Shown in pieces: positions 1-57,890 of a DNA stretch of 57,890 bases. The position numbers were made by a program, and so were the translations under genes. Location: positions 1-57,890 of IMG/VR virus record IMGVR_UViG_3300020438_000041. The stretch is one strand, 5' to 3'. A model generated the notes under the pieces. It was not told the origin of the DNA. It saw nothing but the letters and a program-made list of their open reading frames with translations, and searched no databases. This stretch comes from a virus. The stretch's first letter is position 1. Each line of letters begins with the position of its first letter.

Positions 1-175
1 TGAGAGGGAGTACCACGAAGTCAAAACCACGTAATTTCGTGATGTCTGCTGGTGGTTTAACTGGTGCCTCTACTTTAAGTGTCTCGGTCACTTTAGGTGC
101 CTCTACTTTAGATGCTGCTGATGCTGCCTTCTTAGCAGGTGCCTTGCGTGTACGACGAGTTGAGGATGTGGTCAA
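1..175 (-). CDS. Partial Lys/Ala/Pro-rich protein, runs off left edge
   Basis: An open minus-strand frame follows the methyltransferase stop and continues off the window. It reads as a low-complexity linker rich in Lys, Ala, Pro, Val and Glu (KAPAKKAASAASK, VEAPKVTETLKVEAP, PVKPPADITK), then turns globular (LRGFDFVVLPL) at the edge. No ATG lies in frame. The only near-start is a TTG at 175, and the frame stays open further upstream inside the methyltransferase, so the start is uncertain. The composition resembles a flexible linker or nucleic-acid-binding tail. I do not recognise a family. The opposite-strand ORF at 39-350 is judged to be its shadow. Confidence 0.45.
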   Translation of the reverse strand, partial: MTTSSTRRTRKAPAKKAASAASKVEAPKVTETLKVEAPVKPPADITKLRGFDFVVLPL

Positions 176-198
176 GTGCGAAACTTGCGAACGTGATA

Positions 199-1149
199 CT
201 ATTGTAAGGGTAGTTTGTTGGGAATGGTGGAAATACGTGCACTTTGTAAACTGGCATAGTCCTCGTTCAACTCACACCCTATGTACGAACGACCTAGATC
301 CTTGGCTACCATCGCTGTTGTGCCACTTCCTAGAAATGGATCAAGTATGATGTCACCACGCTCTGAACCTGCTAGAATACAAGGACGGATCAACTCAGGT
401 GGATACGTAGCGAAGTGAGCACCCTTGTATGGTTTCTTATTTACTGACCAGACAGAGCGTTTATTGCGTTTTGTATATGATTTAGTTAAACCAGTGTGAG
501 GGGATAGGCCAGTGCCAGGATTATGATACTTCCCTTTAGTACGATCTCTAGTACCCCAATCTTGCTTAACTGGTTCTTTAATTGCTTCATTGTCATAATG
601 ATAGTATTTACTCTTACTTAATAGGAATATGTACTCGTGTGACTTGGTACACCTATCCTTGACTGACTCAGGCATTGGATTAGGTTTGTGCCATATTATA
701 TCTTGTCTTAGATACCATCCATCAGCACGTAGTGCAAATGCAAGCATCCAAGGTATACCAATGAGATCCTTATCCTTATATCCTACAAGTTTATTAGATC
801 TACGTGGTGTTGTTATAGGTAAGTCTTGTCTGTTTTGAGAGAATGTCTGCTTAGGTATCTCACCATCCTTCCTATAGTTATAGTAGCTATCACCTATGTT
901 TAACCATAGTGTACCATCATCAGTCAGTACATCACGTACCTTACTGAATACTTCTACTAATTGTTGTACAAATTCTTCAGGTGATTGCTCTTGTCCTATC
1001 TGATCCTCTTCACCACCATAGTCTCTCAGACCATAGTAAGGTGGTGAGGTGACACACATACGTGGTTTCTCAGCAATCCCAGTTGTAATTTGTGCTTTGA
1101 GTGTGCTGAGTGTCCTACGACAGTCACCAAATAATACTGTATCTCTCAA
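199..1149 (-). CDS. Site-specific DNA methyltransferase, probably N4-cytosine type
   Basis: This protein is a beta-class DNA methyltransferase transferring a methyl group from S-adenosylmethionine to an exocyclic amine. The catalytic motif TSPPYYG is at residues 34-40, and the AdoMet-binding motif DPFLGSGTT is at about 270. This catalytic-first order defines the beta class, and a SPPY rather than DPPY core favours N4-cytosine, although N6-adenine is possible. The 316-residue length is typical. The start is a TTG whose T is shared with the upstream gene's CGT codon and whose TG overlaps its TGA stop. The next in-frame ATG would sit at the catalytic motif, so TTG is needed. No restriction endonuclease is adjacent, so it looks like an orphan enzyme protecting or marking phage DNA. 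Confidence 0.88.
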   Translation of the reverse strand: MRDTVLFGDCRRTLSTLKAQITTGIAEKPRMCVTSPPYYGLRDYGGEEDQIGQEQSPEEFVQQLVEVFSKVRDVLTDDGTLWLNIGDSYYNYRKDGEIPKQTFSQNRQDLPITTPRRSNKLVGYKDKDLIGIPWMLAFALRADGWYLRQDIIWHKPNPMPESVKDRCTKSHEYIFLLSKSKYYHYDNEAIKEPVKQDWGTRDRTKGKYHNPGTGLSPHTGLTKSYTKRNKRSVWSVNKKPYKGAHFATYPPELIRPCILAGSERGDIILDPFLGSGTTAMVAKDLGRSYIGCELNEDYASLQSARISTIPNKLPLQ

Positions 1150-1409
1150 CGTTCAACATTACGGATCTTTTCAAGTATACCACTTCCTAGATTCTTTTGC
1201 AACTCGTGAAACTGCTGTCTCTTTGTTGTATCAGTACAGCTATTGAATTTCTGTGCTGTCATCACCTCTGCAAACATATGTCTGTAGGTGTGTAACATTT
1301 CTTTAAGGTATCCTCTCTCGTCACGATTCAACACCAGATCACGGTAATCAGTGAGGTCTATACCATCCTTAGTAGTTTCGTGTAAAGTTGGTGATGAGTG
1401 TGCTCCCAT
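1146..1409 (-). CDS. Hypothetical protein, 87 aa
   Basis: A small hydrophilic protein of unknown family. It is predicted mostly helical, with charged residues and the segment YLKEMLHTYRHMFAEVM in the middle. There is no signal peptide, membrane segment or Cys motif. Its TGA stop overlaps the start codon of the DNA methyltransferase, so the two are likely cotranscribed and translationally coupled. A CATAAATA element lies 34 bases upstream of the ATG and may drive both genes late in infection. A role linked to the methyltransferase is only inferred from the overlap. Confidence 0.7.
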   Translation of the reverse strand: MGAHSSPTLHETTKDGIDLTDYRDLVLNRDERGYLKEMLHTYRHMFAEVMTAQKFNSCTDTTKRQQFHELQKNLGSGILEKIRNVER

Positions 1410-1442
1410 TGGTTTCTGCGTAGTTGTGTTGATCCTAACACA

Positions 1443-1463
1443 TATTTATGAGGTCTAACCTCA
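1443..1463 (-). promoter_or_regulatory. Candidate late promoter CATAAATA (1443-1450) next to a 6-bp hairpin
   Basis: On the minus strand a perfect hairpin (TGAGGT, 3-base loop, ACCTCA; 1449-1463) runs directly into CATAAATA, one base from the T4 late box TATAAATA. It lies between the long fibre gene (stop at 1477) and the 87-aa gene. The hairpin could end the upstream message while the late box starts the next one. The U-tract after the hairpin is weak. Confidence 0.4.
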
Positions 1464-1476
1464 ATTTTATATTATC

Positions 1477-4400
1477 TTAAGACTGTTTGAACTGTTGTAG
1501 ATCTTTAGTTACGATAGAGAATGTACCAGCAACACTAATGTCACTCATATTAGTAGATCCACTCCAAGCACCTAGATCAGTTACAGCACTGTCTATTGCA
1601 AACCAGAATCTTGTACCATCACGGTATGATGATGTACTAGGATCAATGGTAGTAAACTCCACGTTAAATGTGCCACGAGATACGATTGCCATCGATGTAT
1701 CTGGTTTAGACCAGTAAACATACTGCGATCCTACTTCTCTGTAGCTAGCATCTTGCTTACTCATATCAATTGGTACCTTCATTGTCAAACACTGACGATC
1801 ATTAGGAGTACCACTGTTAGCAGCAGTAGATGATGTCATTATGGTACTGTGCTCAGGACCATTAACAACGATACCAGCAGGTTCAGTAATACCTGATGTG
1901 CTTATCTTACCAATACGTGTAATGTTAGCTTTGTCAGGTGTCTTATTGTATGGTGCATTACCACCACTAATGTCGTGTCCCAACAGACCTGATGTAATCT
2001 CCATAATATAACTATCAAGTTGTGAGAACTGATTAGTTATAGATGTGAGAACATATAGTCTGTCCTCCCAACATCTTGCTTGATGGAATCTCTGTTCACC
2101 ATAGTTGTATACACTACCACCAAGATCAGAGTATGCAGCATCTACACCAGGAACTTCAATGAATCCCCATCGCATATCTTTAACTATGTCAGCACCTTGA
2201 GAGTTGTTGATAACAAATGATGTCTGTGAGAATGGATGATTCCAATAGTTAGAACTATTGTATGGTATTACTGGGTATGAACCTCTATTCTGTTCCTGAT
2301 TAGCAATAACAACTACAGCATTAGTTTTACTTGACTGTGTTTCTTCTCCACCAACTGCGAATGTATGACCCCATTGACTAGAATAGTTATTTGTGTCTTG
2401 GTATGCATCAACTCCCTTTCTAAATCTAAATGTATTCAGTTTAAGATCATCACCGATAATATATCCTGAAGAGTTAGATCCTTGGTATGTAACATTAGGT
2501 GTAGTACCATTATATTCAATAATGCCATACATTCCACGAGTAGTAGATCCTGTCGTGTCATAGAGTGCTCCTGCATATCCTACGTAACATTTATTTCCAT
2601 CATCTGAGTCTGTTTGCTTAACATCTAAACCAAATACACCATCAACTGCGTTGTTTGATGTACCTCCACCAACTTCGACAGTAGCACCAGTATACGATGT
2701 GTTGGTTAATGTAGGTGCACCACTACCAGCTATGTCTAAAGCAATAGCAGTTACTATTGCGTGTTGTGTTGGCACTGTGGATGTTATTGATGTATAATGT
2801 CCACCAACATATAGTTTGGCAGTATTAGCACTGGTCATTGTCACTGCTACAGAATGTAACTGAGAGTTAGCAACTGCATCACCTAGTGATGTTGCATCAT
2901 CAATAGTAAATCTATAATCCCACTGGAATGATAGGTTCTTATCATAACAAACGACATAACCTACACCATAGTTGTTACTACCAGTTGTATCAGCAGTCCA
3001 ACCAACTGTGTATATGTTACCTACCTCGTCTGATACCACATCTTTAGGATATGTATTGTACCCAGTATCATATATTCTAGTCTCAACACCACCAGTTGGA
3101 CCGTGACGGCTGATAATCTGTTTGCGTAATCCTGTTCCATCCCAATACTGTGATATAGTAATAATACCATTAGGATGCTCTTGTTTCTTAATCCTTGAGT
3201 CTTCTAGGTCTCCAGTACCTAACAGTTTAGTGTAGGTAGCAGCATCAAAGTCTGTTTGTGCGTTGTCAGTATTAACTGTTTGATCAACATACAAATATGC
3301 AGGACAAGATGCCTTAGGTTCAACTACTTTATTGGTACCAGTTGTTTCTTCTAGTGTCTGTATAAAGATATTCTGAGAACTACGACGCTCTGCTCTATCC
3401 CACGCTCTAGTGCTAGTAGTATCTAACTGTAGATTCTGTGTTGGTGTCTGCCATAAGAATCTACCAGTATATGTACCATTATCTAACGTGGCTAGTCTAA
3501 GAGGACTAATACCAGTTGTTGCTTGATATGTTGCATCCTTTTGTTGTGGACCTATTTGTGATGGATTTACTTCCTGACCTGTATAGTTGTTCCAACCAGT
3601 ACATAGTCTCAATAGTCCATATGGTTCAGTTGTTTGACTAGCAGTTACATTACTATCATACAATGTTTCTTCCCAACATCTAATCAATGATGATGGAGTG
3701 TATGTAAATCTCCTGAGTCTAAGATCAGTAGTTCCTACTGGTGGTTGTAAGTCTCTAACTTCAATTGCTCCAATCAAGTCACCATTATGAGGTAGTTTCA
3801 ATACCATATTGTCAACGAAGTGACCAGATGATCCAACATTACTATCACTAACGTGACGTGCAGTCAGTATCATATTGTTGAATGCATCGAAGTTGATGCT
3901 ATCTAACAGTAAACCACCGTTCTGCTCTGAATTATAATAATATGGAGGGAACTCTCCTGTATTATTATTAGTATACTCTAGAATATTATCTACTAAACTT
4001 CTAATTTCTCTGATATAGTCTATGGATCCATCAAAATTAACCTTAGCTACCCATCCAATATAACTATTCTGATTTCTGTATGGTGCACTCGTTGGTATTT
4101 TTTGAGTTTGATACACTACATTACCAACATAATATATTCCATTGGCAAATACCCTACTATCAGAAACTGTTATCTGTGGTAGTCCTACACTCCTTCTATG
4201 ACTAGAAGTGTCTGAACCCTCTCCACCTCCCATCTTAACAAGATCATTAGGGATAGCAAAGAAGTTACGAACCCATTCAAATGCACCTGTTGCCTTGGTT
4301 ACTTTCTGGAGTCCTACAAAGTTATGGTATCTACCAAACTTTCCATACTCTGAGTTATTACTTCTACCCATACCTGTGCCACCCATTTGGGATGACGATG

Positions 4401-5700
4401 CAGGTGCTAGTCCAGCAGTGGTAACATACTCATAAGTTGTACCAGCACCCCATTCTTTCTCTACCTTACATACTTTTGGTACCACAACTTCAGTTGACTG
4501 ACCATAACGTACTAGTTCAAAGTCACTTGACTGACTGAAATCGTACCTTAAATAAGCACCTAAGTTTTCAGTGTCACGGTTATTAGTTTCTCCTGTATCA
4601 CAGAACATATAATACCACTGGTTACCAGCAGCACTACCTACACTACCAGCTGAATTATAATATCTACGTTCTTTAGTTGTACTAGTCCAAGGTATGCATA
4701 GGTATCCATCACTATCCAGTGTGATCTTAGCATTCTGATCCCAACTACCAGGATATACTATCTCTCTAGCATTGATAGAAACACCAGTGAAAGGTACCTT
4801 AAGGATGTGCATTGTGCTTCTAGACAATGATAAGTCAGTACCAGTAGCATTACCAGCAACCAGTACGTAGAAGCATAAGTTAGGTACATCCATCACAATG
4901 TTGGATGTTGACTGTGGTCTACCACCAAAGTGAGGACCATCTAATGAATATACGTCGTGTGATCTTATATCTTGACAATCTACACCAAGAGTAGCATATG
5001 TTTCATTGTTAGCTCTTGTAGAAATTACGTGATTCCAAGGAGTATTATCTGTTGGGTTTCTACCTGGATGGCCTACATTTCTAAACAACTGAAGGTCTGG
5101 TGCACCTGTTAATGCTGCATCTGCTTGGGATACACTTCTATTAAAGAATACGTTACTATATGTGTGTGCACTATTTCCTCCTTCTACTTTGCTTATTGCA
5201 GCTGGATAGTTGGTAGCATTTGAACTAACATATTCATTCTCCCATACTCTAGTACCTGATGCACTGAACTTAATGAAATGGTATGATGCATCGTTAGTAC
5301 CATCTTGCCAAGCAGCAGTTGTATCGTCTGATCTCTTACCGTTATAATTGTTTGCACCACTAAGATCAGTGGTCTCCATTACTACAATGTATACACTATT
5401 ATCTGCTGTATTACATCCGAGTGCACAAGGGTAGCAGTTCTTTGCTGATGATATAGTATATTGCCACGACACACCACCAATGGATCCTATCTTAGCAATA
5501 ACTGAGTTATATAAACCAGTTAGAGGGTTTCTCTCTCCATTAAGAGTATAAACCTCACCAGAACTTGATGTAGCTACATCAAACATTCCAGTAGGTTTAC
5601 GGTAACTAGCGTCATTTAAGGTAGCACGCTTAGCTTCTAGTAATGTGTAGAAATTGCCTCCTGCACCAGAGGCCATCATCTTTCCAGAGAATAATGCCAT
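1477..5700 (-). CDS. Large beta-propeller-like virion/adhesin protein, 1407 aa
   Basis: A large structural-type protein without Cys-rich or catalytic motifs. Sequence blocks recur that resemble beta-propeller (SBBP-like) repeats, for example DEVGNIYTVGWTADTTG followed by VVCYDKNLSFQWDYRF, and SVYIVVMET with FIKFSASGTRVWENE. These Asp/Gly-turn, aromatic-strand, Trp-ending units fit repeated four-stranded blades. Composition is rich in Asn, Ser, Thr, Tyr and Gly, as in phage fibres. It starts at the ATG at 5700, four bases from the stop of the preceding fibre gene, and is last in a run of fibre genes. I infer a surface adhesin or fibre tip. The exact family was not identified. Confidence 0.75.
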   Translation of the reverse strand: MALFSGKMMASGAGGNFYTLLEAKRATLNDASYRKPTGMFDVATSSSGEVYTLNGERNPLTGLYNSVIAKIGSIGGVSWQYTISSAKNCYPCALGCNTADNSVYIVVMETTDLSGANNYNGKRSDDTTAAWQDGTNDASYHFIKFSASGTRVWENEYVSSNATNYPAAISKVEGGNSAHTYSNVFFNRSVSQADAALTGAPDLQLFRNVGHPGRNPTDNTPWNHVISTRANNETYATLGVDCQDIRSHDVYSLDGPHFGGRPQSTSNIVMDVPNLCFYVLVAGNATGTDLSLSRSTMHILKVPFTGVSINAREIVYPGSWDQNAKITLDSDGYLCIPWTSTTKERRYYNSAGSVGSAAGNQWYYMFCDTGETNNRDTENLGAYLRYDFSQSSDFELVRYGQSTEVVVPKVCKVEKEWGAGTTYEYVTTAGLAPASSSQMGGTGMGRSNNSEYGKFGRYHNFVGLQKVTKATGAFEWVRNFFAIPNDLVKMGGGEGSDTSSHRRSVGLPQITVSDSRVFANGIYYVGNVVYQTQKIPTSAPYRNQNSYIGWVAKVNFDGSIDYIREIRSLVDNILEYTNNNTGEFPPYYYNSEQNGGLLLDSINFDAFNNMILTARHVSDSNVGSSGHFVDNMVLKLPHNGDLIGAIEVRDLQPPVGTTDLRLRRFTYTPSSLIRCWEETLYDSNVTASQTTEPYGLLRLCTGWNNYTGQEVNPSQIGPQQKDATYQATTGISPLRLATLDNGTYTGRFLWQTPTQNLQLDTTSTRAWDRAERRSSQNIFIQTLEETTGTNKVVEPKASCPAYLYVDQTVNTDNAQTDFDAATYTKLLGTGDLEDSRIKKQEHPNGIITISQYWDGTGLRKQIISRHGPTGGVETRIYDTGYNTYPKDVVSDEVGNIYTVGWTADTTGSNNYGVGYVVCYDKNLSFQWDYRFTIDDATSLGDAVANSQLHSVAVTMTSANTAKLYVGGHYTSITSTVPTQHAIVTAIALDIAGSGAPTLTNTSYTGATVEVGGGTSNNAVDGVFGLDVKQTDSDDGNKCYVGYAGALYDTTGSTTRGMYGIIEYNGTTPNVTYQGSNSSGYIIGDDLKLNTFRFRKGVDAYQDTNNYSSQWGHTFAVGGEETQSSKTNAVVVIANQEQNRGSYPVIPYNSSNYWNHPFSQTSFVINNSQGADIVKDMRWGFIEVPGVDAAYSDLGGSVYNYGEQRFHQARCWEDRLYVLTSITNQFSQLDSYIMEITSGLLGHDISGGNAPYNKTPDKANITRIGKISTSGITEPAGIVVNGPEHSTIMTSSTAANSGTPNDRQCLTMKVPIDMSKQDASYREVGSQYVYWSKPDTSMAIVSRGTFNVEFTTIDPSTSSYRDGTRFWFAIDSAVTDLGAWSGSTNMSDISVAGTFSIVTKDLQQFKQS

Positions 5701-5703
5701 TGT

Positions 5704-6621
5704 TTAGAACTCTTGACCAGATGTAAATCCGTGGTAAATTGTACCACCTGTAAAGGTAGTGAATAGGAAGATATCAATAGCGTTAGGGTTAGTAGATACT
5801 GTTGGTACAACACCACCAGCCCATTTAACTGTACGACCTACAAAATTAGTTAGATCAACTGTTCTACCACCTACACCATCCTGTGTTAATACAAGTACAA
5901 AACTTGTTGATGCTCCTGCTTGCTCACCTGTTACAGAGAAACCAGTAATGTTCTCACTGAGTGTGACCATAAAAATAGCGGCCTGTGTAAGGTCGATTGG
6001 AACACTACCAGATGATATACTTTCACTCTGCACCTTCTCTGAGTATGATGGTACGTGTAACCTAGCAGGGTTACTACCAAGTTCAAATGTGAAGTAATCA
6101 CTTGCTTCCTTAAATGCTAGTTTAGCATTTAGTTCAGTACCTCTTTCTATTTCAATACCAGACTCTTGATCTGCGTGTTGAATACCAGCACCTGTTTCAC
6201 CAGAGTTGAGAACAATAGTATTATCTGAAATGGTAGTATTCGTTGTATCTACTGTAGTCTGAGTACCTTGTACCGTTAAATTTCCCGTTATCGTGGCGTT
6301 AGGTGCTGTCAGTGTGTCTGTTGCAGCATCATATGAGAACCCTGTCTCTCCACCAAAACCTGTGCCAGTTTTATACTGGACTTGTCCGTCAGCACTACCA
6401 CCTGAGGCTGACTCTGTACCACGTGCCAAGTAATTCCAACTTGCGTGTGGTGTGTTGTTATTTGAGGGATCGTTCCCTGTAGTGTTAGCTATACAGATAT
6501 ATGCTGACGTAGTTGCTCCATCATAGAAACTAACTGCATCATCAGGTTCGTAGGCAGTACCAGATGCGTACGTGCCTTGCCACTTGATTTTTATCTTACC
6601 AACATCAATTGTGAGTGCCAT
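5704..6621 (-). CDS. Fibre-type virion protein with module-shared termini, 305 aa
   Basis: A structural protein built from modules shared with the 418-aa protein two genes upstream. Residues 1-70 (IDVGKIKIKWQG, DDAVSFYDG, ASWNYLARG) look like a small carbohydrate-binding fold of the chitin-binding type, with Tyr and Trp at matching positions. The C-terminus shares the pattern W-x-GG-x2-PT...NAxDI...GGT-x-YHGF-x2-G-x-EF. The middle (VQYKTG, APNATITGNLTVQGTQTT, IVLNSGETGAGIQ) is typical of fibre shafts. A GCTAAATA motif overlapping the upstream stop may be a late promoter. A receptor-binding or decoration role is inferred. Confidence 0.75.
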   Translation of the reverse strand: MALTIDVGKIKIKWQGTYASGTAYEPDDAVSFYDGATTSAYICIANTTGNDPSNNNTPHASWNYLARGTESASGGSADGQVQYKTGTGFGGETGFSYDAATDTLTAPNATITGNLTVQGTQTTVDTTNTTISDNTIVLNSGETGAGIQHADQESGIEIERGTELNAKLAFKEASDYFTFELGSNPARLHVPSYSEKVQSESISSGSVPIDLTQAAIFMVTLSENITGFSVTGEQAGASTSFVLVLTQDGVGGRTVDLTNFVGRTVKWAGGVVPTVSTNPNAIDIFLFTTFTGGTIYHGFTSGQEF

Positions 6622-6651
6622 TTAACTCAGAAGATACTTGTTCTCTTTACC

Positions 6652-6659
6652 TATTTAGC
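6652..6659 (-). promoter_or_regulatory. Candidate late promoter GCTAAATA
   Basis: GCTAAATA on the minus strand lies 31 bases upstream of the 305-aa fibre gene and contains the TAA stop of the glycine-rich gene. It matches the T4-like late box except at its first two bases. The overlap with a stop codon means part of the match is constrained for another reason, so support is modest. Confidence 0.3.
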
Positions 6660-7557
6660 CAGACATATCCTGCGTGTTTGTGTCGGGGAAATATCTACCA
6701 TCACCCCAAATAATTCTAACTGCTCCTTTACCACCATTTGATTGATATGAATCATTAGATCCAGCACCACCACCAAATACTCCACCAGGAACATCAGGGT
6801 CACCACTATAATTTCCTGTTCCATTTCCACCGCCAGAACCACCGTATCCAGCACCACCATTACCTGTATTACCTACACTACCACTACTACCTTGACCGTA
6901 GATGCCTACACCACCTCCACCTCCACCATAAATTTCACTTCCAGGAGTAAATCCACCACCACCTGCACCACCAGATCCAGATCCACCTGCACCCCAACTA
7001 TAACCATTATGGTGTCCACCATAACCACCATTTCCTGAGTATCCACCAGCTCCACCGCCACCACAAGATGATCCAGTATCATTTAGACCGCTTCTATTAC
7101 CATCTCCTCCATTACCACCATATCCACCTCCATCGCCACCATATCCACCACCTTCTCCACCGTAGCCAGGTCTGTTGGCAGAACCCCATCTATTACGTCC
7201 TGTTCCACCGCCTCCTTGACCCCAACAAGTATTAGTGTTTATAAAATATGACTCTCCACCATTATCAGAATAATTTCCGCTACCTCGTCCTGTTCCACCA
7301 CCACCAACGTACACATAATATGACTGACCTGGTACCACAGAAATTGAGTTCTTCCATCCTAGGCCCCCACCAGCTCCAGCACCTTGTTCATCTCTAGTAG
7401 ATCCTCCTCCCCCTCCAACAGCAACTACAGAAACCGCAGTTACTCCAGGAGGAGCAGTCCAATAATAACCACCTGGGTTAGTATACTCCTGCTGACCTAT
7501 TGGCATTGCTCCACCAGCACCTGAAGTTACTATTGCTTTAGCGAATCCTATTGGCAT
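6655..7557 (-). CDS. Glycine-rich tail adhesin, 300 aa
   Basis: After a short beta-rich N-terminal part (YTNPGGYYWTAPPGVTAVSVVAVGGGGGS) the protein is almost wholly runs of Gly with Tyr, Asn, Ser and Asp, such as GGEGGGYGGDGGGYGG. In T-even phages the gp38 adhesin packs such Gly-rich segments as polyglycine-II helices at the fibre tip to bind the receptor. A comparable role is inferred here. The open frame extends 12 codons further upstream, but the ATG at 7557 is chosen because it overlaps the upstream TAA as TAATG. It sits between two related fibre proteins. Confidence 0.78.
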   Translation of the reverse strand: MPIGFAKAIVTSGAGGAMPIGQQEYTNPGGYYWTAPPGVTAVSVVAVGGGGGSTRDEQGAGAGGGLGWKNSISVVPGQSYYVYVGGGGTGRGSGNYSDNGGESYFINTNTCWGQGGGGTGRNRWGSANRPGYGGEGGGYGGDGGGYGGNGGDGNRSGLNDTGSSCGGGGAGGYSGNGGYGGHHNGYSWGAGGSGSGGAGGGGFTPGSEIYGGGGGGVGIYGQGSSGSVGNTGNGGAGYGGSGGGNGTGNYSGDPDVPGGVFGGGAGSNDSYQSNGGKGAVRIIWGDGRYFPDTNTQDMSG

Positions 7558-8813
7558 TATGAGAACTCCGCACCACCTAAGAATCCATACCACGAAGTAC
7601 CACCATCAACAGTAGATAGTGATATAATATCAGTAGCATTTTGTATAGTTGTCATTGTAGGTGATGAACCACCTGGCCACTTGGTATTAGATGGCCAGTT
7701 AATAGTATGAGAAGAACCTGTTGTATTAGTAAACAAGAACGTCAACGTGATTGAACGTGACGATGTAGGAAGTGTGACATTATATGTGGTTATAGCCTTA
7801 TCTAATGTTACAGTAAATACTGAAGCAACAGTTGCATCTATGTTTAATACGTTAGTACCACTAATAGTCACAGCAGTAACTGCTTCATCAAAGCATCCAT
7901 CAATTCTCAATGCACCAGTAAGATGTGATATAGTTGGTGTTAAGTTAAATGCACTAGTACCATTTAATTTTAAATCTATAGTAGGTGCAGTTGTAGAAGC
8001 ATTGTGTATACTTACAGCACCACCATCATTCTCAATGGTAAATGGTTCTGTACGTAATGAATTCTTATGTAGATGTACACCAGACTTCTGTGCTTGTGCA
8101 CTGTTGGGTTGTACCTCTATGTACGTACCTTTGGCAGTAGTATGGTCTCCTCTAAACCTACCAACTACTATATCAGCATCACTTGATGTTGCCTTGACAT
8201 CAAGAGAAGTACCAGGTACTGCTGTATTAATACCAACACGGTTTGTAGTGTCATCAAATAACAATCCACCTGTCTTAATATTAAGACCAGTGGATGCTAT
8301 AAGGTTAGTAACTGATATATCATTAGGTAATCTAGCATTATCAAATTGAGATGATGTTACCTGTGTCGCTGCTATATTATATGTTAATTGATTAGCACCC
8401 TCAAAGTATTGGGTGGCACGTATAGTACCAGTTACATCAACGTCATACGTTGTACTTGTACCTGATACAGAAATTGAAGGAACTGTAAGTAAATCTGCTG
8501 TGTCATCATAGGTAAATGTTGAATCACCACCTAGTGCTAATCCATCCTTCCACTGTATTTGATTACTAGCATTACCACCTGGTTGTAGTCCACCAGCAAG
8601 ACCACCAGATGCAAACAGTTGCCAATAAGATGAATTGACTGTACCTGTTGTTGCTGGTGCTTGGTTTGTACTGGTAGCTACAGCAATATATGTACTGATG
8701 GTGGATCCATCGTCGTGTCGAACAAGATCATCCGCTACGTAGTCAACGCTACTAGACCATTGGTCTTTCCAAGTAAGTTTAATCTTACCTACGTCGATAA
8801 AAAATTCTGCCAT
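7557..8813 (-). CDS. Fibre-type virion protein, paralogue of the 305-aa protein, 418 aa
   Basis: The N-terminus (IDVGKIKLTWKDQW, DYVADDLVRHDDG, YWQLFASGG) aligns with that of the 305-aa neighbour, as does the C-terminal pattern (WPGGSSPTMTTIQNATDI then GGTSWYGFLGGAEF). The centre contains RVGINTAVPGTSLDVKATS, the segment that in many phage fibre and tailspike proteins precedes data-like beta repeats. The protein is presumably trimeric and part of the distal fibre. ATG and stop overlap neighbours as TAATG on both sides, so it is cotranscribed with the FnIII-like and glycine-rich proteins. Confidence 0.75.
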   Translation of the reverse strand: MAEFFIDVGKIKLTWKDQWSSSVDYVADDLVRHDDGSTISTYIAVATSTNQAPATTGTVNSSYWQLFASGGLAGGLQPGGNASNQIQWKDGLALGGDSTFTYDDTADLLTVPSISVSGTSTTYDVDVTGTIRATQYFEGANQLTYNIAATQVTSSQFDNARLPNDISVTNLIASTGLNIKTGGLLFDDTTNRVGINTAVPGTSLDVKATSSDADIVVGRFRGDHTTAKGTYIEVQPNSAQAQKSGVHLHKNSLRTEPFTIENDGGAVSIHNASTTAPTIDLKLNGTSAFNLTPTISHLTGALRIDGCFDEAVTAVTISGTNVLNIDATVASVFTVTLDKAITTYNVTLPTSSRSITLTFLFTNTTGSSHTINWPSNTKWPGGSSPTMTTIQNATDIISLSTVDGGTSWYGFLGGAEFS

Positions 8814-10777
8814 TACCTTACAGTGACGATGAGATGCCCACTACTATCTATATCGAATCCCAGACCAGCTGGTGCGAAAAATTGGTGAGTATTGAGTGGG
8901 TTTGAATACTCAGAATATGATACATTGGTAGACCTTCCTGCTTTAAGTACAGTTAGGTTAGTTTGAGATGCAGTTGGTTTCTGAATGATATAGTAATCAC
9001 CAGCATCACCTGACTCTTTCCAGTTACTACCATTATATGTTTTGAATGTATCTTCAGCTGTGTTGTAGAAGATCTGTCCATTAATAGGACCAACAGGATC
9101 CACAGCACCAGATATGTCTATCTTATCTGAAGTTACTGCATTATCAGCTAACTTTTGAGTTGTAACGTTTAAGTTACGAATAGTATTAGTTACAACTGCC
9201 TCGGCACCTGTACCACTATTTAACTTAGCATCCGTCACAGAGTCATCAGTTAGTGATGCAGACGCATCTATACCACCTATAGATATTTTCTGTGATGTTA
9301 ATGTATTGTCTGCTAACTTCTCATTTGTGACTGATAAATTAATAATTTTATTAGTTGAGACTGACAAGTCATCAAGCGTATCCGTCTGGACTCTTGTGAA
9401 GTCCTGTAGAGTACCAGTTGAAGTTGCAGGAGACTGGAATAAGTAACCTGCTGAGTATACAGACCAGATACTTCCATTATAATATCTTGTTCTAACGTAG
9501 TAGTTAGTTGATGGACGGATAGAATCAGTTGGAATTGGGAATGTAGTTTTGTTTACACTGTCATTTGTAGCAACAATGATCACGTTAGTAAATCCAGCAT
9601 CAGTTGCTACTTCCCAATCACTATAAGTATGCGACTGTCCAGTAGATTGTGTGGCCACATATGATGAGGACACTACGTCCATTCTATCATAGATCGTAGA
9701 TTCTGTAATACTACTGATATATGGACACTGTATCTCTCCAGGAACTGCAATAGTTGTGAAGTAGATAGGTTCAGACCATTCTGAATTCCACTGTACACTC
9801 TGTAGATCAACGTACTGGTATCTCACACGTACATAATACGTTTTACCTTCCTCTAGAATACCAGGATTAATTGTAAGAGATATCTTATTGTTAATGTCAT
9901 TTAATGCTTCATACACTAAACCACTAGTATTACTTATCTGTGATGATGTAGTACCTGTGGCACCTGGTGCAGTAGTTGAACTACTACCAAATGTGGGTGC
10001 TAGTGCTATCTGCCACGTAGATGACACGTGAGTAGCATTATTACTACCACTAAATGCTCCACCAGTCAGTGTAGGAGTTAGTGATGAGTTACTTGATGCA
10101 TCAACTGGATTGATGATAGATGGTCTATCAATCTGTGGATTAACATTGGTTGATGTATCAGTATAGAATGATGCTGGTGTAGACCACTCAGAATACTGAC
10201 CTAGATTATCTTTATATCTTACACGTACATAATATAATGTACTGTATGACAACCCACTAGCTTCAGAATACTGAGTCAGTGATGTTGGTGAATCTAACAG
10301 TTGTTGATTTATTGTATTGAAATAATAATCCGTAGACACTTGCCAATCAGTTCTGCTGTGTGTATTAACACCACTATATGCAGATGATGAAATGATAGGT
10401 TGTAGTTGTGTTGGAGAAGTTATAGTGATTGAAGGTTTATCAATCTGCAATCCTGTATTAAATTCACCAGTCTGAGACCAGTTAGATATATTACCAAGCG
10501 TATCACGGAAACGGAAACGCATATAATATGTGGTCTTCAATGCCAGTGTTGATGCTGGTACAGTTATATTAGTTAGATTAACTGTATCATTTTGGTTGTA
10601 TACAAAAGTAGCAGACTCAAAACCACTAGAGGTATTGATCTGCCAATCAGTTGATTGATGTGTGCCAGGAGCAACCCCACCAGTCGTTACTGCATAAAAT
10701 GCAGTACCTAAAATCGTAGGTGTTAACGAGCTAGGTGAAGGGATATTACCCAAGGCTGGTGGGAATACTAGTGCCAT
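8813..10777 (-). CDS. Fibronectin-III-like tail fibre protein, 654 aa
   Basis: Residues 1-440 contain about four FnIII-like repeats, each with a paired signature: a DWQ(I/V)-type segment (TDWQINTSSGFES, TDWQVSTDYYF, STWQIALAPTF, SDWEVATDAGF) followed by YY(M/V)R(F/V)R(F/Y) and a W-S-x-W strand. Residues 450-560 carry degenerate beta/coiled repeats (NLSVTNEKLADNTLTSQKIS, NLNVTTQKLADNAVTSDKI). The C-terminal domain has YNTAEDTFKTYNGSNWKES, a common phage fibre segment. FnIII repeats in phage virions often aid loose surface carbohydrate binding. No enzyme motif is seen. Confidence 0.78.
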   Translation of the reverse strand: MALVFPPALGNIPSPSSLTPTILGTAFYAVTTGGVAPGTHQSTDWQINTSSGFESATFVYNQNDTVNLTNITVPASTLALKTTYYMRFRFRDTLGNISNWSQTGEFNTGLQIDKPSITITSPTQLQPIISSSAYSGVNTHSRTDWQVSTDYYFNTINQQLLDSPTSLTQYSEASGLSYSTLYYVRVRYKDNLGQYSEWSTPASFYTDTSTNVNPQIDRPSIINPVDASSNSSLTPTLTGGAFSGSNNATHVSSTWQIALAPTFGSSSTTAPGATGTTSSQISNTSGLVYEALNDINNKISLTINPGILEEGKTYYVRVRYQYVDLQSVQWNSEWSEPIYFTTIAVPGEIQCPYISSITESTIYDRMDVVSSSYVATQSTGQSHTYSDWEVATDAGFTNVIIVATNDSVNKTTFPIPTDSIRPSTNYYVRTRYYNGSIWSVYSAGYLFQSPATSTGTLQDFTRVQTDTLDDLSVSTNKIINLSVTNEKLADNTLTSQKISIGGIDASASLTDDSVTDAKLNSGTGAEAVVTNTIRNLNVTTQKLADNAVTSDKIDISGAVDPVGPINGQIFYNTAEDTFKTYNGSNWKESGDAGDYYIIQKPTASQTNLTVLKAGRSTNVSYSEYSNPLNTHQFFAPAGLGFDIDSSGHLIVTVR

Positions 10778-10791
10778 TAGTTTAGTCTATT

Positions 10792-13700
10792 TTATGAGCA
10801 AGTAGGGTTACAATCACCTAAGTATGAATAAAGAATTGGCCAAGGTGCTGGAACTTGGAAGTCCAGTGTTCTTGGTGTGATACCATCAGTTACCTTGATC
10901 TGTGCTATACCGTCCATACCTACAATAGGTTGTTCAGGATGATTACGATCTCTCAATGGTTTGATGAAGTTACAGAAGTAATCATTAGATGGTGTGACGC
11001 AAGCACCGTTCTGAGTGTATGCGAAATCATATGTATGATCCTGACAAGGATCAGCAACTGCTGTAAGGTTAATCAAGTCAGTCAATGTGAATGGTGACTC
11101 AACTAACTCTACCCATAGTGAATACATCTTCTGTGTACCACGTGCAGGGAAGATAGCAGGTTGAATATCATTCTTGATTGAGAAGTCAACTGGCATATTG
11201 ATATTGGTGTCGCCACGGAAGGGACACTCACGTAAGAGTCCAGTAGCTGCTGCTAACTGACCAGTATATGTGCTAAAGTCACCAGTGTTAACCACTGTAG
11301 GACCATTAGCGTGAGTAGCATTATTAAGAGTGAAGATAGTTCTTGTACCACTGTCAGTAGTTTCCATATATGGGAACTCATTAATGATACGTAACCTCCA
11401 AGTAAATGTACCAGCATCAATTGTGTATGATACCTGTACATCCTGTGTCTGGTTGTCAGTAACAGTGAAGTTCTGTGCACCCTTATAGTAGTCTTGTATC
11501 TGTAAGGTATTAATATCAATGTATGGTAGTGCATTCAATGGTGCACCAGCAACGTCGATAACAAATGATCTTACTAAGATATTACCGAAGTAATCACCAC
11601 AGGTTAATGTAGTATCTACAAATCCCTGATCGTGACGTAGGTATCCATTAGATAGAGTACCAGTCCATCCATTAGAATACTCGTACCACCACATACCTAG
11701 TTCAGGAGGGTTGGAGATAACACTAATCTCATTAGATAGTGATGAGTATGATCCGTTGTAAACATACAACTGGAATGAATATGGTTCGTTTACACCAGCT
11801 GGTATACCATTACAAGGGATGTCAGTAGCACGCATAACGTTACCAGAAGCATCCTTAGGTGGTACTAAAGCTGATGGGTTTTGAATAGGTATCTCAATAT
11901 TATATCCACCATACTCTGTGCGTAGTGGGAACTCTTCAGTAGTACTGACATAGTTACCAACATAGATTCCATTACCTTCTAAATTACAATCATATACTGT
12001 AGAAGTATTATTACCTGCATCCTGTCTAGACTTAAACAGTGGAGAACTTAGAGGAATGTAGTCAGGATATGTCTCGTACTGCGACTTCCAAGCGAATGAC
12101 TTGGTGCCAGCAGCAGTGTTATAAGAGAATGACTTACTAAACCAAATGTACTCGATGTTCTGGTCAGTACAGGTCAAGACAACAGGGAAACGACCTTCCT
12201 TAGGTGACTTACCAGAAGTTAGATAAGGAGTGGTGTTTGGATAATGTGTCTCTCCACCGTACTCAGTATTTGCAGAGAATAAGTTAGCAGTAATTGAATT
12301 AGCACCACTATACAGAGTCAATGCTGGCTGTGCAGGTAATGCTGGTAGGTTAGTAACTGTTAACTGTGCAGTAGAACTTGTTATTACATTGTAAGTAGTA
12401 GTAAAGTCTAAATGCTGTGATGCAAATGTAGTACCACCAGACTGTCCAAAGAAGATACTTGGTGCACTATATGACTCAGGTATATAAACCTCAGACCAAG
12501 CACCTGCTTGACCTGGAGTACCATAAGTACGTACGTTAGTAGTAGATGATGCTCCTGTTGCTGTTATTCTGTACTCTAATGTTTTACCAGCCCAAGATGC
12601 ATCACTAACATCAAAGCGATAGAATGCTCCTTTAGGTACTTCATATACTGTAGAACCACCAGCATTAATTTGTACCTGATAGTCAGCACCAACTGCTACA
12701 AGATCAAAGTTAAGTCTGAAACGCATCTTGCAACGGAAGTAGCCAGCAGCATACTTCCACCACTTGTTAAGAACTAGATGAGCAAATCCCATCTCACGTC
12801 CTGTTACATCCTCATATCTCTCAACGTATGAGTAATGTGTATTTCTGTTGGATACGTTATCATCGAAGAAATCATCATCTTCATATGCACAAGTAGAAGC
12901 ATTAGCATACTCGTTAAGGTTATACCAAGTACTACCACTACCCTTGTCAGCATAGATCTGCCAGAATGGTACATACTCAAATCTATCGTTGTCATATGCA
13001 CTCTGAGTCAACATCATAGACAATGACTTATAGAACATAGGACGTGAGTACCAGTTACCAGTAGTCCAAGCTACGTCATCATCTGGTTGACCGTGAGTCT
13101 TGTTAACTGAGTTGTAATCAACGTTTCTTGATAATACATCATAAATTAATTCAAGGTCAGCAGTAGTTGTTGTGACGTTGGTTAATTGAATCGTATACTC
13201 CTGAGTTTGGCCAGAAATATTTTCTTCAACTATCAGTGTTAGGTCAAGCGTTTCTGTATTGGTTAAGGTACCACTGAATACACCAGTGCTTGTATCAAAT
13301 GACAATCCACTAGTAGTAAATGGTCCTGAAGAACTAATACTATAATCTCTGTCAACTATAGTTTCATTAGCATAGGTTCTTAGGAATGATACACCTAACT
13401 GTACGTTAACTGTCTCACCAATATTAAATGTGCCTAGAGAACCAGCTGGAGTGTACCACGTGGTTAATAGATCAATGTATGGTGTAACTACACCTCTAGT
13501 TGTTGATGTAGGTTGATCAGGTGCATTATGATCTGTACTTGTATCTACTGGAATGATCATTATCTGTGATCCTTCACCAGCACCAGCATCTTCTTGCTGT
13601 TCAGTTTGGAACCATAACTTGTTAGTTGTAGGATTAATTGCTTGCCATTTAGCGATACCATCACCCTCTTGGTGTGTGCCAGTAATGTTAGCAACCTTCA

Positions 13701-16700
13701 ATAGATTACCACCAGTTTCAGATGATATTGCTGTAAATGATGCAGCATTTGCTGTGATCTGGAAGCTAGTGTTAGCAGTGTCTACATCAGTAATTTGATG
13801 CCAAGAATTTTGTAGAACATTTAGTTCTATACCACCAACATCATATACAAATGAATCACTATCATATGCTGTATCACCAGGGAATACAGGATCTGACTTG
13901 TACTCACTACCCATAACATATGGGAATGCAGGTTCTCCATTCTCATCTTCAGTGATGAAGTAAGCATAGGTACCATTTGGATAGTCAGGAGTCTTACAGT
14001 AGCGACCATTTCTCTTGTCTAGGTCACCAATAATAATCCTCTCACCCATATTACTATGGTTATAGCAGAAATAGAATATTGATTGTGGAGCATCACTCGC
14101 TGGAGTAATCTCTACTGATCTTAAAGTTGCAGTATCAAAGCCAGCAACGTATGCAGCATAATCTACTACCGCATCTTCTAACTTATAAACAATATTAGAA
14201 GTATATACTGCGTTTACATCCTGTGCATTCTGTCCACTAACGTGCCAACCCTGTGATGTACCGTCACCATAAACGGAGAAGAGCATAGCGTGAGTAGTTA
14301 GAGATGCATCAGATAGATTAAAGATATATTTTCTACCCTTTCTAAAGTTGAATGATGGTTTCTCTTGAGTACCATCTAGTCCACCACCACTAATAAAGTA
14401 ACGGCCACCAGTACCAGTATTAACAGCAGTAGATACAGAGACTGATAATGTTGTAGTCAAATCATCTGTCTCGTTACCAGCATACTCAAAGTCTTCAACG
14501 AATGACTTATATGGATAAGAAATAGTAGAAGGACGGTTGAGATATCCATCAGGTGTTCTACCTGTTAGTTTCAACATATATCCAGGCTTAAGACGAATAA
14601 CAGTGCTCATATCATTCATATCACCAGAATAACCATAAGGTCCGTAGATAGGATAACCATCAAATGCTATACCTAGAATCTTAGAGTGTCCATCAGCGTG
14701 TCGTCTGTAATCACCTTGAATATTATCGTTAGTGGTTATACTCTTACCTTCTTTGATACCTACGTTAGAAACATAGTATAATGTAGCAGGTGCATCAAGA
14801 GGAACTACGATAGTAATTGATCTTAATACCGAAGCATCAAATGATGCAAGGTATGAAACAGCATCAACTGCAACACCATTAAGTCTGTATGTTATACCAG
14901 CAGTGTATCTAACACCACCATTGTGTATACCATCCTCAGTGGTAGAAATATACAATGGATGTCCATCGTTTGAAGAGTTATCTTGATTAAAGATATATGT
15001 GTTACCTCTAGTGAATGCTAATGCAGGTGCTTCTTGTGGAGTTCCACCAGCCTCTTGGAGGTAGAAACAATCAGTACTACCTTGGTTATAGTAGCTATTA
15101 CCTGCTGTCTTAGCAGCAACAGTTGTTGCATAAGTAATAGTCTGATATCCTAAGTCAAAATATGTTAGACCAATGTAATTTGAACCAGTTCGTACGTCAG
15201 TAGTTTGATATGCTTCTAGTAACTTACTAGAGTTGTATCCATATACATTCTGACTGTTAGGATAACCACCGTATGTGTCAGCACCAGTTAAGTTCTCGTT
15301 AATAACATCATTGAATGTCCAACCAGGTGTTGGTCCTGCCTCGTTACTATAGTGATATATGTACACACCAGTTGTTGTTATAGCATATGGTTTAACGCTA
15401 CGTAATGGTGTCTGTGTAGGAGGATTGGTTGTAGCACCATAATTGGTACCACCTCTCCAGTTAAAGTCTTGATCGAATGATTGATCAACAATACTATTTG
15501 GGTTACCAGCAGTAATTGCAATAGATGAAACAGCAGTTGCTTGTACACCACCAGCTACGTTTGGTGCAGCAATGTTAACAGTAGGAGCAGTTGAATATCC
15601 ACTACCACCGTCAGTCACATTTAGTCCAGAAACATAACCATCAAGAACTGATAGACTTGCAGATGCCTCAGCACCAGCTCCACCACCTCCAGTAAAGCTA
15701 ACGGTTGCAGTTGTATATCCAATACCCTGAGTGTCAACTGTTATACTATCAACAACACCAGTTTGTGTACCAATAGATGATCCAGCAGCTGCTGGTTCTT
15801 CAAACACTGGGTTTGATGATGCAGTTTCACCGTACTCTACTGCGTCACCATAGAATCTATTTCCAATAATATAAGGGAATTGAGGATTAGCTTGGTTATC
15901 AAATGTCAAGAAGTATGCATAGGTACCACCTGGATAATCAGGAGTGATACAGAATCTACCGTTACGATTATCTAAATGACCTGCATCTGTAAACTCATAG
16001 TCTTCTAGGAATGATCCCATAGGATATGTGTTGACGTTTGGTGAGAAACCAACAGGTTCTGTCAAGGTGATAGTACCTGTCATTGCTTGATGCATCTCAC
16101 AAACATAGTAGTAAGTACCAGCAGCAGCAGTTGCTGTGTTCCACAATACAGTAGCGTTGTAACTACCATTGTTAACAACAGTAGCTACTACCTGTGCAGG
16201 GTTGTAAGGAGCTGGGACTGTCTGAATCCAGAAAGGATGAGTGATTGTTGATCCACCGCCACCACCAGCAGCTGAAACAGTAATAGTTCCAACCATACCA
16301 GAGTGGTATTCGCACTGGTAGTAATATGTACCAGCAGCACTACTACCAATAACCCAAGTAACAGTACCAGATTGTGTACCATTATTACTTACGCCAGGTA
16401 TTTGATTAGCAGTACCAGTACCAGCTTGAGTCTTTAAGTGGAATGGATGTCCAGAAGCAGAAACTGTAAAGTTAACTGTATCTCCTTCGTAGAAAGTTAG
16501 TGCAGGGTCTGCACCATTGATGTTACCATTCCTGTCTGAACCAGATATGGTGTAATCACTCATACCTGAAGCAGTTACAACTAAGTTATATGTCTGTGGA
16601 GTGGATCCACCACCTCCACCTGTGTTATAAGATGCATTAACATTGAATACTAGGTTGTCACCAACATTGGCATTGATAACAACATCAGATCCAGTGCTTT

Positions 16701-19700
16701 CTCCTGTAAAATCGAAATCTAAATTATCGTCAGCAGTAACACCCCAAGTATATGTTTGAGGAGTATAAGGTGTACCAGTACGTGTTGATCTTAATGTCCA
16801 ACCAGATTGCATTCTAGCTAGAACTGATGTAGATCCAGGACTATCATAACCTACAGGACCGTAAATAGGATAACCATCCTTAGCAATACCTACGATAGGT
16901 GAGTGATGAGTCGCACTTATAATATCAGTAGTTGTATTGGATGGAAGTGCGGAAGTATTTGTTAATGTAGTTACAGAAGCAGCAGCACCGTATCCAGAGT
17001 ATAATGAGCAATAGTAGAATAAGTTTGGTGAAACAGGTTGTACCTGTAAGTAAGTACCAGTACCAGCCTGACTATCACCAGGAGTACCTTGGTATCTAAC
17101 ACCAGTTACATACTCAGTACCACCTTGAATATGAATACCATCTTGCGATTCGGATATTTTAAATGGGTATCCTACATTACTAGAATCAGACTGATCGAAG
17201 TAATATGTATTACCTTCAGTTAACTGTAAGTTAGGTGTCTGTGTACCATCAATAAAGTATTTGTTTTGACCAGCAACGGAAACTACAGTAATTACCATAG
17301 TTGTTGTAGAACCTTTCCATAGTTCAGTGAAGAACTTACCACTAGTATAGTAGTATGCACCAGAACTGGATACAGTACCGTGGCCACTATCACCACCAAA
17401 TGCATTGATGTTGTATACTTGATCGAAACTATATCCTGTTGGGCAGTTAGTACCATCAGGAAGATTAGTATTAACACCCCAGTTATAGGTTTGTAATGTA
17501 ACACCATTAAGTGAAAGACCTACAAATCCACCAGCAGCACCCAGAGCAGAGTCTGGATCTCCAGTTTTAGAAATGTTTCTACCACCACGATATGTTAATG
17601 TGTGGTTATAAGACTTAGGTAGGATTGACCAAGGGTTGTTGGAATTAGGGAAAGTACCAAACAATGCAGGTTGTGGTAAGTTATCTGCAACAGTTGTCAA
17701 TGCATTATTAACAATGTTTAGAGATCCAGTTGTAACAGATCCACCACCTGATATAAACATATTAGCAATATCAAATGTCGTTCCTTGAACTGGAGGACTT
17801 GCAGATGCAATAGTTACAGAAGGTGCCTGTGTATATCCTGAACCTGGATTAGTAATAGTAACACTAGTAACAATACCGTCAGTAACAACTGCGGTTGCAG
17901 CAGCACCACCTCCACCACCGCCTGAGAAGGCAACGGCTGGTACGTTTAATGGGTTGTAACCATTACCACCGTTAGTTACGGTAACAGTTTGTATTCCACC
18001 ACCAGTAAGTGAGATGTTTGCAGTTGCAGTTGCACCATTACCATCACCAGTAATTTCGACTGTTGGTGCCACTGTGTATCCACTACCAGCCTGATCTACG
18101 TTAATACCTGTAACACCACCACCAGTTAGTGTGATCTGAGCTGTCGCAGTAGCGTCCACTCCACCACCACCTGAGAATGAAACAACAGGTGCTATAGTGT
18201 ATCCAGAACCTTGCTGACTTAATGTAAGGTTAGAAACATATCCAGATGTTCCAGATTTAGGGAATACACCGTAAAGACCTGGAGCTGGATGATTGTCACT
18301 AACAACGTTAAATAGTCCACCTTCTTTGTGATATGCAGCAGTAGGTGACGCTACAGATGTTACCCATACATCACTGATTATATCTTGTGCTATAATACCA
18401 ATAGGTGTACGTAACTGTATTTGATTACCAAGAACAGGGTTAAATCTACCAAACTCTGATCCTAGATTGAATGTAATAACGTTACTAGCTGAACCAGTTG
18501 AAACTGTGGTATTCAATCCATCGAATACAACTTCATCAATAGTATTGTGTGGATATGTCTGTACGCTACCACCACCAAACTCATAACTAACAGGTGAAGC
18601 AGACGCACCATTATATGTACGACTATAATCCCAGTCTAATGGTCTACGTAACCATTCTTTTGCTAACTGTGGCAGAGGTTTACCTTCATAGGTAGCACCC
18701 TGTTGGTATGTCATCTTTGTAGCCCACTGTGCTAGTACACCAGCAGTTATAGGACCAGAGAATGAAGTACCATCAATGTTTGTATAGTAAGAAGAACTTA
18801 TCTGGTTATATGGTGTAGCACTGTTCCAATACCATCTAGGGCAATAAATTGATTCACCAGGAGCACTAGTAGTAATCGTACCGTAGTTAGAGAATGCAGA
18901 GAAAGCATTATTATGTGCAGTAGCACCTACAGTAATCTTACCTTTGTCACTAGCATCAGGTATTTCCATATTGTATAGGTTGTCCTTAGGACCAGCAGTC
19001 CTAACACCTACTAAGTACTTACCTTGGTATCCACCATAAGTACCAGCCCAAGTGCCATCAGTAAATCCATTACCAGCAGATCTTACAAAGATAACACCAG
19101 ATTCTACAAGATAGTTCTCATAATCATCGAAGAGTGTATCACTCTCACCAGCACCAGAATCAAATCCAGGCTCATTCTTATAAACATATGCCCAGTATCT
19201 GTTAGGTATAATAGCACCTAATGAAGCATTAACAATTGCTGGACGGGTATTACCTTTCCAGTTTGCGTGAGTAGAATCGTTATGGTTAGCAATAGATAGC
19301 ATACAATTGATGTATCTTGATGCAAACGTGGTATACTCAGTACCAGTCTCATTAAATACCTTCATTGCGAAGATACGTGACTTCTTAGATACACCAAAGG
19401 TTCTACCAGCAGCACAGATAGCACACTGAGTACCGTGGCCATCGTCATCCTCATTACTATTTGCTTCACCATTTAATGTGATACCTGAGTTATATCCTGG
19501 TACCTCATATACACGATAGTTTGCTTGCTCATCAACACCGTTAAAATCACTTACGTAATCTGGGTGATATAATTCTGGGTGTAGATTAGCACCAGCAGTA
19601 TCAGCTGGACGGGATGCACCACGAACACCAGTATCAAGGATGTAAATATCTGAATTTTCTCCATCTTCAGTCAGTGAATAGAGACCATAACCTAGATCAT

Positions 19701-20583
19701 CTGTAGATTGTGATATCCTTTGTAGATGCCACTTGTTAAAGATAGTTAGTTTAAATGAATATGTTGTTGAAGGTATGTAAGATCCAGACATACCCATAGT
19801 AGGTGTGGTATCCTCATACACATACAATTCTAATGGTGTGGTTGCTGAAAGTGCAATACTTACAGAAGCACCAGCAGTTCCTGGAGTACCTACTCTTGTT
19901 ACACCTGTTGTATACTCTGTACCACCATTATTTGTACCGTCTGGTGTGGTAGAGAAGCACCACTTATATCCTGCATTACTGGCATCTGCTAAACTGAAGA
20001 CAACAGTAAAGTTAGGGAGCATATAATCTAATGCTATAGACTCATATATCGTACCACCAGATAATAGTGCTAACTTAGGACCATATGAACCAACGTTGAC
20101 TATACCTGTATATGTTAATGTAGAAGTACTACCGTTCCAAGGTCTTACACTACCATATGAAAATGGTTTGATCTGTTGAGTTAATGCTGAAGCAGTGTCA
20201 CCAGAAGTAGAGGAATATGTAGCGACTTCTTCACGTGAGGGATCGTTAGGGCTAACAGCTGGGGGATTTGATATATCATATGTCTCTTCTGCCATCTCGA
20301 AAGCATCAGCGTGCTTTACTCCGACTTCGTTTTGTAAATCTTGTTTCTTGATAGTTAATTTGGCATCCCAATGTGCCCCAATAACCTCTGGAAATTCGTC
20401 ACTTTTTAAAATAGTGATGAAATTTTGATCCCTTGATGGAAAATCTAGGAATAGTGTTTTAAACCTTGTTAGGTCGTGTGTATTAGCTAGTGATGTGAAA
20501 CGTTGCTTTGCACGTTCAATGACAGTAGCGACCTCTATCTCTTTCGAGACTTGGACAATAATTCTGCCTTCCTCTGTTTGCAT
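10792..20583 (-). CDS. Giant virion protein: subtilase plus cupredoxin and YHYH-type domains, 3263 aa
   Basis: The largest gene of the window. A subtilisin-like (S8) domain spans about residues 290-660 with a full triad: Asp at about 317 (ILDTGV), His at about 382 (DDDGHGTQC) and Ser at about 605 (GTSFSGP). The first 110 residues could be a propeptide. GSGY-type glycine beta repeats follow at about 780-930 and 1615-1665. Three cupredoxin-like domains keep His...Cys-x2-His-x2/3-Met ligand sets, around residues 1380-1431, 1450-1500 and 2097-2178. Two segments with DGYPIYGP (about 1234 and 1975) resemble YHYH-family domains. The last third is beta-rich without recognised motifs. It lies among fibre genes, so a virion adhesin with proteolytic or metal-binding activity is inferred. 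Confidence 0.85.
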   Translation of the reverse strand: MQTEEGRIIVQVSKEIEVATVIERAKQRFTSLANTHDLTRFKTLFLDFPSRDQNFITILKSDEFPEVIGAHWDAKLTIKKQDLQNEVGVKHADAFEMAEETYDISNPPAVSPNDPSREEVATYSSTSGDTASALTQQIKPFSYGSVRPWNGSTSTLTYTGIVNVGSYGPKLALLSGGTIYESIALDYMLPNFTVVFSLADASNAGYKWCFSTTPDGTNNGGTEYTTGVTRVGTPGTAGASVSIALSATTPLELYVYEDTTPTMGMSGSYIPSTTYSFKLTIFNKWHLQRISQSTDDLGYGLYSLTEDGENSDIYILDTGVRGASRPADTAGANLHPELYHPDYVSDFNGVDEQANYRVYEVPGYNSGITLNGEANSNEDDDGHGTQCAICAAGRTFGVSKKSRIFAMKVFNETGTEYTTFASRYINCMLSIANHNDSTHANWKGNTRPAIVNASLGAIIPNRYWAYVYKNEPGFDSGAGESDTLFDDYENYLVESGVIFVRSAGNGFTDGTWAGTYGGYQGKYLVGVRTAGPKDNLYNMEIPDASDKGKITVGATAHNNAFSAFSNYGTITTSAPGESIYCPRWYWNSATPYNQISSSYYTNIDGTSFSGPITAGVLAQWATKMTYQQGATYEGKPLPQLAKEWLRRPLDWDYSRTYNGASASPVSYEFGGGSVQTYPHNTIDEVVFDGLNTTVSTGSASNVITFNLGSEFGRFNPVLGNQIQLRTPIGIIAQDIISDVWVTSVASPTAAYHKEGGLFNVVSDNHPAPGLYGVFPKSGTSGYVSNLTLSQQGSGYTIAPVVSFSGGGGVDATATAQITLTGGGVTGINVDQAGSGYTVAPTVEITGDGNGATATANISLTGGGIQTVTVTNGGNGYNPLNVPAVAFSGGGGGGAAATAVVTDGIVTSVTITNPGSGYTQAPSVTIASASPPVQGTTFDIANMFISGGGSVTTGSLNIVNNALTTVADNLPQPALFGTFPNSNNPWSILPKSYNHTLTYRGGRNISKTGDPDSALGAAGGFVGLSLNGVTLQTYNWGVNTNLPDGTNCPTGYSFDQVYNINAFGGDSGHGTVSSSGAYYYTSGKFFTELWKGSTTTMVITVVSVAGQNKYFIDGTQTPNLQLTEGNTYYFDQSDSSNVGYPFKISESQDGIHIQGGTEYVTGVRYQGTPGDSQAGTGTYLQVQPVSPNLFYYCSLYSGYGAAASVTTLTNTSALPSNTTTDIISATHHSPIVGIAKDGYPIYGPVGYDSPGSTSVLARMQSGWTLRSTRTGTPYTPQTYTWGVTADDNLDFDFTGESTGSDVVINANVGDNLVFNVNASYNTGGGGGSTPQTYNLVVTASGMSDYTISGSDRNGNINGADPALTFYEGDTVNFTVSASGHPFHLKTQAGTGTANQIPGVSNNGTQSGTVTWVIGSSAAGTYYYQCEYHSGMVGTITVSAAGGGGGSTITHPFWIQTVPAPYNPAQVVATVVNNGSYNATVLWNTATAAAGTYYYVCEMHQAMTGTITLTEPVGFSPNVNTYPMGSFLEDYEFTDAGHLDNRNGRFCITPDYPGGTYAYFLTFDNQANPQFPYIIGNRFYGDAVEYGETASSNPVFEEPAAAGSSIGTQTGVVDSITVDTQGIGYTTATVSFTGGGGAGAEASASLSVLDGYVSGLNVTDGGSGYSTAPTVNIAAPNVAGGVQATAVSSIAITAGNPNSIVDQSFDQDFNWRGGTNYGATTNPPTQTPLRSVKPYAITTTGVYIYHYSNEAGPTPGWTFNDVINENLTGADTYGGYPNSQNVYGYNSSKLLEAYQTTDVRTGSNYIGLTYFDLGYQTITYATTVAAKTAGNSYYNQGSTDCFYLQEAGGTPQEAPALAFTRGNTYIFNQDNSSNDGHPLYISTTEDGIHNGGVRYTAGITYRLNGVAVDAVSYLASFDASVLRSITIVVPLDAPATLYYVSNVGIKEGKSITTNDNIQGDYRRHADGHSKILGIAFDGYPIYGPYGYSGDMNDMSTVIRLKPGYMLKLTGRTPDGYLNRPSTISYPYKSFVEDFEYAGNETDDLTTTLSVSVSTAVNTGTGGRYFISGGGLDGTQEKPSFNFRKGRKYIFNLSDASLTTHAMLFSVYGDGTSQGWHVSGQNAQDVNAVYTSNIVYKLEDAVVDYAAYVAGFDTATLRSVEITPASDAPQSIFYFCYNHSNMGERIIIGDLDKRNGRYCKTPDYPNGTYAYFITEDENGEPAFPYVMGSEYKSDPVFPGDTAYDSDSFVYDVGGIELNVLQNSWHQITDVDTANTSFQITANAASFTAISSETGGNLLKVANITGTHQEGDGIAKWQAINPTTNKLWFQTEQQEDAGAGEGSQIMIIPVDTSTDHNAPDQPTSTTRGVVTPYIDLLTTWYTPAGSLGTFNIGETVNVQLGVSFLRTYANETIVDRDYSISSSGPFTTSGLSFDTSTGVFSGTLTNTETLDLTLIVEENISGQTQEYTIQLTNVTTTTADLELIYDVLSRNVDYNSVNKTHGQPDDDVAWTTGNWYSRPMFYKSLSMMLTQSAYDNDRFEYVPFWQIYADKGSGSTWYNLNEYANASTCAYEDDDFFDDNVSNRNTHYSYVERYEDVTGREMGFAHLVLNKWWKYAAGYFRCKMRFRLNFDLVAVGADYQVQINAGGSTVYEVPKGAFYRFDVSDASWAGKTLEYRITATGASSTTNVRTYGTPGQAGAWSEVYIPESYSAPSIFFGQSGGTTFASQHLDFTTTYNVITSSTAQLTVTNLPALPAQPALTLYSGANSITANLFSANTEYGGETHYPNTTPYLTSGKSPKEGRFPVVLTCTDQNIEYIWFSKSFSYNTAAGTKSFAWKSQYETYPDYIPLSSPLFKSRQDAGNNTSTVYDCNLEGNGIYVGNYVSTTEEFPLRTEYGGYNIEIPIQNPSALVPPKDASGNVMRATDIPCNGIPAGVNEPYSFQLYVYNGSYSSLSNEISVISNPPELGMWWYEYSNGWTGTLSNGYLRHDQGFVDTTLTCGDYFGNILVRSFVIDVAGAPLNALPYIDINTLQIQDYYKGAQNFTVTDNQTQDVQVSYTIDAGTFTWRLRIINEFPYMETTDSGTRTIFTLNNATHANGPTVVNTGDFSTYTGQLAAATGLLRECPFRGDTNINMPVDFSIKNDIQPAIFPARGTQKMYSLWVELVESPFTLTDLINLTAVADPCQDHTYDFAYTQNGACVTPSNDYFCNFIKPLRDRNHPEQPIVGMDGIAQIKVTDGITPRTLDFQVPAPWPILYSYLGDCNPTCS

Positions 20584-20617
20584 TATTCCAAAATGGTACG
20601 GTACTTTCCCTAAGGGT

Positions 20618-20625
20618 TATTTAGT
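20618..20625 (-). promoter_or_regulatory. Candidate late promoter ACTAAATA
   Basis: ACTAAATA lies 35 bases upstream of the ATG of the 3263-aa gene and contains the TAA stop of the oxygenase gene at 20621. It differs from TATAAATA at two positions. A 37-base intergenic space with a GGAA just before the ATG follows. Spacing fits a late promoter for the giant gene. Confidence 0.35.
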
Positions 20626-21295
20626 AAGCTTTTGAACGCATCAATGAATTTAACTGTTCGTCGAGACCTCTTGTTATACCATAATGATCATCATCAGGAT
20701 CCTCTGCATTCGGGTAAAGTTTGGTTAGTTCCTGTTTTATTTCATAATTATACGTCGCAATTCGTCTGTCTTCTTGACATTGGAACATTGACTTACTCCA
20801 AAAGACTGCAACATCCCTTACTCCAGATGTTACTTCTCTCACCATATGTTTAGTCCCAGTAGGGTAACTAAACGCCCATCCAGCAGGTAATTTGACTTCA
20901 ACAGTCTCTGTACCATACTGTAATACAAGTTCACCTCCTTCATATTCTGAAGGATCATTCAAAAATACTGTAGTACTAAAATCAGATCGCACTCCTCCTG
21001 CCATAAATGGTGAGTCACAGTGCCATCCATAGTGCATTCCTTCTGTATACCTAATAAACAAAGCTGTGGTGCTGTTACAGACGAACATTCGCCACATAGG
21101 TATTTCGTGTTTTTGATAATTATCCCAAATTATCTTCCAAGCAGCATTTGCTGTTTCAACTTGCATTTCAATGTTATTCTTAATTCTCTTATCATCAGAT
21201 CCAGTGCGTGCACCATCATTGAAATTAGAGAAGTCGTAGAAGTCTTGTACGTGTTTAAGATTAACATCATTCAGAAGTTCATAACGAAAAAACAT
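20621..21295 (-). CDS. 2OG-Fe(II) oxygenase, PKHD-type hydroxylase, 224 aa
   Basis: A 2-oxoglutarate and iron(II)-dependent dioxygenase of the PKHD/prolyl-4-hydroxylase fold. All core residues are visible: iron ligands His92 and Asp94 (GWHCDSP), His150 (GTKHMV), and Arg160 for the 2-oxoglutarate carboxylate at the usual spacing of ten. The strand pattern FLNDPSEYEGGELVLQY is diagnostic of PKHD hydroxylases. Length matches the family. The gene sits between the tail-chaperone-type gene and the giant fibre gene. The substrate is unknown. Hydroxylation of a virion fibre or a host protein is possible, but only context suggests it. Confidence 0.92.
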   Translation of the reverse strand: MFFRYELLNDVNLKHVQDFYDFSNFNDGARTGSDDKRIKNNIEMQVETANAAWKIIWDNYQKHEIPMWRMFVCNSTTALFIRYTEGMHYGWHCDSPFMAGGVRSDFSTTVFLNDPSEYEGGELVLQYGTETVEVKLPAGWAFSYPTGTKHMVREVTSGVRDVAVFWSKSMFQCQEDRRIATYNYEIKQELTKLYPNAEDPDDDHYGITRGLDEQLNSLMRSKAY

Positions 21296-21297
21296 AG

Positions 21298-21975
21298 TTA
21301 AGGAACGAAATCAGGGTGTGCGGGGTTGACTGGCCAACCAGTAAAGTTAGCATACTCATATGGATCTGCCTGTTGTTCGACTAGATCTCTAAGTCTTTGT
21401 CTATAGGTTTTCCAGTTAGCTTTCACTTTAGCAGCAGCAGGGACACTAGCTAGTGCCATACCAGAAGCAGTTTCCCATACATCCTCTAACATCACCCAAT
21501 CAGTATCTTTAAGAAGTTGTGTTCTCATCGCACGCAATGAACCCAAGTTCTCTGGAATTTGATTGTCAACAAAATACTTTTCACGGTTTGCTTTATCCAA
21601 CGCTGCCTGTTGTGCAGCATCGTATGTCTCTTTGTATTGTGTACGAAGAGGTGATAAAGTTTCATATAAAACCGTTGCTTCATCAACCTTGGATGAATCA
21701 TTTGTAGTAAGTGCTGTCTCACCACGTAGATCCTGATTCTCTGCAAGGTACCAAACGGGTTCACCAACAGGATTATCTGCTTTCCAATAGTGTATGGTTG
21801 TTAATTCATCCACACCAGCTACGTGAAATGCTCCATTGATAGCAGGTAGGACAGTATTAGTCCAATCACTATCAGAGATCTCAAATCCCTGTTGAGTACC
21901 GTCTGGATTTCTACCACCGATAATTTTTCTGGGAACCCAGAGGATAAAATCAGCTTCCGCAAAATTACGAGCCAT
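21298..21975 (-). CDS. Tail-assembly-chaperone-type protein, 225 aa
   Basis: The C-terminal half (about residues 140-222) fits the phage tail assembly chaperone family (Phage_tail_APC type): LRAMRTQLLKDTDWVMLED, then KANWKTYRQRLRDL and a terminal WPVNPAHPDFVP. This R-x2-LL-x-DW ... W-x2-YRQ-LRD ... WP pattern usually occurs next to tail fibre genes. The N-terminal half (ADFILWVP, WTNTVLPAINGAFHVAG) is not recognised. Between the halves lies an Ala/Lys-rich likely helix. The position between two oxygenases and next to fibre genes suggests fibre assembly or attachment. A GATAAATA sequence about 24 bases upstream, inside the preceding gene, could be a late box. Confidence 0.75.
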   Translation of the reverse strand: MARNFAEADFILWVPRKIIGGRNPDGTQQGFEISDSDWTNTVLPAINGAFHVAGVDELTTIHYWKADNPVGEPVWYLAENQDLRGETALTTNDSSKVDEATVLYETLSPLRTQYKETYDAAQQAALDKANREKYFVDNQIPENLGSLRAMRTQLLKDTDWVMLEDVWETASGMALASVPAAAKVKANWKTYRQRLRDLVEQQADPYEYANFTGWPVNPAHPDFVP

Positions 21976-22624
21976 TTAATAGATACCATCCTGTCAATAT
22001 GTATTTATCACCTGATAAAACTAGGTTTCCTTTATGTGTGTGCGTGAAACCTGCTGGCCAAATTAGCATTGTACCAGTAGTAGGTTTAACTCTTCTTGTC
22101 TGATCAAGAAACTCTGTCTCTCCTCCCTCAAAATCCTCATTTAGATATATCATCCAAGTCAATACACGGTGAGCATAAGATAAACCCATTGCTTCGTAGT
22201 GCCACGTATGGTATCCACCAGATTGAGGAGTATGTTGAAACTTAATCACAGTACTCATCAATGGTTGTGTTGCAAGTTGCCGATATTTCCAGATATAATG
22301 GTCAACACAAGCTCTGATATACTGTACTGTACATTTCTGCAAGTCATAGTTATTATGATTAATCAGGATCTGTTTATCATACCTACCTAAGTTACCATCA
22401 TTAAATTGAAACCTACCATCTCCTACACCTCCATCATCCTGAGGTTGAGTTATAGCTGCTGTATTTTTAAGGTCTTTATACCAATCAATGAACTTATTAC
22501 AAACATTTTCTGGCATAAAATTATCCCAGACTCCAATGAAGTCTGAGAAATCAACCTTTGTTATATTTTCATCAAGCATCAACTCTAGAGGCTTGATGGG
22601 TGGTAAATTGTTTTCCTCTGCCAT
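21965..22624 (-). CDS. 2OG-Fe(II) oxygenase, prolyl-4-hydroxylase type, 219 aa
   Basis: A second 2-oxoglutarate/iron dioxygenase. Putative iron ligands are His142 and Glu144 (WHYEA; Glu replaces the commoner Asp) and His197 (THTHKG). Lys207, ten residues later, fits the 2-oxoglutarate contact. MIYLNEDFEGGETEF is the family's central strand pair. Unlike its neighbours it has its own promoter-like cassette (CTGACG, 17 bases, TATAAT) and a leader nearly identical to that before the 242-aa gene at 45867. This suggests an independently expressed cargo gene inside the late cluster. It overlaps the next gene by 11 bases. Confidence 0.9.
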   Translation of the reverse strand: MAEENNLPPIKPLELMLDENITKVDFSDFIGVWDNFMPENVCNKFIDWYKDLKNTAAITQPQDDGGVGDGRFQFNDGNLGRYDKQILINHNNYDLQKCTVQYIRACVDHYIWKYRQLATQPLMSTVIKFQHTPQSGGYHTWHYEAMGLSYAHRVLTWMIYLNEDFEGGETEFLDQTRRVKPTTGTMLIWPAGFTHTHKGNLVLSGDKYILTGWYLLNGS

Positions 22625-22637
22625 AACGAAGTTTAAA

Positions 22638-22701
22638 GGGTCAAAAAATTTGCCGAGTTTTTTTCCTTGTTTATTATATCACATTTATGGGTTTCCGTCA
22701 G
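22638..22701 (-). promoter_or_regulatory. Sigma-70-type promoter with conserved 5' leader
   Basis: On the minus strand CTGACG (22696-22701), 17 bases, and TATAAT (22673-22678) form a plausible host-type promoter. The transcribed leader contains CTCGGCAAATTTTTTGACCC (22638-22657), ending 13 bases before the ATG. The same element with the same spacing is found at 46608-46670. The promoter overlaps the 3' end of the upstream collar-fibre gene. No Shine-Dalgarno sequence is visible in the leader. Confidence 0.55.
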
Positions 22702-25700
22702 CTGGAGACCATAATGTGTTGATATCTGAAGTTGTAAACACTCCAGCTGGTAGTGCGATTGCGAAGTTACCTGTAGCAGCAGTGTTAGCGTTAGTAGATG
22801 CACCAGTAAAGTCAGAAACGTTACAAGAAACTGTTAAGTCATAGTAATCATTGTCGCTGTTAGCACCAGTTATATCCTCAACTCTAAACTTACCGTTAGT
22901 AACCTTACCAAATAGTTCACCTGTTGAAGAACCAATATGACATATAATACTTGAGCAATTCCAAGTTGAACCTGCTGGTACACTAGCTGGTGACACATCA
23001 ACATAAGACTCGTTGGTACTAATAGGACCAAACTGTAATGTAGCACCCTGTTGTGTTATGCTTGCGACTTCTACCCAAGCATTACAGTCAGTGCCATCAC
23101 TATCCCAAACACAGAACTTCTGATTGACTCCACCAGTACTAGAGTTCTCAACGTGGTATCCACCAGTACCAGTACCAAAGTACTCCTCTACCTGTATCTT
23201 ATATGTCTTTGAAGTACCAAAATCATTTACTTCATCACCCACAGTATATCTCTTAGCACCAACACCACTACCAACCTCTAGTGGATTTCCAGTTGTATTA
23301 GTTCCCACATCAACATTATTGGCTGTGAAAGTATAGACTCCAGTAGCAACAACAAGTCTCACTTTATAAACTGGACTAACTGTAAAGTTAGAAGCAAAGG
23401 TAGTTTGCCAACCACCAGTTCCTGTAACAACAGAAGTATATGTTGTACCACCAGTAACAGTTACAGTAGCTGAATCACTACCAGTTTGTGTACTAGTGTT
23501 CTGATCGAATGATATACCAAGAGCAGATATAGAGTAGTTGCCAAGTGCAGTACCGTAATCGCTTGGATCATCATTCCATCCAAAGTTAAATGTAACTGAT
23601 GCAGTTCCACTACCAGTTGTAACTAAGTTACCAGTTCCATCGAAGTACATACCAACGTTACTGGTAGATCCAGTCTGGTTAAAGTATGCAATATCCTGAT
23701 AGTCACTGTACCTAGCAACACGGAATGTAAGTATCTTAAATCTTATAGCAGATGCAGCTTCCTGACCCATTGTGTTAGATGCTTGGATCAAGATCATACC
23801 TTGCCTCTTATTCGCTGAGACAGCATTAGATCCACCAGCAGTACTACCATTTTCAGTAGGAGCTATCTTAATACTACTCCAAGTACCTGAGGTTGCATTT
23901 CCACTGACTGTACCTAGGTTACTATTGGTGCTATTACCACTTGGGTTAGTTCCATCATCAGCAAAGTCACCATAGTATACTCCACCCGTTACAGTTGAAG
24001 CCGTTCCTGTGATAGCCCATCCAACGGTTATTGCTTCTTCACAACAGAAGTACATCCAAGGTAGAGCACTAGTAGTCTGCCCTGAAACATATGAGTATGA
24101 TGCACTACCACCAGAAGGTGTATATGCTCTAGTAACAGTCAACGTAATCTCAGGCATAAAGAAGACTGAGATATTAACACTAGCAGAATCGGATCCACTA
24201 TCATTAGTAGCAGTAATTGTAAATGTAGTATCTTCTTGAGGTCCAACAGGTAAGGTACCAGCGTCTGTAGTAGGATTCCATTGACTATATGTTGGTGTTG
24301 ATGATCCACTAATTCCACCAATATCATCAGCGTCTGTGCTAGACCAAGTTAAGGTTGCTTCAGTATCATCATTAGGATTATAGTTACCTTGCTCAATGAC
24401 TGTGACATCAGTAGTTAATGTGACCGTAGGTGCTGTAACAGCTACAACAGTTAGAGTTGCTGACTGTGATGCAGAACCATTTGCATTGCTCAATGTAACA
24501 GTATAGGTTGTGTCTACTGCTGGAGATACAGCCTGTGTGAAGAATGCTATATTAGCAGCAGATGTACAAGCACTATCAAAGGCAGCGTCAACAGGAGAAG
24601 AAGAACAACTTACAAATGTGTCAGCATTAGTACAACTATAGGATATAGTTGCTGAGGATCCAGCATCTATAGATGTTGGAGAAGCACTCATATTAATCTG
24701 CGGAGCATTTGCAGCAGCTATATTAACTACCGCAGTAGCAGTAGTATTACCCCAAGTGTTACCTAAGGTAACCGTGTAAGTAGTTGTGACAGTTGGGTTC
24801 TGAACAATTGTAGCACCAGTTGGGACAGAAGCACCGAAGTTAGATGCGACAACAGAAGTTGCTCCAGGTGCAGCGTAAGTAACATTAATAGCAGAACCAG
24901 AGGTCACTGTTGTTGGTAATACAGATAGGTCAACAGTAGGTGCTGCCTCGTATGTAATATTAGCAACAGCAGTCATCTGTGTGACTGTATTGTACTTAAC
25001 TCTAATCTCGTAATTTGATATGGTACCACCACTAGAAGGTGCTTCTAGTGTCATACTAATAGTATCACCGTTTACATATCCCGTGTTGACTGCATTACCA
25101 GTACCATTAAGGTTAATAGGTGTTGCACCAACAGATTGTCCACCAGATTTTATTACTTCTACATCAAAACTATAGTTGGAACTAACACCATTTAGAACAA
25201 AGGTTACCACTGCATCGCCAGAAGCTGTTGTGACACCTATATTGAAAGGACCAACCTGATCTGGAACTGTGTCACCAGCAGGGGGTGCAGGAGGTGCAGT
25301 GTATGCAGAACTACTAACTCCAGCAAAGATCATATATGATGTCTCTTGATACTCTGGTTGTAGATCTGGAGTACCATCTAAACCTAAGTCAACATCTAAA
25401 CCATATGTTATTTGTGTAGCATCCACAGGAGAATACTGAACATTCCACTGCAACATAGATGCGGTTGGTTTAATTAAAGCATTACCGTTAGCATCATATA
25501 CACCTGCTGTATTTGGATCACCATCAGCAGGTTGTGAGTCACCAAATCCAGTTCCTGAAGAACTTCCCGAAACATTCCAACCAATCCAGTGTGAGTGTGG
25601 TGAACCTGCACCACCTACTGCTGGACATTGAGAACCATCGTGTGAGTTTGGACCTGAACTAGCACCACCTTGAACCTGTGTATCACCGCCACCAGGAGAT

Positions 25701-26284
25701 GTACGGTCAGCAGTAAATGTACCAGCAGGATTAATTGCCCAGAAATTACCGTGACTATGACTTGGCCAGTGAGGCATTGTGTGGTTAGCTAGGAAACCAC
25801 TGTTAACATCTACAGTTCCATCAGTAAATTGAGTTGAAGACTGTTGTACTCTGGATGTATTGAATACACTCTGTACACTACCAGTTACTAGTTGTACTCT
25901 TGTAGATACGTCTGCTAAAGTTATATTATTCTTACCACCAAAAGATCCACACGTGTTAACTGTACCAGCATCCAATCCTTCTAGTGCTGGAGAAGCACCG
26001 TCTGGTCTGAGTCTTCCCGTACCGACAACCCGTCTGTCTCTGAGATCTGGTATCTTAAAATCTCCACTAATGCTAGGAAAATCACCACTAGCACTACCTC
26101 CGTATGTATTTTGAATAACTTGATATAAACCTAGGTATTCATTAGGATTAATAGTTCTACCATTACACTCCATCCATCCATCAGGAGCATAATACGCACC
26201 AGTATCATCCTTTGGCATCATTGAGATGGTGCCTACTTGTACACCTGTCCAATCAGGTGCTGTTTGGGAATAATACTTTGGCAT
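22685..26284 (-). CDS. Tail fibre with N-terminal collar domain and Ig-like repeats, 1199 aa
   Basis: Residues 1-130 form a phage tail collar domain: VGTISMMPKDDTG, PDGWMECNGRTINPNEYLGLYQVI, then FKIPDLRDRRVVGTG. A fibre middle with His-rich segments (NHTMPHWPSHSHGNFW, PHSHWIGWN) follows, as is usual in collar fibres. From about residue 350 there are successive Ig/PKD-like beta domains, three with the pattern ASPTSIDAGSSATISYSCTNA or VLPTTVTSGSAINVTYAAPG, ended by TTYTVTLSN. The C-terminal 500 residues are Thr/Gly-rich beta. Ig-like domains are common add-ons on exposed virion proteins. It overlaps the next upstream collar gene as TAATG. Confidence 0.85.
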   Translation of the reverse strand: MPKYYSQTAPDWTGVQVGTISMMPKDDTGAYYAPDGWMECNGRTINPNEYLGLYQVIQNTYGGSASGDFPSISGDFKIPDLRDRRVVGTGRLRPDGASPALEGLDAGTVNTCGSFGGKNNITLADVSTRVQLVTGSVQSVFNTSRVQQSSTQFTDGTVDVNSGFLANHTMPHWPSHSHGNFWAINPAGTFTADRTSPGGGDTQVQGGASSGPNSHDGSQCPAVGGAGSPHSHWIGWNVSGSSSGTGFGDSQPADGDPNTAGVYDANGNALIKPTASMLQWNVQYSPVDATQITYGLDVDLGLDGTPDLQPEYQETSYMIFAGVSSSAYTAPPAPPAGDTVPDQVGPFNIGVTTASGDAVVTFVLNGVSSNYSFDVEVIKSGGQSVGATPINLNGTGNAVNTGYVNGDTISMTLEAPSSGGTISNYEIRVKYNTVTQMTAVANITYEAAPTVDLSVLPTTVTSGSAINVTYAAPGATSVVASNFGASVPTGATIVQNPTVTTTYTVTLGNTWGNTTATAVVNIAAANAPQINMSASPTSIDAGSSATISYSCTNADTFVSCSSSPVDAAFDSACTSAANIAFFTQAVSPAVDTTYTVTLSNANGSASQSATLTVVAVTAPTVTLTTDVTVIEQGNYNPNDDTEATLTWSSTDADDIGGISGSSTPTYSQWNPTTDAGTLPVGPQEDTTFTITATNDSGSDSASVNISVFFMPEITLTVTRAYTPSGGSASYSYVSGQTTSALPWMYFCCEEAITVGWAITGTASTVTGGVYYGDFADDGTNPSGNSTNSNLGTVSGNATSGTWSSIKIAPTENGSTAGGSNAVSANKRQGMILIQASNTMGQEAASAIRFKILTFRVARYSDYQDIAYFNQTGSTSNVGMYFDGTGNLVTTGSGTASVTFNFGWNDDPSDYGTALGNYSISALGISFDQNTSTQTGSDSATVTVTGGTTYTSVVTGTGGWQTTFASNFTVSPVYKVRLVVATGVYTFTANNVDVGTNTTGNPLEVGSGVGAKRYTVGDEVNDFGTSKTYKIQVEEYFGTGTGGYHVENSSTGGVNQKFCVWDSDGTDCNAWVEVASITQQGATLQFGPISTNESYVDVSPASVPAGSTWNCSSIICHIGSSTGELFGKVTNGKFRVEDITGANSDNDYYDLTVSCNVSDFTGASTNANTAATGNFAIALPAGVFTTSDINTLWSPADGNP

Positions 26285-27213
26285 TAGTACTTGACGATGA
26301 ATTCCATAATCATATATGGAGATGTAACGTGATTTAGATGTTCTCTACTGTCAGCAGTTAGACCACAGCTAGCAGTAGAACCTGAGAATGATATATCTAT
26401 CTGAGGTTGAGTGAATTCCAACTGGTTAGAAGCAGCACCACCACCACAGGCGTGAGTGTGGTTTACATCTGCACCAGTGTGATCGATCTCAAAGAAACCA
26501 GGAAAGTTAACTCCACCTACACCAATAGCTGGACCTTGCCAGAGGTTAACACCATACTTATCAAACTCTGTTAAGTCGGTGTCAAAACCTATAGCTGTAA
26601 TATCTGTCATAGTTGGTGCATTAGCACCTACCATACCGTGATCGTGTGCTTCTATCTGAGCAATAGATATGGTAGCAGAACTGTTACCAGCTTGATCTAT
26701 TGTTAGTATTGGGGATCCTGTTGCTGGAGCTTTATATTCCTCCACACGAATGAATCCAGTATAAGAACTGGATGCTGCATTTTGAATTTGTGCTTTATAT
26801 CCTATACCAGCACGTTCCACAACACCACCACCACTCATTGCTGGATCACCAAGATACTGACTACCTGCTGTATTACTAGGTTGTAAATGCTTTGATCCTA
26901 AATTAGGAACAGAAAATGTGCCAGCAGTAAAATTACCATCAGCATCTAGTGTAGGATTTAATAATGAGGTACCAGCAATTCCTGTTGGATATCTACACGC
27001 AGATATTCCACTACCACCAGCAGAACCTACACCTAAAACTCTTGCAAGATCTGGATAGTCTTGTGCTTGATATACAGTTCCATCACATCTCAAATATCCA
27101 GCAGGTACACGATCCAACTGCTGACTACTGTTCTGAACTTCTCTAGAAAAAGGTACAATAACTCCTGGTGCTACACCTTGTGCTCCTTTAATTGATGCGT
27201 ATACCTTTGCCAT
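26284..27213 (-). CDS. Tail collar domain fibre protein, 309 aa
   Basis: A collar-type fibre protein. The motif VPAGYLRCDGTVYQAQDYPDLARVLG (split by strands) and the later FSVPNLGSKHL correspond to the collar domain core. Unlike many, the collar sequence starts about 35 residues in, after GVAPGVIVPFSREVQ. The centre has the His-rich IEAHDHGM and VNHTHACGG segments, and the end, VTSPYMIMEFIVKY, is the standard collar-fibre terminus (PY-x-x-M-x-FIVKY). It is the second of three adjacent collar genes, joined at both ends by TAATG overlaps. It is probably a short fibre or part of a fibre network. Confidence 0.85.
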   Translation of the reverse strand: MAKVYASIKGAQGVAPGVIVPFSREVQNSSQQLDRVPAGYLRCDGTVYQAQDYPDLARVLGVGSAGGSGISACRYPTGIAGTSLLNPTLDADGNFTAGTFSVPNLGSKHLQPSNTAGSQYLGDPAMSGGGVVERAGIGYKAQIQNAASSSYTGFIRVEEYKAPATGSPILTIDQAGNSSATISIAQIEAHDHGMVGANAPTMTDITAIGFDTDLTEFDKYGVNLWQGPAIGVGGVNFPGFFEIDHTGADVNHTHACGGGAASNQLEFTQPQIDISFSGSTASCGLTADSREHLNHVTSPYMIMEFIVKY

Positions 27214-27980
27214 TAGAATGCTTTAATGATGTATATTGCTGATTGATATGGAGGATTCATAGCCAGTTGAGAGTTACCTACACCTGGATTATTATTTAGA
27301 GCAACAGTACTATTAGTAGCGTCGTAGTCCCTAGTGTAAGGAGATATTTGTATACTTCCTCTTTCTACAGTATATTTAACACTTCCGTGACTATGAGCTG
27401 CTCCACTACCAACTGTGGCAAATGCTTTAGGATAGTGACCTACTGCACACGCAGGACTATTATCACCACCAGACTCACCACTAGGAGTACCAGTTCTCTG
27501 GTCATTACAGTTTTGTATAGTATATGTGTGGTTGTGTGCTGGTAAACAATCGTGTGGTAAAGTTCTTGGTTGAATAGTTGCTACTTGTTCCCAGATACAT
27601 CCACCTGGTCCAGTAGATTGTATAGCTTGTGGAGGTGAAAAATCAACAGTTGTGTTTGGTCTATTTAATATAAGCCATTCAGCATTCAATGTAATATTTG
27701 TTGTTGTAGATCCACCTGTTGTGGATGCATATGCAGATCCTTTATGAACTGGTACTCTATTTGATCCATTTAAGTTTGGTAGAACAAAAGTAGATGATCC
27801 TGAACTACCACCGTAGGTATATCCAATAACGGATACTAGTGCAGGATAATCAGCATCATTATATGTCGTACCATCACAGGCTAGCCAACCCTTTGGCAAA
27901 TCACCTGTGGTACCAGTCCACGACATTATTGTACCTATAGAGGCATTCTTAAAGCCTCTTATTGACGCTAGATTCTTCAT
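27213..27980 (-). CDS. Tail collar domain fibre protein, 255 aa
   Basis: The third collar-domain protein. IGTIMSWTGTTGDLPKGWLACDG at residues 17-39, DADYPALVSVIGYTYGG and FVLPNLNGSNRVPVHKG form a textbook collar domain. The His-rich HDCLPAHNHTYTIQ and AAHSHGSVKYT segments follow, and the chain ends MNPPYQSAIYIIKAF. This is the compact, complete form of the family (T4 gp12 and Microcystis-phage-like microcollar fibres share it). It is joined to both neighbours by TAATG overlaps. A role as a short tail fibre for host binding is inferred. Confidence 0.87.
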   Translation of the reverse strand: MKNLASIRGFKNASIGTIMSWTGTTGDLPKGWLACDGTTYNDADYPALVSVIGYTYGGSSGSSTFVLPNLNGSNRVPVHKGSAYASTTGGSTTTNITLNAEWLILNRPNTTVDFSPPQAIQSTGPGGCIWEQVATIQPRTLPHDCLPAHNHTYTIQNCNDQRTGTPSGESGGDNSPACAVGHYPKAFATVGSGAAHSHGSVKYTVERGSIQISPYTRDYDATNSTVALNNNPGVGNSQLAMNPPYQSAIYIIKAF

Positions 27981-30900
27981 TATAGTTCAATTAGTCTCCA
28001 ACCGATTGAAGCAGTAAGATAAACAAGACCCAAGCCAGCACCTGGTGTCTGAATAACAAGTTGTCCTTGTGTGTCTCCTTGTACAGGAACGACAGTACCA
28101 CCCTGAGGTGATTGTACGATGATAGACTTATTATAAGTCAATCCATCTGTAGTATCTAGAACACGTATCTCATCTCCTTTTTGAGGAGCAGCAGGTAATG
28201 TCAACGTTATTGTAGCAGCACCGAATGTAGTAACGTAGTAGTTAGTATTAGACTCTAGAGTAAGGTCTACACCAGTTCCAACCCACTTACGTCCACCTGT
28301 AGGTGTAAAGTATCCAGTAACCTGATTGATGTCAATACTGCCATCAGTATTAACCTTGAAGTTATTAGATCCACCATTATTGATATCGAGTGCACCACTA
28401 GCAGAAGATATATTACCACCAGCGTTGATGTCTCCACCAGCATTGATGTTACCTTCAACTCCAAGACCACCGTCTGAAATTATAACTGCACCAGTATCTT
28501 TAGATGATGAGTTTGTGTTACTATGAACTGTTAATGTACCAGAGTTATCGGTATCATTACCAATAACTGTATCACCAGTCTGTGAGTCAATGGTATAAGT
28601 TACATCATCGTTGATATGTGTCTTACCAATTAAGAAGTCATTACCAATAGATAATGCACCATTAGCATCCCAACGTCCTCTAGGATCAGTTAGAGTACTA
28701 GAACCAACTTGATCAATACGTCCATCCTTGTTTACTGTCAGTCTAGGAGTAGACTGGTTGTATATTGTGAACAATTCAGCACTATCAAGTTCAATCTTAG
28801 TAGAACCTTTAACCCATAGTCTTTGTGCAATGTCAGGTGTAGCAGCACCAATAGAAACCATACTGGTATCAGTCATCTGAATACCACTATCAGCATCACC
28901 GATACGTGCGGATCCATCTGAGAGAGCAACTAACTTAGCAGTTGATGCATCGTCAAAATGATCGTTAGTATAGATGGCATCACCAACTACAATGTTCTGA
29001 CCGTGTGCAGAGATATAGTTAGAAGAAGCAGCAGTGTTAGCTTGTTGTACATCAATACGTAAATCAGTACCGCTATCTATCTGGTACATCTTCATATTAC
29101 CACCACGGACATACAAGTCCTTGGTAACTGTTAGGTCACCCACCATTTCGTGAGAACCATTACTTAAAGCAGTAAAGGTACCATCAATAGTCAAGTTACC
29201 TTGTGCTTGTCCACCACCAACAGATTCTACAGGAGCAGTTCCAGCACCAGATCCACGAATGATAGTGTTACCACCAACCCATAAACCAATGTTAGCTAGT
29301 GTCTCTGTTGTTTCACCACTGTTAACGTGTACACGTCCTATACCATTACCATCATCATCAAATACACGTAGTGTATGTTGTCCAGTTGGGTTAAGGTTAT
29401 CACCACCAACCCACAGAGAGTTACGGAAAATACCTGAACCTTCTACATCTAATGTCTGTGTTGGAATAACACTAGCATTAGTAGTACGTACGTTTCTGAG
29501 GTTAATACCCAACCTCATATCATCACCAGGATCATTAGCAGTAGAGCCAGAACCTGTAGTATATGTGGTTAGTGCATCAGCACCAATTACACCCCATTCT
29601 CTCCATCCATACTCAGGAGTTTCACCACCTTGATATCCACCAATCTGAGTGTATATCCAACCTAGTGTAGTGTTGTAGTTGACGTTAGCAATTCTATGTG
29701 CTTCACCAACTGTCTGAGTACCACGAAGTTCAATTGTACCTTCTTGTTTGAAACTTTCTGAAGCAGGTACTGTCTTATCTACAGAAGTCTTGATTGCATA
29801 TTCAAGTCCACTAGTTTCATTACGTGGGTTAATTATCCATTGAGCAAACTTAATACTGTTAGGTTTGAACACTGGGTTCATTTCCATATCAGTTGTAGTC
29901 AGTGTCGCATCAACAGATGGGTTACTAATATTACCAACACTCTTAATCTTTAATGCAGGAGGATCATCACTACTATTAGCAAATGGATCTTCTGATAGAG
30001 CTATCTCAACAGGTGATGTAAACTTAGTACCACCAAGAGCAGATATTAGGAAGTCATTTGATAGATTGAACTTAACTTTATTATTAACAGTTAATGTATC
30101 AACCGTGATGTCATTAGTATTCTCTTCCTCATCAACGTTCTCACCAGCTACCCTTAGAATAGAGTCATCAATCTTACTCTCTTCACCAGAGATAGCATTG
30201 ATTCTCTGGTTACCAACGAATAGATCACCGTTAGCGTTTAGACCAGAGTAGAATACAACACCACCATCTTGACGTTTCGCCTGTGAGAAGAGGACTTCAT
30301 CATCAGATAGAACGTATTCCTGTCTAGATGGGAACGCAGTTGAGTAGTTACCTGGACCAAATCCAGTGTATTCAAAGGTATGGTTACCAGATCTTGCCTG
30401 TGAAGGTCGTCTAAGTTCAACATAGAACCTACGATCAGCAACATCAGTACTATTACCTTCAATACCAATTATTCTATCCTCACGAGAAGCAACTGCCTTA
30501 CCCTCCATTGCACTAAGTGTAACTGGATTAGCAGCACCACTACCAAATCTACCGATATTTTCTAGGATGCTTTCTGTAGCCTCCCTTGTAATACTATTCT
30601 TATTGTCATCAGCAAGAACAAGACCGTGAACATAGTTGTCAGCAACAGATATAGTTGCTGGAGCATCAGCAACAGTAGCACCGTTACCATTAGGGTCAAA
30701 CCATAGTGGATCGTCAGCAAATAGTTCAGGATATAGTCTCTCTGTTGGATGACCAAACTTGAATGTGTTAAACTCACTTACAGATGGTGCAAAGTCACCA
30801 CGTAGAGCAGTTAGATAGTAAATACCATCTTGCTGGTTGTAAATTCTCTTACGAAGAGTCTTAACACGATAGATGTAGTAAGTATTTGTAATCTCATCGA

Positions 30901-33900
30901 TATCTTCTACAGATACAACCTTATAATCTTTCTGGTTACCGTCAGTTTCATCTCTAACAAAATCACCAGGTGTCAGTGTATATACAGGTGCGTTCTGGAT
31001 AACATACTGTCTACCTAGATCATCAGCATAATTTTTAAAGTCATCTCTACCACCATTTGGCTCTTCTGCTAATATACCAGTACCACTACCACTAGCAAGT
31101 ATAGTACTTGTACCAGCATTATACTTAATATATTGTAGTAGTGAGAAGTCACTAGCTACAACAACATATGTGTTTCCACCTTCAGTATACTGTTTATGTA
31201 CAGTAGGAAGTGTACCACTAATAGGAGCACTACTTGAGAATCCAGACCAAGCAACTGAGTTACCAGTTATAAATCCACCACCAGCAACACTGGTTAGTTT
31301 AAATTCTGTAAGTATAGTACCAGATGCTAGTGCAGTACCAGCAGCTATGTTAGTGTTGATAGTGTGATCTACAACAGTTAATTCAATTCTATTAATACCT
31401 GTTATTGTCTTCTGTCTTGCTGATTCAATTGTAAACTTAATACCAGAGTCAGTTACTAGAGCCTTACTATTACCAGTTAGATATGGATCATAGTTAAAGT
31501 CATTCTGAATAGGTAAGTTATTACCAAGACCATCTACAGTAGGATCTCCACCATAGAATGTTGGAAGATCTGAAGTACCATCAAGTGCTTCAAGAACAAC
31601 TTTCTGAGGTCTTAGTCTTCTATTCTCGTCAGTTCTGACCTTAAGGACATAACCGAGCAATGGTTCCCTGACGTTATCAACCTCCTTGGGGATGACGTAA
31701 CGGAGACGATAGATACGGTCATCTTCCCTACGTCTATCGTTGATACGTTTGATGTATGTATTTGAAGTTGAGATGATTTCTTCACTGGTATACTCCGTGA
31801 GGGATGAAATTCTTTGATATATTGTGTTAGGTTGTGTACCTGTATCAAGTACATTCATATACCAATGACCACTCCTTAGAGGAGATGCGGTCATTTCTGG
31901 GTCATATCTTAATGGGTGGCGACTATTACAGGAGAAGACAAATATTTCGTCTTGACCTACTTGCCCAACAGTACCACTAGATGTGATACTAAACGGAACA
32001 CCACCACCTTGGATAGCTAGTGCAGCAGATTCTGCAATCTTAAACTTATTGGTATTACTGCCAGTATTGTCATATATGACGTAATACATCTTGTTCTTAT
32101 CTAGTCCACCAGGAAGTTGAGATCCAGGTCTAGCACGGAAGAATACAGGTGTTGCTGCTTTAGTTGCAAAACCCTTATCAAAAACGTGTGCAGATTCTAG
32201 TGTGAACTCGTTAGTAGCAGGATCAGCATTAGTAATCTTATACTTGTAAGGTGTTGGAATGACATCAAAGATGTACTGGAACATCTCTATCTGAACACCA
32301 GAGTTTAAACCTTCTGGAATGTAGATAGCGTTACCAGCAGCAGCGTCATCTTCAGATGCTGCTAACAAGAATGTGTTTAGATCCTCTGTTGGGAACGTCT
32401 GATCTGGAGGAACAGGTGATGTATGACGACCTGGAGAAATAAGATAGTATACAGTATTAGGTATCAATCCCTTAGGAAGACGAACTAGCTCATCAGCAAT
32501 AGTATTACTGGTTCTCTTCGGTACTAAACGAACTGGAGTACCTGTATAGAGACCGTGTGCTTCAGGGCAAGTAAAGATTGTGGTACGATATGTAATCGTT
32601 TCACCTTGTGAGTTCTGTTCTGACTGCGATGCAGTAGCAAGAGTTGTTATAGTGAAAGTATCAAAACCACTAGGTGATAGTTCAGCAGACTTCTCCTGTG
32701 GACCTGCCTCACCACCAGCAATGTCTGGTTCTAATTTAGAGTATATTCTATCATCACGCTTAGAACCGATCTTATAGTCTTGTAAAATATATGTTGGTGT
32801 CTTATCTGGATCAGAAATCTCTTCTGGTTCACCTGATAGGTAAACACGTGTCATACCAGAAGGTTCTTTAGACGCAATAATATCGATACCGTAATATGGA
32901 GGTTCTGTGGTATCTTCTAGATCAACTGTCTGTGGAGGAACAATATCAGTAACATATCCGTGCTTATCTTGGAAGAATGAATATCCTTTGTATCCAATAG
33001 CATCTAGAGCAGTATTACCAAAGTTACTGTTACTGTTGGTAATTGAAATGTCAGCACCAGACTCAATTAGGAAGTGATCTGCAAAACCAACAGCGAAGAT
33101 CGAAACTGCCTGAATGAAAGCATCATTAGATAGACGAACGTGAGCGTTACGCCACTCATTCTTAAAGTATGCTCTACCATCAGTATGATATGGTGTAGTA
33201 GCGAATGAACCAGTAGATAGTTCTTCTGGATCTGTTACAGCTACGCCATTCCACGCTGAGTCAAACTGTGCTGTCTCTTCGTTAAACTTAGTAAATGCTC
33301 TGTCATCTTTCTGTAGTGATACACCAGTATACTGTGCACAAACCATAGATTTGAATCCAGTAACCTTAGATCCATCAGCGTGCATACCACACAGACCCCA
33401 AGTGGATCTGATAGACAGGTTGAACATATATGGTGACGCTGAGTCAACAGTGTCAATCTCTGCCTGTACAATAGCGTTCTCATTCAACCTGTTAGGTGGT
33501 AGAGATGCAGTAGTATAGGTAGTACCTGAAATTAGAGAGGTAATACTCTCATTAACACGGTAATAGAATAGTGTGTTATCAGCAGGGTCTAAACGTGTAA
33601 TTAGGAATGAACCGTGAAGGTCATTAGTTAGACCAGTGTCATCAATTGTAATAAACTGTCCTACGAAATAACCGTGAGGTGCTTTCGTCTTAATTTTAAT
33701 TTCTGTCGCATTACCACCAAGTGTCTGAGGTGTAATCGACTCAATAATCTTTTTATCTGATAGAGGACCAACAATTCTGTTTTCTAGGTCAGTCTCCTCA
33801 ATGGCACCATCAACATTAATGTCGGTGACCATATTAAGATAAGCATCACCGATCTTATCGTAATAAAGAGTTAAATCTTCTGCATCAGCAAAAGTAAAGT

Positions 33901-34489
33901 TGGTGATCTTATGGTGTGAGAATGTAGGATTGGCCTTATTTCCTGTAGGATCGAAATATACCTTCTGCTTACCATCAAATATCGAGAACTGCCAGAAATA
34001 GCATCCACCAGTTACGTTGAATATAGATGAGTGTGGTACAGTATCATCAGTAGGGTTAGGGATATACAAAGGACGGACTTTCGTCTTTCTTAAGTCCATA
34101 CCCACTAGAGAAGTACCTCTAGGGACAATTACACCACCTGTTAATGGGTTAAACTTGTATAGGTCGTTCTGAGAGTTACCTAAATCAAAGTTAACATTGG
34201 TATTAAAATCAGGTATAAGACTGGCACTAGCTACACCTGGTCTGTTGTCAATATAATGATCTCCTGGAGACAATACAACTGTGAACTCGTCAAACCTGTC
34301 GTTATCTGGTCCTGATTTGTATGAAAAGCGTGAAACTTCAAGAAACGCACGCTGTATACTCTTAAATGGTCGGGTGGGAGAATTACCTCTGTTGTTTACG
34401 TCGTCAGATGCATTAAAGTCGTCTGGAGAGACATATACAAAACGTCCAGTTTTACTGGATATGAGATTCTCTAGTCTGGTAAGTGCCAT
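27980..34489 (-). CDS. Very large virion structural protein with beta-helix-like start, 2169 aa
   Basis: The N-terminus (GRFVYVSPDDFNASDDVNNRGNSP, RPFKSIQRAFLEVSRFS, FTVVLSPGDHYID) resembles the DUF1565-type opening of right-handed parallel beta-helix proteins (PFKSIQ-A pattern). Further segments (VIVPRGTSLVGMDLRKTKVRP) agree. About residues 1500-2050 contain fibre-like repeats (LTVTKDLYVRGGN, NINAGGDINAGGNISSA). The C-terminal domain is TPTGGRKWVGTGVDLTLESNTNYYV to WRLIEL. Proteins like this are common in T4-like cyanophage virions. A perfect TATAAATA late box lies 33 bases upstream and AGG precedes the ATG. Tail fibre or baseplate appendage is likely. Confidence 0.82.
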   Translation of the reverse strand: MALTRLENLISSKTGRFVYVSPDDFNASDDVNNRGNSPTRPFKSIQRAFLEVSRFSYKSGPDNDRFDEFTVVLSPGDHYIDNRPGVASASLIPDFNTNVNFDLGNSQNDLYKFNPLTGGVIVPRGTSLVGMDLRKTKVRPLYIPNPTDDTVPHSSIFNVTGGCYFWQFSIFDGKQKVYFDPTGNKANPTFSHHKITNFTFADAEDLTLYYDKIGDAYLNMVTDINVDGAIEETDLENRIVGPLSDKKIIESITPQTLGGNATEIKIKTKAPHGYFVGQFITIDDTGLTNDLHGSFLITRLDPADNTLFYYRVNESITSLISGTTYTTASLPPNRLNENAIVQAEIDTVDSASPYMFNLSIRSTWGLCGMHADGSKVTGFKSMVCAQYTGVSLQKDDRAFTKFNEETAQFDSAWNGVAVTDPEELSTGSFATTPYHTDGRAYFKNEWRNAHVRLSNDAFIQAVSIFAVGFADHFLIESGADISITNSNSNFGNTALDAIGYKGYSFFQDKHGYVTDIVPPQTVDLEDTTEPPYYGIDIIASKEPSGMTRVYLSGEPEEISDPDKTPTYILQDYKIGSKRDDRIYSKLEPDIAGGEAGPQEKSAELSPSGFDTFTITTLATASQSEQNSQGETITYRTTIFTCPEAHGLYTGTPVRLVPKRTSNTIADELVRLPKGLIPNTVYYLISPGRHTSPVPPDQTFPTEDLNTFLLAASEDDAAAGNAIYIPEGLNSGVQIEMFQYIFDVIPTPYKYKITNADPATNEFTLESAHVFDKGFATKAATPVFFRARPGSQLPGGLDKNKMYYVIYDNTGSNTNKFKIAESAALAIQGGGVPFSITSSGTVGQVGQDEIFVFSCNSRHPLRYDPEMTASPLRSGHWYMNVLDTGTQPNTIYQRISSLTEYTSEEIISTSNTYIKRINDRRREDDRIYRLRYVIPKEVDNVREPLLGYVLKVRTDENRRLRPQKVVLEALDGTSDLPTFYGGDPTVDGLGNNLPIQNDFNYDPYLTGNSKALVTDSGIKFTIESARQKTITGINRIELTVVDHTINTNIAAGTALASGTILTEFKLTSVAGGGFITGNSVAWSGFSSSAPISGTLPTVHKQYTEGGNTYVVVASDFSLLQYIKYNAGTSTILASGSGTGILAEEPNGGRDDFKNYADDLGRQYVIQNAPVYTLTPGDFVRDETDGNQKDYKVVSVEDIDEITNTYYIYRVKTLRKRIYNQQDGIYYLTALRGDFAPSVSEFNTFKFGHPTERLYPELFADDPLWFDPNGNGATVADAPATISVADNYVHGLVLADDNKNSITREATESILENIGRFGSGAANPVTLSAMEGKAVASREDRIIGIEGNSTDVADRRFYVELRRPSQARSGNHTFEYTGFGPGNYSTAFPSRQEYVLSDDEVLFSQAKRQDGGVVFYSGLNANGDLFVGNQRINAISGEESKIDDSILRVAGENVDEEENTNDITVDTLTVNNKVKFNLSNDFLISALGGTKFTSPVEIALSEDPFANSSDDPPALKIKSVGNISNPSVDATLTTTDMEMNPVFKPNSIKFAQWIINPRNETSGLEYAIKTSVDKTVPASESFKQEGTIELRGTQTVGEAHRIANVNYNTTLGWIYTQIGGYQGGETPEYGWREWGVIGADALTTYTTGSGSTANDPGDDMRLGINLRNVRTTNASVIPTQTLDVEGSGIFRNSLWVGGDNLNPTGQHTLRVFDDDGNGIGRVHVNSGETTETLANIGLWVGGNTIIRGSGAGTAPVESVGGGQAQGNLTIDGTFTALSNGSHEMVGDLTVTKDLYVRGGNMKMYQIDSGTDLRIDVQQANTAASSNYISAHGQNIVVGDAIYTNDHFDDASTAKLVALSDGSARIGDADSGIQMTDTSMVSIGAATPDIAQRLWVKGSTKIELDSAELFTIYNQSTPRLTVNKDGRIDQVGSSTLTDPRGRWDANGALSIGNDFLIGKTHINDDVTYTIDSQTGDTVIGNDTDNSGTLTVHSNTNSSSKDTGAVIISDGGLGVEGNINAGGDINAGGNISSASGALDINNGGSNNFKVNTDGSIDINQVTGYFTPTGGRKWVGTGVDLTLESNTNYYVTTFGAATITLTLPAAPQKGDEIRVLDTTDGLTYNKSIIVQSPQGGTVVPVQGDTQGQLVIQTPGAGLGLVYLTASIGWRLIEL

Positions 34490-34521
34490 TACCTAAAATT
34501 ATATGGTGGATATCCTTTTCG

Positions 34522-34529
34522 TATTTATA
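34522..34529 (-). promoter_or_regulatory. Late promoter TATAAATA
   Basis: A perfect T4-type late box TATAAATA on the minus strand lies in the 61-base space between the 107-aa and 2169-aa genes, 33 bases upstream of the latter's ATG. It likely fires with the phage late sigma and the gp33 coactivator encoded in this window, driving the fibre operon that runs leftwards. Confidence 0.65.
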
Positions 34530-34550
34530 CTATATCTTAGGTCGTAGTAT

Positions 34551-34874
34551 CTATAACTGATCTTTCAAATACTTTAATAGGTCATTCTGCCTGATATCAT
34601 TCTCCACAATAGCTTTCGTTTTTTCGGCAATGTCGTCCAAGATATTAACATCAAGACCTGCGAATGGTGGAATGATACCAAGTATGCGAAGTAATCCATC
34701 TACAAATAGTGCGAGTGCAGTGAAACCAAGTATCATTGATATGATAGTTGCATCACGATTGTGTTTACGCATTGACTCTTCATCTATGCGTTTTGCTTCA
34801 GCAACAGCAGCAGCTATCATCAGATCAACTTCTTCTTTAGTGTAGCAAAGACTTTTAATCTTTTCTTCTGTCAT
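34551..34874 (-). CDS. Small membrane protein, 107 aa
   Basis: The N-terminal 40 residues are charged and helical (TKEEVDLMIAAAVAEAKRIDEES). One strongly hydrophobic stretch, residues 45-68 (ISMILGFTALALFVDGLLRILGII), is a likely single transmembrane helix. The tail is again charged and helical. The architecture resembles small phage membrane proteins or holin-like proteins, but no specific family is recognised and the single helix is not diagnostic. Its ATG overlaps the TAA of the 54-aa gene as TAATG. Confidence 0.7.
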   Translation of the reverse strand: MTEEKIKSLCYTKEEVDLMIAAAVAEAKRIDEESMRKHNRDATIISMILGFTALALFVDGLLRILGIIPPFAGLDVNILDDIAEKTKAIVENDIRQNDLLKYLKDQL

Positions 34875-35038
34875 TAGTAAGCATACTCGTCTAATACATC
34901 AAGAGTTTTGTTTAGATACTCATTTGCACCTATACATTCCCATTTACCTTTTTCTCCAATTTCACATTTGTAGTGAAGTTCTCTTTTAAGTTGCATAAGC
35001 TTGGAGGTCATTGTAACTTTGTCTAATTTGCCGTTCAT
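34874..35038 (-). CDS. Small conserved-looking protein, 54 aa
   Basis: A short gene between the 281-aa oxygenase and the membrane protein. The protein starts MNGKLDKVTMTSKLMQLKREL, has two Cys in CEIGEKGKWEC, and ends NKTLDVLDEYAY. It is basic and helical at the N-terminus. Support comes from the clean ATG-to-TAA frame, the TAATG overlap with the next gene and the lack of any other gene in this space. The pattern HYKCE-x6-WECIGA suggests a small beta hairpin. Function is unknown. Confidence 0.72.
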   Translation of the reverse strand: MNGKLDKVTMTSKLMQLKRELHYKCEIGEKGKWECIGANEYLNKTLDVLDEYAY

Positions 35039-35070
35039 CGTGTCGAAGTAACGAGAGTCATTAGTATATT

Positions 35071-35100
35071 AGTATAAAAGGGGGATTTATGTCTCCCCCT
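35071..35100 (-). terminator. Rho-independent terminator after the 281-aa gene
   Basis: On the minus strand AGGGGGA and TCCCCCT pair over seven bases around an 8-base loop (35079-35100), followed by TTTATACT. It lies 12 bases past the oxygenase stop and upstream of the 54-aa gene, so it separates the two transcripts. Confidence 0.7.
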
Positions 35101-35111
35101 GTGTGTTGAAA

Positions 35112-35957
35112 CTAGAACCAGTCAGAAGACCATTCACCTGATTGGTCACCTTCTGGAGTTGGCGGACCTCCTTCTGTTGGAATGGATGTCGTAGGATAAT
35201 CACCTGGTTTTGAGTCCATTTGAGAGTTACCACCTAGACGCTGTTGTGCTTCAGTTTCCGTAACTAATTCAATATTGAATGAGAATGACATATACAGTTC
35301 GCCATTAGGATTCTTGACAATACCAGGTTGCCTTTGAACCATATGTTCCAACTGAGAAGGGAAAATGACAACATCACCTTCATCGATGTTTAGTCTCATT
35401 TCCTCTTTATAACATCCATAGCCACATAACTCAGGATCGTAATAATGCTTGTTATAACGAGGTGCCTCGAAAAACATCTTATTAGGATTCAGAAATGTCG
35501 TCGTATTATGCAATTCTGCGTCATATTTCATATAATAGACACCAGACAAATGCGACGGAACGTGATTATGAGGTTCTTGGTTCTGTCCAGGACCATATGC
35601 GTTAAACCACTGTTGTGCGACCAAAAATGCGTGAGGGTAAAACTCTGCCATTTTGATAGCTTCTTGAATGTTCTGTGAACAGTCTTGAAGCAAATCACCG
35701 TAAGGAATCTCAGGATCCTTACTATGATCTACCATACTCTCATCAAAAAATGTTGTATAGCAATCACAATTCCAAGATGCGGTACCACCTGTATCTCTTG
35801 TATTACTATTTGAATGTTGTTCTTTATATCTCTTGGTCAGAACTGGAACAATCAATTCCTTCCACTTTGCGTGGGTTTGCAATTTTCCACGATACACGAA
35901 CATCGGGAATAATGAAAACAAACCATACTGGTCTGGTTTATTGGTCTGTTGAGCCAT
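35112..35957 (-). CDS. Putative 2OG-Fe(II) oxygenase, 281 aa
   Basis: A third dioxygenase of a different subfamily (the phage 2OG-Fe(II) oxygenase group with an N-terminal LFPMFVYRG opening). The likely iron-binding region is QEPHNHVPSHLSGVYYMKYD at about residue 130, where H-N-H replaces the usual HxD, and FPSQLEHMVQRQ at about 202. NIDEGDVVIFPSQLEH is the conserved double-strand before the distal His. The C-terminus is a Gly/Pro/Ser tail. It stands alone between a terminator and the small 62-aa gene, so it is probably expressed separately. The substrate is unknown. Confidence 0.85.
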   Translation of the reverse strand: MAQQTNKPDQYGLFSLFPMFVYRGKLQTHAKWKELIVPVLTKRYKEQHSNSNTRDTGGTASWNCDCYTTFFDESMVDHSKDPEIPYGDLLQDCSQNIQEAIKMAEFYPHAFLVAQQWFNAYGPGQNQEPHNHVPSHLSGVYYMKYDAELHNTTTFLNPNKMFFEAPRYNKHYYDPELCGYGCYKEEMRLNIDEGDVVIFPSQLEHMVQRQPGIVKNPNGELYMSFSFNIELVTETEAQQRLGGNSQMDSKPGDYPTTSIPTEGGPPTPEGDQSGEWSSDWF

Positions 35958-36071
35958 AACGACGAATTCTTGTAATGTATCTAGTATAACATAAAAAACC
36001 TAAAGGGGGTAAAAACCGCCTGAGTTTTTTTATCGAGTTTTAGGGAATCAAAACCCAATTTTCCCCTCAGA

Positions 36072-36260
36072 TTAGCTTTCTGAGAGTGGAGCGTAGACAG
36101 TCTCGTCTGATGCTTCGTTGCGACATAGTTCTACGACCCGAAGGAATGCTTCATAGTCATCAGAACAGTCAATTGTATTGCTCTCACCTTCATCAGAATA
36201 AATCCTGACGCAACGTGATTCCACGTCTACAACAACTTTGTTCAGATAGTCCTCAGTCAT
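36072..36260 (-). CDS. Hypothetical protein, 62 aa
   Basis: A small acidic protein. The chosen ATG at 36260 (MTEDYLNKVVVDVESR) has a GGGAAGG Shine-Dalgarno-like sequence about 7 bases upstream. An ATG five codons earlier at 36275 is possible but lacks one. The sequence alternates beta strands with acidic loops (CVRIYSDEGESNTIDCSDDYEAFLRVVEL) and ends in an acidic tail. Small proteins of this form are frequent in T4-like cyanophages. No function is known to me. A good sigma-70-type promoter lies directly upstream. Confidence 0.7.
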   Translation of the reverse strand: MTEDYLNKVVVDVESRCVRIYSDEGESNTIDCSDDYEAFLRVVELCRNEASDETVYAPLSES

Positions 36261-36285
36261 CTCTGACCTTCCCATACGTGTTCAC

Positions 36286-36314
36286 AGTATAGCACAGTTG
36301 TCAAGTCAATTCAA
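36286..36314 (-). promoter_or_regulatory. Sigma-70-type promoter before the 62-aa gene
   Basis: TTGAAT (36309-36314), a 17-base spacer and TATACT (36286-36291) on the minus strand fit a host-type promoter. It overlaps the end of the spike-like gene, which would allow the 62-aa gene to be expressed early, apart from the late tail operon. Confidence 0.5.
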
Positions 36315-37208
36315 GAAAACTGTAGCTCCTGCAATAGTCACGTTAGCAGATGCTGTTATGGTTGCGTTAACACCTGCTGCCATAGTAATGGTACCAGCAC
36401 CTGCTGTATTGACAAGGTTACCTGCTGCCACGTTAGTCACCTTATTACCTACCGTAACAGTGGTGACATCATTACCTATCAAAATCTTTTCATCTCTACC
36501 TGTACCACCTGCAACACCTATCATACTTGCATATGCTGCTTTCTGACCAATCATAACAGGTAGTGGTGGTGCAGATATATTACCCATTACTTTAAGATTC
36601 TTTTTACCTGTAATCAACTCATACGAGTCACCAAGAACATTAGTTACCAAATGACCCTTACTTTTAATGTGAAAGGTACCTCTAGGATCTGTCATAGCTA
36701 ATGTTCTTTCACCGTGAATCTCATCGACAACAGGACCACTAACAGTACTCTTCTTCATATCTGTGTTCTCTTCTATCCTAGGGGTGTCTATAGCTAGTTT
36801 TGCCTTAGCACCTAGACCTATTGCTTGTCCAGCTTGTAACTCTATGTTCTTATCAGCTACAATCTTTATATTACCTGCGGAACCAATTTTAAAATCTCCC
36901 ATTGAATGAGCATTTACATCTCCATCAACCTTTAAGGATGCATCACCAACAATTTCTATGTCAGCGTCTTGGCGAATCTTAACCATCGCATCACCCCAGA
37001 CACTAACCTTCAATTTACCTGCATTTTTATTGTCAGCAGGTACCTTTACTGCACATATCTGAACGGATCCATCAGCATCTAGGAAGATATGATGTCCTTC
37101 CTTGTGCTTGAGGATCATATATGCGTCATCTATATGATCACATTCTTGTGTAATATGACCACTACCAGATACTCTAGTAGTAGTGTCAGTAATTTCTTGA
37201 TATGCCAT
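36306..37208 (-). CDS. Baseplate spike/needle-like protein (gp5 C-terminal type), 300 aa
   Basis: Residues 60-260 consist of short repeating beta units such as DADIEIVGDASLKVDGDV, GSAGNIKIVADKNIELQAG and AGVNATITASANVTIAGA. These resemble the triple-stranded beta-helix needle of T4 gp5 and VgrG spikes. The N-terminus has HIFLDADGSVQICAVKVP, found in similar phage spike proteins. There is no lysozyme domain and no PAAR tip motif. The gene is joined by TAATG to the OB-fold hub gene. It is probably the membrane-piercing needle as a separate subunit. Confidence 0.75.
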   Translation of the reverse strand: MAYQEITDTTTRVSGSGHITQECDHIDDAYMILKHKEGHHIFLDADGSVQICAVKVPADNKNAGKLKVSVWGDAMVKIRQDADIEIVGDASLKVDGDVNAHSMGDFKIGSAGNIKIVADKNIELQAGQAIGLGAKAKLAIDTPRIEENTDMKKSTVSGPVVDEIHGERTLAMTDPRGTFHIKSKGHLVTNVLGDSYELITGKKNLKVMGNISAPPLPVMIGQKAAYASMIGVAGGTGRDEKILIGNDVTTVTVGNKVTNVAAGNLVNTAGAGTITMAAGVNATITASANVTIAGATVFLN

Positions 37209-40200
37209 TAGGGACAGTCAACATAATTAGCAGGGTCAGCAGCAAGTCCCTGAAGAATAAGATTAGACTCCTCAGCAGGAACACACTGTAGATCAGCGAT
37301 TGCTCTTGCACCGAATCCATTGCTACCAAAGATTTCTATCTTAGGTATGTAAGGGTACTGCATATCCTTACGGATCAACTCAACACCAGTGACCCATCCT
37401 TGTGCACTTATTGTAGCACGTGCAATGCCAGATACACCATCAACTAGTACTCTAGGTGGTGCAGTATAGAACCCACCAACATTAGTGAGGAATATATTAA
37501 CTAACTGACAGACAGTGTTGGATGGTTTAGTCTGTCCAGTATATCCAAACCCACCATTGATAACTCTTACTCGTGATAGATAACCCTCACTGTTAAGAAT
37601 AGGTTCAACGTGAGCACCATAACCTACGTTACTCTCCAATGTAATGAATGGTTTAGCAATATATCTACGTCCAGATCTCTTAACTTCAATGTCAATGATA
37701 CTACCTCTATCAGGATCAATAATTGGGAAGTTAAACTCTGGGCTATCATCAGTAATAGGAATATCTGTTTCACCTTCTGCTGGTGTCTCTTGATCAAATG
37801 AAATGATAACAGTAGCTTGTGCACCGTACTCATCTATAGAAAAGATTAAATTCTCTTGATCCTCTATCGTATTATCTTCTAACACATTGATAACAATCTC
37901 TGCTTGATTATTTTCGACGTATAAGTTACCATTAAGAGGTTCTTTAATATCACTCGCAGTTATATTAGTACCAAAGATAGTGTATGCTAGTAGTTCTCCT
38001 TGATCAAAGTTAGTAGTAGTAATCTGATACTTGATAGAACCACCCTCTCTTACAGATGCTCTATCTGGTGTGATCGTAACAGTTCTACCAGAGGGATCAG
38101 CAACCTGTTGAATTGCATCTAGTACTGCAACACCCTTAGTTGTACTAAGATTATTCAACTCAATATATAATTGTTCTGCTACTTGATTACTATCTTCTAC
38201 GATACCATCATCAAGTAACTTAATAGTAACCTCTGCTTTCTTATCTCTAATAGTAAAGCTACGTTGTAGATCTGTCTCACCTGTAACCCAACTCTTTACA
38301 CCATTCTCTATCACATATTCTATGTCTCCATATGTAATACCAGTTGTTTCTCTTCCAATAGTATAGTTAATTACAGTATCATCAGAAACATTCTCTGTCT
38401 CAAGTTTAAATGTAACCTCTGATCCTTCATAGACTACCTCTTTATCACTAGTCAAATAATATACAGGATTAGTTGTTGAAATATTAGGTGTAGATGATAC
38501 TAAACCAACGTCAGGTACAGTTAGTGTTGGGATATCTTTAATAGCAAGAGGATCCTTGATCCATATACGTGCTACATCTTTGAGTACTTTACCACAACCA
38601 TCGTGTTGTATCTTCATAAAGAAATACTTAGATCCATCACGTACTCCATTGTTTAAAGTCTTAACTTCAATTATCTTTTCTGTCTCTCCAATACCAAATC
38701 CTATGTAACCATTAGTAGGGCAATAAGTTTCGGTAGCTTTAGCAGTTCCATCTTGTGTCCTATAGGTAAAGGAACTAGTAGTTGATGTGTCTCCTCCTCT
38801 AACGACCCTAACGTATGCTGGATCTCCTTCGTGCACCGCTTCAGTCTCAGGGATGTCTAATACTTTAAATGTTCTTGCATTACATATTGCTTTTGCAATG
38901 TCTTCGTAATCTATACCATTTATATCTCCGTCCACAAAATCACCATCACCTCCACCATTACCACTATCAGGCACTGTTGGACCCCAGATACCTACTTCAG
39001 TAGTGGGTTCTGGATCTGTAGTAGCATCACCACAATAAGAATCAATCGGGAGATGATTACCTTCTTCTAAATCTGCTAGTAATTCATCAAGAGTATTGAA
39101 CCCACCCTTTAATCCTTCGTAGCTACCTCTCTTTGAATCCTTTTTCTTAGGGTTAGCACACTTCTTCTTACCACTACAAGAGATGCCTAGCATCTTCATA
39201 ATACCTGCTAGTCCACCACCAATAACATCTAAAGCACCACCAATAGCTCCAAGTACTTTACCTATGCCACCGAATAAACTATTAATCATCCCTGTGATCT
39301 CATTAAGGATGTTACCAAAGATAGAATCAGTGAACCTCTTGACTTGACACATAGACCAGTTAACTATGTTGCCAACATATCCCATCAAGATATTCTCTGC
39401 AAACTTCTCCATCCTTCCACTGATATCCATAATAGAACAACCAATGCGTTCTAGCATTTGATTGAACCACTCAGTAACAGGTGTCAATATGCCAGGTAAA
39501 GGAGCAAGGATAGCCTTCATCAATGCTTTCACTGCCTTACGTAGCATTGCCATCATCTCACCAGCAATACGAGTCAGAGCAGCAGAGATAATCTTCTTTA
39601 CTCTACTAATATATCCATCAGCAACTGACTTGAGGTCAAATACTCTGCGATTAAACTTACTAACATAATATGATCCTATGTTACCATTAGTATGTTGTAG
39701 TGTAGCAAAGAACTCTGCCAAGACATTCTCTACTGCTGAAGATGGATTCTCTGGGCAATCAACTGACGCACGTGTAACTGTAAAGGTACCCTGAGGGTTA
39801 GCAACTGATGCCTCCTCCCTTAGACCGTTACCACTATCACTAGATTGATCTGTGCCTAATCGACCAAGAGGTAGGGTACCTCCATCAACACACTCAGTTA
39901 GTGATGGTACGTGGTTTGCAGGGTCAGGAATATTTCCTTCCTCTACGTTTGTAACAACCGTACCTTCTAAAGGTTTAACTTTCTCTCCTGTAGATTCAGC
40001 TTTCTCATCAGTTGCACAGGGAATACCTGTTTGTGCAACACCAACAACCAAACCTTTAGTAGTATCACCGCCAATAAACTTAACGATTACTCTATGTCCG
40101 TTCTTAAGGTTATGAGAGGAAGCTTGTGTAAAAACCCCACCCGAATGGGTGATAGGCATCATCACAGCAAACCAAGGTAGGTCTTCTGTGGGTGGTACAC

Positions 40201-40345
40201 CAATTCTATTCTCTCCTTCACCCTCGTACTCGTGCACGCCAACGACACGCACCTTAACCCTCTGTCCTTTCTTAGGGTCGGCGGTGTCTTCGACTATTCC
40301 TTCATAGAGATCGAAAGATTCTTTAGCAGTGGTTCTAATCGTCAT
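37208..40345 (-). CDS. gp5: Baseplate hub protein with gp5-type OB domain and Calx-beta repeats, 1045 aa
   Basis: Residues 1-110 (YEGIVEDTADPKKGQRVKVRVVG, PPTEDLPWFAVMMP, GHRVIVKFIGGDTTKGLVVG) match the OB-fold domain of T4 gp5 and related hub proteins. No lysozyme domain follows. Instead there is a long hydrophobic, Gly-zipper-like helical region (about 240-390) with a CSGKKKC motif, then about three Calx-beta-like domains (about 490-850; EGDPAYVRVVRGG, EGSEVTFKLETEN, EGGSIKYQITTTN). GSGY-type beta repeats follow at about 900-1030 (INGGFGYTG, NVGGFYTAPPRVLV). The protein sits between the spike and hub genes. The C-terminal repeats recur in gp53 and the giant fibre protein. Confidence 0.8.
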   Translation of the reverse strand: MTIRTTAKESFDLYEGIVEDTADPKKGQRVKVRVVGVHEYEGEGENRIGVPPTEDLPWFAVMMPITHSGGVFTQASSHNLKNGHRVIVKFIGGDTTKGLVVGVAQTGIPCATDEKAESTGEKVKPLEGTVVTNVEEGNIPDPANHVPSLTECVDGGTLPLGRLGTDQSSDSGNGLREEASVANPQGTFTVTRASVDCPENPSSAVENVLAEFFATLQHTNGNIGSYYVSKFNRRVFDLKSVADGYISRVKKIISAALTRIAGEMMAMLRKAVKALMKAILAPLPGILTPVTEWFNQMLERIGCSIMDISGRMEKFAENILMGYVGNIVNWSMCQVKRFTDSIFGNILNEITGMINSLFGGIGKVLGAIGGALDVIGGGLAGIMKMLGISCSGKKKCANPKKKDSKRGSYEGLKGGFNTLDELLADLEEGNHLPIDSYCGDATTDPEPTTEVGIWGPTVPDSGNGGGDGDFVDGDINGIDYEDIAKAICNARTFKVLDIPETEAVHEGDPAYVRVVRGGDTSTTSSFTYRTQDGTAKATETYCPTNGYIGFGIGETEKIIEVKTLNNGVRDGSKYFFMKIQHDGCGKVLKDVARIWIKDPLAIKDIPTLTVPDVGLVSSTPNISTTNPVYYLTSDKEVVYEGSEVTFKLETENVSDDTVINYTIGRETTGITYGDIEYVIENGVKSWVTGETDLQRSFTIRDKKAEVTIKLLDDGIVEDSNQVAEQLYIELNNLSTTKGVAVLDAIQQVADPSGRTVTITPDRASVREGGSIKYQITTTNFDQGELLAYTIFGTNITASDIKEPLNGNLYVENNQAEIVINVLEDNTIEDQENLIFSIDEYGAQATVIISFDQETPAEGETDIPITDDSPEFNFPIIDPDRGSIIDIEVKRSGRRYIAKPFITLESNVGYGAHVEPILNSEGYLSRVRVINGGFGYTGQTKPSNTVCQLVNIFLTNVGGFYTAPPRVLVDGVSGIARATISAQGWVTGVELIRKDMQYPYIPKIEIFGSNGFGARAIADLQCVPAEESNLILQGLAADPANYVDCP

Positions 40346-40562
40346 ATATTAAACACTCTGGTTCATCTGGATGCGTCTCACAAAAGAGTTCGATAGCATT
40401 CGGATCGTGATGATCACCTGCTACTATCTCATCGTGATGATGCTCTTCATACACTTCTAGTTCGTGTAATTCTTCTTTAATATGCCTACGTGCAGCAGGA
40501 CTAGTCTGGGGATCATCAAGGATCTCCTTATCCTTTTGGATATGTTCTTCTATAGATTTCAT
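40335..40562 (-). CDS. cp12: CP12-like Calvin-cycle inhibitor, 75 aa
   Basis: The C-terminus ELFCETHPDEPECLIYDD carries the CP12 signature: Cys61 and Cys70 spaced C-x8-C with Pro between and a YDD end, as in cyanobacterial CP12. CP12 binds GAPDH and phosphoribulokinase under oxidising conditions and shuts down the Calvin cycle. Cyanophages are known to carry it and thereby shift carbon to the pentose-phosphate route. The N-terminal Cys pair of host CP12 is absent here, and residues 30-40 (EELHELEVYEE) replace the AWD-VEEL helix. The gene overlaps the hub gene by 11 bases and sits within the tail operon. Confidence 0.85.
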   Translation of the reverse strand: MKSIEEHIQKDKEILDDPQTSPAARRHIKEELHELEVYEEHHHDEIVAGDHHDPNAIELFCETHPDEPECLIYDD

Positions 40563-40584
40563 AGAGTTTACCGTCCAGTAATAG

Positions 40585-40806
40585 TTATTTAGTTCCTAAT
40601 GTAGTGACTTCTACGTCTGATTGCTCAGTATTGTCAGTAGAATCATACGTATCCAACTTCATCTTGAGTTGTTCAAGCACCATAGCCAGTTGTCCATACA
40701 ACTTGACTCTCATATCTACATCCTCTTCTGTCTTGATCTTATCAAGGATACGATAGGCACCTTGAGTTAACTCAGGAGGATAGTTGTCTAGAAAAGATGT
40801 GTCCAT
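40585..40806 (-). CDS. Hypothetical protein, 73 aa
   Basis: An acidic, largely helical small protein (YRILDKIKTEEDVDMRVKLYGQLAMVLEQLKMKLDTYD) with a Ser/Thr/Asp-rich tail ending GTK. No family is recognised and no Cys or membrane segment is present. It starts at an ATG overlapping the upstream hub gene's stop as TAATG and is 22 bases before cp12. Being inside the hub cluster suggests a small assembly factor, but this is inference only. Confidence 0.65.
   Translation of the reverse strand: MDTSFLDNYPPELTQGAYRILDKIKTEEDVDMRVKLYGQLAMVLEQLKMKLDTYDSTDNTEQSDVEVTTLGTK
40586..40593 (-). promoter_or_regulatory. Candidate late promoter ACTAAATA
   Basis: ACTAAATA lies 24 bases upstream of the cp12 ATG and contains the TAA stop of the 73-aa gene. 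It is two bases from TATAAATA. It could give cp12 and the hub genes extra late expression. Confidence 0.3.
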
Positions 40807-42185
40807 TAGCAGTTTTTGTTTAGTGTATCTCTAACGAGTGTTAATGCGGAATAACATTCCTTTTTGGGTACCAGAGAATAGTACTGCCTCATCTTATAGA
40901 TGAGGTAGTGACCACTCAGTTCCTTGTCATAGCTATCGACATCTGTCTTAGCATCAGGTCGTGAGTCACGAAGATAAATTTTAACTTTATCACCTGCGTG
41001 TAGGAACTGGTTGCCAGGTATCGTCATATTACTCGTAGACATTAGCATTGTAGCATACCTAGCGTGATATTGCACGATTGTTTCTTCATCCCAATCTTGA
41101 AAGGTAGCAGACTGACTGTTCTCACCGTCTCCTAACTGACCTAACTTTGCTGGATCTTTTTTGTCGTGGAACTTCTCGTGACTTATCTCAAGCATAAATG
41201 TCTTAGCTGGAGTTTCACTCTCCATAAATTCTTCAACTATCTCAGATGATTCCCAAGGATCAGTACCAGGACTCCTCGCAATATGACCCCACTGATCCCA
41301 GTAGTCTCGGATGTCCCAAAATCTCTTACGATACTTCTTATCATCTAAACTATAAAGAATGATGTTGGCTTTAAAAACTCCATCATCACACATCTTCTTA
41401 CAGTTACCTCTCTTAGTAACCTCAAAATTACTAATGACTAATTGTGCTGGAATATCTACTGTTGATGCGTTATTACTTTCATAATATTCATACTCTGCGT
41501 CAGCACCACCGTGATTTCCTCCAACAGAAAGGAGACTGTCAATAGATTTAAAGTGCATATTATACGTATCTTTATTACCTACAAGACCTTTCTTAGTACC
41601 CCATAAAAAATATCCACACGTGTTGGCAGTCTTACCAGAAGAAGGTATAGACTGAGTTAATACTCGGTGAACAATATCAGTAGTTGATTTCTTCCCTTTC
41701 ATAAACTTGAAATTATTAAATGGTTCGTTACCATCAGTTACTATAGGAAGTGGATCTGTTTTACCCTTTGCATCTTCAAAAAGTTTGGTTAATACTTCCT
41801 TAGCAGTACCCTTAAGAGCCTTCTTATGATTATACGTACTAATCTTAACAGACTGAGGTGTTATCAATTGCAATGTGTATATCTTAGCACCATCAGCAGT
41901 CTTAGTCTCAATATTTTCAACCTGAAATACGTGTGCCCACTCATCAGCATCGGTGTGTGCTGTAGTCATTAAATTAATTTCTATACTATCTCCATCCCTA
42001 CAGTTCAGTTCAGTTTTCTGATCACTAAACACAATGGTTGCTGTAGGATTGAGACACTCTAAACTCTCATAGTAATTAAAATTTACCAGACCACCAGTAA
42101 TATCATAGGTCTTCTTATTTTTATGTGTTAATGTAACCTTATTGAGTTGCCAATCAAGAGCACCTCTGTTCTCTGTATCAGCCAT
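40806..42185 (-). CDS. Baseplate hub protein, gp27-like, 459 aa
   Basis: A structural hub protein. The N-terminal domain (TLTHKNKKTYDITGGLVNFNYYESLECLNPTATIVFSD, DGDSIEINLMTT) and the later LIYKMRQYYSLVPK have the beta-barrel pattern of phage hub proteins of the gp27/gpD class. It lies between the tape measure and the gp5-type protein, the place of gp27 in T4-like gene order. T4 gp27 has 391 residues, so 459 fits. No direct family motif proves it, so the gp27 label rests partly on position. It is followed by a TAATG overlap. Confidence 0.62.
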   Translation of the reverse strand: MADTENRGALDWQLNKVTLTHKNKKTYDITGGLVNFNYYESLECLNPTATIVFSDQKTELNCRDGDSIEINLMTTAHTDADEWAHVFQVENIETKTADGAKIYTLQLITPQSVKISTYNHKKALKGTAKEVLTKLFEDAKGKTDPLPIVTDGNEPFNNFKFMKGKKSTTDIVHRVLTQSIPSSGKTANTCGYFLWGTKKGLVGNKDTYNMHFKSIDSLLSVGGNHGGADAEYEYYESNNASTVDIPAQLVISNFEVTKRGNCKKMCDDGVFKANIILYSLDDKKYRKRFWDIRDYWDQWGHIARSPGTDPWESSEIVEEFMESETPAKTFMLEISHEKFHDKKDPAKLGQLGDGENSQSATFQDWDEETIVQYHARYATMLMSTSNMTIPGNQFLHAGDKVKIYLRDSRPDAKTDVDSYDKELSGHYLIYKMRQYYSLVPKKECYSALTLVRDTLNKNC

Positions 42186-42187
42186 AA

Positions 42188-44956
42188 TTATGCGTGTGTA
42201 AAGACCATTCCACCGTCAGTCACAGGGGAAGCAGTATCAAGTACAAATCCACGTGCAACAGGAGGTGTCTCAGTTAGACCACCTGTACCAGTACCAGTGG
42301 CATCACCACCTGTAACGGTAGTACCAGTTCCTGTAGCATTAGCTAATCGGTTGGCTAGCAACTGAGTTGAATCCGTACCAGCAGTGATCTGTCCACTTCT
42401 ATTTGTAGTAGTGGTGCCAGATACACTTGCAATATTCTGACCAGAGGAACTAGTACTAGTAGTAATATTACTAGCAGCCTTGACAAATGGATCATTCAAT
42501 CCATACCCAAAGTCTCTTGGGTCTTTAAGACTTGGACCACCACGTCCTACGTGTGCTTCAACACTACCAACCTCCCAATGTAAGTGTGGTGCACTAGAAG
42601 TACCTGTATTACCTAGGTTACCTACAAATTCTCCAGCAGGGAACATCTTACCGACTCCCAGTGGAGATTTCTGCTGCATATGACCATACAAATGAGTAAG
42701 GTTATCATCCTGAGTAGTAAAGGTAACGTAGTTACCATACCCTGCATCAAAACCATTACTAGTAATCTTAGCCTTATCAGGTAGGTACATAGGTTGTCCA
42801 CCTAAGTCACCCTTGAATCCTACGTCAATTCCTTGATGATTAGGTCTGTGTTGTGTCTTAAATCCAGACGTAAGTACAGGTGACATTTGGGATGCACTAA
42901 TGGTACCATTACCACCGTAACCACCACCCATACCATAAGCACCACCACCTTGACCAGTTGCTTCTCCACGTTCTCCTTTACCTTTTTCAGTTGGGAACGC
43001 AGTGTTAGTATTGTCAACGAAATTACTAATGTTACCTATAATATCACCACCTGCCATCTCACCTAGATTATTCTTCATCGCCTTCATCTGTTTGGCTCCA
43101 GGTACCCAATCAGGTACCAAATCTATTATTTTACTTACCATACTCGTCATACCTTTCACTACAGCTACTATAGCCTGAACTACTTTACCTATAATCTGTA
43201 CTGTCCATTGAATAGTCTTGAATACCGTCTGTAGTACTGGTACCAAAGTTTTAATCAATATCTTAGCAATGATACCAATAATTCTACCGATATTTTTTAA
43301 TGCTGTAATGAATCCACCTGAACCACCTTCTCCTCCAATACCAAAGGACTCAGCCACACTGTTCAATGCATTACCAATACCTGCTGTCATTTCATTCCAA
43401 GTATTCATCACAGGTCTGAAGGTCTCACCCCAATCAAATCCTTTAAAGACAGAACCAATACCCTCACCTAAGAACTTACCTAGGTTCTCACCTAACCAAG
43501 CACCAAGTGCAGCACCAATAGGACCAGCAACTGCGAAACCTAGTACAGTACCAGCACCAGCACCTAAACCAGCACCAGCAGACCTACTAATAATCTTATT
43601 CTTATCCTTACTTAAACTACCATCTGCGAGACCAGCTTGCACCTGCTCTTTTGACATATTATTTTCTGACATCAAGCGTGCCATCTCTTCATCGTTTGCT
43701 TCCATTGCACCGAAGCCAGCACTAAGAAATGATCCAAGTATAGGTACCTTACCAAGTCCAGCTCTGGCATTTTTTATCATACCACCAGTCTTTGATAATA
43801 CGTTACTAGTAGTAGATACACCACCACTAAGAGCACCTGGTGCACCTTTAATTAAACCACCTAGTCCTTGTAAACCCTTAGCAGAGAAGTTCTTCAAGGC
43901 AGGACCAATTCCTTTCAAGAAATTTCCAAAAGAAGATAGACCCTTAGTAAAAAACTGTGTAATAGTATTGAGATTGATACTCTTAATCGACTTGAGCAAA
44001 TTGTTCATCGACTTGAGTATACCTTGTATGGCAGTAGAAGCCTTACCAGGTAATGATTTTAATAGTTCTGGGATTCCTTGAACTGTTGCTCTTATATTCT
44101 GACCCGACCGTTGAGCAGGGTTACTAGCTAGTCGCAACTGTTCTGCTAGGTTGAACTTACCCATCCTAGGTAGTCCAGAAGTACCCTCAAGTAATGACTT
44201 ATTAGTTAATTGTGCTGGCGATAATTTACCTGTTAATCCACCAAAAAAATTACTAGTATTAGTTACTCCCGTACTGACAAAATTCTTTGCGTCACTTAAA
44301 CCTCGTGTTGCTCTGAATCCAAGTGGTAATCTAGGACCAGTAAATGGTGTGCCTAAACGTTGTCCAAAGTTTGTTACATCATCACCAAAATTTCTAATTA
44401 AACCACCAGCTCTAGTTTTACCTGCATCAAAGCCCCTTCTACCAATCTGTCCTTTTCTCCATATATTAGTCTTATCCCAGTCTTGCTTCCACATCTGGTT
44501 GAAACCCATCGTGGCTTGACGAGTATCAAACTGATTAAATTTAGGTGCGGAACTTAATACCTGACTCTGAAGTCTTCTTAGTATCTCAGGACCAAACAAT
44601 AAACCTAACAGTCCTAAGTTTCTTAAGTTAACTGCTGGTAGGTTAAACTTACCACTACCACCTGGACTACTACCACCTCTCTGACCTAACCTAAACCCAC
44701 CTTGCTCTTCAATCTTATTCTCTTGATCCTGCATCTTACGCAGGCTTATCATCTTCTTCTCTAATAGAAGACGTTGACCATCAACTTTTAATTGTTCCCG
44801 TTGAGTCCTAACCAAATCACTAAGCAAACTGTTAGTGATCATATGCTGCTTTAATTGAGCAGCAGCTATCGTCCCGTCTTTCTCGCTACTAAAGATAGCA
44901 GCTTTGATACGACTGGAGTCTCCAGATCCACCAAAAGTTTTAGTTATGTCAGCCAT
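42188..44956 (-). CDS. Tape measure/hub protein with M23 peptidase domain, 922 aa
   Basis: A long helical protein with a Gly-zipper stretch at about 460-510 (LGAGAGTVLGFAVAGPIGAALGAWLG) and hydrophobic helices at about 555-640 (IIGIIAKILIKTLVPVLQTVF, IDLVPDWVPGAKQM). Both are typical of tail tape measures that enter the host membrane. Residues about 695-830 form an M23 (LytM-type) endopeptidase: HQGIDV at about 707, HLYGHM and HLHWEV at about 791 supply the zinc-binding H-x3-D and HxH ligands. The gene follows gp26 and the small frameshift ORF, the usual place of a tape measure. It probably cuts peptidoglycan cross-links during DNA entry. Confidence 0.82.
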   Translation of the reverse strand: MADITKTFGGSGDSSRIKAAIFSSEKDGTIAAAQLKQHMITNSLLSDLVRTQREQLKVDGQRLLLEKKMISLRKMQDQENKIEEQGGFRLGQRGGSSPGGSGKFNLPAVNLRNLGLLGLLFGPEILRRLQSQVLSSAPKFNQFDTRQATMGFNQMWKQDWDKTNIWRKGQIGRRGFDAGKTRAGGLIRNFGDDVTNFGQRLGTPFTGPRLPLGFRATRGLSDAKNFVSTGVTNTSNFFGGLTGKLSPAQLTNKSLLEGTSGLPRMGKFNLAEQLRLASNPAQRSGQNIRATVQGIPELLKSLPGKASTAIQGILKSMNNLLKSIKSINLNTITQFFTKGLSSFGNFLKGIGPALKNFSAKGLQGLGGLIKGAPGALSGGVSTTSNVLSKTGGMIKNARAGLGKVPILGSFLSAGFGAMEANDEEMARLMSENNMSKEQVQAGLADGSLSKDKNKIISRSAGAGLGAGAGTVLGFAVAGPIGAALGAWLGENLGKFLGEGIGSVFKGFDWGETFRPVMNTWNEMTAGIGNALNSVAESFGIGGEGGSGGFITALKNIGRIIGIIAKILIKTLVPVLQTVFKTIQWTVQIIGKVVQAIVAVVKGMTSMVSKIIDLVPDWVPGAKQMKAMKNNLGEMAGGDIIGNISNFVDNTNTAFPTEKGKGERGEATGQGGGAYGMGGGYGGNGTISASQMSPVLTSGFKTQHRPNHQGIDVGFKGDLGGQPMYLPDKAKITSNGFDAGYGNYVTFTTQDDNLTHLYGHMQQKSPLGVGKMFPAGEFVGNLGNTGTSSAPHLHWEVGSVEAHVGRGGPSLKDPRDFGYGLNDPFVKAASNITTSTSSSGQNIASVSGTTTTNRSGQITAGTDSTQLLANRLANATGTGTTVTGGDATGTGTGGLTETPPVARGFVLDTASPVTDGGMVFTHA

Positions 44957-45128
44957 TAGATTGGTTCTGTTGTCTCAATTTTTCCTCTTCAAGATGTTGT
45001 ATTAATAGAGTCACATATATCTCTCGTTCCCAAGGAAGTAGATTCTCTAGTTCTGTTAGAGAATACTTATGATGTTGCATAAGAGAGAAGTTAGTCCTGA
45101 AATAGTTTTCAAGACTGTTATACGACAT
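44949..45128 (-). CDS. Small ORF downstream of gp26, candidate frameshift partner (tail chaperone C-terminus), 59 aa
   Basis: The protein (SLMQHHKYSLTELENLLPWEREIYVTLLIQHLEEE) is strongly helical with the ELE-LPW-REIYV pattern of the downstream half of G/GT-type tail chaperones. The ATG at 45128 overlaps the gp26 TGA; a GTG lies one codon earlier. No Shine-Dalgarno sequence precedes it. The frame continues upstream in the -1 register into the gp26 slippery site, so the main product may be a gp26 fusion. It overlaps the tape measure start by eight bases. By position it corresponds to the T4 gp51 slot. Confidence 0.78.
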   Translation of the reverse strand: MSYNSLENYFRTNFSLMQHHKYSLTELENLLPWEREIYVTLLIQHLEEEKLRQQNQSNG

Positions 45129-45841
45129 CACGAGCCGAAAAAAGAGGCTAGTCCTTCGATGGTGTACTCATTATCAACGCCAGTGTTAGGGTTCTTCACA
45201 TTAACAGTGTGAGATAACTTAGGCATATTAGCAAAGAATTTTTGTAGGTTTTCAAATTGTTTAGATGTTAAACTATCTAGGAACCCAGTAAGTTCTTTCT
45301 TAGTTGCGTTAGAAGCTTCGTGTACTGTATCACCTTCAATAATTTGATCGATACACTGTGCGATCACCTCAAATGCCTCTTCAGGTTTGGGGTTTGTTGA
45401 AAAGTTATTCTTGACAAAGGTATCTAGTTGAGGATACTTCATCTTGACAGTGATAGCGTCAGTAATTTTCACCATATCAGTGATGCCTTCAGGTTTCTTA
45501 ACCTTAACGTCATCTAAGTCAATGGATACATCAACTACTGTCTCATTGTCATCAGTACAAGTAATCTTAAGATCTAGTTGCTCACTCACAGATTTACCAC
45601 GGATTTGAAGGAATAAAAATTCCAAATCAAACATAGGTATAGTTCTGACTTTTAATCTACTCTGAATACAATTAGTAAGAAGAGTACATACAGCATCAGT
45701 AATCTGTTTCTCATTCTCTGACTCCATAGCCATCAACAGTACCTTCTCTTCTTTAACTAAGAAGGGACGGAACTTAATTGTCTGGCCAGTTGAAGGAAGT
45801 TCAGTGGTATAAATCGGCACCTCAATTTTTGGTAAAGGCAT
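45128..45841 (-). CDS. gp26: Baseplate hub/tail chaperone protein gp26, 237 aa
   Basis: The sequence matches the T4 gp26 family (T4_baseplate domain). PIYTTELPSTGQTIKFRPFLVKEEKVLLMAMESE covers residues 9-42 and LTNCIQSRLKVRTIPMFDLEFLFLQIRGKSVSE follows. T4 gp26 has 208 residues. gp26 takes part in building the central baseplate hub. It ends LASFFGS followed by TGA, and its last codons contain T_TTT_TTC in frame (45137-45143), a slippery heptamer leading to the following ORF. A fused product would be 297 residues. A TCTAAATA element lies 22 bases upstream of the ATG. Confidence 0.87.
   Translation of the reverse strand: MPLPKIEVPIYTTELPSTGQTIKFRPFLVKEEKVLLMAMESENEKQITDAVCTLLTNCIQSRLKVRTIPMFDLEFLFLQIRGKSVSEQLDLKITCTDDNETVVDVSIDLDDVKVKKPEGITDMVKITDAITVKMKYPQLDTFVKNNFSTNPKPEEAFEVIAQCIDQIIEGDTVHEASNATKKELTGFLDSLTSKQFENLQKFFANMPKLSHTVNVKNPNTGVDNEYTIEGLASFFGS
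45137..45143 (-). promoter_or_regulatory. Candidate -1 ribosomal frameshift site T_TTT_TTC
   Basis: The heptamer T_TTT_TTC is in the gp26 reading frame (TCT TTT TTC GGC). A one-base slip back continues CGG CTC GTG ATG and reads straight through the small ORF to its stop at 44949. There is no stop in between, and the gp26 frame ends only two codons later (GGC TCG TGA). I see no strong downstream stem by eye. Confidence 0.75.
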
Positions 45842-45863
45842 AGTATGTTCAGTTCAGTATCTT

Positions 45864-45871
45864 TATTTAGA
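45864..45871 (-). promoter_or_regulatory. Candidate late promoter TCTAAATA
   Basis: TCTAAATA on the minus strand, one base from TATAAATA, is 22 bases upstream of gp26 and contains the TAA stop of the 242-aa gene. The identical octamer precedes gp4 on the + strand at 47415-47422. It would drive gp26, the small ORF, tape measure and hub genes late. Confidence 0.45.
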
Positions 45872-46595
45872 CGGGATGTCGGGAAGCATTTTTAGCACAA
45901 TAAATCACAGTCCTACCACTCCTAGGTTCCTTACCTAAGACAAGACCATCATTTATATGATCACGATTAGTATCAAAGTTCCCATTATATATCCCATTCA
46001 ATACTTTTTGTGTCTCATCATCGAACTCTAAGTTACCACCTATCTTCTTACGAAATGGTTTGGAATATAATTTAACAGCATTCTTAGATGGATAGAAGGG
46101 TAACTTTATACCTAACATACCATCCACAGCTAGTGCTTCTTCTATTGTCTTCCAATTAGTACCATTAATATCATTAAGAGTCTCTAGTACCTCAGTAGTT
46201 CCAATGAAATACGTTACCATCACAGCACGTGTTACCGTAAGAGCAACTACTCTAGGTGCTGCTTGTATATTAATATAATAATCATCATCCTCTATAACAT
46301 CTATAAAGACTCTATGATTAGGTTTAATAGGAATGTTGAGATGATCTGCTACTTTCTTTAAGTTGCTACCGTAATCTGGTTCATCATTTCTCCAGTTAGA
46401 TGTACGGTCACCAAAATACTGATGAGTTATCTTATCACCAGTGTACTTGTGAAGGCAGTTCTTCTCTCTGTTTATAAAATATAGTTTAGATCTATAAGTG
46501 TCGGGTTCATATTGCACCACAAATAGATCCAATCCAGGAGCAAGGTCTTTTTTCTTGACGTTAGCTAGGGATAAACAGTACTCAAGATCGAACAT
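45867..46595 (-). CDS. Unrecognised protein, 242 aa, probable cargo gene
   Basis: I do not recognise this family. The protein is soluble-looking, mixed alpha/beta, with Asp/Asn-rich loops and blocks such as LDLFVVQYEPDTYRSKLYFINRE, HRVFIDVIEDDDYYINIQAAPRVVALTV and LPFYPSKNAVKLYSKPFRKK. It ends GRTVIYCAKNASRHPV. It lies between gp26 and gp54 but carries its own sigma-70-type promoter and a leader shared with the 2OG oxygenase at 21965. That promoter suggests early or independent expression rather than a virion part. Function is unknown. Confidence 0.7.
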   Translation of the reverse strand: MFDLEYCLSLANVKKKDLAPGLDLFVVQYEPDTYRSKLYFINREKNCLHKYTGDKITHQYFGDRTSNWRNDEPDYGSNLKKVADHLNIPIKPNHRVFIDVIEDDDYYINIQAAPRVVALTVTRAVMVTYFIGTTEVLETLNDINGTNWKTIEEALAVDGMLGIKLPFYPSKNAVKLYSKPFRKKIGGNLEFDDETQKVLNGIYNGNFDTNRDHINDGLVLGKEPRSGRTVIYCAKNASRHPV

Positions 46596-46607
46596 AAAAA
46601 TTCTAAG

Positions 46608-46670
46608 GGGTCAAAAAATTTGCCGAGGTTTTTTTCGGGTTATTTTAGAATAGGTTACTGAATGTGTCAG
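46608..46670 (-). promoter_or_regulatory. Sigma-70-type promoter with conserved 5' leader
   Basis: CTGACA (46665-46670), a 17-base spacer and TAAAAT (46642-46647) on the minus strand are followed by CTCGGCAAATTTTTTGACCC (46608-46627), 12 bases before the ATG. The layout and leader match 22638-22701. Here CCGA and TCGG flank the A-run and could form a short hairpin followed by a T-run, possibly also ending gp54 transcription. Confidence 0.6.
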
Positions 46671-47415
46671 TAAATCCAGAGAATGCATCTTTAACATTGC
46701 CCACCGCACCAGCTAAAGAAGTAGGTGGTTTGTTTGAACTCTTAATGTTATTGGTTGTACTCAGGAGATTCTTTCTAGCATCTTCATACTGTATCTCAAA
46801 CCTTTCGTAGTGGAAGTTAACAGTAGCAGTCATTAAGATTGCTGTTCCAGCATCCAATGGTACTGCATCAATAGAGTATGGATAAGCGTGGGTAAAGAAG
46901 TACCTCATACTTCTACCTTGCTCATTATATCTTGGACCAGGTTCAAACTTATCTACTATGATTGTCCTCATATAATCGTCAGGATATGACATACGAGTGA
47001 AACGATTTCTATTACGCTGAGGGTAATGAGTCATCTCATCTGGTATTCTCTCCTTCAAATCAAACATATTTTTCTCTTGAAATATTCTATCAAACCAAGA
47101 GTTCATCACTTTGAACGCAGTCATATTTGCATCGCAAACAAAACTGAGACTTAGATCACCATACATTTTCATCGTAGGATATTTGTACGATGATCCTGTG
47201 TAGTAACCATTTACTTGAGACGTAGCCGCAGTGACACTAGGTAACGATGCGTTGTTACATAGAACCTCCAGTGTACTTCGATCAAAATTAACTGGGAAGT
47301 CACTGCTAAAGATTCCTCCTGTTAGATCAGGGAAAACAACACGAAACTGGTTGGGTTTTGCAATCCCACCACCCCGTACAAGTTTTTCCTGTACCTTTGA
47401 ATAAAGATTTGCCAT
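46645..47415 (-). CDS. gp54: Baseplate tail-tube initiator, gp54-like, 256 aa
   Basis: A tail-tube/baseplate-tube fold protein. KPNQFRVVFPDLTGG, LCNNASLPSVTAATSQVNGYYTGSSYKYPTMKMYGDLSLSFVCD and VNFHYERFEIQYED match the gp19/gp54-type sandwich. It is placed next to gp4, gp48 and gp53, whose partners in T4 are gp48 and gp54 at the tube base. T4 gp54 has 320 residues, so this is shorter. gp48 is assigned to the + strand neighbour, leaving gp54 for this gene. It could instead be a tail-tube-like protein of the same fold. Confidence 0.7.
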   Translation of the reverse strand: MANLYSKVQEKLVRGGGIAKPNQFRVVFPDLTGGIFSSDFPVNFDRSTLEVLCNNASLPSVTAATSQVNGYYTGSSYKYPTMKMYGDLSLSFVCDANMTAFKVMNSWFDRIFQEKNMFDLKERIPDEMTHYPQRNRNRFTRMSYPDDYMRTIIVDKFEPGPRYNEQGRSMRYFFTHAYPYSIDAVPLDAGTAILMTATVNFHYERFEIQYEDARKNLLSTTNNIKSSNKPPTSLAGAVGNVKDAFSGFTDTFSNLF

Positions 47416-47422
47416 CTAAATA
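47415..47422 (+). promoter_or_regulatory. Candidate late promoter TCTAAATA for gp4 (divergent)
   Basis: TCTAAATA on the + strand starts at the last base of the gp54 ATG complement and lies 24 bases upstream of the gp4 ATG. An AAAGGA Shine-Dalgarno-like sequence lies between. It forms a divergent pair with the minus-strand box at 47441-47448. Confidence 0.5.
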
Positions 47423-47440
47423 GGCTAAAGGAATACATCT

Positions 47441-47448
47441 TATTTATG
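47441..47448 (-). promoter_or_regulatory. Candidate late promoter CATAAATA for gp54 (divergent)
   Basis: CATAAATA on the minus strand overlaps the gp4 ATG on the other strand (its complement ends TATTTATG) and lies 26 bases upstream of the gp54 ATG. One base from TATAAATA. Together with the + strand box it would start the two opposite late operons. Confidence 0.5.
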
Positions 47449-47883
47449 TACAAGCAAGGCGTATATATTCCTAAGAACGTCCACAAATACCGTGGAGATC
47501 ACAGAAACATATTCTTTCGCTCCTCTTGGGAGCAGAAATTTATGAAGTATTGTGATACACATCCCTACATTCTGGAGTGGGGAAGTGAGGAGATATGGAT
47601 ACCATACAAGAATCCTTTAACCAATAGAGTTAGTCGGTACTACCCTGACTTCTATATAAAAGTGAAGGATAAAGAAGGTAGGTTAAAGAAATATATTATC
47701 GAGATCAAACCGATCAAACAAACCAAACCCCCAGACAAATCTAAGTCTAAGAAACGATACCTCTTTGAAGCACACACTTATGCTAAGAACCAAGCAAAGT
47801 GGGACGCAGCTAAGAAGTATTGTAAGAAAAGACAAGCAGAATTTTTAGTCTTCACAGAGAAAGAACTTGGACTCCGTTTTTGA
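47446..47883 (+). CDS. gp4: Head completion protein gp4, 145 aa
   Basis: Matches T4 gp4 (150 residues), which completes the DNA-filled head before tail joining. Visible motifs are RSSWEQKFMKYCDTHPYILEWGSEE (residues 25-49), RYYPDFYI and IIEIKPIKQTKPP. Glu30, Asp68, Glu86 and Lys88 fit a PD-(D/E)XK nuclease-like core. It is the first gene of the + strand block and its end overlaps the next gene by 17 bases. Confidence 0.92.
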   Translation: MYKQGVYIPKNVHKYRGDHRNIFFRSSWEQKFMKYCDTHPYILEWGSEEIWIPYKNPLTNRVSRYYPDFYIKVKDKEGRLKKYIIEIKPIKQTKPPDKSKSKKRYLFEAHTYAKNQAKWDAAKKYCKKRQAEFLVFTEKELGLRF

Positions 47884-48460
47884 AAAACTAGAAGCAGCAC
47901 AGGATGGTCAAGATAGACCAGAGACTTGGTGGAGGAAGGCAGCTTCTATAGCATTGCGTTCTAGTTTCAGCGAGTCAACTAAAGAACAGATCATAACTAG
48001 AGAGCGATCAAATACTGACGATGGTAATGGTGTCAGGTTTACACCACGAGTAGGTACTATGGTACTGTTTGAGTACGATGCCAAGGCAACTAAAAAATAC
48101 CTACCCTTCTACGACCAGCTACCAGTAGGTATAATATTAAGTAGAAAGAGAGATCATTTTTATATGGCTAACCTACATTATGTCAGTCCCAAGAAGAGAT
48201 TAAAGACACTTGCTGCTCTATTGAAGGGTAAGATAGATGTACCTAGGAAAGTTATCCATAAATACAAACGTGAAGATGTAGAAAATGGTCTCTACATAGA
48301 AATTGCTGAGACTGACTGGGATTCTGCAATCTATTTGCCCATCGAAAGATTTGTAAAGTTCAATGGGAATATAGAGACTCCTATCAGTTCCAAATCGGTA
48401 TGGTTTAAGAATGATCCTGCGACAAAATTTAGGTTCCGTGCCAAACGTAAGATTCAATGA
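47867..48460 (+). CDS. Conserved T4-like protein of unknown role, 197 aa
   Basis: Starts with TTG (TTG GAC TCC GTT), 17 bases inside gp4, with no in-frame ATG before residue 98. The core VGTMVLFEYDAKATKKYLPFYDQLPVGIIL and FYMANLHYVSPKKR resembles a family found in T4-like phages next to baseplate genes (YDAK-x5-LP-YD pattern then a LHY strand). I cannot name it. No transmembrane or catalytic motif is seen. The ATGA overlap with gp48 suggests coupled translation and a baseplate or DNA-packaging role, which is inference. Confidence 0.72.
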   Translation: MDSVFEKLEAAQDGQDRPETWWRKAASIALRSSFSESTKEQIITRERSNTDDGNGVRFTPRVGTMVLFEYDAKATKKYLPFYDQLPVGIILSRKRDHFYMANLHYVSPKKRLKTLAALLKGKIDVPRKVIHKYKREDVENGLYIEIAETDWDSAIYLPIERFVKFNGNIETPISSKSVWFKNDPATKFRFRAKRKIQ

Positions 48461-49380
48461 ATTTATCAGAGATACTATCATCTAGTAACGCATCGTTAAG
48501 GTTTCCACTCGACAAAGTAGAAACTGCTGATGATTATATGATGTTCACTGTGTACAAATACAGTCCTCCATTTAGAAAGGCAAAGTGTTTGGGAGATAAT
48601 AGTGGTAACAATTATGGTGGCAATTATTCTGAGTATGACATAACTGGACTAGGTGGTGGTGAATTTGATTCTTCTCAATATAAAAAGATAGTCCTCTATA
48701 TGCCAGAGGATATTGGACAATCAGATCAACGGAATTGGAGTGAAGCAACGATAGGACCACTACAAATGGCTGCTATGAGAGCAGCAGGTTCAATGATAGG
48801 AGGTGCAGGTTCAGGTCAGTTCTGGGCTGGTGCAAACGCTGCTGCTACTGAAGCTACTAGTGACCCAGCTATAATTCCAGCACTAGTAAGGGGTGTTGGT
48901 GCTAATGTTGCAGGTAAGATACTGAATATGGATGCTAATAATATCACTGGTGGTTTGATAGGTCAGGTAGTTAACCCTAACTTAGAAGTATTCTTTAGTA
49001 AAGTAGGACTAAGAACCTTCCAATTCAGATGGACACTAGTACCTAGAAATGAAAGAGAATCAAGGATCATTAAAGAAATGATCTGGCAGTTCAAGAAAGC
49101 ATCCGCACCAGAGTTAGCTCAAGGTGGATGGTTTACAACAGTACCACACGTCTTTAAGATACAATATAAAACTGGTAGTCAAGACAACCACTGGTTAAAT
49201 AAGATTAAAGCGTGTGCTCTCACAAATATAAATGTTAACTACACTGCTGCTGGTTCCTATTCAACACTAGAGGACGGAGCACCTACTGCTGTGGGTTTAC
49301 AAATGAACTTCCAAGAACTCAAAGCAATCATCAGTGAAGACTATGGTGATTCATTTAACTACACCGAACAGTATTACTAA
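48457..49380 (+). CDS. gp48: Baseplate tail-tube cap, gp48-like, 307 aa
   Basis: A tube-cap protein at the baseplate where the tail tube starts. MFTVYKYSPPF at about residue 30 and the segments YMPEDIGQSDQRNWSEATIGPLQM, GLRTFQFRWTLVPRNERES, MIWQFKKASAPEL and PHVFKIQYKTGSQDNHWLNKIKACALTNINVNYTA fit the gp48/gp54 fold, with the conserved PRN-ESR strand. Gly/Ala-rich linkers (GAGSGQFWAGANAAATEA) lie in the middle. T4 gp48 has 364 residues. It overlaps its neighbours as ATGA and TAATG. It might be gp54 with the 256-aa gene as gp48; the long form is closer to gp48. Confidence 0.82.
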   Translation: MNLSEILSSSNASLRFPLDKVETADDYMMFTVYKYSPPFRKAKCLGDNSGNNYGGNYSEYDITGLGGGEFDSSQYKKIVLYMPEDIGQSDQRNWSEATIGPLQMAAMRAAGSMIGGAGSGQFWAGANAAATEATSDPAIIPALVRGVGANVAGKILNMDANNITGGLIGQVVNPNLEVFFSKVGLRTFQFRWTLVPRNERESRIIKEMIWQFKKASAPELAQGGWFTTVPHVFKIQYKTGSQDNHWLNKIKACALTNINVNYTAAGSYSTLEDGAPTAVGLQMNFQELKAIISEDYGDSFNYTEQYY

Positions 49381-51446
49381 TGGCATATTTCGAGACCCTA
49401 CCTAATATATCTTTAGCTATTAGACCAATCAAGTTCCCGTGGTCTGAGCAACAGTACGTTACAGCAAAGAATATATTCAGAAGATTTAAAATAGCTGATG
49501 CAGCATTAGATAGTCTAGTATACTACAAACAATATACTATAACAGATGCTGACCGTCCAGATCTAATCTCCCAAAAAATTTACGGGAGTTCTTCTTACGA
49601 CTGGGTTATCTTACTAGCAAATAATATAATCAATCCATACTTTGACTGGCCAATGCCTACTCCTGTACTACAGGATTACATCAATAAGAAATACGATAAA
49701 CCATTTGATATCAAACACTATGAAACTAATGAAGTAAAAAATACTGCTGGTGATGTAGTGTTACCTGCTGGTCAGTTAGTTGGTGAGGATTTTTATAAAG
49801 CACCATACTGGACAGAGTATAATGATCCTATGGATGGTGACGCACCCAAACCTGAGAGTGCTATTGAAGTAGAGATACTAAGGAAGTTAGTAGTAGAAGA
49901 AGTTACTGTATTAAATGGTGGTAGTGGATATGAATTCCCTCCCAACCTATTAGTAGAAGGTCCGCAAACAAGTAACGGTGACTTCCCAACGGTGAGTGCA
50001 ACTGTTACACCAGTGATGAGTGCAACAGGATACCTTAAGAGATTTGATATTCAAAGTGGTGGAGAAGCATACACATATCCACCTGACGTTACACTAACTG
50101 GTGGTATGGTAGGTGAATCTGCTACAGCTATCATTGATAAAGATACAAACTCAATGACTTATGGTCAAGTCATAGACATACGTCTTGATGGTACATCTTA
50201 CGACACAACGGACGCATCTAACATCCACGAGTTCGGTGATGGTGCAACTATTGCACCGAATGGTACTGGTGTTGGTTCGTATGGTGGTTTTAATGTGGGC
50301 AGCACACACCTAAGACTAGGAGATAGTTGGGGTGAAAGAAGTGTCGTCATTAACAAAGTTGATATGACTAACTACAATACTGTTCGGGTGTATGCTATCC
50401 GTGGTAATGGTAGTAATGGTGGTGAAACACCAGACATTGCAGGTGTAGAAGAACTTCGTTTAAGATATCAAATCACAACTGATACAGATCCAGATCATAG
50501 TGCTTGGATTACTCTAGGTATTGTTATCGAAGCTGTTCCTAACGGTACAGGTTCAGGTAACCTAGAACCATACGACTTTGAGATACCTGAGAACCTTAAG
50601 GTTCCTAATGTATTCTTCCAGTTGTATCAACCAGGAAATAGTGGTCCTCCTTACGATCACTTTGGTTTCACGAGTATTAACTTCGTTGATACATCAAAAG
50701 TATATGGTGCTAGTGGTATTAACTTTGCCAACAATGTAAACGATAGCACTGGCGGTGGTGCAGTAGCTACTGTAGTACGTGGTCTTAGTATCGACTCTGT
50801 TACTGTTAATAATCAGGGATCGTACGGGTCTATTAGGTATCTTTATATGGCAGGCCAAAGTGGTACTACAGATACGCCAGATACACACGCAACTTTTAGC
50901 ATACCAGTAGTCGAAAGTAGTACCACTTTTGTAGTAGGGGAAGCAGTAACGTTTACCAATGGAGCAGCAGGAGAAGTAACTAGCTACAACGGTACCACTA
51001 TGGGTATCAAATTAACTGCTTGGGATGGCAACAATCCAGTGACAAATGATATGTTATTGACTGGGTTTGATACTAGTGCTCAAGGTACAGTTACCAACTT
51101 CAATGCTTCTACATTTACAGAACCAACGTGGATGGATAAGGATGGTAATAAGTTTAGATATAAACTAACAAGACTGACGACACGTACATCAGGTTGGGAA
51201 AAATTAATTAGAGATAGTTTTAGATACAGAGATCCAACTGGATCACTAGTCACACTTCAAGGTGCATCAATAGTAGATGCTATTACTCACCACGAGTGGG
51301 AGACAAGAGCAAATGATAAGAAGAGAAGTATATACATCTTACGTACGAGATATCTGCGTCAGTTTATAGAAGAAATGAAGGAGCAACTTCCATACAAAAA
51401 GTCTACCGATACTATTAGTCGAACACTCAAAAGATCAGCAATATAA
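49380..51446 (+). CDS. gp53: Baseplate wedge protein gp53 with large insertion, 688 aa
   Basis: The N-terminus (YYKQYTITDADRPDLISQKIYGSSSYDWVILLANNIINPYFDWPM, residues 57-101) matches the T4 gp53 core that reads YGNPQLYWVLLMCND-x-DPYYGW. The C-terminus (WEKLIRDSFRYRDPTG, HHEWETRANDKKRSIYILRTRYLRQFIEEM) is the other part of that family. T4 gp53 has 196 residues. Here about residues 160-570 are an insertion with GSGY-type repeats (NGGSGYEFPP, SGGEAYTYPP) and beta domains. gp53 links wedge to hub. It is the last gene of the + strand block and ends near a terminator. Confidence 0.85.
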   Translation: MAYFETLPNISLAIRPIKFPWSEQQYVTAKNIFRRFKIADAALDSLVYYKQYTITDADRPDLISQKIYGSSSYDWVILLANNIINPYFDWPMPTPVLQDYINKKYDKPFDIKHYETNEVKNTAGDVVLPAGQLVGEDFYKAPYWTEYNDPMDGDAPKPESAIEVEILRKLVVEEVTVLNGGSGYEFPPNLLVEGPQTSNGDFPTVSATVTPVMSATGYLKRFDIQSGGEAYTYPPDVTLTGGMVGESATAIIDKDTNSMTYGQVIDIRLDGTSYDTTDASNIHEFGDGATIAPNGTGVGSYGGFNVGSTHLRLGDSWGERSVVINKVDMTNYNTVRVYAIRGNGSNGGETPDIAGVEELRLRYQITTDTDPDHSAWITLGIVIEAVPNGTGSGNLEPYDFEIPENLKVPNVFFQLYQPGNSGPPYDHFGFTSINFVDTSKVYGASGINFANNVNDSTGGGAVATVVRGLSIDSVTVNNQGSYGSIRYLYMAGQSGTTDTPDTHATFSIPVVESSTTFVVGEAVTFTNGAAGEVTSYNGTTMGIKLTAWDGNNPVTNDMLLTGFDTSAQGTVTNFNASTFTEPTWMDKDGNKFRYKLTRLTTRTSGWEKLIRDSFRYRDPTGSLVTLQGASIVDAITHHEWETRANDKKRSIYILRTRYLRQFIEEMKEQLPYKKSTDTISRTLKRSAI

Positions 51447-51460
51447 AAACCTTATAGGCA

Positions 51461-51490
51461 AAAAAATACCCCGAATTTTTTTCGGGGTAT
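51461..51490 (-). terminator. Strong hairpin terminator between gp53 and gp32
   Basis: ATACCCCGAA and TTCGGGGTAT pair over ten bases around five T. On the minus strand the hairpin is followed by TTTTTT (51461-51466), a canonical rho-independent terminator for gp32. On the + strand there is no T-tract after the stem, so it is weaker for gp53. Confidence 0.85.
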
Positions 51491-51510
51491 CGTGTAATAT
51501 ACAAACTAAA

Positions 51511-52386
51511 TTACTCTTCCTCTGCCAGTCTAGCAAAGTATGACAGTTGATCATCACTACTGTCTGATTTAGTTGCTGGAGTAGGAGTCGCTGCTGCAAC
51601 TGCTGCAACAGGTTCATACTCTTCGTCGTCTACTGTAGCTACAGCAGCACGTTTGTTAGTACCAAGTACTTCACTCAACCTAGTCTGCAACTCTTCATAA
51701 GTTTTGAACTGGTCTTCATTAGTGAAGGAAGTTAATGAATTTTCTTCCTTCCAGATAGATTCAAGTTTAGCATCATCTGTATCAAGAGCACTAACACTAT
51801 CAAACTCAGACTTGTCATAGTTCCAGAAACCTGCTACCTTACAAATTTTTAACTTGAAGTTAGCACCTTCCCATAGATCAAAAGGATTGATTGGTGTCTC
51901 ATCCTCAAACTCAGGCTGCATTGCAGCAGTGATCTTATCATAGATCTTCTTACCGAATTTGTATAAGAATACCTTACCCTCATTCTCAGGGTGTGCAGGA
52001 TCACGAACGACTTGGATGTTAGTGTAGTAAGATAGCTTACGCTTCTGCTTACGTGCTATGTCCTTGTCGGAATCGATACCAGAGTTCCACAACTTGCGAT
52101 TGACTTCACCTACTGGATCTTTCTTGTTCACTGTGGTCAAGGAGTTTTCGATGTACCATCCTCCTGGACCTTGAAATGCGTGGGAGTATACCTTTGCCCA
52201 CGGTAGGTCTTCACCATCTGGTGCTGGTAGGAAACGAATTACTGCGTAACCGTTACCAGACTTATCGAGTTCTGGTTTCCAGAATCTCTCGTCTGCACCT
52301 GGACCTTGCTTGTTTAACTTCTCTGCTTCTTTTACTAGACTCTCTAGTGATGAACCAGAACGCTTCTTAAGTGTCGAAAATGACAT
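51511..52386 (-). CDS. gp32: Single-stranded DNA-binding protein gp32, 291 aa
   Basis: gp32 coats single-stranded DNA in replication and recombination. FWKPELDKSGNGYAVIRFLPAP, HAFQGPGGWYIENSLTTVNKKDPVGEVNRKLWNS, RKQKRKLSYYTNIQVVRDP and NPFDLWEGANFKLKI match the gp32 core. The N-terminal basic patch LKKRSGSS recalls the T4 LAST motif, and the acidic C-terminal tail (SDSSDDQLSYFARLAEEE) is the partner-binding end. Only one Cys is present, so the T4 zinc site (His, three Cys) is absent. It is flanked by terminators and has a G-less leader. Confidence 0.93.
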   Translation of the reverse strand: MSFSTLKKRSGSSLESLVKEAEKLNKQGPGADERFWKPELDKSGNGYAVIRFLPAPDGEDLPWAKVYSHAFQGPGGWYIENSLTTVNKKDPVGEVNRKLWNSGIDSDKDIARKQKRKLSYYTNIQVVRDPAHPENEGKVFLYKFGKKIYDKITAAMQPEFEDETPINPFDLWEGANFKLKICKVAGFWNYDKSEFDSVSALDTDDAKLESIWKEENSLTSFTNEDQFKTYEELQTRLSEVLGTNKRAAVATVDDEEYEPVAAVAAATPTPATKSDSSDDQLSYFARLAEEE

Positions 52387-52440
52387 TAGATTTAGTTAGA
52401 TTAATTGGATTAGATTTAAAAGGGAGGACAAGTCCTCCCT
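52387..52440 (-). promoter_or_regulatory. Hairpin and G-less gp32 leader, candidate autogenous operator
   Basis: On the minus strand a 9-bp hairpin (AGGGAGGAC/GTCCTCCCT, 52421-52440) is followed by TTTT and a 34-base leader with no G, holding three copies of ATCTAA before the ATG. There is no Shine-Dalgarno sequence. The hairpin can serve as terminator for the 359-aa gene. T4 gp32 represses its own translation by binding an unstructured leader beside a folded RNA, so this could act alike. No sigma-70 box is evident in it. Confidence 0.55.
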
Positions 52441-52450
52441 AGTATTTAGG

Positions 52451-53530
52451 CTAGTTGAACTGCCTGTTTGGAACGTAAATCAATTTACTTACGTTCTCAT
52501 TTTCCGTGTCCTGTGGAAGGAACCTATGCTTTGCATCAGGGTGATTCCAAGGGAAGAAAGCACGATGCTTACTGCCTAGACTTGATATGTTTATCAGTCT
52601 AGTCTCAAGGTTCTGCAAGTGCGTAGAGAAGAAAGAAAGTCTCTTACTCTCTAGTGATGCTTTACCCTGAGGTATCGGCAAACTAATCAGGAAGTGTACT
52701 GGTTTGTCCTCTTCTTGTGCACGCTCTGCCAAGGATAGGATAGATCCTATACGTGGTTCAAAGTGTTGCACTTGAATATAAAGGCATAACTCATCATCAT
52801 TGTTGTAGAATGAATCAAACCACTCCTCTTCAGGAACAGAAGGGATATAGATGTTAACCGTATGCTGATTGTAAGTTCTGTATCTTACACCATCAGTAAC
52901 ACCATTCGTATAGGTGTACTCAGCATATATTTTACTAGCAATGAGATTGTGATAGTAGTCTGTTAGGTGAGCACCCAACTCCTTAACAAGATCTTTAATA
53001 CCATCGAAGGTATAGATCCTTTCAAGGTTGACTATTTGTCTCGCTGCTGACTGAACGTCATCGGGAGAGGTGTTAGTGTGAAATACTTCAACACGATTGT
53101 TAGACTTGGTAGCAAATTTAATCTTTGCTGCCTCGTTGTCAAACCGTACCCCTTGCATCATCCAACCTGGTATGGCTAGGTGGTGAGGGTCAGAAGCACC
53201 ACGTCTATGTTCACCGTTGACAGTTTCACCTGTATCAACGTCATAGTATACAAAAGAACCGATCTTAGGATCAACTCCTTTGGTTTCAATTTCTCTTACG
53301 AGATCTAGAACACGTGAGGCACTGAACTTATAACGACCTGGATTTTTCCAACTATTAGGAGATTCCTCCCACAGTCTCATCTTAGGATCACCTACCAAAT
53401 GCACACCAGGTGTGAAGTAAGTGGACGAAAGATATGTCCAGTTGTCAGGGTCACAGTACTCAGTCTTCCAATAGTCACATAGGAAATCTTCCTGTGACTG
53501 GGGAATCCCTAAGGATTGTGCGATTGTCAT
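52451..53530 (-). CDS. ParB-like nuclease-domain protein, 359 aa
   Basis: The segment FVYYDVDTGETVNGEHRRGASDPHHLAIPGWMM around residues 90-125 has the ParB/Srx-type motif G-E-H-R-R, seen in ParB and phage ParB-like nuclease domains. The rest is not recognised. It begins with LGIPQSQEDFLCDYW and contains a mixed alpha/beta region rich in Tyr, Glu and Asn. It lies directly upstream of gp32 in transcription, with a terminator hairpin between, and near other replication genes, which suggests a nucleic-acid role. Function beyond the motif is inferred. Confidence 0.6.
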   Translation of the reverse strand: MTIAQSLGIPQSQEDFLCDYWKTEYCDPDNWTYLSSTYFTPGVHLVGDPKMRLWEESPNSWKNPGRYKFSASRVLDLVREIETKGVDPKIGSFVYYDVDTGETVNGEHRRGASDPHHLAIPGWMMQGVRFDNEAAKIKFATKSNNRVEVFHTNTSPDDVQSAARQIVNLERIYTFDGIKDLVKELGAHLTDYYHNLIASKIYAEYTYTNGVTDGVRYRTYNQHTVNIYIPSVPEEEWFDSFYNNDDELCLYIQVQHFEPRIGSILSLAERAQEEDKPVHFLISLPIPQGKASLESKRLSFFSTHLQNLETRLINISSLGSKHRAFFPWNHPDAKHRFLPQDTENENVSKLIYVPNRQFN

Positions 53531-53560
53531 CGTAGAATTAAATTATCAGGTAACGACAGA

Positions 53561-53776
53561 CTAATTATAATACTCTTCTCCAGAGTTGTCAAGTAATTGC
53601 TTTCGGATCTCCCAAGTTTGTCCTGAAGTGCTACCAATACAGGGGTTGATGCAATCCTTATCGAAGTGGGTATTGCATACCAAACCTGCTAGGTCGTGTG
53701 GGTCACCGAGTTTACCAGTCTTCCAATAGTGTTGTCCATCTATCCACGTTGCACCACATACTGTACAAACCCTCAT
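53561..53776 (-). CDS. Cys-rich small protein, possible zinc-binding, 71 aa
   Basis: Has CTVC at the N-terminus and CNTHFDKDCINPC in the middle, enough Cys/His to form a zinc ribbon or knuckle. The opening (VCTVCGATWIDGQHYWKTG) is like a ribbon head. The ATG at 53776 overlaps the stop of the upstream 112-aa gene; a GTG one codon earlier is possible. It lies between the gp33 pair and the ParB-type gene. Function is unknown; nucleic-acid binding is inferred from the Cys layout. Confidence 0.7.
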   Translation of the reverse strand: MRVCTVCGATWIDGQHYWKTGKLGDPHDLAGLVCNTHFDKDCINPCIGSTSGQTWEIRKQLLDNSGEEYYN

Positions 53777-54114
53777 CACATCTCCGCTACCGTCTTCTTC
53801 AGTGCTACGATCATTGTATCAATATTATTAAAGACCTCAGATACACTCACGTTGTCAGGGATACCAACAGCACTCATAACCTTACGAACATCAGTAGCCA
53901 TCTGTTTTGCAACAGGGTCATCCTTCTTACACAATTCTACACGTGCCCACAAGACTCTTTGTTTCTTTAGTAGTGTCTCTACTATATTAATGTACTCTTC
54001 CTTCTCCTCAGCATCAAGTTCTGGAAATGCCATCGTCATTTGTGCTAGACGATCTTGCAATCCATTAATGTATTTAATTTCTTGTTGAACAAACTCAGAA
54101 TCTTGAAAGCTCAT
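53776..54114 (-). CDS. Hypothetical helical protein, 112 aa
   Basis: Largely alpha-helical and charged: FVQQEIKYINGLQDRLAQMTMAFPELDAEEKEEYINIVETLLKKQRVLWARVELCKKDD. It has a coiled-coil-like pattern but no recognised family. In T4 a small gene lies between gp33 and gp32 (dsbA), but I see no clear similarity, so the position match is weak. It starts one base past the gp33 stop and overlaps the Cys-rich gene as TGATG. Confidence 0.68.
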   Translation of the reverse strand: MSFQDSEFVQQEIKYINGLQDRLAQMTMAFPELDAEEKEEYINIVETLLKKQRVLWARVELCKKDDPVAKQMATDVRKVMSAVGIPDNVSVSEVFNNIDTMIVALKKTVAEM

Positions 54115-54115
54115 A

Positions 54116-54370
54116 TCAGAAGGTTAGTTTAGCACGGGAAGTTCTTTTCATAAAGTTTAGACGTTGTGCGTCGAACTTAAGTTTCTCTTTGAGTGGTTTA
54201 GAAACTAGTTTGTTAATAGCATCCAACTCAATACCATTTGTTTCACAGAAGTGAATGATAGCATCGATATAATTCATATCGTTATTATCAGCAACTAGTT
54301 TTTCAATTTCGCCAGCAAATTTTGTAGCAGTCATAAATTTAGATTCAATTTCATCAGGTGGCTGTGGCAT
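54116..54370 (-). CDS. gp33: Late-transcription coactivator gp33, 84 aa
   Basis: Fits the cyanophage gp33 family: AGEIEKLVADNNDMNYIDAIIHFCETNGIELDAINKLVSKPLKEKLKFDAQRLNFM and the end RAKLTF. gp33 bridges the sliding clamp and RNA polymerase to activate late promoters through its hydrophobic C-terminus, here RAKLTF. T4 gp33 has 112 residues. The DNA neighbours, gp32 on one side and replication genes on the other, match T4 order. It overlaps the exonuclease gene by 17 bases. Confidence 0.85.
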   Translation of the reverse strand: MPQPPDEIESKFMTATKFAGEIEKLVADNNDMNYIDAIIHFCETNGIELDAINKLVSKPLKEKLKFDAQRLNFMKRTSRAKLTF

Positions 54371-55040
54371 AATTCATTCCATATTCTTCGATGGCCGCTT
54401 TAAGATTATGATAATGAGTTCTTTTGTCAGTAGTCTTAACTAACTGACACTCACCATCTTCACAAGCAACAAGAACAGCGAACTGTTCTACCTCGATACC
54501 ATATATTTCATAGAACATATAGCCATAGGCACACATCTGAGTGAAGTATCCATCCAGAATGTTCTGTCTCTTAGGTGACTTTGATGTCTTGAAATCAATG
54601 ACGGATAGTACTCCATCAAGTTCAGCAATAATGTCAACCTGACCTGCGATCTTTAAAGTATGAGACCATAACATAGACTCGACTAGTCTAGGTCTATCTA
54701 TTCTATCTATAACAGACTGTGAAGTGCGAAACATCTGTACAGGTAGAGGAGAATCTTTATGATTCTCTAGGTCTAACCTATTCATAATGTAATCTTCACA
54801 GATAGCGTGAAAGTTGGTACCTCTGGTACAAGATCGCTTAGTGACACGATCTGCTTCCTCCTTACCAACTTTCTTACGCCACTTGTTAATGATGGCTTTC
54901 TTTTTCTTTTGATTAGATAGTACTGTAGTGACTGAAGGATAGTGTTCATCCTCCACAGCGTAAAGGCGTTTGCCTTCCACCATTTGTCTCTTCAAGTTTA
55001 CCGATTCAATTAGTTCAGAATGATCAAATGTTTTCATCAT
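54354..55040 (-). CDS. PD-(D/E)XK exonuclease, Cas4/RecB-like, 228 aa
   Basis: Contains the nuclease core: His in TNFHAICEDYI, Asp in GQVDIIAEL (about 134), then VIDFKTSK at about 146-148 giving the D-x-K pair. QMCAYGYMF after it is the usual QxxxY motif. Together these are the RecB/Cas4-type PD-(D/E)XK family. There are no clustered Cys, so no iron-sulphur cluster. It overlaps PhoH by 17 bases and gp33 at the other end, and probably processes phage or host DNA ends in replication or recombination. Confidence 0.85.
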   Translation of the reverse strand: MMKTFDHSELIESVNLKRQMVEGKRLYAVEDEHYPSVTTVLSNQKKKKAIINKWRKKVGKEEADRVTKRSCTRGTNFHAICEDYIMNRLDLENHKDSPLPVQMFRTSQSVIDRIDRPRLVESMLWSHTLKIAGQVDIIAELDGVLSVIDFKTSKSPKRQNILDGYFTQMCAYGYMFYEIYGIEVEQFAVLVACEDGECQLVKTTDKRTHYHNLKAAIEEYGMNYATAT

Positions 55041-55773
55041 AACCTTGGTTGATCTTGGAGACCAGATACGATCTAACCAGACCAGACCTCACGATATCCT
55101 CAAGACCGAATTCAACCTTGCTGAATTCAGGCATACCATTAAGGATCTGCATAAAATCTAGAATGCCAGTGCGTTCTGTGACCTTAAGTAGGTCGGACTG
55201 GCTAGCGTCACCAGCAAAGAAGATCTTGCTGTTCTCGCCAACTCTTGTCATTATACTATCTAACTCGTGAAAATTCAAGTTTTCAAACTCATCCACGATT
55301 ATAATAGCATTATCAAGAGTCGTACCCCGTAGAAAAGAAGTAGACCAAAAGCTAATTGTTTCCTGCCTTTGGAGGTCATCGTAAAGCGAGTCAAATTCTT
55401 TGTCCGTATACATCGAGAACATATGCTTGACCATATTCCTGTAAGGAATCTGATACAAAAATGATTTGTCCTCGTGGGTGCCAGGTAAGAATCCTATCTC
55501 CCTAGTGGGAACTAGTGACCTTACAATGTATATTTTCTCATAAGGTGTGCTTTCTGTCAAGACCTCCTTCAAAGCTTGATATAAAAGGCAGAATGTCTTA
55601 CCTGTACCTGCACATCCATAAGCTACCAAGTTCTTACCAATTGCATACTGTTCCCATAACGATTCTTGTGCAGGAGTCAGAGGTTCTATTGGTTTTAATA
55701 GTTCTGAATTAATAGGTTTAGTACGTTTCATCTGCTTAGTGGTCAACGTAGATACGGACTTCTTACGTGGCAT
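55024..55773 (-). CDS. phoH: PhoH-like ATPase, 249 aa
   Basis: A P-loop ATPase of the PhoH family, very common in marine phages. Walker A is GCAGTGKT at residues 53-60. Walker B is IIIVDEFENLNFHEL at about 158. The family segments SLVPTREIGFLPGTHEDK and ITRVGENSK with FAGDASQSD are present. PhoH is linked to phosphate stress in bacteria and to RNA handling, but its function in phage is not settled. It is cotranscribed with the exonuclease. Confidence 0.92.
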   Translation of the reverse strand: MPRKKSVSTLTTKQMKRTKPINSELLKPIEPLTPAQESLWEQYAIGKNLVAYGCAGTGKTFCLLYQALKEVLTESTPYEKIYIVRSLVPTREIGFLPGTHEDKSFLYQIPYRNMVKHMFSMYTDKEFDSLYDDLQRQETISFWSTSFLRGTTLDNAIIIVDEFENLNFHELDSIMTRVGENSKIFFAGDASQSDLLKVTERTGILDFMQILNGMPEFSKVEFGLEDIVRSGLVRSYLVSKINQGYDENI

Positions 55774-56016
55774 TTAGTAGTATTTGTAGGGTTTAACGTT
55801 GGCACCAGGTTGTTTACTTACTTTATGTAAGACTTCATTCCATCCACCATCGGTTTTGTTTCTCCAATCGCCTACCTCACCAGCAGAAGCACAACCTTTA
55901 GACCAGTCTTTATCCCAGTCAGGGTTCTCTTTTCGCCAAGTATCGTAGGCAGCCATTGTCATAGAGAGTTCTTTTTCCTCTCCAGTCTTGTTGTTTTTTA
56001 CAGGATAAGTAGGCAT
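55774..56016 (-). CDS. Hypothetical protein, 80 aa, FmdB-like start
   Basis: MPTYPVKNNKTGEEKELSMTM at the N-terminus recalls the start of FmdB-type zinc-ribbon proteins (MP-x-Y) but has no Cys pair. DTWRKENPDWDKDWSKG and KPYKYY follow. The adjacent 227-aa protein begins MPLYEFANKDNE...GELFLSL with a similar 30-residue layout ending in NP, so the two may share a domain. It begins seven bases after the stop of that gene and directly precedes phoH. Function unknown. Confidence 0.72.
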   Translation of the reverse strand: MPTYPVKNNKTGEEKELSMTMAAYDTWRKENPDWDKDWSKGCASAGEVGDWRNKTDGGWNEVLHKVSKQPGANVKPYKYY

Positions 56017-56023
56017 AATTTAT

Positions 56024-56707
56024 TTAGTCCTCCTCAAGTCCAAGTTTAACACGTTCACGATGTTTGTCCTCTTTGATACGGTTTTGATCTGTGTTGTCAG
56101 TTGCTGAGTCATAAACTTTCTTATTTGCTTGGGTGAATCCCTTCTCCCAAGGCATAAGTTCTTGACTGTCACTTAGTTCAATGGCGTTTCCTGACTCCCA
56201 ACCTTTCATTCCAGCATTACGTTCAATCTCACCCTGTTTATCCTCCTCTTTCTTCCTTTGATTGTCCTCAAATTCTTCACGTGGAGTGATAGGTTTATCA
56301 GAGTCAACTTTATCGACGTGGAAATCAGTTGAACTATCTCCTAGCATCCTAGGAGTTCCCATTATCTTACCATACTTTTTAATATCTTCATCAAAATGAC
56401 TTCGTTTCACTGCACGTTTATCAACAATCTTAGTCCCTGTCTTACCACTGTCTTCATCACTATCATTCCAAGATGCTGGTGCTGGTGGTTGAAAATTAGA
56501 ACCTCTCTCCTCTACTGGTTTGGTTTCATTATCCATATCAGGATAGCTAGGGAAAGATTCAGCAGATTTATGTGCTGCGTACCTTAACTTACCTGGTACC
56601 ACGTGTAGATTAGGATTCTGTCTTAGGAAATCTTCTCGTTGATCTAACGACAAGAACAATTCCCCAACAGATTCATTATCTTTATTAGCAAATTCGTAAA
56701 GGGGCAT
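56024..56707 (-). CDS. Hydrophilic protein with MPLYEF start, 227 aa
   Basis: The first 35 residues (MPLYEFANKDNESVGELFLSLDQREDFLRQNP) match the opening layout of the 80-aa neighbour. The remaining 190 residues are strongly charged and low in hydrophobics (NDSDEDSGKTGTKIVDKRAVKRS, FEDNQRKKEEDKQGE), so probably disordered. No enzyme motif is seen. It ends in an acidic LGLEED. Position between the oxygenase and phoH suggests an early or middle operon. Function unknown. Confidence 0.68.
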   Translation of the reverse strand: MPLYEFANKDNESVGELFLSLDQREDFLRQNPNLHVVPGKLRYAAHKSAESFPSYPDMDNETKPVEERGSNFQPPAPASWNDSDEDSGKTGTKIVDKRAVKRSHFDEDIKKYGKIMGTPRMLGDSSTDFHVDKVDSDKPITPREEFEDNQRKKEEDKQGEIERNAGMKGWESGNAIELSDSQELMPWEKGFTQANKKVYDSATDNTDQNRIKEDKHRERVKLGLEED

Positions 56708-57354
56708 CAGAATTTCATTACTGTAATATATCTAGGTCTGTGTGCTGCTGTAAGAGGTGGTCTAGCAGAGTGTGGTATCCTTCCATCGAATGATACTACT
56801 CGACCTGGTTTAGGTAAGACTGCCTTAGTAATCTCATCATTAAGATCATAGAAGATAGTCTCTCCACCCCAGTCACGATTCCATTCATCATTAAGATAGA
56901 ACATTACCGTACGATTCTTAGGACTCACATTGTCTACGTGTGCTTTAGGACGGTCTCCAGAGCGTAGAAGATTTGTGTATACATTTGGTAAGGATTCGTA
57001 TGGTGGCACCTTACAGACCTTTGTGAGTGCCTCATACAATACTGTACATAAGTCTTCGTCTTCTTTATCGCAACTAGGATCACCTTTATGAACACGTGTC
57101 CAATATAAATCTGATGATCGCATTGGATCCATTGGATCGTGCTTCATCATATCCTGAATGTGTTCAAGTTGATAATTTTTTATCTCATCTTCACTTCTTT
57201 CTTGTGCTAGAAAATGTCTCGCCTTATCACAAGCAGCAGAATCATTAGCTCGCTGTAATGAATAGAAACCTTGTGAAAGATATCTAAAGATAGATGCCAA
57301 TGCTTTTTCTTCTACAACGTCATCCCATACTTTAATATCATTCAACCAGTCCAT
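56707..57354 (-). CDS. 2OG-Fe(II) oxygenase, 215 aa
   Basis: A fourth 2-oxoglutarate/iron dioxygenase. Iron ligands are His139 and Asp141 (KAHVDN) and His195 (IPHSARPP). Arg206 or Arg208 in HRPRYITVMKF would hold 2-oxoglutarate. NRTVMFYLND-x-WNRDWGGETIFYD is the family core. The N-terminal half (WLNDIKVWDDVVEEKALASIF) is a helical cap. It overlaps thyX by 13 bases, unlike the other three oxygenases, which sit among fibre genes. The substrate is unknown. Confidence 0.92.
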   Translation of the reverse strand: MDWLNDIKVWDDVVEEKALASIFRYLSQGFYSLQRANDSAACDKARHFLAQERSEDEIKNYQLEHIQDMMKHDPMDPMRSSDLYWTRVHKGDPSCDKEDEDLCTVLYEALTKVCKVPPYESLPNVYTNLLRSGDRPKAHVDNVSPKNRTVMFYLNDEWNRDWGGETIFYDLNDEITKAVLPKPGRVVSFDGRIPHSARPPLTAAHRPRYITVMKF

Positions 57355-57890
57355 CCTAATGCCTCCGATACTATAGGAAACTGTGTACGAAATACATCCT
57401 TACAAGCATTGGCTATATCCATATGCTCTTTCTGTGTACCGTGACCACTTCTTAATTCTATGTAGTGTATCCAAGAGCGAACACTACCTGTCATAAAGAG
57501 TCGGGTAGGGGTAGCTAGAGGTAGTACAAACCGTGCACATTCCTTAGCGACACCATCCTTCAACATATTCTGATACAACTGCATCCCTTGCTTGAAATGT
57601 TGTTGCATCTTTTTATTGTAATGGTTCACCTTTCTGTCATCCATATCATCAGTAGAATTCTGACGGTTCTTTGTGTCTTGTCTACGTAATTCAGGCAAGG
57701 GAATCTCATCAGCAAGCAGACTACTATCAGCATACCGTTGAGAGAACTCTTGGTATGTGAATGATCTGTGTCTCAGTATCTGAGCAGCAAGACCACGTGT
57801 AGTGTTAATCTCTACTGTCATATGTGCCTGTTCAAATACAGACCAATGACCGTGCTTAATACAATACCCTAGGAGTCCTGCGACCTTAGG
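57342..57890 (-). CDS. thyX: Flavin-dependent thymidylate synthase ThyX, partial at right edge
   Basis: ThyX makes dTMP from dUMP with FAD and methylene-tetrahydrofolate. The signature RHRSFTYQEFSQRYA is the ThyX motif R-H-R-x7-S. Other family segments are MTVEINTTRGLAAQILRH and LFMTGSVRSWIHYIELRS. The frame is open at the right end, where YCIKHGHWSVFEQAHMTVEI continues the family sequence, so the ATG at 57821 is internal and the gene begins outside. At least 182 residues are visible of about 220. It would supply thymidine for phage DNA. Confidence 0.93.
   Translation of the reverse strand, partial: PKVAGLLGYCIKHGHWSVFEQAHMTVEINTTRGLAAQILRHRSFTYQEFSQRYADSSLLADEIPLPELRRQDTKNRQNSTDDMDDRKVNHYNKKMQQHFKQGMQLYQNMLKDGVAKECARFVLPLATPTRLFMTGSVRSWIHYIELRSGHGTQKEHMDIANACKDVFRTQFPIVSEALGWTG

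Follow-up and report, generated by a model that had tools for sequence, protein, structure and literature searches.

The slippery heptamer of the lambda G/GT genes is G_GGA_AAG. In lambda, a short tail chaperone and its -1 extended form are encoded just before the tape measure gene (accessible part of PMC5009743), and the same layout is predicted at the locus reported here. T4-like phages have tail assembly chaperones as well, some of them with poly-T frameshift sites (Vladimirov, Gautam, Davidson 2022, Virology 566:9-15, as cited in PMC10885494 and PMC12846349). According to the passages citing that work, the T4-like TAC-N/TAC-NC pair is gp26/gp51, with the same genes, type of poly-T slip site and fusion logic as in our phage; the view of the first-pass annotation that such a layout was undescribed at the T4-like gp26 locus is thus contradicted. 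T4 itself uses two separate genes. Here, we describe a gp26 locus that very probably yields a short chaperone together with a less abundant long form of 297 aa by programmed -1 frameshifting.

The gp26 locus

The window, i.e. the whole stretch of DNA analysed, comprises 57,890 nt of the IMG/VR record IMGVR_UViG_3300020438_000041 and belongs to a marine T4-like phage. The features considered are as follows:

45128..45841, minus strand: gp26, the putative short chaperone form (TAC-N), 237 aa; PF12322, E 1.7e-69; phrog_150 'baseplate hub', E 2.3e-76
45137..45143, minus strand: slippery heptamer T_TTT_TTC, two codons (GGC TCG) upstream of the gp26 stop
45128..45130, minus strand: zero-frame stop TGA of gp26, read from the sequence
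44949..45137, minus strand: reading frame entered by the -1 slip, 62 codons plus stop, encoding the gp51-like C-terminal domain (TAC-C); phrog_634, E 5.2e-29
42188..44956, minus strand: tape measure ORF, 922 aa; matches to several profiles of tape measure proteins, the best being phrog_167, E 1.3e-11; M23 peptidase PF01551, E 4.5e-13
45152..45157, minus strand: internal Shine-Dalgarno (SD)-like element GAAGGA, about 8-9 nt upstream of the heptamer; pairing -5.9 kcal/mol
45093..45116, minus strand: 10-bp hairpin with a 4-nt loop, starting 20 nt past the heptamer; candidate stimulator

The gp26 gene ends in T_TTT_TTC GGC TCG TGA, and the heptamer, read from 45143 to 45137, is indeed placed two codons before the stop, as the first-pass annotation had it. 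Past the slip, decoding would proceed as CGG CTC GTG ATG and meet no stop before the TGA at 44951-44949, and the predicted fusion of 235 + 62 = 297 aa agrees with the length claimed before. Profile searches identified the small ORF as a gp51-like domain (phrog_634, 'baseplate hub assembly catalyst'); the domain also matched positions 240-279 of phrog_150 (E 0.0011), and NCBIfam gave no match for gp26 or the small ORF. That the small ORF directly precedes the tape measure gene was likewise borne out: the small frame ends at 44949 and overlaps the 922-aa ORF with the tape measure profile matches, which begins at 44956. The tape measure protein is likely the client of the chaperone.

As a check for chance, we counted 50 in-frame X_XXY_YYZ heptamers within the 44 mechanically called ORFs of at least 100 aa in the window, and 17 of these 44 ORFs could be extended in the -1 frame by 45 codons or more. 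Among the 44, the gp26 ORF alone had a heptamer that lies at most 10 codons from the stop and leads into an extension of this length.

Conservation of the slip site and rival explanations

Two sets of relatives were collected, the best 80 of 445 with search patterns that did not touch the slip site and the best 80 of 594 with two patterns, one of which included the Phe-Phe motif at the protein level; searches seeded with individual, distant gp26 proteins yielded only 7, 2, 2 and 6 loci. T_TTT_TTC preceded the stop in 79/79 readable loci of the first set (best 80 of 445 relatives; the remaining one, L014, is truncated). The first-pass annotation had suggested aligning gp26 3' ends, and a scan of the loci revealed T_TTT_TTY in 163 of the 165 non-identical, mutually related gp26 loci among the matches listed (T_TTT_TTC in 150, T_TTT_TTT in 13), with a -1 frame that has no stop within 45 codons in 159/163, runs to the contig end in 3 and is closed in 1. 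In Synechococcus phage S-SCSM1 (L092) the heptamer is present and the -1 frame closes after 4 codons; in the Vibrio phages VPALA, K483 and K476 the heptamer is absent.

One rival reading takes TTTTTTC as a mere consequence of a conserved Phe-Phe pair and the small ORF as a decayed or unexpressed remnant. Indeed, Phe-Phe is encoded at 163/163 sites among the matches listed, and T4 gp26 retains the pair without a shift, encoding it as TTC TTT, as do four near copies (L197-L199, L202). However, T_TTT_TTC occupies 150/163 of the sites, compared with 3/362 other Phe-Phe pairs in the same loci (17/362 for T_TTT_TTY; among the matches listed, with control pairs drawn from mechanically called ORFs of at least 100 aa on both strands and related loci counted repeatedly), and the C-terminal domain is conserved as a protein. 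We therefore give a mere by-product next to no probability.

Slippage of the RNA polymerase on the T run would shift the frame already in the mRNA, and a run of at least 6 T is present at 163/163 loci among the matches listed. A run of 6 T is, however, short for transcriptional slippage, and the run has exactly 6 nt in 150/163 loci, 7 in 4 and 8 in 9 (among the matches listed). Moreover, it always starts at codon position 3 in the 163 loci among the matches listed, and the SD-like element and the hairpin would act on ribosomes. Transcriptional slippage is thus very improbable.

The gp51-like protein could also be made as a free protein if ribosomes re-initiated at the overlapping ATG after translating gp26. 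The window has the overlap TGATG between the gp26 stop and the ATG of the small ORF; in 72/159 relatives among the matches listed, an ATG, GTG or TTG lies within 8 codons of the slip and re-initiation would be possible there. In addition, gp51 is annotated as a separate gene in public records, including many cyanophage records. However, the annotated gp51 starts disagree strongly from one record to the next and several records have no such gene, and 51/159 loci among the matches listed are devoid of a start (ATG, GTG or TTG) within 16 codons after the slip. The residues preceding any start are nevertheless conserved: residue 1 after the slip is R in 59/79 cluster representatives and residue 2 is I, L, V or M in 79/79 (both among the matches listed). 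The ATG of the window is not preceded by an SD sequence, in line with the first-pass annotation; the best pairing with the 16S tail (a manually entered sequence) in the 22 nt upstream was -2.3 kcal/mol versus -5.9 kcal/mol for the internal SD-like element. Coupling also leaves unexplained why the slippery codons are kept in 163/165 loci among the matches listed and why gp51 of T4 is fused. For these reasons, translational coupling is very unlikely to account for the locus.

Elements flanking the slip site

The SD-like element does not appear in the first-pass annotation. It reads GAGGG in most relatives, compared with GAAGGA in the window. Over the 163 loci among the matches listed, its mean pairing energy was -6.53 kcal/mol compared with -5.25 kcal/mol under synonymous randomisation, and 0/300 randomised sets were as low; the same result (0/300 as strong) was obtained with 163, 80 and 38 loci among the matches listed, the cluster representatives (80, 60 or 38) being those used for the SD and hairpin tests. 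By this measure, the element is conserved beyond protein-coding need.

On the downstream side, the first-pass annotation saw no strong stem, which is contradicted by the 10-bp hairpin at 45116-45093. The 64-nt stretch containing it folds with -13.9 kcal/mol (z -2.55), and only 4/200 shuffles were as good; with synonymous randomisation, 2/200 and 3/200 were as good in two runs. A search of Rfam over 44900-45400 gave only a chance match to a snoRNA (E 9.8). RNAalifold did not find a single structure shared by 38 representatives, because the stem register varies between clades; therefore, we used an arm-swap test. Across relatives, the arms of stems that begin 4-6 nt past the heptamer paired far better with their own partners than with swapped ones, and arms near +12 paired specifically, with 0/300 swaps as good (among the matches listed). 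The window's own register was not supported over 38 clusters (42/500 swaps as good) and was supported over 79 clusters (0/500), a support across relatives that we rate as weak to moderate. Covariation was modest in clade A6 (14/500, 42/500 and 64/500 on three measures, using L100 together with 19 of 58 loci selected by protein, and a stem drawn from one member) and, with 0/500 and 4/500 in 14 of 28 loci, again modest within clade A5. Only 17/38 cluster representatives folded significantly better (5% level) than their synonymous controls; the downstream hairpin is not universal among the relatives.

T4 gp51, the chaperone-like fold and the proposed frameshift

T4 gp51 is one unbroken protein and aligns across the predicted junction with an hhalign probability of 99.2 across 240 columns (E 9e-5 in blastp against the predicted fusion). 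PF12322 is found in gp26 of the window and in both gp26 and gp51 of T4, and the C-terminal domain phrog_634 is found in gp51 alone of the T4 pair, its counterpart in the window being the small frame. Judged by these profiles, both parts of the predicted fusion are homologous to the T4 gp26/gp51 family.

The AlphaFold model of gp26 (mean pLDDT 89.7) gave no match at E <= 0.001 in a Foldseek search against the PDB (E 0.6), and a PDB sequence search with the gp26 alignment gave chance-level matches only (E 0.12 and 0.13). When 866 chains were re-aligned, the best solved match to residues 1-90 of the model was the HK97 tail assembly chaperone 2ob9 (84 residues, rmsd 3.6) with a Z of 7.2, a match to be taken with some doubt since a common arrangement may be enough to yield Z values below 8. 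In the VIA-align ranking it was followed by 3klu (6.8), 3fgx (6.2) and 5ir0 (4.6), and then by unrelated rows at 2.3 and below.

A programmed -1 frameshift, as predicted by the first-pass annotation from the lambda-like layout, is the best reading because the slippery codons are invariant, the -1 frame is conserved, some relatives are devoid of a start, T4 gp51 is encoded in a single frame and the fold is chaperone-like. We infer the following course. gp26 would be the short tail assembly chaperone; the internal SD-like element and the downstream hairpin would slow ribosomes near the 3' end of gp26, and some of them would slip on T_TTT_TTC by one base, from TTT-TTC to TTT-TTT. These ribosomes would then translate the gp51-like domain in the -1 frame and produce the long chaperone of 297 aa in smaller amounts. 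As in lambda G/GT, the short form may coat the product of the tape measure gene, which follows directly, and the long form may recruit tail-tube or baseplate parts.

Going one step further, the frameshift in cyanophages and their kin may be driven jointly by the internal SD, U_UUU_UUY and the hairpin, whose register shifts by clade with the pairing kept. This would make up for the low efficiency of the heptamer on bacterial ribosomes and set the chaperone ratio, and the T4 lineage would then have given up frameshifting by gene duplication, fusion of one copy and loss of the slippery codons in the other. We favour this wider scenario, if only slightly. Frameshift and separate genes in T4 would then form a natural series in which a recoding event was replaced via gene duplication. 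The frameshift model would correct gene models in a very abundant group of marine phages; gp26 and gp51 were joined in 0/29 public records examined at this region (one, L084, is unannotated). It would also recast gp51 of these phages, the 'baseplate hub assembly catalyst', as part of the tape measure chaperone, and the candidate SD and hairpin could be tested directly as determinants of how much of each form is made.

The dnaX frameshift of E. coli, which lies in another gene and on another heptamer, A_AAA_AAG, gives a truncated product, not an extended one. The dnaX signal consists of an upstream internal SD, a slippery heptamer and a downstream hairpin (accessible part of PMC5600365). It resembles the signal described here in the first two parts, and the hairpin of the window is a candidate for the third. 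At the TAC locus of Vandenendeviridae and Andersonviridae, a -1 frameshift was likewise predicted from a conserved open -1 frame and a poly-T motif, in that case GTTTTT and in phage families other than that of our phage (accessible part of PMC12846349). An SD-like element or hairpin at the gp26 slip site was not found described in the literature searched, in which Vladimirov et al. (2022) is represented by the papers citing it and may itself contain them. The frameshift-made tail chaperone as such is already known, and the control signals flanking the slip site on both sides seem to be what this locus adds.

Predicted fusion of gp26 with a gp51-like domain

The last codons of gp26, a predicted short tail assembly chaperone, read GCC TCT TTT TTC GGC TCG TGA on the minus strand of the window, and a -1 frame running past the stop encodes a gp51-like domain that reaches into the beginning of the tape measure ORF.

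45128-45841, minus strand, gp26 (237 aa)

The slippery T_TTT_TTC and the open -1 frame described in the first-pass annotation were indeed found, and the predicted fusion has 297 residues (235 + 62). Among 44 mechanically called ORFs in the window, gp26 alone had a heptamer at most 10 codons from its stop from which the -1 frame continues for 45 codons or more. The tape measure ORF (42188-44956) has an M23 peptidase domain; the 242-aa ORF directly upstream of gp26 (45867-46595) gave only a weak PHROG match (E 0.015) and no Pfam match.

An AlphaFold2 model of gp26 built on 35 sequences had a mean pLDDT of 89.7. No Foldseek match in the PDB reached an E-value of 0.001; of the 50 matches listed, the top probabilities (0.77 and 0.80) both belonged to the HK97 tail assembly chaperone 2ob9. 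VIA-align over 866 chains also ranked 2ob9 first (Z 7.2 over 84 residues), followed by 3klu (6.8), 3fgx (6.2) and 5ir0 (4.6), with unrelated chains at 2.3 or less. Both 3klu and 3fgx are prophage proteins of this chaperone family.

On sequence comparison, T4 is a natural test of the predicted fusion. There, gp26 (208 aa) and gp51 (249 aa) are separate genes on opposite strands; both match PF12322, the family of the window gp26, and only gp51 has the C-terminal domain. The alignment of T4 gp51 with the predicted fusion spans the junction (VF-KLLV versus FF-RLVM). In T4 gp26 the Phe-Phe pair is retained and encoded by TTC TTT, and no chaperone domain follows it. The heptamer is likewise missing from the gp26 ends of GEC-3S, Lazarus and AS-gz, where gp51 is a separate gene as in T4; in the public Lazarus record, gp26 and gp51 are each already labelled a tape measure protein assembly chaperone. 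T4 gp26 (1803-2429 of the T4 locus, L093) also gave a weak match to phrog_1140, the gp28 family (E 9e-4), a hint that gp28 (4349-4882 in T4) may be a further chaperone relative.

Conservation of the predicted slip site and the -1 frame

As the first-pass annotation had proposed, gp26 3' ends were compared across relatives. The first relatives (best 80 of 445) were picked by peptide patterns lying outside the slip site, and all 79 reaching the gp26 stop had T_TTT_TTC in phase. With more distant loci (including the best 80 of 594) and 12 phage records, 183 loci were readable and 165 non-identical; the heptamer was present in 163 of the latter (TTTTTTC, n = 150; TTTTTTT, n = 13) and absent from Vibrio phages VPALA and K483. 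In another 12 phage records, TTTTTTC was present in 11, the exception being Vibrio phage K476, and Rhizobium phage IC12 has the heptamer too. Since T_TTT_TTY is rare at other Phe-Phe pairs of these loci (17 of 362), the codons are kept, beyond the amino acids alone.

At the gp26 3' ends of VPALA, K483 and K476 (L088, L089 and L193), the -1 frame still carries the C-terminal domain; the last gp26 codons include CTT TTC or CTT TTT, possibly a T_TTY tetramer slip site. Synechococcus phage S-SCSM1 (L092, 3160-3370) retains the heptamer, a longer spacer shuts the -1 frame after 4 codons and the gp51 domain is in the +1 frame; the closed frame is either a true loss or a sequencing error.

The small frame is predicted to be read through rather than started, because 51 of 159 loci have no ATG, GTG or TTG within 16 codons after the slip, yet the residues of this stretch are conserved. 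In the window, re-initiation at the ATG overlapping the gp26 stop is possible, but no Shine-Dalgarno (SD) sequence precedes this ATG, as already noted in the first pass. The sequence evidence supports the original interpretation, a lambda G/GT-like -1 frameshift joining gp26 to the small ORF.

Candidate elements flanking the heptamer

In 38 representatives, the 60 nt 3' of the site had a mean z of -1.59 versus shuffles (17 below -2), whereas two control stretches folded no better than shuffles (z -0.34 and 0.17). Versus synonymous randomisation, 17 of 38 were significant at 5%, compared with 10 and 2 of 38 in the control stretches, so one control of this test is not clean. Arms at +11 to +22 and +26 to +41 paired better with their own than with swapped partners in all four clusterings (0 of 300; z -8.2 to -15.1), the lowest of twelve control tests being -2.4. 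A 45-offset scan peaked at +12 (z -6.9 and -10.9). Clustering at 80% also brought out +18 and +24 next to the peak (z -4.1 and -5.1), and apart from these three no z fell below -3.0. One common arm register occurs in 13 loci, e.g., P-SSM2, and in the majority of these 13 the stem begins 4 to 8 nt past the heptamer. The window clade differs, with a 10-bp stem 20 nt downstream, which contradicts the earlier impression of no strong stem; the register of the window stem was supported over 79 clusters and unsupported over 38. Covariation inside clades was modest.

Upstream, almost every locus has GG at -11/-10 relative to the heptamer, from a conserved glycine. The preceding Glu is encoded 92 times by GAG and 28 times by GAA across the loci, versus 1060 and 2586 in gene bodies and 19 and 83 at other Glu-Gly pairs. 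Mean pairing with the 16S tail was -6.53 kcal/mol versus -5.25 kcal/mol on synonymous randomisation (0 of 300 equally low), and the same excess was found in 80 and in 38 cluster representatives. The window element is GAAGGA (-5.9 kcal/mol). This SD-like element is too distant from the ATG of the small ORF to serve initiation.

Comparison with known frameshift systems

A review gives G-T frameshifting as widely conserved, T4 excepted (PMC5009743), a view that a 2022 paper on T4-like chaperones revised. Of the papers citing it, one reports that short chaperone (TAC-N) genes of T4-like phages are known to have poly-T slippery sequences (PMC12846349), and the other that in some T4-like phages a short gene is combined with a longer, fused one (PMC10885494). 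Therefore, the mechanism is already known at the gp26/gp51 locus, and the first-pass remark that the layout was not known to be described there is superseded. The window locus is an added case of a known mechanism, and its novelty is limited. As far as our literature search reached, the SD-like element and hairpins at this site were not found described. The signal probably has three parts: SD-like element, heptamer and hairpin. The stimulator of dnaX is spaced about 10 nt from its slip site, and the SD-like element here, 8 to 9 nt from the heptamer, has the same spacing. This analysis contributes a probable three-part signal and a comparison with T4.
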